In this document: positions 1 through 64,000 of the stretch, piece by piece
Layout: each line of letters opens with the position of its first letter
Numbering within the stretch: the first letter of the stretch is position 1
From: Sulfurovum sp. UBA12169
Lineage (GTDB): Bacteria; Campylobacterota; Campylobacteria; Campylobacterales; Sulfurovaceae
Assembly: GCA_002742845.1 (NCBI GenBank)
Contig: DLUH01000005.1
Coordinates: forward strand, 383,707 to 447,706
Direction: 5' to 3'
Length of the DNA: 64,000 nucleotides
Translations under genes and position numbers: made by a program
Notes under the pieces: generated by a model
Seen by the model: the letters and a program-made list of their open reading frames with translations, nothing else
The model's database searches: none
What the model was told of the DNA's origin: nothing

Positions 1-107
1 CTTCGAGAGTGTTTGGTATCATAAACAAGATTTTTAATATACCGCTCGTATTCTATTTCACTAATCTCTTTTTTTAGTTCATAGACAACTTTTTGACCTA
101 TATTCAT
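1..107 (-). CDS. dnaA: Chromosomal replication initiator DnaA, N-terminal fragment (runs off left edge)
   Basis: The minus strand from 107 reads ATG and then 35 codons without a stop to the window edge. The peptide begins MNIGQKVVYELKKEISEIEY and resembles DnaA domain I of Campylobacterota, the N-terminal region used for self-interaction and helicase loading. A ribosome site (AAGGAAT) lies just upstream on the minus strand. The ATPase and DNA-binding domains are outside the window. Divergent ruvC and the DnaA-box cluster to the right support the call; ruvC next to dnaA is also the arrangement in Campylobacter jejuni. Only the first 35 residues are visible, so the identity rests on this short match plus context. 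Confidence 0.82.
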   Translation of the reverse strand, partial: MNIGQKVVYELKKEISEIEYERYIKNLVYDTKHSR

Positions 108-255
108 ATAGCGACATTCCTTTTTGAGTGAATAAAATAAAGCAGTGAATACTTAATGTGAATAACTTTATGTATTTTAGCCAATTTAAGCTAAAATAGC
201 GTTATTAAAGCAGTGTGAAATGAATAATTCACATTGTGAACAAAGGTGTGAATGA
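108..255. other. oriC: Probable chromosomal replication origin (oriC): DnaA-box cluster between dnaA and ruvC
   Basis: Seven matches to the DnaA box (TTATTCACA, or TGTGAATAA on the other strand) are packed here. TGTGAATAA at 157-165 is perfect. Sites at 127-135, 225-233 (opposite orientation), 235-243 and 247-255 match 8 of 9; 144-152 and 214-222 are weaker. An AT-rich stretch at 166-213 contains a perfect 7-bp inverted repeat (175-181 and 190-196). The last box overlaps the ruvC start codon. A dnaA-flanking box cluster is the usual position for origins in this phylum. Whether a second box cluster lies beyond dnaA cannot be seen. Confidence 0.82.
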
Positions 256-740
256 ATATTTTAGGAATAGACCCCGGAAGCCGTAATTTAGGCTATTGTA
301 TACTTTATTGGGACGGAAAAACTTATTCACTGATTGAGGCAGGTTTACTTAAAATAAAAACTAAACTACTTCAAGAGCAAATTATAGAGCTTATGGAAGG
401 TTTAGATGTAATTTTAAGGGCACATAAGATAGATGAAGTTGCTATCGAAGATATCTTTTTTGCCTTTAATCCTAAGACGGTTTTAAAATTAGCACAGTTT
501 AGAGGAGCGCTTTCTTTAAGGATACTTCAGGAAGTGGGATATTTTTATGAATATACCCCATTGCAAGTAAAAAAAGCGGTTACAGGAAATGGTAAAGCCA
601 CTAAAGAGCAGGTTGCATTTATGGTTAAAAGACTCTTGAGAATAAATAAAGAAATAAAACCATTGGATATTACTGATGCGATGGCCATCGCATTAACTCA
701 TCTTCAACGGGTGAAGATGAGAAAAAAAGAGTTAGTTTGA
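252..740 (+). CDS. ruvC: Crossover junction endodeoxyribonuclease RuvC
   Basis: RuvC cuts Holliday junctions with the RuvAB motor during recombination repair. The 162-residue protein has the usual family length and the RNase H-like fold signature: an N-terminal [11 protein letters not shown] motif with the first catalytic Asp, an AIEDIFF segment near residue 65 with the catalytic Glu, and a C-terminal [12 protein letters not shown] motif with the last acidic residues. The start follows an AAAGG sequence and lies inside the last DnaA box of oriC. The gene diverges from dnaA and its last 9 bases overlap the convergent L,D-transpeptidase gene. Confidence 0.95.
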
Positions 741-2438
741 AACCGTTTTGGCGTTTTTCTTGACAGAAATAAGTCTTTGTTTAGGCGCTTTAAAAGTAGC
801 TTTTCTGTTTCCTTCAGCAGACTCTTCGATGATTTTATCATACATGTAGACATCATTTTTAAAATAAGCCAATCCATCTTCTTCATATACTGTAAAATAT
901 ATCATGTGTACAGGTATAGGCTTGGACAGGATAATCGTTGTGGGTTGATTTGTTGCAAATATTGTGTTAATTTGACTTTCTGTATAGTGTCTTTGGGCAT
1001 GTTGAAGTAATTTTTTTGTTAAATCAAAAGGTTTTTCAGCTCTCATACACCCTGAACTGTATACTTTATAGCGTCTTTGGAATAGTGATTTATTGTCTGT
1101 ATCATGTAAATAGACATCATATTTATTAGGAAACATAAATTTTACGCGGCCAAGCGCATTAGTATCTCCTGGATATTGTACAAAACGATAGGGTACAGGT
1201 CGACTGCTTTTTTCATAAGGAGCCAGCTGCTGGGGTGTAATATCTATCTCTTTGTTGCCTGCAAATACATGAATATTATTTTCTTTAAGATAAGCAGGAT
1301 TTTCTCTTAATACATGAATAAGATCTTTTTTGATAAGATTATCCGGAACAGTCCATGTGGGATTGAGAACCATAAATTTAATTTGATCTTCAAAGAGCGG
1401 AGTAGGTCTGTCTATTCTTCCCACTACAAGCCCCATTCTCATCAGCATTCTATTATTTTGATAGTATCTTAATTTAAAATCGGGGATATTTGCCTCTATA
1501 TATTCCTCTTCAAAATGTCTAGGATAGAGTTTTGTTTTATCAAGATTAGTAATAATGCTTTGAATTTTTTCTGTTACAGGCAAGTTGAGATAATAGGTCA
1601 TTACTTTATCAACTTTTCTATTTACTGCCAAATTATATCTTTTTTGAAAGGTAATTACAGCACGCTCAAGTGTTCTGTCAAATATTTTATCTATGGACGC
1701 CGATTTGGGATAATCGCCAGAAATTTGAAGACGTTTTTTTACCTGTTCGACGCGTGGAGATTTGTCGCCCAATTTTAAATCGGTGTTGCTGTATTCAACC
1801 TTCGGAAATGTATCCATCGCTTGGTATTTTTTCAGTAGCTTTATAAGTGTTTTATACCGTTTTTCCATAGGAATAAGTGAATTAAGGTATTGATAGATTT
1901 GATCGCCTACTATAGCTGAAAAGAGTTGATTTTGGCTAGGAAATCCTTTAGGGGCCATTTCCCAATGGGCTACAGTATCTTCACTTTTTTTCAAGCTGTA
2001 TAGTTTTTTTTGTACCAGGTTCCAGTCTATGTCTCCCTGCACAATAAAACGAACCAAACGTACAAAAGAGTTAGTTAGCATAAGATCCAACCTGGCGTAT
2101 ACTGCTGCTTTTTTACCTGTACTTATTTGATTGTTATCCAGCTTGTAGAGAAGTTGTCCTATGGCATATTGATCAAAGGATTTATTTTTATAATTAAACA
2201 TCGGATCTTTTAGCGCTCGAATAAGTTGACTCATCTTATATTGATCTTCAGGATTTATCCAAAAAGGTTTATAATTTGCACTTTCATAAAGGTTTTGCAC
2301 AATGGTTTTATTTTGGCCTTTTAAGCGTGTCTGTAAACTTTTTTGGATATTGGTTGAAATAGTTTCAATTGAAAGCGTTTGGGCATTCAAGCAAACTTGT
2401 AAAAAAAACCATACCGCTATGATTTGTACTATACGCAC
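732..2438 (-). CDS. YcbB-type murein L,D-transpeptidase (origin-proximal copy)
   Basis: The product should be a periplasmic enzyme that forms or remodels 3-3 peptidoglycan crosslinks. The open frame extends to 2561, but the preferred start is GTG at 2438: it has GAGGAG 7 nt upstream, avoids overlap with thyX, and exposes a signal peptide ([20 protein letters not shown]) at the very N-terminus. The 568-residue protein has a helical scaffold, a peptidoglycan-binding region ([17 protein letters not shown]), then a YkuD domain whose active site reads HDTDN...SSGCMR, with the catalytic Cys present but Ser where many family members have His. A paralogue with SHGCIR lies at 44235-45917. Confidence 0.88.
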
Positions 2439-2484
2439 ATTTCTCTCCTCATAAATAATACGCGAATTATAATATGTATTTTGG

Positions 2485-3105
2485 TTATTTTTCTTTATAC
2501 ATACATTCTTCAAATAAATACTGATGCTCATTTGGCAATTTTTCATAAATCGCAAGCGCAAGCTCTCTTATTTCCCATAAAGCAGATTTATTGCTTCTAA
2601 GTGTTAAAAAGTTTTGTAGGCTTCTGGCATTGGCCGTCCAAGTGAGTTCGGTTTTATAACTTTCAGGCAAACAGTATTTGGCAATATCATTGCTTGTACC
2701 GCTTTTGAGAATAACTTGCAAGTTTTTTAGTGCTTTAATACTTGCAGCATCTACCTCCTTATTGCCTGTAAGCACGATAAATTTAGAAGCCTTCCCATAT
2801 TCCTGTTCCCCAAACGGTTCGCACTCTTTAAGCTCTTTTAGGGTGTATCTCGTCGATTTGACACTCAAGCTTGCCATTCTGTGACGTGCTAACTCCTGCA
2901 ATAATGCCCTGCTTATTCCCTCAATATAGAACGTATAAACAAGATGCTCCAAGGTAGAAGCGTGTTTGAATTTATTTCCTACTCTGTCTATCAAAGCCTT
3001 GTCTTTTTCCCCGCCCTCATCACTGTTATCAAAACTTTGCCAACAAGTCCTTATGGCATGAGCACATATATTAAGCGGCGTGTGGTGCAATAGAGTGATT
3101 TGCAT
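2485..3105 (-). CDS. thyX: Flavin-dependent thymidylate synthase ThyX
   Basis: ThyX makes dTMP from dUMP using FAD, NADPH and methylenetetrahydrofolate, and replaces ThyA. The 206-residue protein contains the signature RHRMASLSVKSTRY (the RHRxxSxxxxSxR type), which binds FAD and dUMP. Family length is normal. Helicobacter and Campylobacter also use ThyX. It is transcribed away from dgt, another dNTP-metabolism gene, with 62 bp between the starts. A minus-strand TATAAT at 3138-3133 is the likely promoter. Confidence 0.96.
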   Translation of the reverse strand: MQITLLHHTPLNICAHAIRTCWQSFDNSDEGGEKDKALIDRVGNKFKHASTLEHLVYTFYIEGISRALLQELARHRMASLSVKSTRYTLKELKECEPFGEQEYGKASKFIVLTGNKEVDAASIKALKNLQVILKSGTSNDIAKYCLPESYKTELTWTANARSLQNFLTLRSNKSALWEIRELALAIYEKLPNEHQYLFEECMYKEK

Positions 3106-3132
3106 GGAGATACCCTCATTCTTTTTGCTACA

Positions 3133-3138
3133 ATTATA
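3133..3138 (-). promoter_or_regulatory. -10 box of thyX
   Basis: TATAAT on the minus strand, 28 bases upstream of the thyX start. No clear -35 is visible, which is common in this phylum. Confidence 0.5.
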
Positions 3139-3167
3139 ACAAAAGTTTTAGATACATAAGGATAAGC

Positions 3168-4271
3168 ATGGAAGCCAGTGAGCGATTTTTTACTTTCGAA
3201 GAAGATTTTAGAGATCCTTATGCCAGAGATAGAGATAGGGTATTGCATTGCAGTTCATTTAGGCGGCTAGAGTATAAAACACAGGTTTTTTTAAATCATG
3301 AAGGGGATTACTTTCGTACACGTTTGACACATTCTCTTGAAGTGAGTCAAATCGCACGGACACTTTCGCGTAAACTTAATTTAAATGAAACCTTAGCCGA
3401 AGTGATTGCTCTTTCGCATGATTTGGGCCACACTCCTTTTGGTCATGTAGGGGGTGATGAATTAGACAAACTTCTCAAGGCAGACGGTAGACCTTTGGGA
3501 TTTGAACATAATTTTCAATCATTTAGAGTATTAACCAAACTTGAGAAGCGCTATAAAAAATTTGATGGTCTCAATCTGACGTTTGCTACGCTAGAGGGAG
3601 TATTGAAACATTCCTATCCTTATAAAAAACCATTTTTAAAAACATTAGATGAACGATTTGCGTTAGATAAGCATCCTTCTCTTGAGGCAATGGTAGTAGA
3701 CCATGCGGATGAAATAGCTTATACGAGCCACGATATAGATGATGGTATCAAATACGGACTTATCTCATTTGATGACCTTTTGAAGAATGGACTGTTTCAA
3801 AAGGTTGATGAGAAAATACAAAAGGAAGACGTAAAAAGAGATGAAAAACTTTATCGTCACCGTTTTGTTGCAGGATTGATCAAATTGTTGGTTGAAGATT
3901 TTATTCTCAATTCAAAAGAACAAGTAAAATATTTTCGTCAAGACATTCCTATTTGTGGAATTTTGGATGCAAAAGAACCGATCCCTGTCGGTTTTTCTTC
4001 TTATACAGCCAAAGAGCTTAAAAAACTCAAAAAATTACTTTTTACTTCGCTTTATAGGCATGAAAAAATTGTTCGAAAAATGCATGCCGGAAAACAATGC
4101 ATTAAGGGGCTTTATAAGGCATTTAGCGAAGATGTTGATTTGATGGGGGGGCATCAAAAGGAATTACTTGGGGTGCGCGCCAAAGAGCGGGTTATTGCTG
4201 ATTATATTGCTGCAATGACAGATCGTTATGCCGTAAAAACCTATCATGAACTTTATGGTTTATCGTTTTAA
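3168..4271 (+). CDS. dgt: Deoxyguanosinetriphosphate triphosphohydrolase-like protein (HD domain)
   Basis: dGTPase-family enzymes hydrolyse dNTPs to nucleosides and triphosphate and so lower dNTP pools. The 367-residue protein starts at an ATG preceded by AAGGATAAG. HD-domain metal ligands are visible: RTRLTHSLEVSQIART (His), ALSHDLGHTPFGH (HD pair) and MVVDHADEIAYTSHDIDD (late Asp). The conserved FRRLEYKTQVF segment that precedes the HD domain is present. It is divergent from thyX, so dTMP synthesis and dNTP degradation genes sit side by side. Substrate preference cannot be read from sequence. Confidence 0.92.
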   Translation: MEASERFFTFEEDFRDPYARDRDRVLHCSSFRRLEYKTQVFLNHEGDYFRTRLTHSLEVSQIARTLSRKLNLNETLAEVIALSHDLGHTPFGHVGGDELDKLLKADGRPLGFEHNFQSFRVLTKLEKRYKKFDGLNLTFATLEGVLKHSYPYKKPFLKTLDERFALDKHPSLEAMVVDHADEIAYTSHDIDDGIKYGLISFDDLLKNGLFQKVDEKIQKEDVKRDEKLYRHRFVAGLIKLLVEDFILNSKEQVKYFRQDIPICGILDAKEPIPVGFSSYTAKELKKLKKLLFTSLYRHEKIVRKMHAGKQCIKGLYKAFSEDVDLMGGHQKELLGVRAKERVIADYIAAMTDRYAVKTYHELYGLSF

Positions 4272-4433
4272 GGGACCTCTTAATAAAATTTATACATCTG
4301 ATATTCTGATATATTGCATTTTGTAAAAATTTCTAAGTTTGTTTTAGTATTTTGCGGGTGCAATTTAAAACCGGCTCTCTTTTTTTAAATAGACCAATAA
4401 ATTTTTAAAATCTTCTATATAGTAACTTTTAGA

Positions 4434-4439
4434 TATAAT
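4434..4439 (+). promoter_or_regulatory. -10 box of typA
   Basis: TATAAT about 45 bases upstream of the typA start, in a 213-bp gap after dgt. No other feature is evident in that gap. Confidence 0.55.
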
Positions 4440-4484
4440 TCGCGAAAAATCATGAGAAATTATATTCTCATTCTAGGATATTTT

Positions 4485-6302
4485 ATGCAAAAAATAAAAA
4501 ACATTGCTGTTATTGCACACGTTGACCACGGCAAAACAACTTTAGTAGATGAACTGCTTCAACAAAGCGGAACATTCGCTGCTCACCAAGAAATTCAAGA
4601 GAGAGCAATGGATAGTAATGCTATTGAAAAAGAAAGAGGAATTACCATTCTTTCTAAAAATACAGCAATTACTTACGGCGATCACAAAATCAACATTATA
4701 GATACTCCGGGCCATGCTGACTTTGGCGGAGAGGTTGAACGTGTATTGAAGATGGTAGATGGCGTTTTGTTGCTTGTTGATGCACAAGAAGGTGTTATGC
4801 CTCAGACAAAATTCGTTCTTAAAAAAGCGATTGAATTGGGGCTGATTCCTGTTGTGGTTATCAATAAAATCGACAAAGATGCCGCAGAACCTGACAGAGT
4901 AATGGATGAAGTATTTGACCTTCTTGTTGCTCTTGATGCAAACGAAGAGCAACTTGAATTCCCTGTACTTTATGCAGCCGCAAGAGATGGCTATGCCAAA
5001 TGGAACATGGAAGATGAAAACAAAGACATGACGCCGCTCTTTGAGGCAATTTTAACACATGTGCCGTATCCGTCAGGCTCGGCAGACAATGATACGCAAG
5101 CACAAGTTTTTACACTTGATAATGATAACTTTGTGGGCCGTATCGGTATTACACGTATCTTCAACGGTAAAGTAAAAAAAGGTGATGAATATTTACTTGT
5201 CAAGGCTTCCGGAGAAAAAACAAAAAGCCGCGTAAGTAAATTGATCGGGTTCAAAGGACTTGAAAGGATTGATATTCAAGAAGCAGAAGCAGGAGATATT
5301 GTTGCAATTGCAGGATTTTCGGATATTGATGTAGGGGATAGTATTTGTGATCCTGTCAATCCTGTTCCCTTGGATCCAATGCATGTTGAAGAACCTACGC
5401 TTTCAGTTATCTTCTCGGTCAATGACGGTCCTTTGGCAGGAACGGAAGGAAAACACGTTACTTCTAATAAGATAAGAGAAAGACTTGCAAAAGAGATGGA
5501 GACCAATATTGCAATGCGTATGGAGCCATTAGGTGATGCATCTTTCAAGGTTTCCGGCCGTGGCGAGCTTCAGATCGGTATTTTGGCTGAAAATATGAGA
5601 AGAGAGGGCTTTGAGTTTCTTCTTGCAAGACCTGAGGTTGTTATCAAAGAAGAAAATGGTGTTAAGATGGAGCCGTTTGAACATCTTATTGTTGATGTGC
5701 CTTCAGAATTTCAAGGGGTTGCTATCGAAAAACTGGGTAAAAGAAAAGCAGAAATGACGTCGCTCATACCGATGCCTGACGGTACTGTAAGAATCGAATT
5801 TGAGATTCCTGCACGAGGACTCATAGGTTTTAGAAATGAATTTTTGACAGATACCAAAGGGGAAGGGATTATGAACCACTCCTATTTGGAATACAGACCG
5901 TATTCTGGCGTAGTAGAGAGCCGAACTCCTGGCGCACTTATCTCGATGGACAATGGTGAAGCTGTAGCTTTTTCCATTTTTAACCTTCAGGCAAGAGGGA
6001 CGATGTTTATTAAGCCGCAAGATAAAGTATATGACGGTATGGTCATCGGCGAATCAGCAAGACCGGGAGACCTTGAAGTGAATCCACTCAAAGGAAAACA
6101 GCTTACAAACATGAGAACAAGCGGAGCTGATGATGCAATTAAATTGATTCCGCCAAGACCCATTACGCTTGAATCAGCAATGGAGTGGATTGAAGATGAT
6201 GAACTTGTCGAGGTTACTCCTTTGAGTATTCGTATCCGCAAAAAACACCTTGATCCATCCATAAGAAGACGTATGGCAAGAGACAAAAAGAACGCACAGT
6301 AA
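4485..6302 (+). CDS. typA: Ribosome-associated GTPase TypA/BipA
   Basis: TypA is a translational GTPase of the EF-G family that binds the 70S ribosome and helps large-subunit assembly and stress adaptation. The start is set at the ATG of [19 protein letters not shown], 605 residues, the usual length; the open frame begins 11 codons earlier but the AGGA at 4475 fits this ATG. G-motifs are clear: AHVDHGKTT (G1), ERGITI (G2), [11 protein letters not shown] (G3), [10 protein letters not shown] (G4). The family-specific C-terminal domain follows, with [12 protein letters not shown] and a basic tail. It is monocistronic. Confidence 0.97.
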
Positions 6303-6320
6303 ATTTTACTCTGCTATTTT

Positions 6321-6356
6321 ATTTCAACTGTAGGAATTCTCTCCTGCATTTGAAAT
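6321..6356. terminator. Hairpin between convergent typA and the flavoprotein gene
   Basis: Two 15-base arms (6321-6335 and 6342-6356) pair at 14 positions, one of them G-T, with one mismatch and a 6-base loop. It lies between converging stop codons, so it could serve both strands, but no long T run follows. Confidence 0.5.
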
Positions 6357-6376
6357 CATAAATAAAGCGTTTATAG

Positions 6377-7621
6377 TTAAAATATATTAGTAGATTTTAA
6401 TGCTTTTCCTGCCCGCATTGCGCTTACCCATGCAAAATGAAAATTAAATCCCCCTCTGTCTGCATCTACGTCGAGTATTTCACCCGCAAAATAGAGATTT
6501 TTGACCCGTTTTGACTCCATTGTCTGAGGATTGACCTCGGTTGTATCTATGCCCCCAACAGCAACCTCTGCACCCTTGAAACCTTTGGTATCGCTAATGG
6601 AGAGTCTGAGGTTTTTAAGTGCAAAGACCAATTTGCCTATCTCTTTACGGTCTAGTTCGTATTCGTATATGGCTTTGCATTTGGATTGCTCTAAAATAAT
6701 AGGGATTAGTTTTTTATTCATGATTCCCTGCAGCCAAAGATTCAGTGGTTTTTGGCTTCCCTTGTGAATGCGCCCTAGAAGCAGGGCAGTCAATTTTTCT
6801 TTGTTGAGCTTTGGTATAAGATCTAAGATAAGTTCACAATGGGCGTGTTGGGCCAAATAAAGACTTGCTTCACGGCTAAGATCGAGTATCGCAAGCCCGC
6901 TGATACCATAAGCAGTAAAAAGCAGATCACCTTTTTTTTCTGTAATGTATTCTCTGTTGGCATAAAGTTTGGCTATTCCTTCACACTTAACTCCGCTGGC
7001 ATGTTTTATCCAGCTTTCTTTGGAGCAGAGCTGTACAAGCGAGGGGAGATTGGGGATGATTGTGTGTCCCATTTGTTTAGCAAAATGCAGTCCGCTGTCA
7101 TTTCCTCCCAATTGAGGTGCGGCCGGAGAACCGGAGGCAAGTAGCAATTTTTCACACTTATGTATTCCCTGTGTTGTTTCCAGTATGAAGATATTATTTT
7201 TTTTACAGACAGCATCCACTCTGCAGTTGTATATAAGATTTACGCCTGATTTTTTAGCTTCGTATTCAAGCAATTCTGCCACCGAACTAGCCTGAAGAGA
7301 CATGGGAAACATTTTTCCTTCTTTCCCCTCTACCAATTCTAGTCCGATAGAGGTGAAAAATGTTTTAACGGTATCAAATCTATAATCCTGTAAAACCGCC
7401 TCAATAAAGCCTCGATGGCATGAATGAAAACGCTCAGACACGATATTTTTATTGGTGATATTGCATTTGCCGTTACCGCTGATCCGTATTTTTTTACCGA
7501 TTTGACTATTTTGTTCGAGCAGGGTGATGCACATTCCGATCTTAGCTGCCATGATAGATGCGACAAGACCGCTTGCACCTCCCCCTACAATGATAAGATG
7601 AGGAATGGATTTATTATTCAT
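6377..7621 (-). CDS. HI0933/BaiN-family NAD(P)/FAD-dependent oxidoreductase
   Basis: This family (YhiN, HI0933, BaiN) contains flavoproteins of uncertain substrate; one member acts in bile-acid reduction, but this does not transfer here. The 414-residue protein begins with a Rossmann FAD motif (IIVGGGASGLVASIMAA), followed by the family segment KIRISGNGKCNITN and a C-terminal GGFNFHFAWVSAMRAG that closes the FAD site. It converges on typA. A TATAAT sits only about 6 bases upstream of the ATG and no Shine-Dalgarno is visible, so the mRNA may be leaderless. Confidence 0.9.
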   Translation of the reverse strand: MNNKSIPHLIIVGGGASGLVASIMAAKIGMCITLLEQNSQIGKKIRISGNGKCNITNKNIVSERFHSCHRGFIEAVLQDYRFDTVKTFFTSIGLELVEGKEGKMFPMSLQASSVAELLEYEAKKSGVNLIYNCRVDAVCKKNNIFILETTQGIHKCEKLLLASGSPAAPQLGGNDSGLHFAKQMGHTIIPNLPSLVQLCSKESWIKHASGVKCEGIAKLYANREYITEKKGDLLFTAYGISGLAILDLSREASLYLAQHAHCELILDLIPKLNKEKLTALLLGRIHKGSQKPLNLWLQGIMNKKLIPIILEQSKCKAIYEYELDRKEIGKLVFALKNLRLSISDTKGFKGAEVAVGGIDTTEVNPQTMESKRVKNLYFAGEILDVDADRGGFNFHFAWVSAMRAGKALKSTNIF

Positions 7622-7626
7622 GAGGT

Positions 7627-7632
7627 ATTATA
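7627..7632 (-). promoter_or_regulatory. -10 box immediately upstream of the flavoprotein start
   Basis: TATAAT on the minus strand ends 5 bases before the start codon, so transcription would begin at or next to the ATG. Confidence 0.45.
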
Positions 7633-7925
7633 ACTTTTTGATGTATAAAATAACAAAGGATCGATAGGTTCGCATTGGTAAAATTTGCAACATTTTCGGT
7701 TGATTAAACCTAAAGCAAAAGAGGTTATCGGTTTAGATTATAGGGATGTCTATAGAGAATTGCAGACAGATTGTGAACGTATCTATAGCGCGATTAAAAT
7801 AGATTATTGAAGTGTTCCGATAGGATGTTTGGGCAAAAAGTAAATTCAGCAGAAGGAAAGCCGGGGCGGAAGTTAAACAGCTAAAACTTGCTATAATAAT
7901 AAAAAATAGTGTAAGGGCTGAGGCG
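7633..7925. other. Gap with a possible degenerate coding remnant
   Basis: About 290 bp between a minus-strand gene and a plus-strand gene. One plus frame (7682-7810) is open without a start codon for 42 codons and ends at TGA; its product reads as protein-like (for example IGLDYRDVYRELQTD) but I do not recognise it. A second short frame at 7825-7884 is in another phase. It may be a decayed gene fragment or chance. Nothing else is evident. Confidence 0.3.
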
Positions 7926-8135
7926 ATGTGTGCTGAAAAGATACAACGTATAATACAAGCGGTTATTCTTGGTTTGGTGATGGGGTTGGCAGGAATGGGA
8001 ATGCTAAAGACAGCATTTCTTTTGCAGTTTGCAATGATGGTTATGTTGCTTATAGCAGGCTTTACCGGATTTTGTCCAGGGCTGGCGATCCTTAAAAAGA
8101 TTTTTCCTGCTTGCAAATGTGAAGAGAATAAATAA
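7926..8135 (+). CDS. Small DUF2892 (YgaP-like) membrane protein
   Basis: A 69-residue protein with two hydrophobic segments (about residues 10-26 and 29-50) and a cysteine-rich tail (PACKCEEN). The second segment ends with the GFTGFCPGLAIL pattern typical of the DUF2892 inner-membrane family, which is found alone or fused to rhodanese domains and is associated with sulfur metabolism. No rhodanese domain is attached here. A GAGGC precedes the start. No operon partner is obvious: purM follows after 111 bp and looks independent. Confidence 0.75.
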   Translation: MCAEKIQRIIQAVILGLVMGLAGMGMLKTAFLLQFAMMVMLLIAGFTGFCPGLAILKKIFPACKCEENK

Positions 8136-8246
8136 TTTTTTAAAACAAAAGTTTTTTCACAGAGAGTTTGGGTAAAAAATAAAATAGGAGAATGAATTTT
8201 ATTTTTCTCCAAAGAAGAAAAATATATAAAAAGGATGAGAAGCAAT

Positions 8247-9242
8247 ATGTCAAATATTTCATATAAAGATGCGGGAGTGGATATCGATGCGGGCAATGCA
8301 TTTGTGGAAGCGATTAAGAGTGATGTAAAATCGACTTTTGATAGCAATGTGATCGGAGGGATTGGCTCTTTTGCGGGAGCATATGCGCTTCCTTCCGGTT
8401 ATAAAGAGCCGGTGATTCTTTCTGCAACTGATGGAGTGGGGACAAAACTTAAGATTGCGATAGAAAGCGGAAGACTTCAAAGCGTAGGGATTGATCTTGT
8501 AGCAATGTGTGTCAATGACTTAATCTGCAATATGGGAACCCCAATGTTTTTTTTAGATTACTACGCTACAGGCAAACTTATTCCGCAAAATGCAAAAGAT
8601 GTGGTTGCGGGTATCGCGGAAGGATGTCGCAGAGCTGAATGTGCTCTTGTGGGCGGAGAAACAGCTGAAATGCCCGGAATGTACAACGAAAATGATTTTG
8701 ATCTTGCAGGATTTGCGGTTGGTATCGCAGAAAGAAGCGAGATGGATACGGTAAACAACGTAAGAGAAGGTCAAATTTTGATCGCGCTTCCAAGTTCAGG
8801 TGTACATTCCAATGGGTATTCGCTTGTCAGAAAACTTTTTTTTGATAAATTGGGTATGGATTTAGATACGGAATTTGAAGGCAGACCGCTTGTGGAAACA
8901 CTCCTGGAGCCTACACGTATCTACGTCAAAGAGTTTAAAGCCAATAAAAAATATATTAAGGCGTTAGCGCATATTACGGGGGGAGGTATTGTAGAAAACC
9001 TTCCCAGAGTACTTCCCGAAGGCATAAAAGCAATTGTTAACAAAAATGCTATCCGCACACTTCCTATTTTTGATTTCATGGGCAAATATGTAGATGAAGA
9101 AGAGATGTATAGAGCATTTAATATGGGTGTAGGCATGATATGGGTTGTCGAAAAAGAAGATGTCAACAGTGTATTGGCAAATACTGACGGCTATGTGATC
9201 GGCCTATTGGCAGAGGGCCAAAAGTGTGTAGAGCTGGTCTGA
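8247..9242 (+). CDS. purM: Phosphoribosylformylglycinamidine cyclo-ligase (AIR synthetase)
   Basis: PurM closes the imidazole ring of purine biosynthesis, converting FGAM to AIR with ATP. The 331-residue protein shows ISYKDAGVDIDAGN at the N-terminus, SATDGVGTKLKIA (the ATP-binding region), ALVGGETAEMPGMY and HITGGGIVENLPRVLPEG, all characteristic. Two in-frame ATGs occur, at 8235 and 8247; the second begins MSNISYKDAG, matches the family start better, and has AAGGA 11 nt upstream. A bidirectional terminator follows. Confidence 0.96.
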   Translation: MSNISYKDAGVDIDAGNAFVEAIKSDVKSTFDSNVIGGIGSFAGAYALPSGYKEPVILSATDGVGTKLKIAIESGRLQSVGIDLVAMCVNDLICNMGTPMFFLDYYATGKLIPQNAKDVVAGIAEGCRRAECALVGGETAEMPGMYNENDFDLAGFAVGIAERSEMDTVNNVREGQILIALPSSGVHSNGYSLVRKLFFDKLGMDLDTEFEGRPLVETLLEPTRIYVKEFKANKKYIKALAHITGGGIVENLPRVLPEGIKAIVNKNAIRTLPIFDFMGKYVDEEEMYRAFNMGVGMIWVVEKEDVNSVLANTDGYVIGLLAEGQKCVELV

Positions 9243-9288
9243 AGGCAGCCCAACTATTCATCCCGTTCATTTGGCAGAGAATTTTCGA

Positions 9289-9324
9289 AATAACAGAACT
9301 TTTTATCTCAAAAATTCTGTTATT
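9289..9324. terminator. Bidirectional terminator between purM and the AGCS symporter
   Basis: A perfect 10-bp stem (9289-9298 with 9315-9324) extended by five T-A pairs gives a strong hairpin between convergent genes. The symporter stop codon lies inside the right arm. Confidence 0.7.
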
Positions 9325-10765
9325 CCAATACTTCTTTGTCGAGTTCTCCCTGTTTCCATTTTGTCAGATAACTATCTAAGTTTGCTTTGACATCCCCTTG
9401 CAAAACATATAGACCAATCAAATTAGGCAATGCCATACCCAACATAAGCAAATCTGAAAATTCTAGCAGTGTAGAAGCACTGGCAACAGAGGCAATTATG
9501 ATAAAAGAGATAAAGATAAGTTTGTAGCCCAAGGTGTATTTTTCTCCAAATAAATAAGTCCACGAACGCTCTCCGTAGTATGACCAAGAGATCATGGTAC
9601 TAAATGCAAAAAGTACGATAATAAATGATAAGACGGCAGGAAACCAAGAGATTACTGTTCCGTATGCAGCCGCAGTAAGTGCAGCCCCTTGCTTGGTGGC
9701 TACCAGGTCGGCAAATGCGCCGCCTGGATCATATACTCCTGTTGTAACGATAACAAGTGCTGTCATTGTGCAGATAACAATCGTGTCTATGAAAGGCTCA
9801 TAAAGTGCAACCATGCCTTGTCTTACGGGATATTTTACTGAAGCAGTTGAATGCACGATAGCCGCTGAGCCTATTCCCGCTTCGCTGGAAAATGCAGCCC
9901 GTTTAAATCCCTGTACAATCACCCCGATCAGTCCCCCGGCCGCAGCATCGGGAGCAAATGCTTCATAAAAAATAACAGAAACAGCATGGGGAACCGCAGA
10001 AGCATGATGAATCAATATCCATAGAGAGGTGATTAAATAAATTAACACCATCAGGGGGACAATAGCCTCAGCCGTGTGGGCTATGCGCCTAATACCACCA
10101 ATGATTACAAAACCAACAACGGTTGCCATTATCAGTCCAAAGACAATAGGGTAGTGCTGGAAGAAAGGAATACGTTCACTTAGGGCACCCATTGCCTGGG
10201 AGGTTTGAAAGGCATTACCCGCACCCAATGAGGCACCGATGGCCAAAAATGCAAAGACGGCTGCAAGAATATTGCCTGTTTTGGCATAACCTTTGGACGC
10301 CAAACCCAAAGAGAGATATTGCATTGCGCCACCCATAATACGCCCATCAGGTCGTTTCTGCCGATAGATTTGTGCAAGCGTAACTTCGGTAAATTTGAGT
10401 GTCATGCCAAAAAATCCTGCAAGTATCATCCAGAAGGTAGCACCGGGTCCGCCTACGGAAATAGCAATAGCAACCCCGGCGATATTTCCCAACCCCACGG
10501 TCGCAGAAAGTGCGGTAGTGAGTGACTGAAAAGGAGTGATCTCTCCGATATCATCAGCTGTTTTGTATTTTCCTATGATGATTTTAAAAGCATGAATGAA
10601 CATGCGAATATTGATAAATCCGAAACGAAAGGTAAGAAATACACCGCCCGCTATGAGCCATGCTACGATAAAAGGCATAGAAGCTCCTTCTGCTTTTCCA
10701 ATAAAAATATCAAAAAAGAAAAATGAAGCCAAAAAACTATTGATTTGTTCAAATATACTATTCAT
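9320..10765 (-). CDS. AGCS-family alanine/glycine:sodium (or cation) symporter
   Basis: This is an inner-membrane carrier that takes up alanine or glycine with Na+. The 481-residue protein is rich in long hydrophobic segments and has the family sequences SLTTALSATVGLGNIAGVA (the N-terminal AGCS signature), GGPGATFWMILAGFFGMTLK and AAFSSEAGIGSAAIVHSTA. Length is normal for the family. The start is preceded by GGGAGAG. The gene is transcribed towards purM and is separate from the tRNA operon starting upstream. The exact substrate cannot be determined from sequence. Confidence 0.93.
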   Translation of the reverse strand: MNSIFEQINSFLASFFFFDIFIGKAEGASMPFIVAWLIAGGVFLTFRFGFINIRMFIHAFKIIIGKYKTADDIGEITPFQSLTTALSATVGLGNIAGVAIAISVGGPGATFWMILAGFFGMTLKFTEVTLAQIYRQKRPDGRIMGGAMQYLSLGLASKGYAKTGNILAAVFAFLAIGASLGAGNAFQTSQAMGALSERIPFFQHYPIVFGLIMATVVGFVIIGGIRRIAHTAEAIVPLMVLIYLITSLWILIHHASAVPHAVSVIFYEAFAPDAAAGGLIGVIVQGFKRAAFSSEAGIGSAAIVHSTASVKYPVRQGMVALYEPFIDTIVICTMTALVIVTTGVYDPGGAFADLVATKQGAALTAAAYGTVISWFPAVLSFIIVLFAFSTMISWSYYGERSWTYLFGEKYTLGYKLIFISFIIIASVASASTLLEFSDLLMLGMALPNLIGLYVLQGDVKANLDSYLTKWKQGELDKEVLE

Positions 10766-10866
10766 TCACATGCACTCTCCCACTTTATAAATTATTATAC
10801 ACGGTAACGCTTAAAGCGGTTCTAAAGCGAATGAAATTAAATTTTTTATTTAATTTCATGTTACTA

Positions 10867-10895
10867 TTGACAAATAATGCGCTTTTGATTATAAT
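10867..10895 (+). promoter_or_regulatory. Consensus sigma-70 promoter of the tRNA operon
   Basis: TTGACA at 10867-10872 and TATAAT at 10890-10895 with exactly 17 bp between them, 20 bp before tRNA-Pro. This is the strongest promoter in the window and suits a stable-RNA operon. Confidence 0.85.
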
Positions 10896-10915
10896 TGCAT
10901 TCCTTTTTAAGGTAA

Positions 10916-10992
10916 CGGAGTGTAGCGCAGTCTGGTAGCGCACCTGGTTTGGGACCAGGGGGTCGAAGGTTCGAGTCCTTTCACTCCGACCA
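10916..10992 (+). tRNA. tRNA-Pro (anticodon UGG)
   Basis: 77 nt cloverleaf with acceptor arms CGGAGTG/CACTCCG, anticodon loop TTTGGGA and encoded CCA. First gene of a five-tRNA cluster. Confidence 0.97.
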
Positions 10993-11035
10993 TGTACAGA
11001 TCTTTAATAAACAATATAATTAAAAAACCAATGAT

Positions 11036-11112
11036 GGTGGACGTAGTTCAGTCGGTAGAGCACCAGTTTGTGGCACTGGGTGTCGCGGGTTCGAGCCCCG
11101 TCGTCCACCCCA
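11036..11112 (+). tRNA. tRNA-His (anticodon GUG)
   Basis: Acceptor arms GTGGACG/CGTCCAC with an extra encoded G at -1 facing C73, which is specific to tRNA-His. Anticodon loop TTGTGGC and encoded CCA. Confidence 0.97.
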
Positions 11113-11140
11113 TTAACATTGAGAACCACCTAAAGAAGAA

Positions 11141-11217
11141 GCGCTAGTAGCTCAATTGGATAGAGCATCAGACTTCGGATCTGAGGGTTAGGGGTTCGAA
11201 TCCTCTCTGGCGTACCA
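11141..11217 (+). tRNA. tRNA-Arg (anticodon UCG)
   Basis: 77 nt cloverleaf; the anticodon loop CTTCGGA gives UCG. The acceptor stem GCGCTAG pairs with CTGGCGT through two G-T pairs; CCA is encoded. Confidence 0.95.
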
Positions 11218-11243
11218 TAAATAGAGAGTTCAATTATATTGAT

Positions 11244-11320
11244 GCGTTCGTAGCTCAGCTGGATAGAGCACTCGCCTTCTAAGCGAGCGGTCTCAGGTTC
11301 GAATCCTGACGGACGTACCA
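11244..11320 (+). tRNA. tRNA-Arg (anticodon UCU)
   Basis: 77 nt cloverleaf with acceptor GCGTTCG/CGGACGT, anticodon stem CTCGC/GCGAG around a loop with TCT, and encoded CCA. Confidence 0.96.
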
Positions 11321-11346
11321 CTTTTCTTAATTGTTAAGAATCACAT

Positions 11347-11431
11347 GCGGATGTGGTGAAATTGGCATACACGCTAGACTTAGGATCTAGTGCTTAACGG
11401 CGTGGAGGTTCGAGTCCTCTCATCCGCACCA
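11347..11431 (+). tRNA. tRNA-Leu (anticodon UAG), integration site of the island
   Basis: 85 nt class II tRNA with acceptor GCGGATG/CATCCGC, anticodon TAG and encoded CCA. Its T-arm and acceptor 3' half (11408-11432) are duplicated at 24511-24535, marking it as the attachment site. The gene stays complete at the left end, so the insertion does not inactivate it. Confidence 0.97.
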
Positions 11432-11432
11432 T
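11408..11432 (+). repeat. attL: attL: 25-bp core repeat inside tRNA-Leu
   Basis: Identical over 25 bp to 24511-24535; the base on either side differs. It covers the T-arm and acceptor end of tRNA-Leu, the usual core for tRNA-targeting tyrosine integrases. Confidence 0.93.
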
Positions 11433-11435
11433 GCA

Positions 11436-11500
11436 CAAAGCCCTAAAATACGGGGTTTATAAAGTATTTTGCAAAGCGAGGGGATACCTTAGGGGATACC
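11436..11500 (+). repeat. Left-end paired repeats (putative integrase arm sites)
   Basis: GGGGATAC occurs at 11480-11487 and 11492-11499, 12 bp apart in the same orientation. A further segment at 11436-11459 (CAAAGCCC...GGGGTTTA) resembles 24448-24474. Matching pairs lie next to the integrase at the right end, so these are probably arm-type sites for Int or Xis. Confidence 0.65.
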
Positions 11501-12191
11501 GACTTTAAAAAAACACTTCTTTTTATTAAAATTCAATCTTTTTTTATCATTCAATAGTTACTGTTCAAAGTTATCATTAATTTAAAAAACTCCAAAATTA
11601 TTAATCAAAATGCACACCCTTTTTTATTGCGCCAAATACCACAAAAGTCAAAATTTTCTTTGTCTCCAAAAAAAGGTATAACAAATCAGCCGATTTCAGT
11701 CAAAAAACGTACCCCATGCCATCATTAAAAACATTCGGCCACACCGAACGATATGACATATTGTCCCCTCAAAAATCAATAAAAAAACTATCTGCAAAAA
11801 AACGGTTCAAAATTAGCATTATTTTGAAAAATCCCAAAAAAATCAGTCACTAATCGGCCATAATCGGTCACATTTCAGTCAAAACGCACACTTATTTTTT
11901 ATTTTTGCCAAAAGCACCAAAACGTTACTTTTCCCCCATTGCTTCTTGCTGCTACCTGCTCGGAAATAAATCCGAATAAGATTTTTAAAATCGGTTTGCA
12001 TAAAATCAGGGGTAGGGTGTCGGTGTTTACGTTATAGATTTGTAAGGATTTGCCTGTCCCTTTAGTCAATATTTGTAAAGATAAAGAATAAAACCAAATT
12101 TAATAAAAAATTAGTATTAAATATTTTTAAATTTAACTTGTAAATATTTATTTTTTGGTCTGATTTTTTCATTCTCAGCTCATTGCATTGA
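11501..12191. other. AT-rich non-coding left arm of the island with degenerate repeats
   Basis: No convincing gene in about 690 bp. Two related segments, 11605-11650 and 11879-11926, share the order TCAAAAyGCACAC, a T-rich tract and then a CCAAA...CCA run. The 13-mer ATTTCAGTCAAAA occurs at 11693-11705 and 11872-11884. This could be a replication or regulatory region of the element or decayed sequence. Confidence 0.4.
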
Positions 12192-12560
12192 TTATTTCAT
12201 GTCAGGTGCAAATCCGCATTTTTTCTTTTCTGCCGCTATTTTAATAGCGTTATATTCACCTTTCATTCTTGCTATCTGCTCTTTTTCATCATCCCCTAAA
12301 GCCAATAAGAATAATGCCGGCCAAAAGATAACTACACCTGCTGTCATTGCAACAGCGTCCTTTGTATTTGTTGAATTTTGCTGTCCCGCCAACGCTGCTG
12401 TTTTTTCGTTAATCCTAAATATTTCCTCTTTTAACTGTTCGCATGTATAGCTTTCATATTTCAATGGCGAAACATAAGAAGCCTTAATACTGTCCGCTCT
12501 TTGTGCGCACCCTGCAAATAATATTGCAAGCACCCCAAAAATATAAATAGATTTTTTCAT
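12192..12560 (-). CDS. Small predicted lipoprotein (island cargo)
   Basis: A 122-residue protein with a signal peptide and lipobox (LFAGC, Cys near residue 18). A central hydrophobic segment (GVVIFWPALFLLALG, about residues 75-89) follows a Thr/Asn-rich stretch, and a basic tail contains a second Cys. Similar short lipoproteins occur on other mobile elements as far as I recall, but I do not know a function. A purine-poor leader precedes the start. It is the last gene of the island's minus-strand series, about 240 bp beyond the preceding membrane-protein gene, so it may have its own promoter. Confidence 0.7.
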   Translation of the reverse strand: MKKSIYIFGVLAILFAGCAQRADSIKASYVSPLKYESYTCEQLKEEIFRINEKTAALAGQQNSTNTKDAVAMTAGVVIFWPALFLLALGDDEKEQIARMKGEYNAIKIAAEKKKCGFAPDMK

Positions 12561-12796
12561 GCACTCCCCCCCCTGATATACAAAAAATAATTAATTCTTA
12601 ATCATATCATCATCTTTGTACAATCGTCTTGATTTAAAACAAGTTCAAGTAAAAGCTTTACTATCCTAATGACAAGATTATTTTTTCTTTGTAATGTCGA
12701 TATACCAGCTTGAAAGTGGCTACATTCAAAATTAACATTATTTAAAAACATAGTTATATGGAAAAAAAATATTTTCCAGTTTATTAACATAATTTA

Positions 12797-13255
12797 TTAT
12801 TCACAAAACGCTTCACCCAACTTAACAAAGCCTTGATTCTGTAATACTTTAGTATAATCAACTACTTTGACATAAATTTTTTCGCCTCTTAATCCTTTTT
12901 CATAGGCAACTTGGCATACATATTCTGCATAACCGTTTCGGTTACTGCCATCATCATATACCGCAACATAAAAATACCTATCCCCGTTCCAAATAGCATC
13001 TTGTACTATTTTCTCTTTTTCTTTCATGTGTGCTAAAAAATCTTTCTTGAGCGGTGCAATTATTTTTTCTTTTTCTTGCTTTTCTGTCTCTGCTTTTCTT
13101 TTCGATTCTCTTTCTCGGACCATCTTTAGTCTTTCTTCTTTAACGCTTTCTTTGTAGCCTTCTTTTATAGTATTAAAAACATTAAGCAATACTAAGACAA
13201 ACCCTAAAAATATAATTGTTTTAATTGTCCATCTTATTTTAGTCTTTGTTGTCAT
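12797..13255 (-). CDS. Membrane-anchored coiled-coil protein of unknown function (island cargo)
   Basis: A 152-residue protein. Residues about 10-28 form one transmembrane segment (TIIFLGFVLVLLNVF), followed by a highly charged Lys/Glu/Arg helix (about 30-75) likely to be a coiled coil, then a compact C-terminal domain (about 80-152) rich in Tyr and Val with two Cys. I do not recognise the family. It lies about 200 bp downstream of the GIY-YIG gene in the same direction. Whether it belongs to the restriction module or is independent cargo is unclear. Confidence 0.7.
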   Translation of the reverse strand: MTTKTKIRWTIKTIIFLGFVLVLLNVFNTIKEGYKESVKEERLKMVRERESKRKAETEKQEKEKIIAPLKKDFLAHMKEKEKIVQDAIWNGDRYFYVAVYDDGSNRNGYAEYVCQVAYEKGLRGEKIYVKVVDYTKVLQNQGFVKLGEAFCE

Positions 13256-13454
13256 TGTATTCCTTTTCTCCCTCTGCTATTTTCCATTTCTATTCCCTTC
13301 TTTTGCTAACTTTGAATTTATGACAATACAATGTGTCTTAAAAATAAACAAACCTACCGCTCTTTTTTTAATAATTGAATTTTGGCAGGGTGTCTTTCCT
13401 TCCTGCATCCTGAAGAGATGCTGTTTTCTCCATTTATATCCTTTTGCATGTTAC

Positions 13455-13943
13455 TCATATTACTAATTTCTTACTGATACTTCGAAGTCGTTTTAGCTCT
13501 TTTATAAATGGATGTTTGTTGTGCATTATATTTAGAGGCAGTGTAGAACTATGAATAATTTCTTTCTCAATAGATTCTGCTTCATCTTTAGAGGTGCAAA
13601 GACTAAACTCAATTGACATTTGGTCTATGATGGTGTTTACAGTATCTTCATCATCCATAGGCACCTTTGCAAGTCCACAAAGAGTTTGTCTAAATGTACT
13701 TAAAAATCCTGATTTCACAGACGATTTAGAATGCTTTTGACTTATATGCCAATCAAGCCTTTGTCTCATGTTTTTAGCAATACCAACATATACAAAATAT
13801 CCAAAACCATCTTTATATTCGCAGCCATCCATTGGTACATTAAGTAGATCAACCAAAGTCTGTGGCATATACCATTTATAGACACCTGGGTCAGTGGAGA
13901 TTAAATTTAAGACCTCTTTATTTCTAAGTGTTTCAGCTAGCAT
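13455..13943 (-). CDS. GIY-YIG domain protein at the end of the R-M operon
   Basis: A 162-residue protein with a GIY-YIG-like pattern: GVYKWY near residue 20, YFVYVGIAKNMRQRLDWH near residue 50 (the YIG element followed by the conserved Arg), and a later Glu-containing helix. GIY-YIG proteins are single-domain nucleases that cut DNA with one metal ion. An insertion of about 25 residues between the GVY and YVG strands (DLLNVPMDGCEYKDGFG) is unusual. It starts 17 bp after the hsdR stop and is probably cotranscribed. It may act as an extra restriction nuclease, but nuclease activity is inferred. Confidence 0.75.
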   Translation of the reverse strand: MLAETLRNKEVLNLISTDPGVYKWYMPQTLVDLLNVPMDGCEYKDGFGYFVYVGIAKNMRQRLDWHISQKHSKSSVKSGFLSTFRQTLCGLAKVPMDDEDTVNTIIDQMSIEFSLCTSKDEAESIEKEIIHSSTLPLNIMHNKHPFIKELKRLRSISKKLVI

Positions 13944-13960
13944 AGTATTCCTTTTTTCTC

Positions 13961-16801
13961 CTACAAATCATAAAACTTATCAACAAACTTCACTATCTTG
14001 TCCAGTACCCTAGGAACGATGGTTCTACGTTCCATGTACTTTGGTGTAAAGTTCAACGTTTTGGCTACATCATCTTTTAGAGGCACTCTCTCTTCGTAGA
14101 TGTAGGTATCGACTACTTTTCTGACCTCTACACAATTCAAGTTCTCTTCTTTGCATAGTGCATCATAAGCAATATCTTTTTCTTGCTCCCAGAACTTCTC
14201 AAACTCATTTTCAATGTTGTCTGAGTCATTTATGTGTAACATGTTTTCATTGATGAACTTTTCAATGAGCTCTTTTTTGCTTCTAAGATGCACTTGTCCT
14301 TCCATGATCCCAAGAATATTCTTTTTATGTGTCTCTTTATCTTGCTCATCCGCATCTTTGTATCTGGCAAGGAGTACCAGTATGTAAGTTACATTTATCT
14401 CATCTTTGTGTATCAGTTCCAGCTCAAAGTCTACATCTTCAAGGATGGATACTTTTTCGCTGCCTTCACCTCTTTCACCTTTTATCTTCTCGTACAAGTC
14501 AAGATACTTGGATTTATAGTCCTCAAACATCTGCTCACTCATGGACAGATCAGACCATTTAAAATCACTGAATCCTTCGAGAATGTTTTTTAGCCTCATT
14601 ATCTCTCTAAAGGCTTTGATAAACTCCAACTGCTTCTCTTCACCTTGCTCTTTTAAAGTATCAACACTGTTTACACTAGGAGCTATTTTCATTAACTCCA
14701 AGAATGCTTCGTTAAATTTTGTTACGTACTCATCATACGGTTGCATCAAAATGATGTCTTTGGCATCTTTGTTTGAGAATAGGGCTATGGCATCATCAGT
14801 ATTTTTCTTCAGGTTTCTAAAACAAACGATGTTGCCTTGCGATTTTTTCTCGTTGAGTATCCTGTTTGTTCTTGAAAATGCCTGTATAAGTCCATGATAC
14901 TTTAGATTTTTATCTACATACAATGTGTTTAGTGAAGGACTGTCAAAGCCTGTTAAAAACATATTGACAACGAGAAGTATATCTATCTCTCTGTTTCTTA
15001 CTTTCTTAGAGATGTCGTTGTAGTAGTTATAGAAGCTTTGAGAATCTCTTGTGCTGAATCTGGTGCCAAACATAGCGTTGTAGTCACCTATGTAGCCTTC
15101 AAGCTTGTCTCTGCTGTGTTGGTTGATATGTGACTCATCAATAGCAGCACCATCAGCTTCATCAATCTCATAAACACCATTGGCATCCTTGTCATCTTCA
15201 TTTGCACTGTAAGAGAAGATGGTGGCTATTTTTAAATTATGCTTTTTGCTTTTGAAGAGTTCATAGTATCTTGTGAGCATATCGACACTGCTCACGCACA
15301 TCATTGCCGTAAACTCCTTAGAATGCGTTTTTCTTGGGTGGTTAGCTATGATGTAGTCCGTTATCTTTTCTAGCCTCTGTGGGCTCTCTAGAAGCTCTTT
15401 AGTGTCTATGTCTTCTACATCTATGTCGATGTTAGTAGCACTGTCCTCTTTTTCTTTGTATCTACCCACATACTCCACCGAGAATTTTAAAACATTGTCA
15501 TCACTGATGGCATCTGTGATCACATACTTATGCAGGCAATCATCAAAGAGTTCTCTGGTGGTTCTTTTTCCCAGTTTATTGCCTACTGCATTTTCAGCAA
15601 ATATCGGAGTACCTGTAAAGCCTATCATCTGGTTTTTGGTGAAGAATTTGGTGATGTTCAGATGTGTCTCGCCAAACTGGCTTCTATGGCACTCATCAAA
15701 GATAAAGACGATGTGCTTGTCTTGAAGCTTCTTCATTCTTTCTAGGTACTGTTTCTTGCTTATGGCGGTGTTTAGTTTTTGGATAGTGGTGACGATGAGC
15801 TTTGTATCATCACCAAACTGCCTGACAAGGGCTTGGGTATTATCTGTTCCGTCAACCGAGCCGTCACTGAAGCTGTTGAACTCTTTGGTGGTTTGGTAGT
15901 CCAAGTCTTTTCTGTCGACCACAAACACCACTTTGTCAACATGAGGAAGTTTCATAAGTATCTGAGCTGTTTTAAAAGAGGTGAGGGTTTTACCACTACC
16001 TGTCGTGTGCCAGATGTAGCCATTTTTATTTGAATTCTGAACTCGGTCTATAATGGCTTCTGTGGCATGGAACTGATAGGGGCGCAGTACCATCAGTATC
16101 TTTGGTACTTGGGCGAGAACGATGTATTTACAGATCATCTTGGAGACATGGCATCTCTCTAAAAAGACATTGGTGAACTCTTCAATATTTGTGATGTTTT
16201 TGTTGTTTTTGTCTGCCCAGAAAAAGGTTTGCTTGAAGGATTGTTTACGGTTGTTGGAGTAGTATTTGGTATTTACCCCGTTACTTACGACAAATATCTG
16301 CACATAGTTAAACAGAGCATTATTAGAGCCATAAGAGTGTCTTTGATAACGGTTGATCTGGTTAAAGGCTTCTTTGATCTCCAAACCTCTTCGCTTTAGT
16401 TCTATCTGCACAAGCGGCAACCCGTTTATGAGTAGAGTCACATCATATCTATTTTTATACGAGCCATCTACTGTGACTTGATGTGTGACTTGAAAAAGGT
16501 TTTGGCACCAGTGCTCAGAGTCTAAGAACTCGATGTATTTGCTCGTGCCATCATCAAGAGGTAATACAAATTTATCTCTGAGTATCTTCGCCTTTTCAAA
16601 CACGGAGCCTTTGTTTAAGTGGTTGAGCACTCTTTTAAACTCATTGTCGCTCATCGTGAAGGTATTGTGCTTTTCGAGTTGGGTTTTTAGGTTTGCTTCA
16701 AGGGCGGCATCATCTTTGATGCTGACACTCTCGTACTCTAAGCTTATGAGTTGTTTGACAAGGTTCTCTTCTAGTACAGCTTCGCTTTGCTTGCTCAACA
16801 T
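13961..16801 (-). CDS. hsdR: Type I restriction enzyme, motor/endonuclease subunit HsdR
   Basis: HsdR translocates DNA and cuts it when the complex meets unmodified sites. The 946-residue protein has an N-terminal PD-(D/E)XK nuclease region (NRYDVTLLINGLPLVQIELK), a Walker A motif (WHTTGSGKTLTSFKTAQ, about residue 265), a DECH Walker B motif, a GFTGTPIF motif III and a C-terminal helicase lobe (MFLTGFDSPSLNTLYVDK; QAFSRTNR). All key motifs are intact. It starts 6 bp after the fic stop with AAGGA inside that gap, so fic and hsdR are surely cotranscribed. Confidence 0.96.
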   Translation of the reverse strand: MLSKQSEAVLEENLVKQLISLEYESVSIKDDAALEANLKTQLEKHNTFTMSDNEFKRVLNHLNKGSVFEKAKILRDKFVLPLDDGTSKYIEFLDSEHWCQNLFQVTHQVTVDGSYKNRYDVTLLINGLPLVQIELKRRGLEIKEAFNQINRYQRHSYGSNNALFNYVQIFVVSNGVNTKYYSNNRKQSFKQTFFWADKNNKNITNIEEFTNVFLERCHVSKMICKYIVLAQVPKILMVLRPYQFHATEAIIDRVQNSNKNGYIWHTTGSGKTLTSFKTAQILMKLPHVDKVVFVVDRKDLDYQTTKEFNSFSDGSVDGTDNTQALVRQFGDDTKLIVTTIQKLNTAISKKQYLERMKKLQDKHIVFIFDECHRSQFGETHLNITKFFTKNQMIGFTGTPIFAENAVGNKLGKRTTRELFDDCLHKYVITDAISDDNVLKFSVEYVGRYKEKEDSATNIDIDVEDIDTKELLESPQRLEKITDYIIANHPRKTHSKEFTAMMCVSSVDMLTRYYELFKSKKHNLKIATIFSYSANEDDKDANGVYEIDEADGAAIDESHINQHSRDKLEGYIGDYNAMFGTRFSTRDSQSFYNYYNDISKKVRNREIDILLVVNMFLTGFDSPSLNTLYVDKNLKYHGLIQAFSRTNRILNEKKSQGNIVCFRNLKKNTDDAIALFSNKDAKDIILMQPYDEYVTKFNEAFLELMKIAPSVNSVDTLKEQGEEKQLEFIKAFREIMRLKNILEGFSDFKWSDLSMSEQMFEDYKSKYLDLYEKIKGERGEGSEKVSILEDVDFELELIHKDEINVTYILVLLARYKDADEQDKETHKKNILGIMEGQVHLRSKKELIEKFINENMLHINDSDNIENEFEKFWEQEKDIAYDALCKEENLNCVEVRKVVDTYIYEERVPLKDDVAKTLNFTPKYMERRTIVPRVLDKIVKFVDKFYDL

Positions 16802-16807
16802 AAATCC

Positions 16808-17956
16808 TTAGTTGTTATTTAAAAAATCCGATACAAAACCATTGTCTTTTAGAACTTTCATAATGCCCCTCAAAAGATAGTTATTCACAAATCTAATAGT
16901 ATAAATCCTACCACCCTCAGTCACAGGTACAACAATGTTTTTGTCTTTGAGCTTACCCATAACCACCGCTTTTTTCTTTGAGTCTGTTATTCCTAAAAAT
17001 TTCAGTTCCTCTGACTTCATCGCCATATCATCTTTGTTTATTAGATACTCTAATATTTTAAACTCTTGGTCTGTAATCTGTTTACTCTCTCGTGCCAGAA
17101 TCAAAGTAGGTAAAAGGATTTGTTTTTTAACATACTCTTTATTGAGTAAGGAATCTATCTTTTCTATCTCATTTTTGAGTCCGAGAAGAAAGTATTCACA
17201 CCAAGCTAAAATATCATCACTTTTGAGGGAATCTGCCAAAGAAAGCATGTCGTAGTATTTATCTCTATCTGTATAAAAGACAGATGAAGGATTGATGAGT
17301 CTTCCATTTTTGACTTGAAACCCTAGTTTGATTAAAAAAGCATAGTTGAGTAACCTGCCCATTCTACCGTTACCATTATCGAACGGGTGGATAAACTCAA
17401 ATCTATGATGAGCAATGGCGACCATTAGAAGCTGATATTGCTCTTTGTGAGGAAAATTAATAAATTCAATGAATTTTTCAAAATACTCTCTTAAAACAAA
17501 ATGATCTGGCGGAGTATGTCCAGAACTTTTTATCTTGACATTATGTGTTCGAAGTTCACCTGGATTTTTTGAACCTTCTCCACTTGGCGGTGGAGTTAGG
17601 TTTTTTGTCAAAATTTGATGAATTTCTGAAATAAATGCACGATTGAAAAGTGTGTCTTCATCTGTATGCTCTTCAATGAAATCGATGGCATTTTCCAAAT
17701 TTTTAATTTCATCATCGCTTTCATCAGATACATTTTTTTCAATGATTTTTTCTACATATTCTGAAAGTGTTGTATTGTTCCCTTCTATTCTAGCTGAACC
17801 TAATGTTTCTAAAATGTGAAAAATATCTTTTAACTGAAAAAAAATGTGTGGGGGGACATCACCGCCAAGTCGCTTGGTTCTAAGTTTCTCTAAATCTAAA
17901 ATAATATTGGCTAAATCACTACCCCAAGAAGGGTCTGGTATGATGATCTCTTTCAT
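16808..17956 (-). CDS. Fic-family AMP-transferase-like protein inside the R-M operon
   Basis: Fic proteins usually transfer AMP from ATP to a protein hydroxyl. The 382-residue protein has an N-terminal Fic_N-type region with the auto-inhibitory motif SARIEGNN (S/TxxxEG type, near residue 55), the catalytic motif HPFDNGNGRMGR (near residue 195) and a C-terminal winged-helix-like segment. The inhibitory motif before the Fic core marks class II. It lies between hsdS and hsdR, 6 bp from hsdR. Fic genes are a recurring accessory of type I loci; whether this one regulates the R-M enzyme or acts as a toxin is unknown. Confidence 0.93.
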   Translation of the reverse strand: MKEIIIPDPSWGSDLANIILDLEKLRTKRLGGDVPPHIFFQLKDIFHILETLGSARIEGNNTTLSEYVEKIIEKNVSDESDDEIKNLENAIDFIEEHTDEDTLFNRAFISEIHQILTKNLTPPPSGEGSKNPGELRTHNVKIKSSGHTPPDHFVLREYFEKFIEFINFPHKEQYQLLMVAIAHHRFEFIHPFDNGNGRMGRLLNYAFLIKLGFQVKNGRLINPSSVFYTDRDKYYDMLSLADSLKSDDILAWCEYFLLGLKNEIEKIDSLLNKEYVKKQILLPTLILARESKQITDQEFKILEYLINKDDMAMKSEELKFLGITDSKKKAVVMGKLKDKNIVVPVTEGGRIYTIRFVNNYLLRGIMKVLKDNGFVSDFLNNN

Positions 17957-18091
17957 ATTACTTCCTTTTTTATTTTTAGCTACTTCCAGTTTATGGATCA
18001 GAAGAGCCCATTATAACGCATATTTTATTATTTATTATTATTTTATTACTTGCCTTTTTTTAAGTGCACTACTTCCTCATGAGCGCTTTTT

Positions 18092-19279
18092 TCACACAAA
18101 CATCTGCTGTAACAGAGCTTTTTTAAACTGTTTTGTAGATTCTAGCTGTTGCTCTATCTGTGAGATTTTTGTGTCTAGCGATGAGAGAAAATTTGCTATT
18201 TTTGTTTGTTCTTCAATGGATGATGGAATTGTTATTTTTATACCGCCCATAGTGTTATTCATCAACTTTGGGTTTCCGACATAGGAAACATGTTTTTTAG
18301 TAACAGAGTTTAAAATTTCGGCTATAAACTGATTGGCGTATCCTTTATCGCTTTTCAATACGCCACATACATTTGTACAATAGAACTTCCCTCGTCTTAA
18401 GTTTGCATCTCCCGCATTCGCTCCGTCTGTTGTCCAAGTTATGCAATCTTCAAATAAATATTCATTGTAATAGCCAGTTAACCCATTATTTTTAGTTTGA
18501 GATGAATACACTGGATATTGAAAATCATCATTTTTTTCTTGTGACATCATAGGAACAGCAAGGACATTCCCTCGAGTTATTTCAAAAATTTGACTTATTT
18601 TCCTCTCAACCCACTCCGAAAACTCACCCCCATCATCATCTCTAAACCGAATCTCTTGAGAGAATATCTTCTGCATCACACCTTTTTTGTACTGCTCAAG
18701 GAGTGCTTTCTTTTTGGTGAGCTGTTCTATCTTGGTATCTACTGAGGTTAGGAATGATGCTATCTTTTCTTGCTCTTGTTTTGAGGGTAAAGGTATAGGC
18801 ATCTTTATAAAGTCATTATTAGTAATATTCATTCTATCGCTTCGTGCGCCATAATTTGCAATATTATTCATATACCTATGCCATTTTGTAGTATGAAAAT
18901 ACCTTTCTATAAAATCAAGATTTACAATTGTATCTTTTATTTTAAATACAGTATACAAGGGCGACATAACACCTGTGGCTAAATGATTTCTGTTTAATGG
19001 GCCTACCGGAGCAAAATTTGAAATTCTTGGATTGTAAATAAAATCATCTTTGTTGACAATATAATATCCTTCTAAATTATTTTGATTTGCTATGTCTTTA
19101 TCAAAGTAATCTCTTTGAGACACTATTCCATTAATTGCTGAATTTGTAAAAACTTCATTAGACTGATTATCTTTATTCTTTTTGGCACTTCGAAAAGAAA
19201 TACTTCCCAACCTCTTCTCTTCCCACTCTCCACTAAACTCTTTAAATCGTAACTTTGGCACATTCATCTTTTCGCTCAT
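18092..19279 (-). CDS. hsdS: Type I restriction enzyme specificity subunit HsdS
   Basis: HsdS sets the DNA sequence recognised by the R-M complex. The 395-residue protein has two target-recognition domains, each introduced by a WxExRLG/WVERKI-type element (about residues 18 and 210), and each followed by a conserved coiled-coil spacer (KQEQEKIASFLTSVDTKIEQ and EEQTKIANFLSSLDTKISQ). The start is the ATG of MSEKMNVPKLRF, 8 bp after the hsdM stop; an upstream in-frame TTG would overlap hsdM. Both half-domains look intact, so the target should be bipartite. Confidence 0.95.
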   Translation of the reverse strand: MSEKMNVPKLRFKEFSGEWEEKRLGSISFRSAKKNKDNQSNEVFTNSAINGIVSQRDYFDKDIANQNNLEGYYIVNKDDFIYNPRISNFAPVGPLNRNHLATGVMSPLYTVFKIKDTIVNLDFIERYFHTTKWHRYMNNIANYGARSDRMNITNNDFIKMPIPLPSKQEQEKIASFLTSVDTKIEQLTKKKALLEQYKKGVMQKIFSQEIRFRDDDGGEFSEWVERKISQIFEITRGNVLAVPMMSQEKNDDFQYPVYSSQTKNNGLTGYYNEYLFEDCITWTTDGANAGDANLRRGKFYCTNVCGVLKSDKGYANQFIAEILNSVTKKHVSYVGNPKLMNNTMGGIKITIPSSIEEQTKIANFLSSLDTKISQIEQQLESTKQFKKALLQQMFV

Positions 19280-19287
19280 CTCAAACC

Positions 19288-20850
19288 TCAAAACGGCGTA
19301 GCGATACCAAGCTCACCGCAAAACTTTGCAATGTTCTCATCTGTTAGCTTTATCTCGCTCTCTAGGGCTCTAAGGTCGTTGGATACAGCTTCAAGGTCAA
19401 TGGGCTCTTCCTCTTCAAAAGTATCTACATATCTAGGGATGTTTAAGTTGTAGTCATTCTCTTTTATCTCATCCATGGAAGCTAGGTACGAGTACTTCTC
19501 TATTTCACTTCGATTTTTGTACGTATCTACAATCTTTTCTATGTTCTCTTCAGTCATGTAGTTTTGGTTCTTCGCTTTCTCGAACTCATTGGAAGCATCG
19601 ATGAAAAGCACATTTTCAGAGTCCTCTCTACACTTTTTAAATACCAAGATACAAGTAGGAATAGTAGTACCATAAAAGATATTTGCAGGCAGCCCTATAA
19701 CGGCATCAAGGTAGTTTCTGTCTTCTATCAGGTACTTTCTTATATGCCCTTCAGCAGCTCCCCTAAAGAGTACCCCATGAGGAAGCACAACCGCCATAGT
19801 ACCGTTATCATCTAGGTGATGTATCATATGTTGTACAAACGCGAAGTCTGCTTTGCTTGAGGGAGCCAATTTTCCATATTGTGAAAATCTATCATCACTC
19901 ATGTGCAGAGGGTTTGCTGACCAGTTCGCTGAAAAAGGAGGATTGGCAACAATGGCTTCAAACTTATCATCCATGTGCTGAGGGTTCTCAAGTGTATCTT
20001 CTTGCTTGATGTCAAACTTTCTGTAATGGACATCGTGCATTATCATGTTCATACGGGCTAGGTTATAAGTGGTACGGTTAAGCTCTTGCCCGTAAAAGTT
20101 ACTCACATCTTCAACCTCTTTAGCAACACGCAAAAGAAGCGAACCACTCCCGCAGGTTGGGTCATACACTGATTTGAGTTTAGTTTTTTTGTTAGTGACT
20201 ATCTTTGCTAAGATTTTTGATACTTGTTGAGGAGTATAAAACTCCCCAGCCTTTTTACCAGCCCCAGAAGCGAACTGAGCAATTAAATATTCATAAGCAT
20301 CACCGAGTACATCTCTGTTGGTATTTTCAAGCTCAAAGTTAATCTTGTCAAGGTGAGATAGTACTTTTGAGATGAGAGTGTTTTTGGCTTCTTCTGTTTT
20401 ACCCAGTTTGGTAGAGGTCAAATCAAGGTCTTCAAACAGATGCCCAAAGTCATCTTCACTTTCATGTCCCATAGTGCTTTGCTCTATGTTCCTCAGTATC
20501 CCCGTAAGGTCTTCTAGGATGAAGTTATTTTTATCTGAGTTTCCTCTCTTGGCAACCGCAGAAAAAAGCTCAGAGGGCTTGAGAAAATAACCCAGTGACT
20601 CAATGGCATCTTCTTTGATAGCTTCAAGGATCTCTTTACCGTCTTCACTATTCTCATCAAGACTCGCATAAAGTAGTCCATCTTCTTTGAGTAGGTGGTC
20701 TGCATAGTTTTCTATCTTCTCAGAGAGGTACTTGTAAAAGATAAATCCAAGTATATAATCACGAAACTCATCAGCATCCATCTTGCCTCTAAGTGTATTC
20801 GCTATGTTCCAAAGTTGTTGTTCTAACGCTTTTTTTTGCTCTTCGCCCAT
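19288..20850 (-). CDS. hsdM: Type I restriction enzyme methyltransferase subunit HsdM
   Basis: HsdM methylates adenine within the HsdS target, using S-adenosylmethionine. The 520-residue protein has the N-terminal HsdM helical domain, the FYTPQQVSKIL segment, SAM motif I (DPTCGSGSLLL, near residue 222) and the catalytic motif IV NPPFSANW (near 295), which marks an N6-adenine methylase. It is the first gene of the hsdM-hsdS-fic-hsdR-GIY-YIG series; 313 bp of AT-rich sequence upstream probably holds its promoter. AGGGA precedes the ATG. Confidence 0.97.
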   Translation of the reverse strand: MGEEQKKALEQQLWNIANTLRGKMDADEFRDYILGFIFYKYLSEKIENYADHLLKEDGLLYASLDENSEDGKEILEAIKEDAIESLGYFLKPSELFSAVAKRGNSDKNNFILEDLTGILRNIEQSTMGHESEDDFGHLFEDLDLTSTKLGKTEEAKNTLISKVLSHLDKINFELENTNRDVLGDAYEYLIAQFASGAGKKAGEFYTPQQVSKILAKIVTNKKTKLKSVYDPTCGSGSLLLRVAKEVEDVSNFYGQELNRTTYNLARMNMIMHDVHYRKFDIKQEDTLENPQHMDDKFEAIVANPPFSANWSANPLHMSDDRFSQYGKLAPSSKADFAFVQHMIHHLDDNGTMAVVLPHGVLFRGAAEGHIRKYLIEDRNYLDAVIGLPANIFYGTTIPTCILVFKKCREDSENVLFIDASNEFEKAKNQNYMTEENIEKIVDTYKNRSEIEKYSYLASMDEIKENDYNLNIPRYVDTFEEEEPIDLEAVSNDLRALESEIKLTDENIAKFCGELGIATPF

Positions 20851-21163
20851 ATGCTTTTAGTCCCTGTTGTGTATACGTCTAAATATTTTACAGTAATTTA
20901 AAATAATGATGCTTTTTGCCTAGTATTTTTTTCAATTTTTATCAGTAATACGAAGATATGTTTCAAAGCACGCAATTTTTTACATAAATATGCACAAAAA
21001 AGAACAAAATCGTCACATTTTTTTAAGATGATTTGAAGAGTAGTGTAAATTTTAGCTCTTTTCAAACAGACACGAAAATAGCATTAAACACCGTAAATGC
21101 GTATACTTTTAAGGAGTTTTGCCTGTATTTTGTACCTAAAATTTGACACCTTTTCGCGAAGTT
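20851..21163. other. AT-rich gap upstream of hsdM
   Basis: No gene seen. It should contain the minus-strand promoter of the R-M operon, but I cannot single out one -10 box. Confidence 0.4.
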
Positions 21164-21418
21164 TTAAAAATTTTCTTTTTTGAAGGTTTTCAATAGGCTT
21201 TTTACTCTCTGGATATTACCTTCAGATGTATTAATAAAATAGGCAGTATGACGACCTATAAAGCTTGGAACACTAATAACATTTACTTTATATTTATGCC
21301 TAAGTTCATAGATTTCATTGCGTACCCTTGAACTAGTACCGTCAAGCTTACAAAAATGTCCTAATACGATGTCTCCATGATGCAAAGCTTTAAGTACCAA
21401 GTAAATCCTTTTTCTCAT
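21164..21418 (-). CDS. Small winged-helix DNA-binding-like protein
   Basis: An 84-residue basic protein starting at MRKRIYLVLKAL, with GGAG 5 nt upstream; a longer frame to 21472 has no good ribosome site. The pattern of a helix pair (IVLGHFCKLDGTSSRVRNEI) followed by a short basic beta hairpin (YKVNVISV...TAYFI) fits a winged helix similar to small HTH proteins carried near phage and plasmid replication genes. It lies downstream of the Rep-like gene and may regulate the element. The function is inferred from fold-like features only. Confidence 0.6.
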   Translation of the reverse strand: MRKRIYLVLKALHHGDIVLGHFCKLDGTSSRVRNEIYELRHKYKVNVISVPSFIGRHTAYFINTSEGNIQRVKSLLKTFKKENF

Positions 21419-21523
21419 GCTATCTCCTTTCCATTTTGTAAGTATTAATGCAAAATCGCTGTACACCCCCAAAATAGGGGCTTAGCTGGGTGTTGCTGTG
21501 TAAAAAAGTATTATTAACTTACG

Positions 21524-21537
21524 CGCGCGTACGCGCG
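21524..21537. repeat. Perfect CG-rich palindrome after the Rep-like gene
   Basis: A 14-bp perfect palindrome of alternating pyrimidine-purine (CGCGCGTACGCGCG), 3 bp past the stop of the Rep-like gene, in an AT-rich region. It could be a protein site, a Z-DNA-prone element or a cruciform or termination site. Confidence 0.6.
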
Positions 21538-21540
21538 AGG

Positions 21541-22221
21541 CTAAATCTTTTCTATCTTCACGCTTACCCCTGTAGCTTTTTTGATGCTCTTTTGTATCTT
21601 TTCCGAAAGTTTGTCCAAATCTTTTAATTTGTATCCTTTCAGGTATGAGCCTTTAAAGACAAACTCTAATCTCATCACTACATCATCATTTTTAATTTTC
21701 TCTTTTTTGAATTTGTTGTAAATTTTAATATCCATCTTTTGGTTAGCTCCTTTCTCTTTTGGTGTTTTCCAGTAGGTCGTAAGTCCGTACCTAAACGGTT
21801 TTCTATTCTTGGACAATGCCTTTATAATGCCTTTGGGTATCTCTTCCAAATAATCTAGGGCTATGTCTATCCTTGTAACTCGCGCATACATCAATTGGTT
21901 TTCTAACTCTCTAAACGTTTGAAGCAAGAGGCGGGAACGTTCATTATACCCGTGAAGCCCTGCAAATTCTAAAGTTTGCCTATTCGGTGTAACTGAAAAG
22001 GTTTTAAGCGGTAATCTCAATCCCAAATAGGTGTGTATAATCTTGGCTTCCTTGATGTTCTGTTTCAAAGATTGTCCAAACGCATCACTCCATAAAATAG
22101 GACTGAATACCGCTTTACTCTTTACAGTTTGTACGCTATAATCTTGATGGTAAATGAAGACCGCTTCCAGCTGTTCTGCGCTAAGGTTTAGAGAGTCTAT
22201 TTTAGCTCTCTTGTACCTCAT
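21541..22221 (-). CDS. Putative replication-initiator-like protein (Rep_trans/RstA-like)
   Basis: A 226-residue protein. Two conserved-looking blocks recall rolling-circle initiators of the Rep_trans/RstA group: RVTRIDIALDYLEEIP near residue 115 (acidic residues on a strand) and a later DIKIYNKFKKE followed by MRLEFVFKG. A strong match to a named family cannot be proven here. Its start overlaps the upstream small gene by 20 bp, and that gene overlaps the Xis-like gene, so the three form one operon. Its presence suggests that the excised island may replicate. A phage-type replication protein is the main alternative. Confidence 0.55.
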   Translation of the reverse strand: MRYKRAKIDSLNLSAEQLEAVFIYHQDYSVQTVKSKAVFSPILWSDAFGQSLKQNIKEAKIIHTYLGLRLPLKTFSVTPNRQTLEFAGLHGYNERSRLLLQTFRELENQLMYARVTRIDIALDYLEEIPKGIIKALSKNRKPFRYGLTTYWKTPKEKGANQKMDIKIYNKFKKEKIKNDDVVMRLEFVFKGSYLKGYKLKDLDKLSEKIQKSIKKATGVSVKIEKI

Positions 22222-22534
22222 AAGTATAGGGCTTCATGAGTGCCCTTACTTTGGCTTTAAAGTTCTTGTCCAGTCGATAAATACCGATACTGACTTTTTT
22301 GCCATTTCTTTTTGTGACTTCTTTTGTTTCAGTATAAAAAATAATATCTTTTACATAGTCATAATCCACTCTCAATAAAATAGAAAGTTTTATTCTTATT
22401 CGCTTTCTGATTACATCTGCTAAATTGATGTGCTCAAATATTTCTTTGGAATAAAAGCTACATAGTCTATTATCATCATTGAGTGCCATTGATAGAATAC
22501 GCTTTTCAAGCGGTGTGAAATTGATATTTTTCAT
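22202..22534 (-). CDS. Small unknown protein in the Xis-Rep operon
   Basis: A 110-residue basic protein. It begins MKNINFTPLEKRILSMAL, which looks like a helical N-terminus, and ends in a basic stretch after YTETKEVTKRNGKK. I do not recognise the family. It overlaps the Xis-like stop by 4 bp (ATGA) and the Rep-like start by 20 bp, which shows translational coupling of all three. It probably assists replication or its control. Only the coupling is directly visible. Confidence 0.65.
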   Translation of the reverse strand: MKNINFTPLEKRILSMALNDDNRLCSFYSKEIFEHINLADVIRKRIRIKLSILLRVDYDYVKDIIFYTETKEVTKRNGKKVSIGIYRLDKNFKAKVRALMKPYTYEVQES

Positions 22535-22728
22535 TTTTCACCCTCGATTGCAACCATGTTCGCTTCAATAAAGGCTTCAATATCGCTTCTTTTGTAGCGT
22601 ATGTATTTTCCGATTTTAGAATAAGGCAGATTGATATTTGCCATTCTCCATTTTGCCAGCGTGCTTTTACTAATAAAGTACTTTTCGGTAACTAGGTGTG
22701 GTGTAAAATATTCTTCTTGAATATTCAT
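22531..22728 (-). CDS. AlpA/excisionase-like helix-turn-helix protein
   Basis: A 65-residue protein of the MerR-like HTH_17 type. The sequence FTPHLVTEKYFISKSTLAKWR fits the helix-turn-helix and LPYSKIGKYIRYKRSDIEAFI the short wing that typifies AlpA and Xis proteins. Such proteins bend DNA at attachment sites to favour excision or activate the integrase. A strong AGGAGA precedes the start. It opens the operon with the 110-residue unknown and the Rep-like protein. An inverted repeat 138 bp upstream may be its operator. Confidence 0.8.
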   Translation of the reverse strand: MNIQEEYFTPHLVTEKYFISKSTLAKWRMANINLPYSKIGKYIRYKRSDIEAFIEANMVAIEGEK

Positions 22729-23074
22729 GTTTATTTCTCCTAATAATTAAATTAGGAAGACGGCGGGGGTGTTCGTGAGTCCGTGGCAAGCATTGTTACT
22801 TTGACTATAAGCACAAAGAATTACACTAAACGTAATTTTTTTAACAATAGGCTAAGTTTCTATCGTGTACAATTTGTACAAATGGTAGTTTAATTACTAT
22901 TTTGACGAAAACTTTCCAATCAGTTATATCTTATAGTCGCCAAACTTGAAAAGATATAATGACTTTCAGGACTCGCGGTAAACCTTTTACTGCCTTCCTG
23001 AGTGTATTATAATGGAAAAGTAATTGTTTTTATTTGATTTATTTCAAAGTAAAGTAATAATTCCCTTGTTGCTT
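22729..23074. other. Regulatory gap between integrase and the Xis-Rep operon
   Basis: About 345 bp without a gene. It holds a perfect 7-1-7 inverted repeat (22866-22880) and an imperfect hairpin near 22968-23000. It should contain the promoter of the Xis-Rep operon and the integrase 3' flank. Confidence 0.5.
22866..22880. promoter_or_regulatory. Inverted-repeat operator candidate
   Basis: TGTACAA-T-TTGTACA, perfect dyad symmetry, upstream of the Xis-Rep operon. The central 11 bases (TACAATTTGTA) recur in the nrdA leader at 37933-37943. Confidence 0.5.
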
Positions 23075-24364
23075 TTATTCCACGTCCTCAAAATCAACGT
23101 CTATAACCTCATCTATCTTTTTATAGCCCTCTTGGCTGCTTTTGTAGTGATTGATAGATAGATACTTGTTAATCGTGTTCACGTCTTTATGTCCCAATAT
23201 CCCGCTCAAAACAACCGCTTCTGTTTTTTGTTCTGCCAGCATGGATACTAAAATGTTCCGCATGTAGTGTGGGCTTAGCTTATCAAATTTTTCAAGTTCG
23301 AGATTTGCAAAGATCAATCCTTTTTTCGTTCCGTTGTATCGCTCTAAAATCTCTTTTAATTCGCCCGTAAAGGTATCGTTCCATCTTAACCCCTCTATGT
23401 ATTCAATCTTCTTTTCTTTGGCTTTAAGCACCGTGTAGGCTTGATATAACGGGTTATCGTTGCAATGCTTCAAAGCAAGATACTTAATGAGATTTCTCAT
23501 CTGCCTATCAATGTTTGATATTTTTTTTCCAGTCGTCGGGCTTTTAAACACTAAGCCTCTTTTGGTATCGTTTATTTTTAATAGCGGCTCTTTGATAAAA
23601 GACGGTAATTCGTATTTTTGTTTATCGTCGTTTTTTGTATCCTCTATCCAGTAGTAATTATTTGTAAAGTCGATATTCTCCCATTTAAGCGTTAATACTT
23701 CTGTCTTTCTTCTGCCAGTAAAGCTAAACAAAAAGAGGGCTTTATAAAATGGCTCATCCTTGTATAGCGTGATGATGCCTTGATACACTTGGTTGAATAG
23801 TTCTGTCGCATCTGTGACTATCTTCTTTTGGTTTGGCACTTTTACCGTTATCCATGCCGCGGGGTCTTCCTTTAAGTATTTATTTTTCATGGCAAATCTA
23901 AAAAGGGGCTTCAGCACTTCCAGTACGGTCTTTTGTGTTCGCGGTTTTAACCCTCGTTCTCCCATATCATGCAAAATCTTTTTAATGTCCATTTCTCTTA
24001 ATTTGTCTATCTTCTTTTTTCCGATAGCGTTCTTGATGTAGAGGTTATAAATATACTGTTGCTTTTTTGTCCATGATTTCGTTTTATCCAGCGTTTCAAA
24101 GTAAAAATCAAAGAGCTTATCAAGGTTAATATTTGATGATGAGGTGTAGCCCGCTTCAATGTCTGTTTTAATCCGTTCGAGTTTGTCTTTTGCTTTTTTG
24201 TCCGTTAGTTTGTCGGTTTCGCTGTGTCCTAAAATCTTTTTTTGTAATTTTCCGTCTATTTTGCACCACATGAGATATTTATATCCCTTTGTGTTGTCTT
24301 TGGTTTTACTTTTATAAAGGCCAGGATATTTTGTCTGCTTAAAGTCTTTTAAATCAATAGCCAT
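23075..24364 (-). CDS. int: Tyrosine recombinase (island integrase)
   Basis: The enzyme inserts and excises the island at tRNA-Leu. The 429-residue protein has an N-terminal arm-binding region, a SAM-like core-binding domain (about residues 75-160) and a catalytic domain with FTGRRKTEVLTLKWENID (first Arg), SPHYMRNILVSML (HxxR) and LGHKDVNTINKYL (His and the catalytic Tyr). The start is ATG 24364 with AGAGG 7 nt upstream; an ATG five codons earlier is possible. Two GGGGATAC repeats lie directly upstream, then attR, so the gene sits at the end away from the intact tRNA. Confidence 0.95.
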   Translation of the reverse strand: MAIDLKDFKQTKYPGLYKSKTKDNTKGYKYLMWCKIDGKLQKKILGHSETDKLTDKKAKDKLERIKTDIEAGYTSSSNINLDKLFDFYFETLDKTKSWTKKQQYIYNLYIKNAIGKKKIDKLREMDIKKILHDMGERGLKPRTQKTVLEVLKPLFRFAMKNKYLKEDPAAWITVKVPNQKKIVTDATELFNQVYQGIITLYKDEPFYKALFLFSFTGRRKTEVLTLKWENIDFTNNYYWIEDTKNDDKQKYELPSFIKEPLLKINDTKRGLVFKSPTTGKKISNIDRQMRNLIKYLALKHCNDNPLYQAYTVLKAKEKKIEYIEGLRWNDTFTGELKEILERYNGTKKGLIFANLELEKFDKLSPHYMRNILVSMLAEQKTEAVVLSGILGHKDVNTINKYLSINHYKSSQEGYKKIDEVIDVDFEDVE

Positions 24365-24382
24365 TTTTTTACCTCTCATTTG

Positions 24383-24474
24383 GGGGATACTTTGGGGGAT
24401 ACCAGCATGCGGAATTATTATACATTCTAAGAAATTAATATAAACTTCAAAGCCCGTAAATACGTGGGGTTTTA
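24383..24474 (+). repeat. Right-end paired repeats (putative integrase arm sites)
   Basis: GGGGATAC at 24383-24390 and 24395-24402, same orientation and 12-bp period as at the left end. CAAAGCCC...GGGGTTTTA at 24448-24474 resembles 11436-11459. Confidence 0.65.
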
Positions 24475-24510
24475 CATGATGATAGATTGTAGTAAATCAA
24501 TAGTAACTAA

Positions 24511-24535
24511 GTTCGAGTCCTCTCATCCGCACCAT
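24511..24535 (+). repeat. attR: attR: 25-bp copy of the tRNA-Leu 3' end
   Basis: A perfect copy of 11408-11432 without the rest of the tRNA. It marks the right boundary of the island. Confidence 0.93.
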
Positions 24536-25068
24536 CTTATACTTCAATACAATCTAACAAAATCTAAAATATCTTATAAAATCCCCTTAAATACGAGCTT
24601 TGAAGCCTATTGTTAATTTATTACAGTCTAACTTAATTCAACAGAAGCTATAATTTTTTACGGTAACTCACGCCAATTCTAATCACAAGTGCAATTCCAC
24701 CTCAATCAAGCAGATAGAACTTTCGTAAATTCTTTTAATTTTTTGAATGTTGTTTTTTATTAGCCTCTCACAATTACTTCTCAGAAATTACACTTATTGT
24801 TAGATAAAATAAATCTCTTTGGCAGCTATGCCAAAAAACCCAAACTCTTGTAGGGCAGTGTGGGGGATGCATCATTTTGCTCAAAAAAAGAGTAAAGGTG
24901 CTTTTTGGAACACCAAAATGCCCAAAAATAATCTTTTTTCATCACAAAAAATATAAAACTTTACGACTTATGTGGTCGAGGTGAAGTTTTCGAGAATTTG
25001 CACAGGTGTAATTTCTTATCAAAAATAATAGTATAATGATTTTATTATTCCAATGTTAGGATGTGAGG
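24536..25068. other. Non-coding gap outside attR with inverted repeats
   Basis: No gene in 530 bp. An 11-bp inverted repeat pairs 24783-24793 with 25006-25016. A 13-bp segment at 24593-24605 is the inverse of 24446-24458 with one mismatch. This could be the scar of earlier insertions at the same tRNA. The downstream gene's promoter should be near 25030-25045. Confidence 0.4.
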
Positions 25069-25482
25069 ATGGATAAGACATTTGTTTTGTTTGTGGTTGT
25101 GGGGATAGGGTTTATTTATTTTATAACTTCTTTTATAGGCGAAATACAAAAAGAAGATGACAAATTTAGTAACACTGAATATGCACTGAAGCATAAATAT
25201 GATAAATATTACAGTTTAGATAGTGTAGGCAGAGATATTTTAATATTTGCGGATGCAGACGAAAAAATACAAATCGAAGCATGGCAACACAGCAAACTAA
25301 AAAAAGAATTTCTAAAGCTTTTCCCTGATTTTGGTGAAATGAAACGTTTTGCAAATGAAAGAATCAGGGGTGATTTGTTTCAGACAAAACTTTTAAATGT
25401 GATCAATGAAACAGAAGGTCAATTTTTTGAAGGTACATTAAACGCAGAACAAGCCAAACAAAAGCTTGACTTGTTGAAGTAG
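25069..25482 (+). CDS. Hypothetical membrane-anchored protein
   Basis: A 137-residue protein with one N-terminal membrane segment (FVLFVVVGIGFIYFITSFI) followed by a charged, mainly helical soluble part. The start is the ATG of MDKTF with AGGA upstream; an in-frame GTG two codons earlier is less likely. I do not recognise a family. It is the first chromosomal gene after the island and converges with the OmpA-like lipoprotein gene across a shared terminator. A leader-peptidase site is not obvious, so it is more likely anchored than secreted. Confidence 0.7.
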   Translation: MDKTFVLFVVVGIGFIYFITSFIGEIQKEDDKFSNTEYALKHKYDKYYSLDSVGRDILIFADADEKIQIEAWQHSKLKKEFLKLFPDFGEMKRFANERIRGDLFQTKLLNVINETEGQFFEGTLNAEQAKQKLDLLK

Positions 25483-25497
25483 TTTTTATTTAGACTG

Positions 25498-25525
25498 GAT
25501 CCTTGTGCTATTGGTAGCAAGGATC
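25498..25525. terminator. Bidirectional terminator between convergent genes
   Basis: A perfect 8-bp stem, GATCCTTG at 25498-25505 and CAAGGATC at 25518-25525. The stop of the OmpA-like gene lies in the loop. Confidence 0.65.
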
Positions 25526-26221
25526 GGTCATCTTATTTCTGTCCGCATACAAATATACCTCTACGCGTCTGTTGAGCGCTCTATTTGCTGCAGTATCATT
25601 CGGAGCTATAGCTTTATTGTAAGAACATCCTTTGGTTAAAGGACGGCCGTTCACAGCAAGTATATTGGCTACAGAGGCCGCTCTTCTTTCTGAAAGTCCT
25701 TGGTTGTACTCATAGCTTCCTTGGTTATCGGTAAAGCCTGCGACTCCCACTACGGTTTGCGGATAGTTTTGCAAGAGCTGTGCAACTTTGTTTACTTTAT
25801 AGCGTGCATTTGACTGTAGGTTTGACGAATCAGTGGCAAACATCATGCGGTCTCTAAACATGATTTTTACATAATTATTTGTTTTTGAAACGATAATGTC
25901 TCTTTGCGGGTCAAGTACGGCAAGAGGATCATTGTCTACCCCCGTTCCTAGCGCACGAGCCACTTCATTGGCTTGCTGGTCTAAACTGTATCCGATTGCG
26001 CCACCTGCTGCAGCACCCAAAAGACCTCCGATAAGAGCTCTTTGTCCTTTGTCGTGCCCTTTGGTATTGTATCCTATCAGTGCGCCTGCTAATGCACCGG
26101 TTGCAGCACCTGTTTTGGTTCGATCATAACTTGTATCTTGTGTCAATCCGGGTTCGTTGTAACATCCGCTTAGCATGAATGCCACTAATGTAGAGGCAAT
26201 CACAGGTTTTACTAATTTCAT
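25508..26221 (-). CDS. OmpA-family lipoprotein with glycine zipper
   Basis: A 237-residue outer-membrane lipoprotein. It has a signal peptide with lipobox (MLSGC), a glycine-zipper segment (about residues 40-85: GALAGALIGYNTKG...GGLLGAAAGGAIGYSLD) and a C-terminal OmpA domain that binds peptidoglycan (GFTDNQGSYEYNQGLSERRA and NRALNRRVEVYL). The start at 26221 has AAAGGAGA upstream. Its architecture matches YiaD-type proteins. The neighbour at 26257 repeats the lipobox and zipper only, so the pair looks like a partial duplication. Confidence 0.92.
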   Translation of the reverse strand: MKLVKPVIASTLVAFMLSGCYNEPGLTQDTSYDRTKTGAATGALAGALIGYNTKGHDKGQRALIGGLLGAAAGGAIGYSLDQQANEVARALGTGVDNDPLAVLDPQRDIIVSKTNNYVKIMFRDRMMFATDSSNLQSNARYKVNKVAQLLQNYPQTVVGVAGFTDNQGSYEYNQGLSERRAASVANILAVNGRPLTKGCSYNKAIAPNDTAANRALNRRVEVYLYADRNKMTDPCYQ

Positions 26222-26256
26222 CTCTTTCTCCTTTAAAATGTATATAGTGCTTAATA

Positions 26257-26535
26257 TTATTCCCAACCGCCGGTTTCTACAGGCTCTGGATTTTGATTAT
26301 CTATTGCATGACCAATTGCGCCGCCGGCAGCCGCACCAAGAAGACCGCCTATAACAGCACGTTGACCTTGGTTGTCTCCCTTGGTATTGTACCCGATCAC
26401 AGAACCTGCTAACGCACCCGTCACTGCACCTGTTTGAGTTGCATTGCTAGGAACAGCTTCTTGTCCCGTACAACCACTCAATCCGATCATGCATGCACTA
26501 CCTGCAATGACAAACTTTACTATTTCGAGCTTCAT
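26257..26535 (-). CDS. Glycine-zipper 2TM lipoprotein
   Basis: A 92-residue protein with a lipobox (GLSGC) and a glycine zipper (GAVTGALAGSVIGYNTKGDN and GGLLGAAAGGAIGHAID). The zipper closely matches that of the downstream OmpA-like lipoprotein, including the YNTKG and GQRAxIGGLLGAAAGGAIG stretches, but no OmpA domain follows. It is 35 bp upstream in the same direction, so the two are probably cotranscribed. A minus-strand TATAAT at 26574-26569 is the likely promoter. Glycine-zipper proteins of this kind sit in the outer membrane; the precise role is unknown. Confidence 0.85.
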   Translation of the reverse strand: MKLEIVKFVIAGSACMIGLSGCTGQEAVPSNATQTGAVTGALAGSVIGYNTKGDNQGQRAVIGGLLGAAAGGAIGHAIDNQNPEPVETGGWE

Positions 26536-26598
26536 TCATTCTCCTCAATTTAATTATATAATGAATAAATTATAGCATAGAAATGTGTCAAAATTGTG

Positions 26599-27786
26599 TC
26601 ATTTCTTTTGGGACGTTATTTTTTCATGCCACTCAAAAAGAGTTTTTTCAAAACCTATCTGTTTTGTTTGGTAAAACTGTTTGGGTTTTGTGAGATAATC
26701 TTGTTTTATCCATCCTCCAAAATCATGAGGATAGAGATATTCATTCGCATGCGTTTTAATATGGGAGGGGATCGGGGTGACTCCCTCTTCTTTTAGGGTT
26801 TGCAGGGCATGATTTATGGCCATATAGGCCGCATTTGACTTGGGAGAAGAGGCAAGATAGATAACCAATTGAGAAAGGGTTATTCTTGCTTCGGGATAAC
26901 CGATATGCTTAACTATGTTTAGCGCAGAACTGGAGAGATTGAGCGCGTGCGGATTTGCGTTGCCTATATCTTCACTGGCTAAGATAGCTAAACGTCTAGC
27001 AATAAATTCTGCGGGCTCACCCCCGTCCACCAGTCTGGATAGATAATAAATAGCCGCATCAATATCACTTCCGCGTATACTTTTTATCATGGCCGATGTT
27101 AGTTCGTAGTGATTTTCACTTTCTGAGCTTCCTGCCTGCATGCCATGAGGTCTTATCTGCTTGAGTGTATGAAGTGTGATTGGCGTTTCAATTGTGCTTG
27201 CAGTTTCAAGCAGATTTAACATGGCTCTTGCATCTCCTCCGCTTGAAAAAATTAAATATTTTCTTGCTTCTTCTTCAATAGCGATATTTTCTGCATTTAG
27301 TATTTTTTCAAGATAGGTTGCCATATCTTCTGTGCCTAGTGGCTTAAGTTCAATGAGATGAGAACGTGAACGCATTGCGGCAGTGAGCGAATAATAAGGG
27401 TTTTCGGTGGATGCTCCGATAATGAGAGCAGCTTGATTTTCCATAAAAGGCAAAAGCACCTCTTGTTGATTTTTGCTTAAGCGATGCACTTCATCGATAA
27501 AAATAAGCGGTTTTTGTAATGCATAGGCATAATCTTTGAAAATTTGGCGTAACTGTTCTATTTTGAGGGTCGTCGCATTCATCTCGTAAAACGGTTTTTC
27601 CAGTTTTGATGCAATGATGCGCGCAAGTGTTGTTTTTCCGGATCCGGGGGGGCCATAAAAAAAAGTGTGCAAAAGCGCATTGGCTTCAATTAACTTTCTC
27701 AGCGGTGAAGAAGGATGCATTAGATGAGGCTGCCCCATGAACTCATCCAATGTTTTTGGGCGATATTTGAGTGCAAAATTTGCCAA
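26599..27786 (-). CDS. rarA: Replication-associated recombination protein RarA (MgsA) AAA+ ATPase
   Basis: RarA acts at stalled replication forks. The 395-residue protein has the family start FALKYRPKTLDEFMGQPHL, Walker A FYGPPGSGKTTLARIIA (near residue 45), Walker B IFIDEVHRL and a sensor region ASTENPYYSL, then the C-terminal tetramerisation domain (SASIRGSD-type region, here SMIKSIRGSDIDAAIYYLSR). It begins with TTG, preceded by AAGGA. It lies 3 bp downstream of the pseudouridine synthase gene and is probably cotranscribed with it and kdsD. Confidence 0.95.
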   Translation of the reverse strand: MANFALKYRPKTLDEFMGQPHLMHPSSPLRKLIEANALLHTFFYGPPGSGKTTLARIIASKLEKPFYEMNATTLKIEQLRQIFKDYAYALQKPLIFIDEVHRLSKNQQEVLLPFMENQAALIIGASTENPYYSLTAAMRSRSHLIELKPLGTEDMATYLEKILNAENIAIEEEARKYLIFSSGGDARAMLNLLETASTIETPITLHTLKQIRPHGMQAGSSESENHYELTSAMIKSIRGSDIDAAIYYLSRLVDGGEPAEFIARRLAILASEDIGNANPHALNLSSSALNIVKHIGYPEARITLSQLVIYLASSPKSNAAYMAINHALQTLKEEGVTPIPSHIKTHANEYLYPHDFGGWIKQDYLTKPKQFYQTKQIGFEKTLFEWHEKITSQKK

Positions 27787-27789
27787 CGA

Positions 27790-28605
27790 CTATCCTTTTT
27801 TTTTGCGTTGATCTTTATCTTTGTTTTTATCTTTATCTTTGGCTTGATTTTGTTTGATTCTCTTCATAAATTTATGCACATCATCATACTCTTTTCGTGT
27901 AAAAAAACGTGTTTTATTTGTGGGAAGATTATTTAGCTCTATTCCTCCAAAAGCAACACGCTTAAGATCGAGTACTGCGGCATCAAAATGAGCAAAAAAA
28001 CGTCTAAGTTCACGATTTTTGCCCTCTGAGATGGTTACCCTAAGTTTGGTGAAGTTTTGTCCGGCATGACGAATTTCATAGTGCGCAAAAGGGGCAAATT
28101 CCATACTGGTAATAGTGCTTTTGCTGTGGGCTCCGGCTCTCGCATCATCTAAAATAAGTCCTTTTTCCATCGCTTCCATCATTTCGCTGGTGATGGGCTT
28201 ATCTATTTTGATGTTATAGGTTCTGTCCAGATTACTCTCCATGAGTGCTTGCGCCACCTCTGGAGTGTCTGTTAAAAGCAAAAGTCCTTCTGAGGCGTAA
28301 TCAAGTCTTCCCACCGGGATAAAGTGTCTAAATTTCCCAGAAAGCTTGTGATAGATGGTTGTTCGTCCTCTGTCATCTTTTTTGGTGACCAGTACTCCTT
28401 TTGGTTTGTTGTACACAATGATCGTAAGTTCGGTACGCACCTTGATAGGTTTTCCCTTAATATAAATGTGATCCCCTTCTTTCACTTCATAGCTAAAACT
28501 TTTAAGAACCACTTTGCCAAGCGTAACTTCGCCTGCCTCTATGAGTTTGTCTGCATCACGACGTGAATATTTGGTATGATGTGAAATGTATTTGTTGAGT
28601 CTCAT
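27790..28605 (-). CDS. RsuA/RluB-family pseudouridine synthase
   Basis: The enzyme converts a uridine of rRNA to pseudouridine. The 271-residue protein starts at MRLNKYISHHTKYSRRDADK, an S4 RNA-binding domain, followed by the synthase domain with the catalytic motif GRLDYASEGLLLLTD (Asp) and EGKNRELRRFF near the end, typical of RluB/RluE/RsuA. The last 25 residues are a Lys/Asp-rich tail (KDKNKDKDQRKKKG). The start at 28605 fits GGA 8 nt upstream; ATG two codons earlier is possible. The target rRNA position cannot be read; RluB-type is most likely. Confidence 0.92.
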   Translation of the reverse strand: MRLNKYISHHTKYSRRDADKLIEAGEVTLGKVVLKSFSYEVKEGDHIYIKGKPIKVRTELTIIVYNKPKGVLVTKKDDRGRTTIYHKLSGKFRHFIPVGRLDYASEGLLLLTDTPEVAQALMESNLDRTYNIKIDKPITSEMMEAMEKGLILDDARAGAHSKSTITSMEFAPFAHYEIRHAGQNFTKLRVTISEGKNRELRRFFAHFDAAVLDLKRVAFGGIELNNLPTNKTRFFTRKEYDDVHKFMKRIKQNQAKDKDKNKDKDQRKKKG

Positions 28606-28615
28606 GTGCATTGTC

Positions 28616-29584
28616 CTATTTGCTTTTAATGCCGGCATTGATTAGATCATGGATGTGCAATACGCCGATGATTTTTCCTGATTTGTTCGTGATGGGTAAC
28701 AGTTGTATACGTTCATTTTCTATGATTTCAAGCGCTTGACTTGCAAGCAGTTGGGTATCATGATAACTTTTTGGGTTTCGTGTAGCATAGTCTATGGCAA
28801 GATGTTCTAAGCTGAAAGATTCTTTCATTAATGCCCTTCGCAAATCTCCGTCACTAAGCAGCGCGCAGAATTTTCCTTCTTTATCGACGATAAGTACGGT
28901 GCCAAGTTTCCCTTCGCTCATGGTAACGATAGCTTCTTTAAGTTTTGTGTCATCGCGGATAATGGGCAGCGCTTCTGTACGCATGAGATCTTTAATTTTG
29001 ATAAAGAGTTTTTTGCCCAATGTGCCGCCGGGATGAAAAGAAGCAAAATCTTCGTGCCTAAAGCCTCTTTTTTCCATCAGCGCCACAGCAAGAGCATCTC
29101 CTATGGCCATGGTAAGTGTAGTGGAGGAGGTAGGTGCAACATTGAGAGGGCAGGCCTCTTTTTCTACAGAGATATCTAAAAATACATCCGAATAGTATGC
29201 AAGTGAAGATTTTGGATTACCGGTTAGGCCTATCAGCGGAATTTCAAAACGTTTGATGTGTGGAAGAATTTTGGTAAGCTCTTCGCTCTCTCCGCTACTG
29301 CTGATGGCGAGCAGGGTATCTCCTTTGCTTATCATTCCTAGGTCACCGTGCAGTGCTTCAGTGGGGTGTAAAAAAAAGCTAGATGTACCTGTGCTTGCAA
29401 AAGTCGCAGCCATTTTTGCGCCCACTAAACCAGATTTTCCTACACCGGTAATAATAAGTTTTCCTTTTGTATGCATGATGAGATCAATAGCGTCTAAAAA
29501 ATTTTTGTCAAGCCGAGCTGCAGCCCGCTCAAGTGCTTGCGCTTCAGTGTAGAATGTTTCTTTTGCGGTTTTTATGAGGTCCAT
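28616..29584 (-). CDS. kdsD: Arabinose-5-phosphate isomerase KdsD (KpsF/GutQ family)
   Basis: KdsD interconverts ribulose-5-phosphate and arabinose-5-phosphate, the first step to KDO for lipopolysaccharide. The 322-residue protein has an SIS sugar-isomerase domain (ITGVGKSGLVGAKMAATFAS and SSSGESEELTKILPH) followed by two CBS domains (MRTEALPIIRDDTKL; DLRRALMKESF) in the order typical of KdsD. TATAAT lies 26 bases upstream on the minus strand. It heads a probable operon with the pseudouridine synthase and rarA. Confidence 0.95.
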   Translation of the reverse strand: MDLIKTAKETFYTEAQALERAAARLDKNFLDAIDLIMHTKGKLIITGVGKSGLVGAKMAATFASTGTSSFFLHPTEALHGDLGMISKGDTLLAISSSGESEELTKILPHIKRFEIPLIGLTGNPKSSLAYYSDVFLDISVEKEACPLNVAPTSSTTLTMAIGDALAVALMEKRGFRHEDFASFHPGGTLGKKLFIKIKDLMRTEALPIIRDDTKLKEAIVTMSEGKLGTVLIVDKEGKFCALLSDGDLRRALMKESFSLEHLAIDYATRNPKSYHDTQLLASQALEIIENERIQLLPITNKSGKIIGVLHIHDLINAGIKSK

Positions 29585-29609
29585 TGTGTAGCCTTTGTTT
29601 GAATGAAAA

Positions 29610-29615
29610 ATTATA
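29610..29615 (-). promoter_or_regulatory. -10 box of the kdsD operon
   Basis: TATAAT on the minus strand, 26 bases before the kdsD start. Confidence 0.55.
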
Positions 29616-29660
29616 GCATAAGGTAACTCTAAATAGAGAAGAAAGGTCTAAGAAGAGGGA

Positions 29661-29686
29661 CGCCCACCTTTTTGAATAGGAGGGCG
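29661..29686 (-). terminator. Terminator after rnj
   Basis: GC-rich stem CGCCCACCT with AGGAGGGCG, one mismatch, 8-base loop, 12 bp past the rnj stop; a moderately T-rich run follows on the minus strand. Confidence 0.6.
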
Positions 29687-29698
29687 GATTGATTGGGA

Positions 29699-31786
29699 CT
29701 AGATGATAAAAATTGTTGGAATAATAAGAGGATATCTTTTTTTGGTACGCACTACATGTTTTCTGACACTGGTTCTAATTTCATTTTCAATATTTCTGTG
29801 ATCTTTTAGCGCTTCAGGCTTCATATTGAGCAGCATGGTTTCAAGAAGCAGTTCAATCTCTTTAGCAAATTTTTTGTCATCTTTGTCAGCCACAAGTCCA
29901 TGGGAAGTAACAATCGGTTTTCCCACTACTTTTTGATTTTCCTGAGAGACCTGCGCAACGATATTGATAATACCGTCTTCGGCCAGTTTCTGTCTGTCTA
30001 GGACCACATCATTCTCAATCTTCATATTGTTTTGGTTGTCAATATATGTTTTTCCGTTTTTGACGGTTTTTACTTTTTTGATATATTTTGGTGTGATTTC
30101 AACTTGATCCCCGTCACTCATTAAGAGAATATTTCTCTCCTCTACCCCGCAACTGACAGCTGTTTTTGCGTGCTGGGCAATGTGATTGTACTCGCCGTGT
30201 ACAGGCAAAAAGAATTTTGGCTGTATAAGCCTAAGTACGAGTTTTTGTTCTTCTTGTGCCGCATGTCCTGAAACGTGAATATCTCCAAACTCTTTATAGC
30301 GTACAGTCACTCCTGCTTTCATAAGGAGATTCATGAGCTTGGAAACAGAGGCTTCATTTCCCGGGATAGCGCTTGCAGAAATAATAACTGTATCGGAAGG
30401 CTTAAGTTTGATATGGCGATGTTCATCAGTCGCCATTCGGTTAAGTGCAGCCATTGTTTCTCCCTGGGAGCCGGTAGTAACAATAAGTATTTCATTGTCT
30501 TTGTATTTAGGAGCTTCATGCACCTCAATAAAGTGTTTATCGTCAATATCTATATAGCCTAAAGCTCTGGTTGTTTCGACATTTCTTTCCATAGAGCGTC
30601 CAATCACACAGATTTTTCTTCCCGTAGCAACCGCTCTTGTCATAGCCTGGTAGATGCGATGCATATTTGAAGAAAATGTTGACATGATTACTCTTCCCGC
30701 AGCAAGATCAAAGAGTGTATCAAATGTTTTGCCTACCACTGATTCACTTTTTGTAAACCCGGGATTATGAGAATTGGTGGAATCAGAGAAAAGACATAAA
30801 ACACCTTTTGCTCCATAATAAGCATAACGATGCAAGTCTGCAGTATATCCATCGATGGGGGTGTGGTCTATTTTGAAGTCAGCAGTATGTACTATGGTTC
30901 CGGCAGGCGTTTCGATGGCAAGAGAACATGAATCTATGATAGAATGGGTCATATGGATCCATTCTATTTTAAGGTCACCTATCTCATATTGTTTTCTTTT
31001 GGTAATAAAGTTAAAATATTTTGCATCTGCTTTAAGACCATGTTCATTAAATTTATTTTCTATCATTGCAAGAGCCAAGGGTGTTCCGTATACGGGAAAT
31101 TTTAACTCTTTAAAAAGATAAGGCATTGCCCCGATATGGTCTTCATGTCCATGCGTTATAACAATAGCTTTGATTTTGTCTTTAATCGTATGAAGATAAG
31201 AGAAATCAGGTACCAAAATATCTACGCCGTGCATCGTTTCATCCGGAAAACTCATCCCTACATCAATAATGATAGCAGTTGTTTCTGTTTCAAGTACTGC
31301 CATATTGCCACCTATTTCGCCAAGACCTCCCAGCGGCGTAAAGCGTATTTTTCCTTGACTTGAGATATCCAATTGCTTCCAGGGTTGCATTCTTGCATTT
31401 TGAATACGTGTATTTTCATTGATAGAGGCACGCATCTCTTCGCTTACTGTCGTAGAATTTTTTTTGCGATTTTTATTTTTGCTGCCGATATTTTGAGTAT
31501 GGGTCTTTTGGCCGGGTTTGTTGCTTGAGTCCGGTCTCTTGTTCTGGCCCGGGTTTGCCTTGGTATTGGCATCTTGATTAATGTTTTGTTCTTGTATCGT
31601 TTGCGGGTTTATTTGATTTTTGTTTGGATTGGGTTTTCTGTTTGGATGTGATGTTCTGTTTGGGTTTTCACGTTCTGTCTGTCCATTTTGATTGGGATTT
31701 TTTGTCCGGTGGGGGTTAGGTCTTCTGTTGCGTTGTGATCTGCTTTCTTGATTTTCTTTTTTGTTGTTTATGTTTTCGTTGTCCAT
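29699..31786 (-). CDS. rnj: Ribonuclease J with long low-complexity N-terminal extension
   Basis: RNase J is the main mRNA-decay nuclease (5'-exo and endo) in Campylobacterota, which lack RNase E. The 695-residue protein has a metallo-beta-lactamase/beta-CASP core starting near residue 145 (RFTPLGGLGEIGGN, then the zinc motif THGHEDHIG) and later TGSQGE and HVSGHA motifs. The first 135 residues are an Asn/Lys/Arg/Pro-rich tract without folded domains; Helicobacter RNase J also has an N-terminal extension. Its first 71 bases overlap the ksgA 3' end in another frame. AAAGGA precedes the start. Confidence 0.96.
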   Translation of the reverse strand: MDNENINNKKENQESRSQRNRRPNPHRTKNPNQNGQTERENPNRTSHPNRKPNPNKNQINPQTIQEQNINQDANTKANPGQNKRPDSSNKPGQKTHTQNIGSKNKNRKKNSTTVSEEMRASINENTRIQNARMQPWKQLDISSQGKIRFTPLGGLGEIGGNMAVLETETTAIIIDVGMSFPDETMHGVDILVPDFSYLHTIKDKIKAIVITHGHEDHIGAMPYLFKELKFPVYGTPLALAMIENKFNEHGLKADAKYFNFITKRKQYEIGDLKIEWIHMTHSIIDSCSLAIETPAGTIVHTADFKIDHTPIDGYTADLHRYAYYGAKGVLCLFSDSTNSHNPGFTKSESVVGKTFDTLFDLAAGRVIMSTFSSNMHRIYQAMTRAVATGRKICVIGRSMERNVETTRALGYIDIDDKHFIEVHEAPKYKDNEILIVTTGSQGETMAALNRMATDEHRHIKLKPSDTVIISASAIPGNEASVSKLMNLLMKAGVTVRYKEFGDIHVSGHAAQEEQKLVLRLIQPKFFLPVHGEYNHIAQHAKTAVSCGVEERNILLMSDGDQVEITPKYIKKVKTVKNGKTYIDNQNNMKIENDVVLDRQKLAEDGIINIVAQVSQENQKVVGKPIVTSHGLVADKDDKKFAKEIELLLETMLLNMKPEALKDHRNIENEIRTSVRKHVVRTKKRYPLIIPTIFII

Positions 31787-32579
31787 CTAAATAATCCTTT
31801 AATTCATTATATAAGTGATGATATATAGATGTCTCAGCCTCATGGGGTCGCAAGAGGGCGTCTAAGCCCAATTTGCTAAAAGTTTGCTCTATCATCTCTT
31901 GAGGAAAAGCAGACATGAGATTTCTCATAAGTTTTTTGCGCGGTTGCCCAAAAGCAATTTTGAGAAACGCTTCAAACTTTTCGTCATCCCTTGTCATCTC
32001 TTTTTCGATTAAAAGTACCGCGGAAGTTACTTTTGGCGGCGGCACAAATGCTTCAGGTTCAACCTCGAAACATACTTTTGCTTTGCCGGTACTGCCTGCA
32101 ATAACAGAGAGGGCAGAAAAAGCCTTCTGTTTCACTCTGGCAGCAAATTTATCCGCCACTTCCTTTTGTACCATCACCAGTATTGACTGACAATGGGTAT
32201 CTTTTAATGCCTTTAGGATGATATTGGTAGCAATATAATAGGGCAGGTTGGCCACCAGATGATAAGGTTCATCCAGCAAGCTCCCTGACTCCCAACGCTC
32301 AAGCACATCCCCGCATTCCAATTTGAAGTTCCCTTGATGAATGGGTGTTTCAAATAGCACGCTCAGATGCTCACATAATCTTTTGTCAACCTCAAATGCT
32401 GTGACATTTTTAGCTTTTATAAGCTCTTTGGTTAAATCACCTAATCCAGGCCCAATTTCTGCAACCCTGAGGCTGTCTTTGGGCATCGATTGGATGATTT
32501 TTTGTATATAGATATCATTTTTAAGAAAATTTTGACCAAATCTTTTATCCGCAAAATTAGCCAAATCCTTCTGAATCAT
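31716..32579 (-). CDS. rsmA: 16S rRNA dimethyladenosine transferase KsgA/RsmA
   Basis: KsgA dimethylates two adjacent adenines near the 3' end of 16S rRNA during 30S assembly. The 287-residue protein has the RFGQNFLKND start, SAM motif I (VAEIGPGLGDLTKEL), the catalytic NLPYYIATNIIL motif and the FVPPPKVTSAV segment. The C-terminal 25 residues are very basic (KHKQQKRKSRKQ) and are encoded in the 71-bp overlap with rnj, so this tail may exist mainly because of the overlap. ksgA next to rnj is also found in Helicobacter. Confidence 0.95.
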   Translation of the reverse strand: MIQKDLANFADKRFGQNFLKNDIYIQKIIQSMPKDSLRVAEIGPGLGDLTKELIKAKNVTAFEVDKRLCEHLSVLFETPIHQGNFKLECGDVLERWESGSLLDEPYHLVANLPYYIATNIILKALKDTHCQSILVMVQKEVADKFAARVKQKAFSALSVIAGSTGKAKVCFEVEPEAFVPPPKVTSAVLLIEKEMTRDDEKFEAFLKIAFGQPRKKLMRNLMSAFPQEMIEQTFSKLGLDALLRPHEAETSIYHHLYNELKDYLDGQRKHKQQKRKSRKQITTQQKT

Positions 32580-32622
32580 ACTATAATATACCTTTATAAA
32601 CTATGCCAATGGATAATTTTTG

Positions 32623-32628
32623 TATAAT
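32623..32628 (+). promoter_or_regulatory. -10 box of hisF
   Basis: TATAAT with a preceding TG (extended -10), 36 bases upstream of the hisF start. Confidence 0.55.
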
Positions 32629-32663
32629 TTTACCATAATTTTTAAAGGAAGATGACTAATTAG

Positions 32664-33428
32664 ATGGATTATTTTGCAAAACGTATCATCCCCTGCTTAG
32701 ATGTGAATGATGGAAGAGTAGTTAAAGGGGTGAATTTTATTGGATTGCGTGATGCGGGCGATCCGATAGAAGTTGCAAGGCGCTATAATGACGAAGGTGC
32801 GGATGAAATTACTTTTTTGGATATTGGAGCAAGCCATGAGGGTCGAGATACTATAGTGGACGTAGTAAAAAGAGTAGCACAAGAAGTATTTATTCCATTG
32901 ACTGTAGGCGGCGGAATACGTCAATTGCAAGATATTTATAATCTTCTTGATGTCGGTTGCGATAAGGTTAGTATAAACTCTGCCGCGATTAAAAGGCCAA
33001 TGTTTATAGAAGAGGGCGCCAAGCGTTTCGGATCCCAATGTATTGTGGTTGCTATTGATGCCAAAAGGGTGAGTGAAAGTAAGTGGCATGTCTTTACGCA
33101 TGGCGGCCGGAACGATACGGGAATAGACGCATTTGCATGGGCCAAAGAAGCTTGTGAAAGAGGAGCCGGAGAGTTATTGGTGACCTCTATGGATGCAGAC
33201 GGAACCAAGGCCGGGTTCGATAATGAACTTAACCGTAAAATTAGCGATCACGTTAATATCCCTGTCATTGCCAGCGGGGGTGCGGGCACAATGCAGCATA
33301 TAGAGGAAGCATTCACTTTGGGGCATGCAGATGCAGCTTTGGCTGCATCTGTGTTTCACTTTAAAGAGATAGATATTATGGAATTAAAACACTATCTGCG
33401 GGCAAAACAAATTCCTGTAAGGATATAA
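32664..33428 (+). CDS. hisF: Imidazole glycerol phosphate synthase, cyclase subunit HisF
   Basis: HisF, with glutaminase HisH, makes imidazole glycerol phosphate and AICAR in histidine synthesis. The 254-residue TIM-barrel protein shows [17 protein letters not shown] (catalytic Asp), [15 protein letters not shown] and [10 protein letters not shown] phosphate-binding motifs and the second catalytic Asp in [11 protein letters not shown]. Length is normal. It is followed by a 1-bp gap and the nucleosidase-like gene, with which it is probably cotranscribed. No hisH lies here, so his genes are scattered, as is usual in this phylum. Confidence 0.97.
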
Positions 33429-33429
33429 G

Positions 33430-33957
33430 ATGATTATCTGTGCCGGAGACAGTGAAAATTTTGATTTTGCTACGCCTGTAGGAATAGGAATGACAAATGT
33501 TGCGATCAATCTTACGAGACTATGTCTATTAAATCCTCCGGAGTTTATACTTTTTGTGGGAACAGCAGGAAGTTATGGCGAAAAAAAAATATTTGATATC
33601 ATCGAATCAAAAACAGCGACCAATATTGAAAACAGTTTTTTTACCGGAACTTCTTATACTCCTATAGACAATGTAGTCTCAAGCGCAGAAGATGTTTCAC
33701 GTGAAACCTTTGTGAACTCTTCAAACTATATTACTACTGATGACAAATTGGCAAAGCATTATATTGGCCACCATATTCATCTTGAGAATATGGAATTTTA
33801 TGCTGTACTGAAAGTAGCTAAGGAGTTTCGGATCTCTGCAGGGGGAATATTTGTCGTAACAAACTATTGCGATACAAATGCACATAAAGATTTTTTAAAA
33901 AACCAAAAAAAGGCCATGATGAAACTTACCGCCTACATGAAAAATAGACTCAAATAA
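33430..33957 (+). CDS. PNP/UDP-family nucleoside phosphorylase-like protein (short)
   Basis: The 175-residue protein resembles the purine nucleoside phosphorylase/MTA-SAH nucleosidase fold. A core strand (FILFVGTAGSYGE) and the ENMEFYAVLKVAKEF motif match the ribose- and base-binding EMExxA region, and the C-terminal VVTNYCDTNAH segment occupies the place of the catalytic Asp loop. It is shorter than typical family members (about 230 residues). Start and hisF stop are 1 bp apart, so they are coupled. Substrate is unknown. A near-perfect parS site is embedded in its middle. Confidence 0.72.
   Translation: MIICAGDSENFDFATPVGIGMTNVAINLTRLCLLNPPEFILFVGTAGSYGEKKIFDIIESKTATNIENSFFTGTSYTPIDNVVSSAEDVSRETFVNSSNYITTDDKLAKHYIGHHIHLENMEFYAVLKVAKEFRISAGGIFVVTNYCDTNAHKDFLKNQKKAMMKLTAYMKNRLK
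33693..33708. promoter_or_regulatory. parS: parS-type ParB-binding site (15/16 match)
   Basis: TGTTTCACGTGAAACC differs from the palindromic consensus TGTTTCACGTGAAACA only in the last base. It is inside the nucleosidase-like gene, which encodes DVSRET across it. Confidence 0.8.
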
Positions 33958-34011
33958 CCATTTATAGTGTTTTGAACTAAATTTAAGATGATAAATAACA
34001 AAGAAAGAAAA

Positions 34012-35088
34012 ATGAATAAAAAAATAATACAAGACTTTACCAAAGAAGAACTGAGTGAAATAATCAAGCCTTCTTTTAGGGCGAAACAGATATGCCATTG
34101 GATTTATCATAAATATGCAAGCTGTTTTGAAGAGATGAAAAATATCCCCAAAGAGATGCGAGAAAAACTCGAAAAAGAATATACACTGACTCCATTAAAA
34201 ACTATTATGGTTCAAAACAGTAAAGATGGCAGCCGTAAATATCTATTTGAGTTACATGACGGACATACAATAGAAGCAGTACTTCTTTTGATGAGGGAAA
34301 AAGAGTATCATGAGGACGGCTCTATAAAGCATCAGGAACGGTATACTGTTTGCATCTCTTCTCAGGTGGGGTGCAAGGTTGGATGCGCATTTTGTTTGAC
34401 AGCAAAGGGCGGTTTTGTTCGAAATTTAACCCCAGGAGAAATTGTATCCCAGTTGCTTATGATTAAAAAAGATAATGACATTGATGCCAATCGCCGTGTC
34501 AACATTGTTTATATGGGCATGGGGGAACCTCTTGATAACCTGGAAAATGTGGCTAAGGCGGTGAAAATCTTTGCGGATCCAGAGGGCATGGCCATTGCGC
34601 CTCATCGCCAAACAATCTCGACCTCAGGACTGAGCACAAAGATAGAAAAACTTGGAAAAATGGAATTGGGAATCAACCTTGCCATATCGCTGCACGCGGT
34701 AGATGATGACCTTAGACAAAAACTTATGCCGATCAATAAAGCATACAATATCAAATCTATTATTACGGCAGTTAGAAATTTTCCTGTCAACGACAGAAAA
34801 AGAGTTATGTTCGAATACCTTGTTATTAAAGATGTCAACGATGATATTTCAGCAGCCAAGAAGCTTTTAAGTTTGCTTGACGGCATTAAAGCAAAAGTCA
34901 ATTTAATCTATTTCAATCCTTATGGAGGAACAGAATTCAAAAGACCGGAATATGCCGATATGCTGAAATTTCAAGAGTATTTAACGCAAAGAGGACTATT
35001 GTGCACCATTCGGGAATCTAAAGGTCTTGATATCTCTGCGGCTTGCGGACAACTTAGAGAGCAAGAACTCAATAAAAAAGAGATATGA
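34012..35088 (+). CDS. rlmN: Radical SAM rRNA/tRNA adenine C2-methyltransferase RlmN
   Basis: RlmN methylates C2 of A2503 in 23S rRNA and of A37 in some tRNAs. The 358-residue protein has the radical-SAM cluster motif CKVGCAFC (CxxxCxxC), the SAM-binding [13 protein letters not shown] segment and the late ACGQL with the methyl-carrying Cys. The chosen start is the ATG of MNKKIIQDF; an ATG 8 codons upstream has only a weak ribosome site. The stop overlaps a 34-codon membrane-peptide gene. Confidence 0.95.
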
Positions 35089-35189
35089 TGACAAATTTGG
35101 ATGAATTTTTAGTGATTTTTATTATTATTGTCGTACTGATAGGGGCGGGCTGGTTTGTATATGATGCCAATAGAAATGACAAACAATAA
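35085..35189 (+). CDS. Small single-span membrane peptide downstream of rlmN
   Basis: A frame of 34 codons that starts ATGATG, overlapping the rlmN stop (ATGA). It encodes an acidic N-terminus (MMTNLDEF), a clear hydrophobic segment ([18 protein letters not shown]) and a polar tail (DANRNDKQ), as expected for a single-span membrane peptide. The translational coupling to rlmN and the clean amphipathic order suggest a real gene, but it is short and I know no family. A start at the second ATG (35088) is equally possible. Confidence 0.5.
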
Positions 35190-35316
35190 GGCTTTGCATC
35201 CATTGCAGCAGTTGGCTGAAATGTTTTATTTTTGTAAAAAATTTGTTTTTGCAGACGAAAAATAAAATTACTTTTTATGACAATATAAGTGTTTTTCTGT
35301 TGCCTCTGCTATTAGA

Positions 35317-36243
35317 TTATCGATTAAATTTTCTTTTTTCTTTTTCGTAAATCAATTTTTTCATCTTAATAAAATCGGTTCTGCTCTCGATATAAAATTT
35401 TGAATTATACTGAAAACGTAAACTTTGTGCATGAAGCAATAGTCTGCCGGCTCCCATCTGAATCATGCGTTCCTCATCTTCAAGAACTTCATCTAGATAG
35501 GCATTGCTGGCATGAAAAGTCGGGCCATAGATGGGATCACCCAGGATCGGATGTTTCACGTGAAACAAATGTATCCTGATTTGATGTGTTCTGCCGGTTA
35601 AAGGATAGCATGCGAGCAATGTAGCATCTAGTTTTTCATCATAGTAAAGCGGCTTGAAATCTGTGTGCGCAGATCTTCCGGAATCATCAATTAGTACTTT
35701 ATGTTTTGTTGCACTGTAGTTGTCGTTAACCTTGATGGATTTGGTAACAGAAAACGGCTCTGTAATTTTACCATCCACCCAGGCCAAATAACTCTTTTGT
35801 ATGGTTTTGGCCTCAAATGCATTTTTAAGATAGGTTTCGGCTTTTTTGTGTTTACTTGCAAGCAGTAATCCTGATGTTTCCATATCGATACGGTGCGTAG
35901 CATTGGCATCATTTCCGGCTAAATGACGTATTTCATCAAGCATCGAATAGGGTGTTGACATGGTGTTGGGATGAACTAAAATACCAGAAGGCTTCTCGAG
36001 AATCATAAAATCTTGATTTTGAAAAAGAGGAAGATGATTTTGAGAGCGCGGTTTAAAATAAACTATTTCTATCTCTCCCATTATTTTTTCTCCAGGCTTA
36101 TACATAGACTCACCATGTATAAGCAGCCTACCTTTTGTGATGAGCCTTTGGGCTTCGCCTTGGGTTGCATCAAACGTACGCATGATATAAAGGAAAGCAG
36201 GCATCTCCTTAGCGACAATAAATTTTTCTTTGACAAATGGCAT
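35317..36243 (-). CDS. RluA-family pseudouridine synthase
   Basis: This enzyme makes pseudouridine in rRNA or tRNA. The 308-residue protein has a short S4-like N-terminus (LITKGRLLIHGESMYKPGEK), then the synthase domain with the catalytic ATHRIDMETSGLLLASKH motif (the HRxDxxTSG type, Asp active) and TGRTHQIRIHLFHVKHPILG typical of RluA/RluC/RluD. A perfect parS site lies within the last of these motifs. The gene converges with rlmN and its small partner. The specific target base is unknown. Confidence 0.93.
   Translation of the reverse strand: MPFVKEKFIVAKEMPAFLYIMRTFDATQGEAQRLITKGRLLIHGESMYKPGEKIMGEIEIVYFKPRSQNHLPLFQNQDFMILEKPSGILVHPNTMSTPYSMLDEIRHLAGNDANATHRIDMETSGLLLASKHKKAETYLKNAFEAKTIQKSYLAWVDGKITEPFSVTKSIKVNDNYSATKHKVLIDDSGRSAHTDFKPLYYDEKLDATLLACYPLTGRTHQIRIHLFHVKHPILGDPIYGPTFHASNAYLDEVLEDEERMIQMGAGRLLLHAQSLRFQYNSKFYIESRTDFIKMKKLIYEKEKRKFNR
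35552..35567. promoter_or_regulatory. parS: parS ParB-binding site (perfect consensus)
   Basis: TGTTTCACGTGAAACA, 16 of 16 to the parS palindrome, inside the RluA-type gene. It lies 1.86 kb from the second site. Confidence 0.9.
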
Positions 36244-36307
36244 CTTTACCTCTCTGTAACTGCGATTTTGGTAGAATGATATCTAAAATTGTTGAATAGG
36301 AATAGAT

Positions 36308-37636
36308 ATGGTTGAACGATATGCTAGAGAAGAGATGAGTAGCAAATGGACGATGCAAGCAAAGTATCAAGCATGGCTGGATGTTGAGCTAGCAGTAGTG
36401 AAAGCATGGAACAAATTGGGACTTATTCCGGATGATGATGCACAAAAAATTATAGCCAACGCAGGATTTTCCGTAGAGCGTATTGATGAGATCGAAGCAA
36501 TAACAAGACATGACCTTATTGCTTTTACTACTTCTGTATCAGAGACATTGGGTGATGAAAGCCGCTGGTTTCACTACGGAATGACAAGTTCAGACACGGT
36601 CGATACCGCAGTGGCTTTGCAAATGACATCTTCGCTCAAACTGATTATAGAAGACGTAAAGATGATGATGGAGTCTATCAAAAAAAGAGCATATGAACAT
36701 AAGATGACACTAGTGGTCGGAAGAAGCCATGGTATTCATGGAGAACCCATCACATTTGGCTTGGTGCTTGCAGTATGGTATGATGAGATGGCAAGACATC
36801 TTGAAAATCTCGAGCAAACCATGGAAGTCATTCGTGTAGGGCAAATTTCTGGCGCGATGGGAAATTTTGCTCATGCTCCGCTTGAGCTTGAAGAATATGC
36901 GTGTGAAGAGTTAGGACTAAAGTTTGCACCGGCATCCAATCAAGTCATTCAGAGAGATCGGTATGCCAGACTTGCCTCGGCTTTGGCATTGCTCGCATCA
37001 AGTGTTGAAAAATTTGCCGTACAAATTAGACACTGGCAGCGCACAGAAGTGTATGAGTGTGAAGAATTTTTTGCCAAAGGCCAAAAAGGGTCATCAGCAA
37101 TGCCTCACAAAAGAAATCCTATTTTAACAGAAAATATTACCGGACTTGCACGCATTATCCGAGCATACTCTATCCCTGCAATGGAAAATGTAGCACTTTG
37201 GCACGAAAGAGACATTTCTCACTCTTCAACAGAAAGATTTTGGTTGCCCGATGCTTTTATTACAACAGATTTTATGCTTCATCGCATGAATAATGTGATC
37301 GCAAATCTTACGGTAATGCCAGAAAACATGATGAAAAATCTCAATCTGACAGGAGGATTGGTTTTTTCCCAAAGAGTTCTTCTTGAGTTGCCAAAAGCAG
37401 GCGTGAGCCGAGAAGACGCCTACCGAATTGTGCAGCGCAATGCAATGAAGGTGTGGGAAGAGATACAGCATGGCAAACCAACAACCAATGAAAAGGGGGA
37501 ATCGCTCTATCTTCAATATCTTTTGGAAGATGAAGAGCTAAGAATCTCGCTAAGTGAAAAGCAGATAAGAGAATGTTTTAACTATGACTATTACACAAAA
37601 AATGTAGATAAGATTTTTTCTCGCGTATTCAAATAA
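36308..37636 (+). CDS. purB: Adenylosuccinate lyase
   Basis: PurB cleaves SAICAR and adenylosuccinate in purine synthesis. The 442-residue protein has the family signature SSAMPHKRNPILTENI (flexible catalytic loop with Ser), the TSSDTVDTA segment and the GRSHGIHGEPITFG catalytic His region. Length is normal. GGAAT precedes the ATG. A hairpin terminator follows, so the gene is single. With purM it covers part of the purine pathway in this window. Confidence 0.97.
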   Translation: MVERYAREEMSSKWTMQAKYQAWLDVELAVVKAWNKLGLIPDDDAQKIIANAGFSVERIDEIEAITRHDLIAFTTSVSETLGDESRWFHYGMTSSDTVDTAVALQMTSSLKLIIEDVKMMMESIKKRAYEHKMTLVVGRSHGIHGEPITFGLVLAVWYDEMARHLENLEQTMEVIRVGQISGAMGNFAHAPLELEEYACEELGLKFAPASNQVIQRDRYARLASALALLASSVEKFAVQIRHWQRTEVYECEEFFAKGQKGSSAMPHKRNPILTENITGLARIIRAYSIPAMENVALWHERDISHSSTERFWLPDAFITTDFMLHRMNNVIANLTVMPENMMKNLNLTGGLVFSQRVLLELPKAGVSREDAYRIVQRNAMKVWEEIQHGKPTTNEKGESLYLQYLLEDEELRISLSEKQIRECFNYDYYTKNVDKIFSRVFK

Positions 37637-37639
37637 ATT

Positions 37640-37667
37640 TTGGCAGGTTTTTTATAAAATCTGCCAA
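37640..37667 (+). terminator. Terminator after purB
   Basis: Perfect 7-bp stem TTGGCAG with CTGCCAA, followed by a T-rich run. Confidence 0.65.
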
Positions 37668-37971
37668 TGATTGCTTTCTTTTTTTCTCTTATTCAATCCT
37701 CGCTTATGCAGAATCTTGCATGGGTTTATACTTTTTGTAAAGGATATTAATTTTCTTATAAAAATTTTTATAAAATAATATATAAATTCAAAAGCAAACA
37801 AGTAAAATTTGAGTAAAATATTTTTATAAAAACAGACATGTTTCCTGTGTAATTTTCTAAAAAATCGTTATACATAAAAGGCAGAAATAGCGGTATTTTT
37901 CAGCCATAAAAATGCGTTACAGATGAACTGAATACAATTTGTATCTATTTTGAAGGATAAAAGGAGTAGAA
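37668..37971. other. Long leader upstream of nrdA with inverted-repeat operator candidate
   Basis: No gene in about 300 AT-rich bp. ATACAA-T-TTGTAT (37932-37944) is a perfect inverted repeat 27 bp before the nrdA start. Its 11-bp core equals that of the island operator at 22866-22880. It could bind a regulator of ribonucleotide reductase. Confidence 0.45.
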
Positions 37972-40338
37972 ATGATTAGAGTTGTCAAACGAAACGGAAG
38001 AGTAGAGACATTGGATATATCAAAAATTCAAAAGTATACATCCGCAGCAGTAGAAGGTTTGGAAGGCGTTAGCCAAAGTGAGTTGGAAGTTGATGCAAAA
38101 CTTCAATTTCGAGACATGATTAACTCTGAAGAGATACAGCAAACACTCATTAAAACGGCAGTTGACAAAATTGACATCGACAGACCCAATTGGACATTTG
38201 CTGCAGCGCGGCTTTTTTTATATGATATCTATCATAAGGCAAGCGGTTTTACGGGCTATAATCATCTCAGGGAGCATTTTGAGCGCGGAGAAAAAGAAGG
38301 ACGAATTGTTCTTGGACTAAAAGACAAATACGATCTTGATGACTTGAACGACTATATCAGGCCCGAACGCGATTTGCAGTTCAATTATTTGGGGATTCGT
38401 ACGCTTTATGACAGGTATCTCATTAAAGACAGATCAGGCTCTCCGATAGAGCTTCCGCAGCAGCTTTTTATGGGAGTTGCAATGTTTTTGGCACAAAATG
38501 AGTTTGATTGCCAAACATGGGCAAAGAAGTTTTATGATATTTTGAGTAAATTTGAAGTAATGGCGGCCACGCCAACCTTATCCAATGCAAGAACGCCAAG
38601 ACATCAACTCAGTTCGTGTTATATTGGTTCTACGCCAGACAATATTGAAGGTATTTTCGATGGTTATAAAGAGATGGCGCTTCTTTCAAAATTTGGGGGA
38701 GGAATTGGATGGGACTGGTCACTTGTGCGCGGCATGGGTTCATATATAGATGGTCACAAGCATGCCGCAGGAGGTATTGTGCCTTTCTTGAAAATTGCCA
38801 ATGATGTTGCCATTGCTGTTGATCAGCTAGGAACGAGAAAAGGAGCCATTGCTGTCTATATAGAGCCTTGGCATATTGATATAAGAGATTTTATCGATCT
38901 TAAAAAGAACTCAGGAGAAGAGCGTCGCAGGGCGCATGATCTCTTTCCTGCGCTTTGGTTGAATGATTTGTTTATGAAGCGTGTGCAGGAAGATGCTACA
39001 TGGACACTTTTTGATCCGTATGAAGTACCTGAATTAACGGAACTTTACGGGGCAGCATTCGAGGCGCGTTATGTTGAGCTGGAAAAAACGCAAAGCGTTA
39101 CAAGGGAAATTATTTCAGCTAAAGGATTATGGAAAGAGATACTTAGAAGCTATTTCGAATCAGGTAGCCCGTTTTTAACCTTTAAGGATGCTGCCAACAA
39201 GACAAATCCAAATAAACATACCGGGATTATACGAAGTTCAAATCTTTGTACAGAAATATTTCAAAACACAGCCCCAAATAGCTACAAAACAAGATTTATC
39301 TTTGAAGACGGCAGTATGGAGGCACACGACGAAAACGAAATGTTGACGGTTGACAACGGGATGATAAAACCCGCAAAAAAAGTGACAGCACTTGATAGTA
39401 TCAGCGGTAAACAGATATGGATTGTGGATAAAGAAAAAATAGATGGGGATACGGCAGTTTGCAATCTGGCTTCTGTAAACCTTTCTAAAGTTCACACGCA
39501 AGAAGATATTGCAAGAGTTGTGCCGACAGCAATTCGTATGCTTGACAATGTTATAGATCTCAATTTTTATCCGCTTGCAAAAGTAAAAAAGACAAACAGT
39601 AAGTCAAGAGCAATAGGGCTGGGTGTAATGGGTGAAGCGCAAATGCTCGCTGAAAAATGTATCAGATGGGGGAGCCAGGAACATTTCATAAAAATTGATG
39701 AAGTGATGGAATCAATTTCCTACTATGCCATTCGTGCATCTAGCGATCTTGCTTTAGAAAAAGGAAAATATCCCACCTTTGAAGGATCCGAGTGGAGCAA
39801 GGGCATTTTTCCAATTGACAAAGCCAATGAAAATGCGTGTAAGCTGGTTGACAGAGGAGGGCTTTTTGGGAATATTCATGATTGGCAGTCACTTAAAGAA
39901 AAAGTCAAAGCTGATGGGATGCGCAATGGATATCTCATGGCGATTGCCCCGACTAGCTCCATCTCTATTCTTACCGGAACCACGCAGGCTATAGAGCCGG
40001 TCTACAAAAGAAAATGGTTCGAAGAGAATCTCTCCGGACTTATTCCTGTGGTCGCACCAAACCTCTCTCCTGATACATGGGAGTACTATACGCCAAGTTA
40101 TGATCTTGACCAAAGAGTGCTTGTTCGTGCTGCTGCAATTAGGCAAAAATGGATAGACCAAGGGCAAAGCTTGAATATTTTTATTACTCTGGACAAAGCA
40201 AGCGGCAAATATCTAAATGATATTTATATGGATGCATGGAAATATGGATTGAAATCAACTTATTATCTTAGAAGCCAGTCGCCAGAGACCAGTAATGATG
40301 TGGAAGACAGAAGTCAAGAGTGTGTTGGGTGCCAATGA
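37972..40338 (+). CDS. nrdA: Ribonucleoside-diphosphate reductase alpha subunit, class Ia
   Basis: NrdA reduces ribonucleotides to deoxyribonucleotides. The 788-residue protein has an N-terminal ATP-cone (MIRVVKRNGRVETLDISKIQ), the TPTLSNARTPRHQLSSCYIG segment with the first redox Cys, VCNLASVNLSK with the active-site Asn/Cys/Glu region, the IAPTSSISILTGTTQAIEP motif, and a C-terminal CVGC redox pair. All key features are present. AAGGAG precedes the start. ppnP and nrdB follow. Confidence 0.97.
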   Translation: MIRVVKRNGRVETLDISKIQKYTSAAVEGLEGVSQSELEVDAKLQFRDMINSEEIQQTLIKTAVDKIDIDRPNWTFAAARLFLYDIYHKASGFTGYNHLREHFERGEKEGRIVLGLKDKYDLDDLNDYIRPERDLQFNYLGIRTLYDRYLIKDRSGSPIELPQQLFMGVAMFLAQNEFDCQTWAKKFYDILSKFEVMAATPTLSNARTPRHQLSSCYIGSTPDNIEGIFDGYKEMALLSKFGGGIGWDWSLVRGMGSYIDGHKHAAGGIVPFLKIANDVAIAVDQLGTRKGAIAVYIEPWHIDIRDFIDLKKNSGEERRRAHDLFPALWLNDLFMKRVQEDATWTLFDPYEVPELTELYGAAFEARYVELEKTQSVTREIISAKGLWKEILRSYFESGSPFLTFKDAANKTNPNKHTGIIRSSNLCTEIFQNTAPNSYKTRFIFEDGSMEAHDENEMLTVDNGMIKPAKKVTALDSISGKQIWIVDKEKIDGDTAVCNLASVNLSKVHTQEDIARVVPTAIRMLDNVIDLNFYPLAKVKKTNSKSRAIGLGVMGEAQMLAEKCIRWGSQEHFIKIDEVMESISYYAIRASSDLALEKGKYPTFEGSEWSKGIFPIDKANENACKLVDRGGLFGNIHDWQSLKEKVKADGMRNGYLMAIAPTSSISILTGTTQAIEPVYKRKWFEENLSGLIPVVAPNLSPDTWEYYTPSYDLDQRVLVRAAAIRQKWIDQGQSLNIFITLDKASGKYLNDIYMDAWKYGLKSTYYLRSQSPETSNDVEDRSQECVGCQ

Positions 40339-40516
40339 TTGATTGAAAGTTTTTCGATATTTGATAGACAATGAGCAATGAACCTGCGCCTGAAGCCATT
40401 GAAATCAAAATGAATAGATTTAAAATTTTTAAGTTGGGCAGAAAATAGAGTCCCAGGCTAGACCGGATCATATTTTGGATTTTTGAAAAGATATAAAAGA
40501 GTGTAAGTAATTTAGT

Positions 40517-40522
40517 TATAAT
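40517..40522 (+). promoter_or_regulatory. -10 box of ppnP
   Basis: TATAAT 20 bases before the ppnP start, in the 203-bp gap after nrdA. The reverse strand of this gap is open and hydrophobic but shows no ribosome site, so I do not call it a gene. Confidence 0.5.
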
Positions 40523-40541
40523 TGCCCAAAAAGGAGGATTT

Positions 40542-40853
40542 ATGAAAAAATTTGAGAATGTAACGGTTTTGGCGGAAGGCAATAGTTATTTTAACGGAGC
40601 AGTGACAAGCCGGACAATTATTTTTGCAGACGGAAGCAAAAAAACATTAGGCTTTATGCAACCGGGAGAATATGGGTTTGGTACGGATGCAGCTGAATTG
40701 ATGGAGATTACTTCAGGTTGGCTTGAGGTAAAATTGCCAGGCAGCGATGAGTGGATACATATAAAAAGCGGAGAGTCTTTTGGTGTTCCGGCAAAAAGTA
40801 AATTTCAAGTTAAAACTTCTATATTGGTAGACTATTGTTGTTCTTATTTGTAG
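40542..40853 (+). CDS. ppnP: Pyrimidine/purine nucleoside phosphorylase PpnP (YaiE/DUF1255)
   Basis: PpnP is a small cupin-type enzyme that splits many nucleosides to base and ribose-1-phosphate. The 103-residue protein matches the family in length and in its segments GKVTSRTIIF-like start (here GAVTSRTIIFADGSKKTLG), FMQPGEYGFGT, MEITSGWLEVKLPG and a GESFGVPAKSKF cupin turn. AAGGAGG precedes the ATG. It sits between nrdA and nrdB with its own -10 box, which suggests linkage of nucleoside salvage to dNTP supply, though this is an inference from position. Confidence 0.92.
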   Translation: MKKFENVTVLAEGNSYFNGAVTSRTIIFADGSKKTLGFMQPGEYGFGTDAAELMEITSGWLEVKLPGSDEWIHIKSGESFGVPAKSKFQVKTSILVDYCCSYL

Positions 40854-40995
40854 TTTATGTTTATTGTACAAAAAATATTTTCCAAAAAATGACGAGATAC
40901 GGCGTGAGAGTGGAGAAAAACTTTTGTTTATGATATTTTCAGGAAATCCCGCTGTCAAAAAATATTGCAGATTAAAAATTTATTGAAGAGAAAAA

Positions 40996-42015
40996 ATGAT
41001 ACGTAAAAAAATATATAACCCCGAATCCCAAGAAAAGACAAACCAAAGAAAGATATTCGGAGGAGATCCTACGGGGATATTTGAACTCAATGACATCAAA
41101 TATCAGTGGGCATATAATTTATGGGAAATGATGCTTAACAATACTTGGTTTCCCAAAGAAGTGGATATGACAAGAGATGTAAATGATTACAAACATCTCA
41201 CTGATGCAGAAAAAATGGCATATGATAAAGTGCTTGCGCAACTCATTTTTATGGATTCGCTACAGACAAACAACATTATAGACAACCTTAATCCTTTTAT
41301 TACTTCTCCGGAAATCAATTTGGTTTTGGTAAGGCAGGCATTTGAGGAGGCATTGCATTCCCAAAGTTATGCCGTGATGGTGGACAGCATCTCTACTAAC
41401 TCCCAAGAGATTTATCAATTATGGCGAAGAGATATGAAGCTTAAGCACAAAAATGATGCTATTGCAAAAGTGTATGAGGACTTGTCGAAGGATCCCACTG
41501 ACGCTAATATCGTTAAAGCAATGTTTGCCAATCAAATCCTGGAAGGTATATATTTTTATAGCGGATTTACTTATATTTATACGCTTGCACGTTCGGGAAA
41601 AATGCTAGGCTCCGCGCAGATGATTCGTTTTATTCAAAGAGATGAGGTTACCCATCTTTTACTTTTTCAAAATATGATTAATGCCACCAAAAAAGAACGA
41701 CCTGAACTTTTTACCGATGAATTGATCGAAGAAGTTTATGCAATGTTTAAAAATGCGGTAAAACTTGAGTGTGAATGGGGAGTGTATATCACGCAGGGGC
41801 AAATTTTAGGGCTCACCGATCAAATCATTGAACAGTATATCCAATATCTTGCAGACAAAAGGCTAAGTGCTGTTGGGCTTAAGAAGCTTTACAATGTAGA
41901 GCACCCCATCAAATGGGTAGATAATTTTTCTCAATTTAATGATCAAAAAACAAACTTTTTTGAAGGAAATGTGACCAACTATTCCAAAGGAAGTTTGAAT
42001 TTGGATGATTTTTAA
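40996..42015 (+). CDS. nrdB: Ribonucleoside-diphosphate reductase beta subunit, class Ia
   Basis: NrdB carries the diiron-tyrosyl radical cofactor for NrdA. In the 339-residue protein the iron ligands and radical site are recognisable: the Asp in [11 protein letters not shown], Glu and His in [10 protein letters not shown] with the radical Tyr four residues after His, Glu in EGIYFYSGF, and Glu/His in QRDEVTHL. This supports class Ia with a normal tyrosyl radical. It is separated from nrdA by ppnP. Confidence 0.97.
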
Positions 42016-42026
42016 GGCGGTTGCAC

Positions 42027-42755
42027 ATGCAAACGTTTCAAAAAATGGAAGCCGTCTCTTTGCAGCTCCCTGTAGTTCAGCGCTATCAAGACAATCTGGA
42101 GAAACTAATCGAATGTCTGGAGAAACACCAAGATAAAACACTCGTAGTAGCACCAGAAGTATGTCTGACCGGATTTGACTATGCGCACCTAAAAACGGCA
42201 GCTAAATTTTCTGTAAAAGCACTTAAGATTCTCAAGAAAATAGTTGATAAGCAGATTGTAGTATTGACACTTATTTTGGAAGATAGGGGAGGTTTTGTGA
42301 ATTGTGCAGTAGCGATTCACAAACATAAAGTTGTCCATAGGCAGGAGAAGGTAAAACTATTTGCACCAGGGGACGAAACTCACTATTTCCTGTCAGGCAA
42401 AAAGAAAAATATTAAACCTTTCGAGATAGAAGGGGTGAAGTATGCTTTATTAATCTGCTTTGAGCTGCGCTTTAAGATGTTTTGGAAGCAGATCGAAGGC
42501 GCAGATATTGTAGTGGTTCCTGCCAGATGGGGATTGCCCAGAAAACAGCATCTTGAAATATTGTCACGTGCCTTGGCTGTCATGAATCAATGCTATGTTA
42601 TTGTTTCTGATAGCAGTGACGCAGATATGGCAAGATCTTCCTCGATTATTTCACCCAATGGCGATGCGGTCCAAGATGATACGCAATCCCAAATTGAGGG
42701 CACGGTGGATTTGAGAGAGATCAAAAAAATGCGTCGCTATATCGTGATGAATTAA
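42027..42755 (+). CDS. Carbon-nitrogen hydrolase (nitrilase superfamily) protein
   Basis: Members hydrolyse amides or nitriles. The 242-residue protein has the Glu-Lys-Cys triad in order: APEVCLTG (Glu), RQEKVKLF (Lys) and LLICFELRF (Cys). The start is ATG 42027 with AAGGCGG upstream; a TTG two codons earlier is less likely. It follows nrdB by 11 bp, so it may be cotranscribed. Omega-amidase or amide hydrolase activity is possible, but the substrate is unknown. Confidence 0.85.
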   Translation: MQTFQKMEAVSLQLPVVQRYQDNLEKLIECLEKHQDKTLVVAPEVCLTGFDYAHLKTAAKFSVKALKILKKIVDKQIVVLTLILEDRGGFVNCAVAIHKHKVVHRQEKVKLFAPGDETHYFLSGKKKNIKPFEIEGVKYALLICFELRFKMFWKQIEGADIVVVPARWGLPRKQHLEILSRALAVMNQCYVIVSDSSDADMARSSSIISPNGDAVQDDTQSQIEGTVDLREIKKMRRYIVMN

Positions 42756-42811
42756 TACTTTTAATCACATTTTAGATAGAATCTGCCCACTAATACGAGG
42801 GAAGAGTATAT

Positions 42812-43444
42812 ATGACAACAGTCCGACAACTGCAACACTTAGTAGAACAAATCGAAACACATTTTATTTTAGATCCGCATGTCAAAGAAGCTTTTTTGTC
42901 GGTTGATAGAGAAGTTTTTGTGCCAAATGGTTTTAAGCATCTTTCTTACCAGTTGGATGCACTTCCTTTGGCCGCAAGTCAGTGGATCTCTTCCCCATTG
43001 ACGGTGGCAAAAATGACACAACATTTGGAACTGGATGGTATTGATTCTGTCCTCGAGGTGGGATGTGGAAGTGGATATCAGGCGGCGATATTAAGTAAAA
43101 TCTGCCGCCGCGTCTTTACTATTGAGCGCATTGATGAACTCCTTAGGCAGGCTAAAATACGTTTTTCTGCTTTGGGAATATATAATATATTTACTCGTTT
43201 TGATGATGGGCAAAGAGGATGGAAACAGTATGCTCCTTTTGAGCGTATTTTATTTTCCGCAACTGCCAGAGAAATCCCTTCTGTGCTTTTTGATCAGTTG
43301 GCAGAAGGAGGCATTTTGCTCGCCCCCGTAGAGGAAGGACCGATGCAGATCATCACTCGTTTTTATAAGCGAAACGGCCGCATTACTTCAGAAGCAATAG
43401 AGCCCTGTCTTTTTGTGCCCATTCTGGACGGAACACAAAAGTAG
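42812..43444 (+). CDS. pcm: Protein-L-isoaspartate O-methyltransferase
   Basis: Pcm methylates damaged isoaspartyl residues using SAM so they can revert to Asp. The 210-residue protein has the SSPLTVAKMTQHLEL substrate-binding segment, SAM motif I VLEVGCGSGYQAAILSK, the post-I RRVFTIERIDEL region and FERILFSATAREIP motif II. Length matches the family. GGGAAGAG precedes the start. Position after the nitrilase-family gene suggests a shared transcript, but a promoter between them cannot be excluded. Confidence 0.96.
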   Translation: MTTVRQLQHLVEQIETHFILDPHVKEAFLSVDREVFVPNGFKHLSYQLDALPLAASQWISSPLTVAKMTQHLELDGIDSVLEVGCGSGYQAAILSKICRRVFTIERIDELLRQAKIRFSALGIYNIFTRFDDGQRGWKQYAPFERILFSATAREIPSVLFDQLAEGGILLAPVEEGPMQIITRFYKRNGRITSEAIEPCLFVPILDGTQK

Positions 43445-43504
43445 TTGACACATTTTCATTGACTTTATGCTATGATTAAAATCAGCAACACTAAAGGCAA
43501 AATA

Positions 43505-44158
43505 ATGGAAAAGCTGATAAAACCGGCAGAATATGCAAAAGAAGTCGGAATTTCACGACAAGCAGTCTACGCAAAAATAAAGCGGGGCATTTTGACAACT
43601 AAAAATGTAGAAGGAAAACTTTATATTGTGCTCCACGAAGATTCTCAAATATCTAAGGAAGAGCCCACTAAAGCAATTATTTCCAAAACTAATATGGTTG
43701 CGCGCGATATGTCTATTTTGCAAAAGCAAAAAAATGAACAAGAATACAAACGTTTATTGGCAGCCAAGGATGAGACAATTCAAGTACTTAAAGGCACTAT
43801 GAAAGAGCTTAAAAAGAGCAATAAACAAATGTCATCAACCCTAAGAGGTGAAATTGAATTGCTTAAACAGGCATTTTATGAAATGCGAACATTGTATACG
43901 CACAAAATAGAACAAATGAAGACAAAACCTCTTTTGCAGAAAGAGATGACAGAGATTTCTTCAGTGTCAACTGAAAGATTTGAAAAATGGATAGGAATAA
44001 AGAAATTTCTTAAAAGACAAAATATCATCAAAGAAAAAGAAAAACAACGCATACGAAAATATCTCAAAAAAGCATATAAAGAGGGTGATAGGAGATTGGT
44101 AAAAATAGAGGGAAAATTAAAAATTGATTCAGACAAAAAGTATGAAGATATTTTGTAA
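43505..44158 (+). CDS. Helix-turn-helix protein with long coiled coil, unknown function
   Basis: A 217-residue protein. The N-terminus (KPAEYAKEVGISRQAVYAKI) is a helix-turn-helix of the type used to read DNA, followed by a short wing (GKLYIVLHED). Residues about 75-145 are a predicted coiled coil (KQKNEQEYKRLLAAKDETIQ), and the end is basic. A start at 43505 follows AAAGGC; the frame extends upstream to 43472. I do not recognise a named family. It lies upstream of an L,D-transpeptidase gene by 76 bp in the same direction and might regulate envelope genes, but that is speculation. Confidence 0.6.
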   Translation: MEKLIKPAEYAKEVGISRQAVYAKIKRGILTTKNVEGKLYIVLHEDSQISKEEPTKAIISKTNMVARDMSILQKQKNEQEYKRLLAAKDETIQVLKGTMKELKKSNKQMSSTLRGEIELLKQAFYEMRTLYTHKIEQMKTKPLLQKEMTEISSVSTERFEKWIGIKKFLKRQNIIKEKEKQRIRKYLKKAYKEGDRRLVKIEGKLKIDSDKKYEDIL

Positions 44159-44234
44159 AGCTTGTTGTTTGAAAATATAGGGTAGATTGAAATTTTTTTG
44201 GTTATACTTTACAAAATTTCTTTGGATGACTAAA

Positions 44235-45917
44235 ATGATAACAAAAATAAAAAATAAAATATTCGGCAAATTAGCAATTGTTGGTACGGTTTTAATGCTG
44301 TGGACCGCGCCTCAAGCTGCAGCGAGTCTCGTGGGAGTTGAATTTCATGAAGCCGCTTCGGATATTATGATAAATTCACTTCAGACTCAACCCCAAAATA
44401 GTTTTTTAAGAAAGATGTATACCCAGCTTTTTTTTGTTCCGGTCTGGATCAATGAAAGATCCCTTTCTTCTTTTGCCCAAGAGCTATTTATCCAGATAAA
44501 AGAGGATGAAACGCTTAGCCATTCAACAAGACTGTATGGGGACATGTTAGAGCTTGAGGAGAAAGCAAAAAAAATTTATGAATCTTCGAGTACTTTGGCA
44601 CAGAAAGTTGATTTGGAATTCAAGATCGCTCAGCTTTATAAAGGGTATGCGGACTATACGCTTTATGGCAGCATTAATTGGGGTGCATTTCAGGCAAGGC
44701 TTTCCAATCTTAAAACAAAAGACATTGGAGCAGCATGGGTAACCCATAAACCCAAAGAAAGTCCGGTTTCACTCATTGAAAGCGCGCTCATGAACGGAAG
44801 TCTAAAAAAAGAATTTCAAAATGCAATGCCAAACGAATATCATTATAAAGAACTTCGCAAAGCATTGATTCAGTATCTTGAAATCCAGCGAAATGGCATA
44901 TGGTCACCCGTGCCCTTGAGCGGGACATTGACAGTGGGGCAGTCTTACACGGCGGTGCCGTATCTTAGAGAAAGATTGCGGGCAACAGGAGATTATCATG
45001 GTTGCAATGGAAGCAGAGAGAATAAAATATATGACAGTTGTCTTAAAGAGGCAGTCATTCGATTTCAAAAACGAAACGGACTTGAAGCAAAAGGAATAAT
45101 AGGACAAGCAACTATTAAGGCACTCAATCAGAGCATTGAACGACGCATCGCTACAATACGTTTAAATCTTGATCGTATCAAATGGTTCAAGGAGCGCAAT
45201 GAAAAACGTCATATCATTATCAACATCCCCGCATTTTCTCTGTATTTTGAAGAAGATGGAAAATTACGACAGGAAATGGGCGTAATCACAGGAACACGAA
45301 AGAATCCTACGCCTATTTTTAGCAATCGCGTAAAACAGATTGTTTTAAATCCTTATTGGAATGTACCTGAAAGCATTATACAAAAAGAAATGATTCCAAA
45401 ATTGTTGCGTAACGCCAATGCGATGGCAAGAGAAAAAATAGAGATTCACAGCGGTTGGGGTGAAGATGACAAGAAAATCAATCCCGCTTCTGTAGATTGG
45501 AGTCAATACCGTTACAGCAAAACTGTACCGTTTAGATTTGCACAAGTACCGGGTGCACATAATGCTCTAGGTAAAGTAAAATTTCTTTTTCCCAATGAGT
45601 TTTCCGTTTATATGCATGATACCCCTACAAAAGGACTTTTTAACAGAACAACAAGAGCATTTAGCCATGGATGCATCAGGTTGGCCAAGCCGATAGAGTT
45701 GCTAAAAACATTTTCTACGTTTAACACCAATGTGGATTTCGATAAGTCTCAAGAGACGCTAAAAGGCAAAAACATGACTTATTTGAATCTTGACAACAGT
45801 GTTCCTATAGATGTTGTTTATTTAACTGCATGGATTGACCATGACGGCAAGCTTCAGTTTAGAGATGATATATATGGATATGATGAAATGCAACTAAAAT
45901 CGTATAGAAGTTGGTAA
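44235..45917 (+). CDS. YcbB-type murein L,D-transpeptidase (second copy)
   Basis: A 560-residue periplasmic enzyme for 3-3 crosslinks. It has a signal peptide (FGKLAIVGTVLMLWTAPQAA), a helical scaffold domain, a peptidoglycan-binding region (AVPYLRERLRATGDYHG and AVIRFQKRNGLEAKGIIG) and a YkuD domain with HDTPTKGLFNRT and the catalytic SHGCIR. The canonical His is present here, unlike the origin-proximal paralogue. The start at 44235 fits GGA 8 nt upstream; earlier in-frame starts lack a good site. An AT-rich hairpin overlaps the stop. Confidence 0.9.
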   Translation: MITKIKNKIFGKLAIVGTVLMLWTAPQAAASLVGVEFHEAASDIMINSLQTQPQNSFLRKMYTQLFFVPVWINERSLSSFAQELFIQIKEDETLSHSTRLYGDMLELEEKAKKIYESSSTLAQKVDLEFKIAQLYKGYADYTLYGSINWGAFQARLSNLKTKDIGAAWVTHKPKESPVSLIESALMNGSLKKEFQNAMPNEYHYKELRKALIQYLEIQRNGIWSPVPLSGTLTVGQSYTAVPYLRERLRATGDYHGCNGSRENKIYDSCLKEAVIRFQKRNGLEAKGIIGQATIKALNQSIERRIATIRLNLDRIKWFKERNEKRHIIINIPAFSLYFEEDGKLRQEMGVITGTRKNPTPIFSNRVKQIVLNPYWNVPESIIQKEMIPKLLRNANAMAREKIEIHSGWGEDDKKINPASVDWSQYRYSKTVPFRFAQVPGAHNALGKVKFLFPNEFSVYMHDTPTKGLFNRTTRAFSHGCIRLAKPIELLKTFSTFNTNVDFDKSQETLKGKNMTYLNLDNSVPIDVVYLTAWIDHDGKLQFRDDIYGYDEMQLKSYRSW

Positions 45918-45940
45918 ATAAGACTATTTTAATCTTATTT
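45916..45940 (+). terminator. Terminator overlapping the stop of the L,D-transpeptidase gene
   Basis: Perfect 8-bp AT-rich stem (AAATAAGA with TCTTATTT), followed within 6 bases by a T run. Confidence 0.45.
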
Positions 45941-45994
45941 GGATAGTTTTTTGATACAATCGCTAAAATTGACATTGCTTTAAAGGAAAAGAGT

Positions 45995-46585
45995 ATGGAA
46001 AAATTACACTACATTAAAGACGAGATGCTTGTGCATATTCCCATGTGTACGCATGCCCAGCCTAAAAATATTTTGATTATCGGAGGGTGCGATAAGATTA
46101 AAAATGAGGTAGAAAAACATAAAGGTTTGGAAGACATTCTTATCGTCAGAGAAAATATTGCTGATCAAATGACAAGATTGAGCGAACATTTTTTTGATGT
46201 AGCTATTGTTGCGGATGAAAATTTTAAAACAGACAGAGTTTTTTGGGGTCTGTTGCATAAAGCACTTCATCCAAAAGGTGTAGTTTCTGCAGTTGCGAGC
46301 ACCATGCTTGTGCAGGAAGAAGTTTTTGAGAAAGAGCTCAAAACAGTTGGCGAACTTTTTAAGATTGTCATGCCTTACCGCTATGAAGGGGTGACAGAAA
46401 ACGGACAATTGGTGTGTAAAAATCTTTTGCTTGCAAGCAAAGCATATCATCCTACTGCGGATATTAATCTTCAAAGGGCAGATTTGACAGACGGACTGAA
46501 TTATTACAATTCAGATATTGCAATCGGTGCATTTCAAACTCCCACGATAAGCAAAAAGAGATTCGCAGGGTTGATTAAATTCTAA
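45995..46585 (+). CDS. speE: Short spermidine-synthase-like protein
   Basis: SpeE transfers aminopropyl from decarboxylated SAM to putrescine. This 196-residue protein matches Helicobacter SpeE over the Rossmann region (NILIIGGCDKIKNEVEKH) and the end (LNYYNSDIAIGAFQTP), but it lacks the roughly 60-residue N-terminal beta domain, as the family is usually about 260 residues. It starts at MEKLHYIKDEMLVHIP with AAAGGAAAAG upstream, so the short form looks genuine and no frameshifted upstream piece is visible. Whether it retains activity is uncertain. coaE follows 1 bp later. Confidence 0.72.
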   Translation: MEKLHYIKDEMLVHIPMCTHAQPKNILIIGGCDKIKNEVEKHKGLEDILIVRENIADQMTRLSEHFFDVAIVADENFKTDRVFWGLLHKALHPKGVVSAVASTMLVQEEVFEKELKTVGELFKIVMPYRYEGVTENGQLVCKNLLLASKAYHPTADINLQRADLTDGLNYYNSDIAIGAFQTPTISKKRFAGLIKF

Positions 46586-46586
46586 T

Positions 46587-47180
46587 ATGTCATTTAAATA
46601 CGCCATTGCACTGACAGGAGGAATTGCTACAGGAAAGAGTTCGGCAACCATTATCCTTTCTTTATATGGATTTCGTTTTATCGATGCAGATAAGATAGCA
46701 CATCAAATATTGGATGAACAGCATATGACAATTGCAGAGATGTTTGGGAGCGATCTGGTTTTAGACAATAAGGTGGACAGGAAGAGTCTGGGAGGCATAG
46801 TATTTGCAGACAGTACGAAACGTAAAATACTCGAGTCTTTCTTGCATCCCCTTATTTATAATGAGATAGAACGGCAAGCGCATATGGAAGAGCAATTCCA
46901 AAAGCCCTACATCATAGATATTCCGCTTTTTTTTGAAGGCGGCCGTTATCCTATAGAAAAATCTCTTGTAGTTTACACAACAAGAGAGCAGCAATTGCAG
47001 AGATTAATGCAAAGAGATAAATATAATCAAACAGAAGCAAGCAATCGCATAGATTCTCAAATGAGCATAGAAGAGAAACGCAAAAAAGCCACGTATATTA
47101 TTGACAACAGTGGCGGCTTGAAGCAATTGCAGCATGAGTGTGAACGCGCCAAAGAAGCCATTTTAAAGGATTTTTTATGA
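46587..47180 (+). CDS. coaE: Dephospho-CoA kinase
   Basis: CoaE phosphorylates dephospho-CoA, the last step of coenzyme A synthesis. The 197-residue protein has the P-loop ALTGGIATGKSSATIIL, the FIDADKIAHQIL segment, the DIPLFFEGGRYP region and the LID motif QLQRLMQRDKYNQTEA. Length is normal. It follows speE by 1 bp and overlaps dapF by 4 bp (ATGA), so the three form an operon with tight coupling. Confidence 0.95.
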   Translation: MSFKYAIALTGGIATGKSSATIILSLYGFRFIDADKIAHQILDEQHMTIAEMFGSDLVLDNKVDRKSLGGIVFADSTKRKILESFLHPLIYNEIERQAHMEEQFQKPYIIDIPLFFEGGRYPIEKSLVVYTTREQQLQRLMQRDKYNQTEASNRIDSQMSIEEKRKKATYIIDNSGGLKQLQHECERAKEAILKDFL

Positions 47181-47923
47181 CAGTGACAAAATATTCAGGT
47201 AACGGCAATGATTTTATTATTTTTATAGCACAGGAAAAAGCAGACAGAAGCCAATTAGCCAAAAAACTATGTCATAGGCAAAACGGTGTGGGAGCAGACG
47301 GAATGGTTGTTGTGCTGCCTCATCCTGAATATGATTTTGAGTGGGAATTTTATAATGCAGACGGAAGTCATGCCGACATGTGCGGAAATGCTTCCCGCTG
47401 TGTAGCGCATTTTGCACACGAAAAAGGTATTTCTAAAGACAATAAAGCCGAATTTTTAACCGGAGCAGGGGTTATACGTGCCACAATCAATGGGCTTTAT
47501 GTGGTGAGCGACATGGTTGAGCCTCAAATACTCCGAGAAGACATTTTTGAGTATGGTGAAATGTGGTGGCTAATCAATTCGGGGGTGCCTCATTTGGTTG
47601 CAGTGCGTGAAAATATTGATGCTTTTGATTTGGAACAGGCAAGAATTTTACGTCAAAAATATAATTGTAATGTTAATATCTGCAAAATAGACGGAGATAC
47701 GATGCATGTGCGCACCTATGAGCGAGGCGTAGAGGATGAGACTTTAGCTTGCGGGACAGGGATGGTTGCTTGTTTTATACGAAATCATAAAGAAGGCAAG
47801 GCACCTGATCAAATAAAGGTGCATCCAAAAAGCGGTGATGAGCTTTATGTGAGTTATGAAGACGGAGTTTATCGTTTTGGGGGAAAGGTGACAAAAACAT
47901 TTGTCGCAGAGACCTTGATATGA
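47177..47923 (+). CDS. dapF: Diaminopimelate epimerase
   Basis: DapF converts LL- to meso-diaminopimelate for lysine and peptidoglycan. The 248-residue protein has the start KYSGNGNDFIIF, the first catalytic Cys in SHADMCGNASRCVAHFA and the second in ETLACGTGMVACF, both intact. It overlaps coaE by 4 bp. It is somewhat shorter than the Escherichia coli enzyme but complete. A Sel1-repeat gene follows after 32 bp. Confidence 0.96.
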   Translation: MTVTKYSGNGNDFIIFIAQEKADRSQLAKKLCHRQNGVGADGMVVVLPHPEYDFEWEFYNADGSHADMCGNASRCVAHFAHEKGISKDNKAEFLTGAGVIRATINGLYVVSDMVEPQILREDIFEYGEMWWLINSGVPHLVAVRENIDAFDLEQARILRQKYNCNVNICKIDGDTMHVRTYERGVEDETLACGTGMVACFIRNHKEGKAPDQIKVHPKSGDELYVSYEDGVYRFGGKVTKTFVAETLI

Positions 47924-47955
47924 GACAATGATTATATTTGAAAAATAGGGCAAAA

Positions 47956-48594
47956 ATGAAAAAAATATTTATTGTTTTAATTGTTGCAACCATAGGTTTG
48001 TTTTCCGGGGACTTTGAACAGGCAGTTTCAGACTATGAAAAAGGAAACATCATTAAGGCCCTGAATGCTTTTTTTGTTTTGGCTAAACAAGGAGATGCCA
48101 AAGCTCAATATAATGTAGGTCTGATTTATGCCAATGGCAAAGGAGTAAAATCAGATCTTTCTCAGGCGATAAGATGGTATGAGAAATCAGCTCTACAGGG
48201 CAATGCATCGGCGCAATACAATCTTGCACAACTCTATCATGAGCGAATAATAAATGATGCCCATGCGGCTGAAAAAGCAAAATATTGGTATGAAAAAGCG
48301 GTCGAAGGAGGGCTCAGGGAAGCTTATAATAATCTCGCTTCATTTTATTTGGAAGGCATAGGCGTAAAAAAAGATTCTCAAAAAGCATTTGAGCTTTTCC
48401 AGAAAGGTGCGCAAATGGGGGACGGCAGTGCACAAATCAACGTTGCCATTATGTATGCATGGGGAGAGGGCATGGCGCATGATAAGATGAAAGCGTATGA
48501 AAATCTTAAAAAGGCGTTAGAAACAGGAAAAAGCGAGGCCGGCGAATATCTAGATAAGCTTTGCAAGGAGAGTGCTTGGGTGTGCAAAAATTAA
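47956..48594 (+). CDS. Sel1-repeat (TPR-like) secreted protein
   Basis: A 212-residue protein with a signal peptide (MKKIFIVLIVATIGLFSGD) and about four to five Sel1-like repeats in tandem, such as AKQGDAKAQYNVGLIYANGK, ALQGNASAQYNLAQLYHE and AQMGDGSAQINVAIMYAWGE. These are helix-turn-helix scaffolds for protein binding; Helicobacter HcpA-type cysteine-rich versions exist, but Cys pairs are missing here. The start at 47956 fits AGGGC; an ATG 6 codons earlier is less likely. Partner unknown. Confidence 0.85.
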   Translation: MKKIFIVLIVATIGLFSGDFEQAVSDYEKGNIIKALNAFFVLAKQGDAKAQYNVGLIYANGKGVKSDLSQAIRWYEKSALQGNASAQYNLAQLYHERIINDAHAAEKAKYWYEKAVEGGLREAYNNLASFYLEGIGVKKDSQKAFELFQKGAQMGDGSAQINVAIMYAWGEGMAHDKMKAYENLKKALETGKSEAGEYLDKLCKESAWVCKN

Positions 48595-48627
48595 GGATAT
48601 CTTTGGCATAATGCCATCCTGTATTTT

Positions 48628-48703
48628 GATCGCGTAGCTCAGTCGGTAGAGCACTACCTTGACATGGTAGGGGTCGTTGGTTCGAGTCCAATCGTGATCA
48701 CCA
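48628..48703 (+). tRNA. tRNA-Val (anticodon GAC)
   Basis: 76 nt cloverleaf; acceptor GATCGCG/CGTGATC, anticodon loop CTTGACA, encoded CCA. It lies upstream of thrS. Confidence 0.97.
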
Positions 48704-48736
48704 CTTCATTTAATTTATTTCTATCAAACTTTTAGC

Positions 48737-48742
48737 TATAAT
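48737..48742 (+). promoter_or_regulatory. -10 box of thrS
   Basis: TATAAT 52 bases upstream of the preferred TTG start of thrS. Confidence 0.5.
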
Positions 48743-48793
48743 TACCCCATTTTGAAACATTATGTTAAAAACAAATATGATAAAAGGTTTATT

Positions 48794-50608
48794 TTGAGCG
48801 AAAATATTATCGGTTACATTGATAACCAGGGTAACATTATAGATACACAAACCGCGCAAGGATCATGCAAGGCAATCCCCATAGAATTTGACAACAGCCA
48901 AAAGGCACTTGAGATCATTCGACATTCAACCGCACATCTTATGGCACAAGCAATCGCTGAACTTTATCCTAATTCCCAATTTTTTGTGGGACCTGTGGTG
49001 GATGAAGGATTTTACTATGATTTTAGGGTCACCGAAAAGATAGGGGAAGAAGATCTTAAGAATATTGAAAAAAAGATGAAAGAACTCATCAAGAAAAAAT
49101 ACAGTATCGAAAAATATACAATAAGCAAAGAAGAGGCACTTGAAAAGTTTGCGAATGATGATCTTAAACTAGCGGTGTTTTCTCGCATTACAGATGATAC
49201 GGTAAGCATCTACAAACAGGGAGAATTTGAGGATCTTTGCAGGGGACCGCATGTTCCTTCATTAAGATTTCTTAACAATTTTAAACTGACCCGCGTTGCT
49301 GGAGCATATCTTGGCGGGAATGAAAAGGCAGAGATGCTAACACGTATCTATGGAATTGCTTTTGCGGATAAAGAATCTCTTAATGCCCATTTGACTATGC
49401 TTGAAGAGGCAAAAAAGCGTGATCATCGCAAAATCGGCACAGAAATGGAACTTTTCATGTTTAATGACGAAGCAGGCGCAGGATTGCCGTTTTGGATGCC
49501 ACAAGGTGCAAAGTTGAGAGTAAAATTGGAGGAGATCCTTCATAAGGCGCACCGCATCAGGGGTTATCAGCCAGTACGCGGTCCTGAGATACTCAAATCT
49601 GATATGTGGAGAACATCAGGCCATTATGCTTGTTATGGTGAAAACATGTATTTGACAAACATTGATGAACAAGAATACGGCATTAAACCGATGAACTGTA
49701 TCGGACATATTCAGATCTTTAAGCAGACGCAAAAAAGCTATCGTGATCTTCCACTAAAATTTTATGAGTATGGCGTTGTGCACAGACATGAAAAATCAGG
49801 GGTATTGCATGGTTTGCTCAGAGTTCGTGAATTTACACAAGATGATGCACATATTTTCTGCACACCGGAGCAGATTAGCACGGTAGTCCTTGATGTGGTA
49901 GAGTTTGTGGATGCCGTCATGAAACTGTTCGGATTTAATTACACGATGGAAGTTGCAACAAAACCAGATAAGGCTATTGGGGAAGATAGCGTTTGGGAAT
50001 TAGCAACGCAAGGTTTGAAAGATGCTCTTGACGGGAACAGTTTGCCTTATACGATAGATGAGGGCGGCGGCGCATTTTATGGCCCAAAAATAGACGTGAA
50101 GATTACTGATGCACTCGGTCGAAAATGGCAGTGCGGAACGATTCAGGTTGATTTTAATTTGCCGCAACGTTTTGATGTAGAGTATGTTGCGGAGGACAAT
50201 ACCAGAAGGCAGCCGGTAATGATACACCGAGCAATCCTTGGTTCATTTGAAAGATTCATTGCTATCTTGACTGAACATTATGCCGGAGAATTCCCATTTT
50301 TTCTTGCGCCAACACAAGTAATATTTGTACCGATTGCGCAAAGTCATGTTGCCTATGCAAATACTCTTAGACAGGCACTTATGCTAGAAGGAATAGATGC
50401 GGAAGTATCTGATAAAAATGATTCGCTCAATAAACGTATTCGTACCGCAGAAAAGCAAAGAGTGCCATATGTGGTAGTTATTGGCGATGAAGAAGTAAGC
50501 ACGCAAACGGTTGCAATACGCGACAGAAGAGCCAAAGAACAATATAATCTTACACAAGACGAATTTATGGTAAAATTAATACAACAACTTCAAGAAGGTA
50601 AAATTTGA
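48794..50608 (+). CDS. thrS: Threonyl-tRNA synthetase
   Basis: ThrRS charges tRNA-Thr and edits serine mistakes. The preferred start is TTG 48794 ([13 protein letters not shown]) with AAAAGG 6 nt upstream, giving 604 residues; the N-terminal TGS region is short, as in Campylobacter (about 600 residues). The editing domain shows [16 protein letters not shown] (HxxxH) and the zinc-site CRGPHVPS, then class II motifs [14 protein letters not shown] (motif 2) and the core [26 protein letters not shown] (motif 3) and the anticodon-binding domain. Its stop overlaps infC. Confidence 0.97.
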
Positions 50609-51153
50609 GCAAACAAAACGATAGAAACAGGGGTAGAAAAAAAGGCGATGACGTCATTATGAATGACGAAATCAGGGCGACTGAGCTTAGAGTACTGGGT
50701 GATGATGGCGAACAATACGGGATCATTCCTAAGGCCGAAGCGCTTAGTATCGCTGAAGCCAAAGGATTGGACTTGGTGCTTGTTTCTCCAGATGCCCAAC
50801 CTCCTGTTGCTAAAGTGATGGACTACGGAAAGCATAAGTATGAAGTCGAAAAAAAGAAAAAAGAGGCCAAAAAAAACCAAAAGAAAATTGAAGTTAAAGA
50901 GGTCAAATTTTCTTGCAAAATAGCAGAAAACGATATCAACTACAAAGTCAAACATGCCAGGGAATTTCTGGAAGACGGTAAGCATGTGAAGCTTCGTGTA
51001 TTTTTGCGAGGACGAGAAATGGCAAATCCAGAGTGGGGCATTGAGGTGTTGCAGCGCGTATGGCCAATGCTTCAAGACGTTGGGCATTTGGAGAAAGATG
51101 CCCACCAAGAAGGTCGTTACATCAATATGTATGTCACCCCGCTCAAAAAATAA
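50605..51153 (+). CDS. infC: Translation initiation factor IF-3
   Basis: IF-3 keeps ribosomal subunits apart and checks the start codon. The 182-residue protein starts at TTG, overlapping the thrS stop (TTGA) and preceded by AAGAAGG. It has [18 protein letters not shown], the N-domain, then the linker [20 protein letters not shown] and a C-domain with [19 protein letters not shown]. Escherichia coli infC starts with AUU and uses this for autoregulation; a non-AUG start here is consistent but proves nothing. Confidence 0.96.
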
Positions 51154-51335
51154 TTTCTACTAAATCATTTTGATCTGTTGACGGCAAAACAGGTCAAAAT
51201 TACTTTTCTTTTAGAATATTTTACTTCAAATAGAAGTACAGAATCCATTCTTTCTTTTTTGAAATATCCATTTATCTTATCGAATAGGATTGCAGAGATA
51301 CAAAAAATCTTTATAAATCTTTTAGAATATTTGGG

Positions 51336-51341
51336 TATAAT
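51336..51341 (+). promoter_or_regulatory. -10 box of rpmI-rplT
   Basis: TATAAT (with GGG before it) 52 bases upstream of the rpmI start, in the 239-bp gap after infC. The long leader could carry an L20 autoregulatory site, but I cannot draw it. Confidence 0.5.
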
Positions 51342-51392
51342 TGCGTCCCATTTTCTGTTAAGTATAGAAAAAATTCAATAGGGAGTAAGCAT

Positions 51393-51584
51393 ATGCCTAA
51401 AATGAAAAGCGTTAAAGGCGCAGTGAAGCGTTTTAAGATTAAAAAAAGCGGCAAAATCAAAAGAGGAACGGCATTTAGAAGCCACATCCTTACTAAAGTG
51501 GACGGTAAACACCACAGAAGCATGAGAAGCCCCAAGCATGTTGACAGCGTAGATGCAAAAAACATTAAAGAGATGATTAACTAA
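51393..51584 (+). CDS. rpmI: Large ribosomal subunit protein bL35
   Basis: A 63-residue basic protein, [20 protein letters not shown] at its start, with [13 protein letters not shown] typical of bL35. AGGGAG precedes the ATG. It is followed by rplT, the conserved order in most bacteria. Confidence 0.97.
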
Positions 51585-51718
51585 GTTAATCCCACAAAGT
51601 AGTTTCCCTCAATATGAGGCAAGTTCAAACAAAAATGTTTGACACCTACTATAACCAAACTTCGGCAGACAGTCTGTATATTAGAAGTTTTAGTACAAGA
51701 TAAGGTAAAGGAAAAACC

Positions 51719-52075
51719 ATGAGAGTAAAAACAGGTGTCGTTAGACACAGAAGACATAAAAGATTATTAAAACAAGCAAGAGGATTCTATAGCGGAAGAA
51801 GAAAACACTTCAGAAAAGCAAAAGAGCAACTTGAGCGTTCATTGGTATATGCTTACAGAGACAGAAGACAGAAAAAAAGAGATTTTAGAAGACTTTGGAT
51901 TATTCGTATAAATGCAGCCGCAAGATTAAATGACTTGAATTACTCAAGATTTATGCATGGTCTTAAACTGGCAAATATTGAACTTGACAGAAAAATTCTT
52001 GCAGACATGGCAATGAATGCACCTGAAGCCTTCACAAAAGTAGCCAGTGCTTCAAAAGCAGCACTAGCAAAATAA
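51719..52075 (+). CDS. rplT: Large ribosomal subunit protein bL20
   Basis: bL20 is an early assembly protein of the 50S subunit. The 118-residue sequence begins [20 protein letters not shown] and has [20 protein letters not shown] and [20 protein letters not shown]. Length and sequence are typical. A hairpin terminator follows the stop. It is transcribed with rpmI, 134 bp away. Confidence 0.98.
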
Positions 52076-52083
52076 TTTTGTTT

Positions 52084-52109
52084 AGAAGTTACGCCTTTGG
52101 CGTGCTTCT
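52084..52109 (+). terminator. Terminator after rplT
   Basis: A stem starting AGAAG and ending CTTCT with an ACGCC/GGCGT core, then T-rich sequence. It also lies downstream of the converging lipoprotein gene. Confidence 0.65.
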
Positions 52110-52176
52110 TTCCTTTCTTTCATTATTAATTTATTTTTTACTACTCCTCATATCAGATAAATCTTTCAAACTTTGT

Positions 52177-52665
52177 CTATTTAGTGTCGGTTTTCTCATC
52201 CAGCTCTTTTGTTATATTATCCAATTCTCTTATAAGCGCTTGCATTTTTATACTCCAGTCTTCAAGAAAACTCTTCGTTTTATTGAGATCAATATTGATA
52301 TGTGTTTTATTGAGTTCTATGCCCGCCTCTTTTTCGCTAAGTGTGCCGTCCTCAAGATCTTTGCCCAGCGTTTTCATTTTATTTTCCAGTTTGTTGCCCA
52401 GATCCTGAAAAAAACCTTTGGTTTTATTGGTGTCGACAGTAAGTATGCCTTTATCTATCGTAACACCTATCTGTGAAAGTTTTGAATCTTTCTCTTTCTC
52501 TTCTTTGATTTTTTGATCTGCTATTTCTTTGGCTTTAAGCTCCTCTAGCAGCTGTTCTCTGGCTTCTTGTGCAACTGCTGCATCATGCTGAGCCTGTTTT
52601 TCTCTACCGTCTTGGCATCCGCTTAGTGCAAGAAGTACAATACCTGACATCAATATACGCTTCAT
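52177..52665 (-). CDS. Small coiled-coil lipoprotein
   Basis: A 162-residue predicted lipoprotein: signal peptide and lipobox (LLALSGC), then an Ala/Glu/Lys-rich helical region (about 20-60) and a Lys/Asp/Asn-rich repeat-like part. The pattern DTNKTKGFFQDLGNKLENK is echoed by DLNKTKSFLEDWSIKMQ about 40 residues on, showing an internal duplication. The start at 52665 is preceded by AGAGG; ATG one codon upstream is too near to it. No family is recognised. Confidence 0.75.
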   Translation of the reverse strand: MKRILMSGIVLLALSGCQDGREKQAQHDAAVAQEAREQLLEELKAKEIADQKIKEEKEKDSKLSQIGVTIDKGILTVDTNKTKGFFQDLGNKLENKMKTLGKDLEDGTLSEKEAGIELNKTHINIDLNKTKSFLEDWSIKMQALIRELDNITKELDEKTDTK

Positions 52666-52668
52666 CAT

Positions 52669-52972
52669 CCACCTCTTTTTATTTTATAAACTAGTTACAT
52701 ATTATTATACAATGATTCGTGGACAAAATATGAAATGAGTGTTTCGCAACAAATGCAAGCAGGGGCACAATGAGACCAATAGTTTTTGGTTTGGGATGTT
52801 TTGAGGCTTAGTATTTAAATATTGTTTGAATGACAATTGGAGACCATAGGGCATTTAAGTTAAATTTCAACCAATGTTTATTTTTTGTTAATTTAAAGTT
52901 GTTAGAATGGTAGAACGTTTTTTGACATGCGTCATCATGTTGAAATTCAAAGTCTAACAAGAAGGAGTATTT
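52669..52972. other. Non-coding divergent promoter region
   Basis: About 300 bp between divergent genes. It should hold the promoters of the lipoprotein (minus) and the NlpC/P60 gene (plus). A short inverted repeat ACATG...CATGT at 52925-52940 lies before the latter. No gene is seen. Confidence 0.4.
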
Positions 52973-54016
52973 TTGAAGAAATTTTACACACTATTACTTG
53001 CAATGTCTCTCTCAACCACAGCAATTTATGCATCTGGAAAATTAATTAATCATACTATAAAAAATGGCGATTCTCTTTATACAATAGCTCGAAAGTATGA
53101 TACCAGTGTTGCAGAACTCCAAAAGGCCAACAATATTAAGAAGGGAGAGATTCTTAAGCTTGGCAAAGTATTAAAAGTGCCATCGAATGCTAAAACAGAC
53201 AAAAAAATAGCACAAAAAAATAGTGTAAAATCTACAGCACATACTATTTGCCAAGGTGATACCCTTTTTGCCATAGCCAGAAAGTATCACACAACCGTTG
53301 ATGGGATCAGGAGAGCAAATGGCATTAAAAGCGGAGAAACACTTAAGCTAGGAAGAATGATACAGGTGCCCCAGAATACAAATATTCAAAACAGCAATAA
53401 AAAAATAGTTCAAGTTGCCACCAAGACAACTAAACTAAACAAAGAAGATAAAAAAGCAATAAAAACATTGGTAGCAAAAAATGATCAGTCAAATAAGGCG
53501 CTTAAAACAGCTCTTATTTCTCATGCTGCCCCATTGGCAAGCAATCATGCTCAAAAAAATAATCAAAAATTATCTACAAAAGCTACAAAATCAAAATCCG
53601 AAAATATTTGTAATGTTGAGCCTACAAGGATTACTTCTTTGGCAAAGCAAAAATTGGGAAAAAAATATGTTTGGGGTGCAACGGGAAACAAAGATACTTT
53701 TGATTGTTCAGGTTTGACGACTTATGTATATAAGAAAAATGGTATCAGTTTGCCAAGAAGAGCAATTGCCCAATCAAAAGTAGGGAAAGCGGTAAGTAAA
53801 AAAGAGTTGCGCAAGGGAGATCTTGTGTTTTTTGATACATCTAAAAATCGCAAGGGATATATTAATCATGTAGGTATTTATATTGGAGATGGTAAGTTTA
53901 TCCATGCAAGTTCAGCCAAAAACAAAGTAGTTATAACCGATTTATCAAAATCTTTTTATAATGAAAGATTTAAAGTCGCAAGAAGAGTTACTCCCCCAGC
54001 CTCTACATCTCTCTAA
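52973..54016 (+). CDS. LysM-NlpC/P60 cell-wall hydrolase
   Basis: A 347-residue secreted peptidoglycan hydrolase. It starts at TTG with AAGGAG upstream and a signal peptide (LLLAMSLSTTAIYA). Two LysM domains follow (IKNGDSLYTIARKYDTSVAE and ICQGDTLFAIARKYHTTVDG), then a Lys/Ala/Asn-rich linker (about 120-215) and an NlpC/P60 domain with the catalytic Cys in DTFDCSGLTTYVY, His in INHVGIYIGD and a third polar residue in FIHASS. It probably cuts D-Glu-DAP bonds in stem peptides. A shared terminator separates it from ilvD. Confidence 0.93.
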   Translation: MKKFYTLLLAMSLSTTAIYASGKLINHTIKNGDSLYTIARKYDTSVAELQKANNIKKGEILKLGKVLKVPSNAKTDKKIAQKNSVKSTAHTICQGDTLFAIARKYHTTVDGIRRANGIKSGETLKLGRMIQVPQNTNIQNSNKKIVQVATKTTKLNKEDKKAIKTLVAKNDQSNKALKTALISHAAPLASNHAQKNNQKLSTKATKSKSENICNVEPTRITSLAKQKLGKKYVWGATGNKDTFDCSGLTTYVYKKNGISLPRRAIAQSKVGKAVSKKELRKGDLVFFDTSKNRKGYINHVGIYIGDGKFIHASSAKNKVVITDLSKSFYNERFKVARRVTPPASTSL

Positions 54017-54045
54017 AAATTCTAAAGATAAGTACTTTTTTTAAA

Positions 54046-54065
54046 AACCCTCAAGATTGAGGGTT
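54046..54065. terminator. Bidirectional terminator between the NlpC gene and ilvD
   Basis: Perfect 9-bp inverted repeat (AACCCTCAA GA TTGAGGGTT) with T-rich runs on both sides; it serves both converging genes. Confidence 0.75.
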
Positions 54066-54074
54066 AGTTTTTGT

Positions 54075-55763
54075 TTATTCTGCTTTTAAAACGGCACCTG
54101 AACTGGCATTGGTAACAAGCGCTCTATATTGACTAAGCCATTTTGATTTTAAAGGTTTCAGTATAGGCTTAAATTCGTCTTTTCTTTTGGCTATTTCTTC
54201 AAATGTAAGATTTGCTTCCAGGATATGATTGTCCACATCAATATGAATTTCATCACCGTCTTCAAGTAGCCCTATCATTCCCCCTTCGGCTGCTTCCGGG
54301 CTGACGTGACCTATGCTTGCTCCTCTGGTCGCACCGGAAAAACGGCCATCTGTAATAAGCGCAACTTTGTCGCCAAGACCCATTCCCATAATGAGGCTTG
54401 TCGGACTTAGCATCTCCTGCATTCCCGGTCCTCCTTTTGGGCCTTCATAGCGAATAACAACTACATTTCCTGCGTTTACTTTTCCCTTAAGGATGCCTTC
54501 AATAGCCTCATCTTGAGAATTAAAACATACTGCAGTACCCGTAAAAACTCTTTCTCCTGTGATCCCGGCTGTTTTGATAACAGCTCCTTGTTCGGCAAGA
54601 TTTCCATAAAGTATAGCCAGCCCTCCAACTTCGGAGTAGGGATTGTCTATAGTATGAATGATATTGGTATCTAAAATTTTAGCATCCGCTATTTTCTCAT
54701 ATAAACTTTCACCAGTGATGGTAAGATTATCGATAAGAACATTATTCCCGCGCTTCATCATCTCATGCATTACGGCATTGACTCCGCCGGCCCTGTTGAT
54801 ATCTTCCATATGTACGGTGCTAAGTGACGGGGATATCTTGGCAATGTGTGAAACTTTTTTAGAGATAATATTAATATCTTCCAAATAAAATTCCACATCA
54901 GCCTCTTTCGCGATAGCCAACATATGCAAAACAGTATTGGAACTCCCTCCCATTGCCATATCTACTGCAAATGCATTGCGTACGGCATTTTCATTAAGAA
55001 TATTTTTAAGCTTATATTTGTCACGCTCTACCTGTTCTAATTTGGCTATTTCACAGATACGGCGAGCTGCTTTTTTATAAAGTTCCGTTCTTTCGGGGGT
55101 TAATGCAAGAATTGTTCCGTTGCCCGGAAGCGCTATTCCCATAGCTTCCATGAGTGTATTCATGGAGTTAGCTGTAAACATTCCCGAACATGAGCCGCCG
55201 CTTGGGCACGCATGGCATTCGATATCATAAAGCTCTTCGTCTGTAATTTCACCTGTTTCGTGCTTTCCAACCGCTTCAAAAGCAAAAGCAAGGTCAATGG
55301 GCATCCCATCTTTTGTATACCCTTTTTGCATTGGTCCGCCAGATACAAATACTGTCGGCACATTTACACGCAGTGCACCCATAATCATACCAGGAACGAT
55401 TTTATCACAGTTAGGAATGGCAATCATTGCATCAAGCTTGTGGGCATTCATTACTGTTTCTATGGAGTTGGCAATAAGTTCACGGCTTGGAAGAGAGTAG
55501 AGCATACCATCGTGTCCCATTGCGATTCCGTCATCAACTCCAATTGTATTGAACTCAAAAGGAACACATCCGTTTGCACGAATCTCTTCTTTGATAATTT
55601 CAGACACTTTATTTAGAAAAAAATGTCCGGGAATAATTTCAATGAAAGAGTTTGCTACACCAATAAACGGTTTATTGAAATCCTCATCTTTTAATCCAGT
55701 AGCTCGAAGTAAGCTTCTGTGGGGGGCTCTATTGAATCCCTGTTTTATTTCATCACTTCTCAT
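54075..55763 (-). CDS. ilvD: Dihydroxy-acid dehydratase
   Basis: IlvD dehydrates dihydroxy acids in valine, leucine and isoleucine synthesis, with an iron-sulfur cluster. The 562-residue protein has [20 protein letters not shown] at the N-terminus, the cluster cysteines in [15 protein letters not shown] and [20 protein letters not shown], and [19 protein letters not shown] near the end. Length is normal. A minus-strand TATAAT at 55798-55793 is its likely promoter. It is transcribed away from the tRNA cluster. Confidence 0.97.
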
Positions 55764-55792
55764 TGTTAAGAACCTTTAAGATAATTTGAATG

Positions 55793-55798
55793 ATTATA
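55793..55798 (-). promoter_or_regulatory. -10 box of ilvD
   Basis: TATAAT on the minus strand, 30 bases before the ilvD start. Confidence 0.5.
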
Positions 55799-55884
55799 GC
55801 ACTTTCGTACTCAAAAAGAGCAGGATAAATCATTTTTTTGCCACAAAACCATGGTTTTCTCTTTACATTAAAATATTTTTTAGC

Positions 55885-55890
55885 TATAAT
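55885..55890 (+). promoter_or_regulatory. -10 box of the tRNA-Gly transcript
   Basis: TATAAT 45 bases upstream of tRNA-Gly. Confidence 0.5.
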
Positions 55891-55934
55891 GTCATTCCAT
55901 TTTCGGATTAAACTCTTCAAATGGTTGTTGGGGT

Positions 55935-56009
55935 GCGGGCGTAGCTCAGGGGTAGAGCATAACCTTGCCAAGGTTAGGGTCGACGGTTCGAATCCGTTCG
56001 CCCGCTCCA
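55935..56009 (+). tRNA. tRNA-Gly (anticodon GCC)
   Basis: 75 nt cloverleaf; acceptor GCGGGCG/CGCCCGC, anticodon loop CTTGCCA, encoded CCA. First of a four-tRNA group. Confidence 0.97.
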
Positions 56010-56132
56010 TAAATAAAAAATCCTCTTGATGTGAAACGGTCACAATCAATTAATCTTGCTGAATTCATTGTGCAACTCAGAAGAGACTAGAAGTGTATAA
56101 ATTTATAATTGTTTAAGTGGTGTTTCTATGAT

Positions 56133-56220
56133 GCCCGGATGGTGAAATCGGTAGACACAGGGGACTTAAAATCCCCCGGCTATTGCAGCTGTGCCGGTTC
56201 GAGTCCGGCTCCGGGCACCA
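56133..56220 (+). tRNA. tRNA-Leu (anticodon UAA)
   Basis: 88 nt class II tRNA; acceptor GCCCGGA/TCCGGGC, anticodon loop ACTTAAA, long variable arm, encoded CCA. Confidence 0.96.
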
Positions 56221-56225
56221 CCTTT

Positions 56226-56299
56226 GGAGCTATCGCCAAGCGGTAAGGCCGCAGCCTGCAAAGCTGCTATCCCCGGTTCAAATCCGGGTAGCTCCTCCA
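56226..56299 (+). tRNA. tRNA-Cys (anticodon GCA)
   Basis: 74 nt; acceptor GGAGCTA/TAGCTCC, anticodon loop CTGCAAA, encoded CCA, only 5 bp after tRNA-Leu. Confidence 0.96.
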
Positions 56300-56354
56300 T
56301 ATTTAAACTAGATTTTATCTTTTTAGGATAGAATTTTATTCTTTTCATAACCAT

Positions 56355-56442
56355 CGGGAGATGGTAGAGCGGTTGAATACACCGGTCTTGAAAACCGGCG
56401 AAGGTAACACTTCCGGGGGTTCGAATCCCCCTCTCCCGGCCA
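56355..56442 (+). tRNA. tRNA-Ser (anticodon UGA)
   Basis: 88 nt class II tRNA; acceptor CGGGAGA/TCTCCCG, anticodon loop CTTGAAA, variable arm, discriminator G, encoded CCA. Confidence 0.96.
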
Positions 56443-56560
56443 TTTTCATTCTTTATTCATCATTGTGCTAACGAAATTTATGCAGACAAGATACTGCTAC
56501 TCCAAAATCAACTTAGGTTTGATTGGAAAATATTTTTAGGTATTTAGCCATAATTTCTGC

Positions 56561-56677
56561 TTATTTTTTTAAGATATTGTTTTTGAATCCTTTTATGTTT
56601 TTAAGTGAAATTTTATAGCTAAAGTATATTATCGCAGGCCAAAGGCCTAACCAAAATAATGAAACTGTATAATCCAT
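56561..56677 (-). CDS. Small CydX-like single-span membrane peptide of the cyd operon
   Basis: A 38-codon gene 9 bp after the cydB stop with a perfect AGGAGG 5 nt before its ATG. It encodes a short acidic start (MDYTVS), one aromatic-rich membrane segment (LFWLGLWPAIIYFSYKI) and a basic tail. Position, size and topology are those of CydX, the third subunit that stabilises cytochrome bd in proteobacteria, though its sequence is not clearly homologous. I infer an equivalent role; a distinct small subunit is the alternative. It is too short for most gene finders. Confidence 0.7.
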   Translation of the reverse strand: MDYTVSLFWLGLWPAIIYFSYKISLKNIKGFKNNILKK

Positions 56678-56686
56678 ATTTTCCTC

Positions 56687-57817
56687 CTAATAATTGTGCG
56701 CATCGGGCGCCTCAATCTCTTCTTTCGTAATTTTTGTTTTATTCATTTGGTGCCAGGCGTATGCTATGTATCCTAAAACAAAAGGAACCATCAAAGAAAC
56801 ATATCCCATGACCATCAATGTATAGTGACTGCCGGAACTATTCATAATAGTTAAGGAACTTTGCAAATCAAATGTAGAGGGATAGTAGGCAGTGCCATTG
56901 AGTCCCACATTTAATAGCAACGCGGTTACCGCCAATACTGTACCTGCTCCTCCTGTTTTAATACAAGAGGATTTGTTAAAATGCACAGTCAAATAAACTG
57001 CTGTAATTACCATCACAACACCCGACAAAAACATGCCTAAAATGACAGGCATGTCTAGAAAATTCAACAAATATTTAAAAGACTGTATATAAATGGAGCC
57101 ATTTTCATTGATCGCAAAACCGTCTTTAGTTAAAATCCAAATTATGAAGCTTAGGAAAAATATCAAAAATGCAATCATGGTAAATTTGATTGAGTCGATG
57201 GCCCTATTTTGTATGTCTTGATGGTCTATGCTGTTTATAAAATATAGCGCACCTAATATTTTTGATAAAAATACCAAAGCAAAGCCAAGCAAATAATTGA
57301 ACGGATTTAGTAATGCCTCCAAGCCCCTTAAATCATTTTGCCAATATGAAAAATTTCTTTCATCTATGATAAATTCATTGCCGCTAAAAAAAGTACTTAC
57401 GGCAACGCCAAGCAAAAATACGCCCATATTTCCGTTGATATATAAAAAAGTTTCATAAGTTTTTTGACCAAAAAAGTTATTTGGTTTTATTCTGTATTCA
57501 TAGCTAACGGCTTGAATGATAAAGCAAAAAAGGATCGCCATCCATACCCAGTAGGCTCCCCCGAAACTTGTACTGTAAAAAAGAGGAAAAGCGGCAAAAA
57601 GTGCTCCGCCAAACAATACCAAAGCAGTAAACCCAAGCTCCCATTTTCTGCCTAGGCTATTGACCATCATGGTTTTTTCCGTTTCGTTTGCAGAAAGAGT
57701 ATTTAAAAGAGTTTGCCCTCCTTGTACAAACATCATAAAAACGAATAATCCTCCAAGAAGTGAGATTATACTCCACCAATATTGTTGCAATTGCAACAGA
57801 GATAAATTTTCAAACAT
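56687..57817 (-). CDS. cydB: Cytochrome bd ubiquinol oxidase subunit II
   Basis: CydB is the structural partner of CydA in the terminal oxidase that reduces O2 with quinol. The 376-residue protein has about eight to nine hydrophobic spans and begins MFENLSLLQLQQYWW, preceded by GGGAGG; the longer frame to 57847 would overlap cydA. The stop of cydA and this start are 1 bp apart. Features such as GGAYWVWMAILF and AVSYEYRIK are typical of CydB. It is followed by the 38-codon small gene. Confidence 0.95.
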   Translation of the reverse strand: MFENLSLLQLQQYWWSIISLLGGLFVFMMFVQGGQTLLNTLSANETEKTMMVNSLGRKWELGFTALVLFGGALFAAFPLFYSTSFGGAYWVWMAILFCFIIQAVSYEYRIKPNNFFGQKTYETFLYINGNMGVFLLGVAVSTFFSGNEFIIDERNFSYWQNDLRGLEALLNPFNYLLGFALVFLSKILGALYFINSIDHQDIQNRAIDSIKFTMIAFLIFFLSFIIWILTKDGFAINENGSIYIQSFKYLLNFLDMPVILGMFLSGVVMVITAVYLTVHFNKSSCIKTGGAGTVLAVTALLLNVGLNGTAYYPSTFDLQSSLTIMNSSGSHYTLMVMGYVSLMVPFVLGYIAYAWHQMNKTKITKEEIEAPDAHNY

Positions 57818-57818
57818 C

Positions 57819-59345
57819 TTAGTGCCTCCCCTCAAAACCAAGTTCAATTTGTTTTGTCATAATTTTTATTTCAGCGATCAATAATGCAGTAAAGAGAACC
57901 GCAAAGAGCCAAAATGTTATCATGACATTCGTGCTTGAAATATTTGTAACCGCTATACCGACCGGCATAAGATCTTGTACAGCCCATGGCTGCCTGCCTA
58001 CTTCGGCCACAATCCATCCTGCTTCGGCAGCAATATACCCAAGGGGTATTGACCAAAGGGCAGATTTTAAAATTAGTTTATAATTGGTAATTTCTCTTTT
58101 TTGAACAAGAAATAAAAGAAGAGCAAAAAGTACCATAAACCAAATTCCCAGTATGACCATTAGATGAAAACTATAAAATGTTAAAGCAACGGGCGGAACG
58201 ATATCTTCCGGTTTTTCCAAATATCCATATCCAAAATATGGCATATTTTCACCCAAAACCATTTTCGCCTCATTTGCTTTTTCATCATTGTCGGTACGTT
58301 TTGCATTTTTATATTCTTTAAACGCTTCAACGGCAATTTTGCCTTTTTGGATTTTCTCTTTCGCGCTCATGATGTTTTGTTCGCTGTTGCCCCAAACTAA
58401 ATCTTTAAGCCCCGGCACATAAGCATCAATATTGTGATGTCCAAGAAGCGATAGAATATATGGAATTTCAAGCTCAAAAAGATATGTATTTTCATTATTT
58501 TGGAGTGTTTTGTTCGGATTAAGTGCTCCTATTACTACGATCCCCGCTTCATTTTTTCCTTCATACAGTCCTTCCATGGCAGCCAGTTTAACCGGTTGCG
58601 TCATAGCAACTTGATGTGCCGATTCATCGCCGCTGAATAAAAGAAAAAGTGAAGTAATGAACCCAAAAGTGGCCCCTATGATCAAAGAGTTTTTAGCCAT
58701 CCACGTATCTTTATCCTTTAGTATCAGCCAGCTACTTATGCCCACAACAAACAAAGAGGCTATCACATAACCGCTGCCTACAGTATGTAAAAATTTACTC
58801 ACGGCTACGGGAGAAAGTATTACCTCCCAAAAGTTACTCATTTCGTTTCTTGCTGTATCGGGATTAAATACCATACCTACGGGATACTGCATCCATCCGT
58901 TTGCAACCAATATCCAGAGTGCCGAAAGATTTGAACCTATAGCTACCAGCCAGGTTGAAAGCAAATGAAAGCTTTTTGATACTCTGTTCCATCCAAAAAA
59001 CATTACAGCAAAAAATGTACTTTCCATAAAAAATGCTAAAATACCTTCAATTGCTAAAGGTGCTCCAAAAATATCCCCCACAAACCAACTATAGTTTGCC
59101 CAGTTTGTACCAAACTCAAATTCCATAATAATGCCGGTTGCAACACCTATAGCAAAGTTGATTGCAAACAAGGTCATCCAAAAAATGGTGATCTTTTTCC
59201 ATCTTTCATCACCTGTTTTAACATAGATAGTTTCCATAAAAGCAACGATAAAGCCAAGTCCCAATGTAAGGGGGACAAACAAAAAGTGATAAATTGCGGT
59301 CAAGGCAAATTGTGCTCTGCTCCAGTCCACCAATGTCTCTTCCAT
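57819..59345 (-). CDS. cydA: Cytochrome bd ubiquinol oxidase subunit I
   Basis: CydA binds hemes b558, b595 and d and oxidises quinol. The 508-residue protein has the axial His in AIYHFLFVPLTLGLG, a FWMTLFAINFAIGVATGI segment, a large Q-loop region (about residues 250-400) and the conserved GRQPWAVQDLMP near the C-terminus. All fit the family. It is the second gene of a DUF4492-cydA-cydB-small-gene operon. High O2 affinity of bd oxidases suits a microaerobic habitat; a bd-type variant insensitive to cyanide cannot be told from sequence. Confidence 0.96.
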   Translation of the reverse strand: MEETLVDWSRAQFALTAIYHFLFVPLTLGLGFIVAFMETIYVKTGDERWKKITIFWMTLFAINFAIGVATGIIMEFEFGTNWANYSWFVGDIFGAPLAIEGILAFFMESTFFAVMFFGWNRVSKSFHLLSTWLVAIGSNLSALWILVANGWMQYPVGMVFNPDTARNEMSNFWEVILSPVAVSKFLHTVGSGYVIASLFVVGISSWLILKDKDTWMAKNSLIIGATFGFITSLFLLFSGDESAHQVAMTQPVKLAAMEGLYEGKNEAGIVVIGALNPNKTLQNNENTYLFELEIPYILSLLGHHNIDAYVPGLKDLVWGNSEQNIMSAKEKIQKGKIAVEAFKEYKNAKRTDNDEKANEAKMVLGENMPYFGYGYLEKPEDIVPPVALTFYSFHLMVILGIWFMVLFALLLFLVQKREITNYKLILKSALWSIPLGYIAAEAGWIVAEVGRQPWAVQDLMPVGIAVTNISSTNVMITFWLFAVLFTALLIAEIKIMTKQIELGFEGRH

Positions 59346-59347
59346 AA

Positions 59348-59557
59348 CTATCTCCTTGTCAAATTAGATGAAACAAATTCAGATTTTTCGCTATCTGTTT
59401 TATATTCACTTTGAAATGTTTTGTCATGTATGAAAAGTTTTAAAACTATCAAAATTACAAATAGTTTTATAAAAACTATTTTCCATAGTATTTTCCCTAC
59501 CGTCATCTTTCTAAAACCTTCTATATACATATCATAAATAAGTTTTATACTATTCAT
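59348..59557 (-). CDS. DUF4492 small membrane protein upstream of cydA
   Basis: A 69-residue protein with one hydrophobic segment (LWKIVFIKLFVILIVLKLF, about 24-42) after a basic amphipathic start (YIEGFRKMTVGK). It matches the DUF4492 type that precedes cydA in Bacteroidota and Campylobacterota. Its stop is 2 bp before the cydA start, and AAAGG precedes its own ATG, so it is the first gene of the operon. Its function is unknown; an assembly or accessory role for cytochrome bd is inferred from the conserved linkage. Confidence 0.82.
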   Translation of the reverse strand: MNSIKLIYDMYIEGFRKMTVGKILWKIVFIKLFVILIVLKLFIHDKTFQSEYKTDSEKSEFVSSNLTRR

Positions 59558-59859
59558 AGCTTTACCTTTTTGAACATATGACCATATTTTATTATGAATT
59601 TAATCTTGTGTCAAGTATTTATCAAGAGATAATAAATAGTATTAAAGAATTATTTTATGGCAAAACTAATACCTTTACGGCAATAAAAATATAAAAATAA
59701 AGGGCGCATTCTGAAGAAGAAAAATTTGTGATTATTATCAATATAAAATATTCGAAAGGTTTTTTATAGAGCCAATTGATCTATTGAAATCAATAGGAAA
59801 AAGTATATTTTATGCTATGATAAAAGATCAAATAAATCTATATTCGAAGGAGTGAACAG
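59558..59859. other. Divergent regulatory region between the cyd operon and doxX
   Basis: About 300 AT-rich bp. It has a perfect inverted repeat CTATTGA-AA-TCAATAG (59781-59796), flanked by ATTGAT and ATCAAT, between the two promoters. No gene is seen. Confidence 0.5.
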
Positions 59860-60243
59860 ATGCATGAGAACATGGCAAAATTAATGTTGCGAGTAATGGT
59901 GGGGGGCTTGATGTTATTTCACGGCATTCATAAAGCAACGCACGGCATTGCTCCGATCAAAGGAATGCTTGCGGCACATCATTTTCCTGAGATGTTAGGA
60001 TATGGGATCTATGTCGGCGAAATACTTGCGCCCATTTTTCTTATTATTGGATGGAAAAGCCGATGGTGGGCCGGTATTATTGCGATGACGATGGTGGGGG
60101 CTATCTACCTGGCACACAGTAAAGATATTTTTGCCATCAATGCTCATGGGGCATGGATGATAGAGTTACCCATACTGTTTTTGATTTCTTCGTTGGCAAT
60201 AGTTTTGCTTGGGTCTGGAAAATATGCGATAATTCGTGACTAA
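59860..60243 (+). CDS. DoxX-family membrane protein
   Basis: A 127-residue protein with four hydrophobic spans. The start MLRVMVGGLMLFHGIHKATHG and the GYGIYVGEILAPIFLIIGWKS and LAIVLLGSGKYAI segments match the DoxX/YphA family, which is linked to oxidative-stress or quinone-associated functions in several bacteria. GAAGGAG precedes the ATG. It runs away from the cyd operon and is 58 bp upstream of the MsrBA gene, so these two may share a transcript. Precise function is unknown. Confidence 0.85.
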   Translation: MHENMAKLMLRVMVGGLMLFHGIHKATHGIAPIKGMLAAHHFPEMLGYGIYVGEILAPIFLIIGWKSRWWAGIIAMTMVGAIYLAHSKDIFAINAHGAWMIELPILFLISSLAIVLLGSGKYAIIRD

Positions 60244-60301
60244 GAAAGGCGGAAAATGTATAAAAAGGCAGTAGCATATATTGAACATAAAGGAAAGTGT
60301 A

Positions 60302-61237
60302 ATGAAAAAAATAAGTCTTGTGTGGATATTGTTGTTTTTGGCCTTTCTTTTGGGGGATCAAATGAAGCCATGGACTGAGCGTATTAAGACGCTATCGCCC
60401 GAAGAAAAGCATGTGATTGTAGACAAAGGAACGGAAATGCCTTTCTCGGGAGAATATGTAAGCACAACGCAAGAGGGTATTTATACCTGCAAAGTATGTG
60501 GCCAACCGCTTTATGTTTCTAAAGATAAATTTAATTCACATTGCGGATGGCCAAGTTTTGACGATGCCATTCCCGGAGCAGTCAAAGAACAAACGGATGA
60601 CGATGGTAGACGCACGGAAATTGTTTGCGCAAAGTGCGGTGCACATCTTGGCCATGTATTTAGGGGAGAGGGGTTTACTCCCAAAAACACGAGACACTGC
60701 GTAAACTCCATTTCACTTCAGTTTGAAGCAAAAAAAGACAATTTCGACAAAGTGTTACAGAAGGCTTACTTTGCGGGGGGATGTTTTTGGGGTGTTGAAT
60801 ATTACCTTGAAAAACTCAACGGTGTAAAAGAAGTGACCTCCGGGTATATGGGAGGTGCTATTGAGGCTCCCACTTATGAACAAGTGTCTGCCGGCCAAAC
60901 AGGACACCTTGAGGCTGTAGAAGTAGTGTATGATCCAAAGATCATTACTTATGAAGCGCTTGCTAAAACATTTTTTGAGATTCATGATCCTACCCAAATA
61001 GACGGCCAAGGACCGGATATTGGAGAACAATATCGTTCCGCGGTATTTGTGGGCAATCAGAAAGAAAGAGAAGTTATTGAAAATCTTATTGGTTTGCTTG
61101 AAAAAAAAGGCTTTAAAGTTGCCACCAAGGTACTGGATATAAAGCCTTTCTATAAAGCTGAAGCCTATCACCAGAACTACTATCAGCAAAAAGAAAAGAC
61201 TCCCTATTGCCATGGGTATGTGAAGCGTTTTGATTAG
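60302..61237 (+). CDS. msrBA: Bifunctional periplasmic methionine sulfoxide reductase, MsrB-MsrA fusion
   Basis: The enzyme repairs both R- and S-methionine sulfoxide. The 311-residue protein begins with a signal-like segment (MKKISLVWILLFLAFLLGD), so it is probably exported. The MsrB domain comes first (zinc cysteines in CKVCGQ and CAKCGAHLGH; catalytic RHCVNSISL), then MsrA (AYFAGGCFWGVEYYLEKLNG with catalytic Cys, and GDGPDIG-like QGPDIGEQYRS). The order B-A is the reverse of many fusions. It lies after doxX in the same direction. Confidence 0.95.
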   Translation: MKKISLVWILLFLAFLLGDQMKPWTERIKTLSPEEKHVIVDKGTEMPFSGEYVSTTQEGIYTCKVCGQPLYVSKDKFNSHCGWPSFDDAIPGAVKEQTDDDGRRTEIVCAKCGAHLGHVFRGEGFTPKNTRHCVNSISLQFEAKKDNFDKVLQKAYFAGGCFWGVEYYLEKLNGVKEVTSGYMGGAIEAPTYEQVSAGQTGHLEAVEVVYDPKIITYEALAKTFFEIHDPTQIDGQGPDIGEQYRSAVFVGNQKEREVIENLIGLLEKKGFKVATKVLDIKPFYKAEAYHQNYYQQKEKTPYCHGYVKRFD

Positions 61238-61433
61238 TTTCAAGAGTGATGCAAGCAGGGGAGGTGTGTCTACCTTTCTCGTTTGAGCAGACCTTCTCTG
61301 TATTGATTAAATGTCTGTTAAAAGGCAGGATTTCAGGTTTGGTTGGAGAAGAAGTAAAACTTTTTGTGCAAGAGAGAATCAAAATTCAGGGCTTTACCCT
61401 TTTGTGTGCTGCAAGAGAGGTAGTACCGGAACA

Positions 61434-61694
61434 TCAAATACCGCAATCTGACCCATGTACCGAAAACGTATTGGTATAGCCGCATTGTGTACAAGTAAAA
61501 GTAAGGATTTTTGGCCCAGAGCATCCCGTTGATCTTTGATCAGCAAGCTCAATGCTTTTCTGGTGGCACTTTGGACAAAATCCTCGCTTGATGCTTGCCA
61601 GTTCGCTCTTTTTTTCTTTGAGATAATAGACATAGCTCAACACGGAGCCCGCAAGAATAATCACTAGAAAAAGTATGAGATATAATGTATCCAT
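61434..61694 (-). CDS. Small membrane protein with two CxxC zinc-ribbon knuckles
   Basis: An 86-residue protein: an N-terminal membrane segment (MDTLYLILFLVIILAGSVLS), then a basic linker and a cytoplasmic or periplasmic zinc ribbon with CPKC near residue 40 and CTQC near residue 68, plus two further Cys. I do not recognise a named family. It is directly followed upstream by the YgjP-type gene (8 bp), so the two probably form an operon. The 195-bp gap after MsrBA has an open plus-strand frame (61246-61479), rejected as unsupported. Confidence 0.7.
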   Translation of the reverse strand: MDTLYLILFLVIILAGSVLSYVYYLKEKKSELASIKRGFCPKCHQKSIELADQRSTGCSGPKILTFTCTQCGYTNTFSVHGSDCGI

Positions 61695-61702
61695 TCGAAT
61701 CC

Positions 61703-62374
61703 TTAAATGTAGGTTTTAAGCTCGGCAATATGAGTTTTATAATCAGCCATATGTTGCGCAACAAACTGCCAAAAACTTTTTCGGTGATGCTTGTATTTAA
61801 TGTGCGCGAGTTCATGGACAATAAGATAGTGTATCACACAAAGAGGAAGTTTCATGGCCATTGTATTAAAACTTACTGCATTTTTTCCGTTGCAACTCCC
61901 CCACTGTCGCCTAGTCTTGCGAAATTTTATTGCAGAGGGAGATAGCTGCATCTTCTTGGACCACTCTTTAACGAGCGGAGGAAAAAGCATTTTGGCTTTG
62001 TCGGCATAAAAACGGTCGATATGTGCTTGAAAAAGAAGAGGATTGTAAGAGTGATAAAAAAGTATAAATGCCGTCCCGTCAAACTCTAGCCTTGTTATTT
62101 TTTGCGAATGGGCTACAAGCTCGAGAGTGTACTGCTCTCCTAAATAATAGAGACAATTATTTCCTAAAAAATCTAGCGGTTTGCCTTTTTTATTTTGTAT
62201 TTTAGCCCTAGAACTTTGAATCCACTCTGCCTTTTTAAGCAAAAGATGCTCGATATGTTTTAGTGAGACTTTGGGAGATTTAATGATAAGATCTCCATTG
62301 GCATCAAATGTGAGGTAGATGTGTTTGAGCTTTGGGTTGACAATATGGGTATAGCCTGGAAACAAAGAACTCAT
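61703..62374 (-). CDS. YgjP/DUF45-family metal-dependent hydrolase
   Basis: Members contain a SprT-like zinc-peptidase motif. The 223-residue protein has VHELAHIKYKHHRKSFW, the HExxH-type motif with a third ligand His, and the preceding RRQWGSCNGKNAVSFNTMAM typical of YgjP/WLM-like proteins. It may be a peptidase, but substrates are unknown. Length is normal. It begins 4 bp after the MORN lipoprotein stop on the same strand, so the three minus-strand genes 62840 to 61434 probably form one operon. Confidence 0.88.
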   Translation of the reverse strand: MSSLFPGYTHIVNPKLKHIYLTFDANGDLIIKSPKVSLKHIEHLLLKKAEWIQSSRAKIQNKKGKPLDFLGNNCLYYLGEQYTLELVAHSQKITRLEFDGTAFILFYHSYNPLLFQAHIDRFYADKAKMLFPPLVKEWSKKMQLSPSAIKFRKTRRQWGSCNGKNAVSFNTMAMKLPLCVIHYLIVHELAHIKYKHHRKSFWQFVAQHMADYKTHIAELKTYI

Positions 62375-62378
62375 CTGA

Positions 62379-62840
62379 TTAATTGATAATTTGCCCGTTT
62401 CTAAAAATCACTTTTTGATGAATCGTGCCGTCTTTGTTGAAGGCGATAGCTTCTCCCTCTTTGATGTCATTTTTATAGGTTGTTGAGATCATCAAGCTGC
62501 CATCTGGATAAAACGCTTTTTGTGCGCCCTCTTTTTTGCCGTTGACATATGGGATAGTCATCAAGATCTTCTCTTCTTTGTCGTACCATGTTTCTATACC
62601 GTTTTTCATTCCGTCTTTGATTTGGGCTGTAGAGGTAACCCGACCATCGTATCCGTATTTTTTTAGTAACCCGTTTTTGCCTGTGTCGTCGCTCATGATA
62701 AATTCGGAGCGGATTTTTCCTCCAGTAAAATACTCTCTTTCAACTTTTCCTCCAAAAAAGCTTGGCGAACTGCAACCGCTACATATAAAGATTAGCGCTA
62801 TAAAAAAAGTAACAGAAGAGATAATTTTAAGTTTGGGCAT
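62379..62840 (-). CDS. MORN-repeat lipoprotein (YwqK-like)
   Basis: A 153-residue predicted lipoprotein with lipobox (FICSGC) and four to five MORN-variant repeats of the YwqK type, for example REYFTGGKIRSEFIM, GRVTSTAQIKDGMKNGIE and GTIHQKVIFRNGQ. MORN-type repeats form beta strands that bind partners; YwqK was described as an antitoxin-like protein in Bacillus, but a toxin partner is not seen here, so that label should not be transferred. GGGAG precedes the start. Confidence 0.8.
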   Translation of the reverse strand: MPKLKIISSVTFFIALIFICSGCSSPSFFGGKVEREYFTGGKIRSEFIMSDDTGKNGLLKKYGYDGRVTSTAQIKDGMKNGIETWYDKEEKILMTIPYVNGKKEGAQKAFYPDGSLMISTTYKNDIKEGEAIAFNKDGTIHQKVIFRNGQIIN

Positions 62841-62986
62841 GCCACACTCCCTATATTGTATTTTAATAGTTAAAGTATACTGTGAAATTGCTTTGCAGAA
62901 GAGTCAAAAGCCATAAAAATTTATTTCCAGAAAAAGGTGTTTTTTCGAGTTTGGTTAATTTTTTACAAATAATTGAAGTCTTGGTA

Positions 62987-63074
62987 TGGCAGAGAGGAAG
63001 GGATTCGAACCCTCGATGAGTTGCCCCATACACGAGTTCCAGTCGTGCGCCTTCGACCACTCGGCCACCTCTCT
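62987..63074 (-). tRNA. tRNA-Ser (anticodon GGA)
   Basis: 88 nt class II tRNA on the minus strand; acceptor AGAGAGG/CCTCTCT, anticodon loop CTGGAAC, long variable arm, encoded CCA. Confidence 0.96.
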
Positions 63075-63243
63075 ACACAATTCTTCTTAAAGATGAACAA
63101 AGTTCATTTTATTGATCCCACTAAAATGTCGGCTAATGCCCTGGATAGTTTAGTTTGGATTGAAGAACGGTATTATACAAAAGAGTATCTCTTAAAATCC
63201 TTAGAAATCTATAAATTTTTAAGACAAAGTTTGGTATCATTCC

Positions 63244-63352
63244 CTTGCCTCTTCTTAGACCTGTGCAACGGTACTGAGAGACAGCGGGTCAGGATGGGAA
63301 CATAGCAGCCCACCTTTCTTTACTGTGTGCCGCAGGGATCTGGGGAGAGGTG
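63244..63352 (+). ncRNA. ffs: Signal recognition particle RNA (4.5S type)
   Basis: The conserved SRP54-binding loop is present (GGTCAGGATGGGAACATAGC and on to AGCCCA), flanked by complementary arms (TGCCTCTTCTTAGACC near the start pairs with TCTGGGGAGAGG near the end). Size of about 109 nt fits the small bacterial type. Its 3' end abuts the stop of the convergent gene at 63356. Exact ends are approximate. Confidence 0.85.
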
Positions 63353-63355
63353 CTT

Positions 63356-64000
63356 TCACTCTTCGTTTAAAATACTCCACTCATAAAATGGCAATGCTTC
63401 AAAATGTATGTTTTTTATGTGAAATTCATATTGGTTGGCTACCGTAACGATCGTAACCTTGCGAATACCATATTTTTTATATAGAGAAAACTTATTTTGT
63501 GATTTGACCCAGAAGCTCTCTTCGCTTTCAAAGGGTGCCGCAATAACAAGCTCATCTTCTTGCGTCAGATAACCGTGATTTCCCAAGGTTTCAAAAATAA
63601 TATGGTGCTTGACCATGGCCAATGCAACCATGTTGTCAAATTGAAGCATAAAAGGTTGTCCGGTTGTAAAATATTTGGCAAAAGCAAAATCAAACAACAG
63701 CATCTTTTTCCCACTTTTTTGGTATCTGTCTTCGATGAAAAAAAGAAGCTTTTCGTCGCCAAAGGCTTTAATTGTTTTATAGAGCCAATCCTTTGAAACC
63801 TTGAACTTCTCCTTGGCAAAATTATAAATTTGATGTACGGTGAGATGCTGAGTGTGATGCTGCGCAAGAATCAAAAGCAGTTTTTGTTCATTGGGCTCAA
63901 AGCGGCTCTGCATGAAGATCTTCATTGCAGAAGTGTTTGATTTGTGAAGTTTTGCCATTTGCGGGAGCGTGCCTGTTTTAAGAAAATGGTTAAAAGCATT
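63356..64000 (-). CDS. C-terminal part of a protein that continues beyond the right edge (possible AAA ATPase tail)
   Basis: The minus-strand frame is open from the stop at 63356 to the window edge with no stop, so the gene probably starts outside. An internal ATG at 63958 has no clear ribosome site. The residues before it (FNHFLKTGTLPQ) read like the F/YLxxGxxP segment that precedes the winged-helix and nuclease-like tail of certain prokaryotic ATPases (DUF4143/archaeal-ATPase type). The later DFAFAKYFTTGQPFML and a Glu-rich region near DELVIAAPFESEES fit that. The family name is tentative. Confidence 0.6.
   Translation of the reverse strand, partial: NAFNHFLKTGTLPQMAKLHKSNTSAMKIFMQSRFEPNEQKLLLILAQHHTQHLTVHQIYNFAKEKFKVSKDWLYKTIKAFGDEKLLFFIEDRYQKSGKKMLLFDFAFAKYFTTGQPFMLQFDNMVALAMVKHHIIFETLGNHGYLTQEDELVIAAPFESEESFWVKSQNKFSLYKKYGIRKVTIVTVANQYEFHIKNIHFEALPFYEWSILNEE

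Follow-up and report, generated by a model that had tools for sequence, protein, structure and literature searches.

A short gene directly after cydB, encoding a protein called CydY, was predicted in 15 species of Epsilon- and Deltaproteobacteria with a long-Q-loop CydA (Allen et al. 2014, PMC4325964). The C. jejuni homologue, CioY, has been found to be translated by means of Ribo-seq and to co-immunoprecipitate with CioA in both directions, and its AlphaFold model sits at the CydX position (Froschauer, Svensson et al. 2025, PMC11955535). For CydX itself, the published contacts on CydA are with helices 1, 5 and 6, residue S233 is located at the CydA-CydX interface (PMC13189123), and the C-terminus lies in the cytoplasm (PMC6853902). 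The name CydY has also been used for E. coli CydH/YnhF, which occupies a different site, at CydA helices 1 and 9 (PMC6853902). In Porphyromonas gingivalis, the gene upstream in the cyd operon was named cydW, with function unknown, and no cydY was found (PMC4668044).

Here, we analyze a short open reading frame (ORF) after cydB in a stretch of DNA of 64,000 nucleotides, the whole of which is called the window below. By homology, the ORF is a member of the described CydY/CioY family and does not constitute a new one. The reading we favor, with a probability of about 0.86, is that it is the cydY/cioY gene of a cydW-cydA-cydB-cydY operon, whose product would be a helix with the N-terminus out and the C-terminus in, bound to CydA, most likely in the helix 5/6 groove, as a CydX-like clamp that would help the di-haem site to assemble or to remain stable. 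New in this work are the extension of the CydY range into Bacteroidota, the strict link to DUF4492/CydW, and a signal in CydA helices 5 and 6.

The operon is compact and located on the minus strand, in the order DUF4492 (cydW)-cydA-cydB-cydY. The DUF4492 gene (59348-59557; PF14899, E 5.5e-26) encodes a single-helix protein of 69 aa, cydA (57819-59345; PF01654, E 5.3e-165) a long-Q-loop protein of 508 aa with a full-length match to 6rko_A, and cydB (56687-57817, stop included; PF02322, E 2.6e-69; TIGR00203) a protein of 376 aa from the ATG at 57817. The alignment shows that the haem ligands of CydA, corresponding to E. coli H19, H186 and M393, are conserved, as are residues E99, E107, K252, E257 and E445. 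The Q-loop stretch has 154 residues, compared to 152 in E. coli, which is the long Q-loop associated with CydY/CioY. With its canonical haem ligands and long Q-loop, the enzyme is thus, as judged from its sequence, an ordinary bd-type oxidase. Scans for promoters and terminators gave chance-level results only.

Divergently upstream of the operon, on the plus strand, there are genes for a DoxX protein (59860-60243) and an MsrA-MsrB fusion (60281-61237), which place it in an oxidative-stress neighborhood, while four tRNA genes (Gly, Leu, Cys, Ser; 55935-56442, plus strand) point toward its end. Within the same genus, cydB is present in only about one quarter of the genomes sampled, and the window CydA groups with L026, from an Arcobacteraceae MAG, and L027, and not with the other members of its own genus. 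The grouping and the patchy occurrence together suggest that the operon may have been acquired by transfer.

The cydY ORF (56561-56677, minus strand), identified on the basis of the reading frame, the family HMM, dN/dS and AF2, encodes a 38-aa single-helix protein with the sequence MDYTVSLFWLGLWPAIIYFSYKISLKNIKGFKNNILKK. The cydB ORF ends at 56687, which leaves a gap of 9 bp, as had been stated in an earlier reading of this DNA made from the letters alone (the sequence-only reading). An AGGAGG Shine-Dalgarno site (56683-56688, minus strand) overlaps the cydB stop codon and lies 5 nt upstream of the cydY ATG. Its pairing energy with the 16S tail is −10.2 kcal/mol, to be compared with −11.2 for cydB (GGGGAGG), −8.5 for cydA and −3.9 for DUF4492, so what had been called the best ribosome site of the operon turns out to be the second. 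In the whole window, the hexamer does not occur above chance (17 seen, 17.2 expected). The case for the gene rests on conservation. AF2 predicts a helix over residues 3-37 with a mean pLDDT of 86, and the aromatic-rich membrane span with a basic tail that had been described from the letters is confirmed. The protein displays every CydY feature that could be tested: in addition to the long Q-loop of its CydA, the ORF lies directly 3′ of cydB, has a strong ribosome binding site (the AGGAGG above), and encodes one transmembrane helix with the conserved Trp near the helix start, Pro and Tyr (W9, W13, P14 and Y21 in the family alignment and the AF2 model). Membership is also seen by homology, in that one HMM matches both the window ORF and two loci (L064, L068) of C. 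concisus, a species that Allen et al. (PMC4325964) give in the legend to their CydY figure.

This HMM was built from 14 Campylobacterota homologues, with the window sequence left out, and was searched against up to 400 nt after cydB in 99 loci. A CydY-family ORF was found directly after cydB in 94 of the 99 related operons, as opposed to 1 of 99 on the reverse strand used as control, the score of the window ORF being 44.7 bits (E 3e-13). The sequence-only reading had named a lack of conservation of this frame after cydB in relatives as counting against it, and conservation is what is observed. In the proper frame, the dN/dS of 17 close pairs is 0.12, whereas the two other frames give 1.21 and 1.60. 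The orthologue in a genome of the same genus (G467) is 79% identical, with pS 0.44 and pN 0.11; the differences at codon positions 1, 2 and 3 number 7, 2 and 11, respectively, and an indel of 6 nt preserves the frame. The window cydY is a real gene under purifying selection.

Among 150 Campylobacterota genomes, all at least 95% complete, 65 have cydB, and 63 of these carry DUF4492, cydB and cydY together; in the genomes of this sample without cydB, no cydY match better than E 0.004 was obtained. The two exceptions are G133, with a decayed operon, and G144, which has no cydY after cydB. The decay in G133 (locus L137) has left cydB broken, cydA damaged, and DUF4492 and cydY undetectable. A member of the sister genus to G144 (G196, locus L138) retains cydY, some 500 bp away from cydB, while the gene was not found in G144. 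In a sample of 149 genomes of Bacteroidales, the order around Balneicella, cydB is present in 110, DUF4492 in 98 and cydY in 63 (ca 42%), and all 63 genomes with cydY also have cydB and DUF4492. Over the two phyla, genomes with cydY have both cydB and the upstream DUF4492 in 126 cases out of 126. CydY also occurs in named Bacteroidales loci, in Chlorobiota MAGs and in one Desulfuromonadaceae MAG, and the literature searched contains no earlier report of it in Bacteroidota. In a sample of the whole of Bacteroidota, nearly all genomes are without CydY; only the genome at the center of the sample scores, the next best match having an E of 5.6e-4.

There are 35 Bacteroidales genomes, out of the 98 with DUF4492 and cydB, that have no cydY. 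No diverged CydY was found in the downstream DNA of these 35, and the absence is therefore most likely due to true loss and not to divergence. The published absence from P. gingivalis (PMC4668044) fits these losses in part of Bacteroidales. Together with G144, these genomes mean that CydY is dispensable, so that it cannot be essential to every host.

The losses were used in a test in which each of them, located on a CydA tree of Bacteroidales, was paired with near relatives that carry CydY. At least 11 independent losses were found, and for 11 of them the change in CydA is larger in helices 1, 5 and 6 than in the rest of the helices (p = 0.003 in a paired sign-flip test), which is an exploratory result, with approximate helix boundaries and with most losses being single genomes. 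The change is greatest in helices 5 and 6. Helix 6 alone gives p = 0.003, the largest changes being at E. coli positions 225, 233, 189 and 188, and it ranks as the most changed helix in all of 80 reruns in which the pairings and the helix boundaries were varied. For helices 1 and 4, the paired test gives no effect. With hydropathy-based boundaries, the p value for helices 1, 5 and 6 rises to a median of 0.035 and a maximum of 0.14. An earlier, unpaired comparison of whole CydA helices with and without CydY was not significant, control clades being similarly spread, and the signal is therefore only suggestive. The gene for CydY follows cydB and is strictly tied to cydB and DUF4492; where it has been lost, the loss is accompanied by a change in CydA helix 6.

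As to the topology, the Campylobacterota CydY proteins have on average 3.4 K/R C-terminal to the helix and 0.02 N-terminal to it, from which the N-terminus is predicted to be outside and the C-terminus inside. In one Campylobacterota family (f15 and G047; loci L019, L020 and L258-L261), CydY is 70 aa long with a conserved, signal-peptide-like N-terminus before the helix, which points to the same orientation. For the window's organism, we infer where exactly CydY binds, how it is oriented and that it has a stabilizing role. CydY would span the membrane once, N-terminus outside and C-terminus inside, and would pack on CydA; its most likely location is the groove that involves helices 5 and 6 and holds CydX in E. 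coli. There it would clamp the haem-binding bundles of CydA, and would be needed for assembling or stabilizing the di-haem site and not for catalysis itself.

That the ORF arose by chance, or that the stretch is a regulatory 3′ element from which no protein is made, could be argued from its very small size and from the chance-level frequency of AGGAGG in the window. This is essentially refuted by the frame-specific purifying selection, both in the close pairs and against G467, by the protein-level conservation across four phyla, and by the translation of the C. jejuni homologue (PMC11955535). Another explanation is that CydY is truly orthologous to CydX but has diverged so far that the relationship can no longer be recognized, with which its equal operon place and length and its probable topology and CydA site would agree. 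However, the CydX motif YxxWxxGx15E/D is found in 0 of 94 family members, the window's included, no Pfam or NCBIfam model, that of CydX included, matches the window protein or 30 family members, and a separate origin was already argued for by Allen et al. (PMC4325964). We regard orthology as already disfavored, and rather improbable. By sequence, CydY is not CydX, but it probably works like it. The proposal in the sequence-only reading of a CydX-like accessory-subunit gene at the operon end holds thus with respect to conservation, selection and likeness to CydX, but not as membership of the CydX family. Likewise, calling the gene unannotatable was fair as far as automatic pipelines are concerned, although the family had already been published as CydY and CioY. 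Searches of the PDB with the window protein and the family gave nothing useful. CydZ (DUF2474) was also considered and rejected: the ORF has no PF10617 match, and CydZ goes with a short-Q-loop CydA, while the Q-loop here is long.

It could also be that CydY, as a membrane protein encoded in the operon, takes part in haem insertion or in assembly and dissociates afterwards, instead of being a resident subunit. The loss of CydY from genomes in which CydAB and DUF4492 stay is in line with this, but in C. jejuni, CioY and CioA each bring down the other (PMC11955535), and the change of CydA helix 6 upon CydY loss fits a lasting interface. A transient assembly factor is therefore considered unlikely.

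Among loci whose flanking DNA is long enough, the second small gene, DUF4492, precedes cydA in nearly all, and it is retained even where CydY has been lost. AF2 places a membrane helix at residues 19-47 of the window protein, and K31, within this helix, is invariant in 39 sequences, as are Y11, G14, F15 and W25. A charge inside the membrane is unusual, and a buried acidic or haem-propionate partner of K31 is suggested. Modeled alone by AF2, both CydY and DUF4492 are plain helices, for which fold searches are uninformative because single helices match everything. A PDB sequence search with DUF4492 gave nothing, and the term is absent from the literature searched. Yet the published RT primer PGN_1040-L of P. 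gingivalis (PMC4668044) encodes GKTLWA, the DUF4492 hallmark, which identifies cydW at the sequence level as DUF4492. The earlier idea of two small subunits, CydY and the putative subunit DUF4492, is strengthened and has strong genomic support, because DUF4492 is present in all 126 CydY genomes of the two phyla. More tentatively, and at somewhat less than even odds, CydW(DUF4492)-CydA-CydB-CydY may be a distinct four-subunit class of long-Q-loop bd oxidases common to Campylobacterota and Bacteroidota, in which DUF4492 would be a resident with an intramembrane invariant lysine, possibly in the place that CydH takes in E. coli, and CydY would have evolved independently into the CydX position.

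Many anaerobes of the gut and of sediments consume oxygen by means of cytochrome bd, which is also a target for antibiotics. Should CydY and DUF4492 prove to be subunits, then bd preparations or expression constructs from Bacteroidota and Campylobacterota that contain only cydAB miss parts, and automatic annotation overlooks one gene of the cyd operon in most such genomes. The natural losses of CydY provide ready enzyme pairs for probing the function of CydX-type subunits.

Compared with the known systems, the P. gingivalis operon (PMC4668044) shares the upstream partner gene, CydW, but has no cydY. E. coli CydH/YnhF (PMC6853902) is likewise a small single-helix bd subunit, but it is a different protein at a different site, and the shared name CydY is a clash without homology. 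The CydY of Allen et al. (PMC4325964) has the same short ORF after cydB, strong ribosome site, single helix and conserved tryptophan, while that description covers 15 species, with no Bacteroidota or Chlorobiota and no mention of DUF4492. CioY (PMC11955535) is similar as a 34-aa single helix encoded after cydB, with conserved Trp, Pro and Tyr; C. jejuni CioAB, however, is described there as cyanide-insensitive with unknown haems, whereas the window CydA has all canonical bd haem ligands. E. coli CydX/AppX differs in its motif and profile, but is alike in size and operon position, and probably in N-out/C-in topology and in contact with CydA helices 5 and 6, and the best reading of CydY is that of a CydX-like clamp on CydA that evolved separately from CydX.
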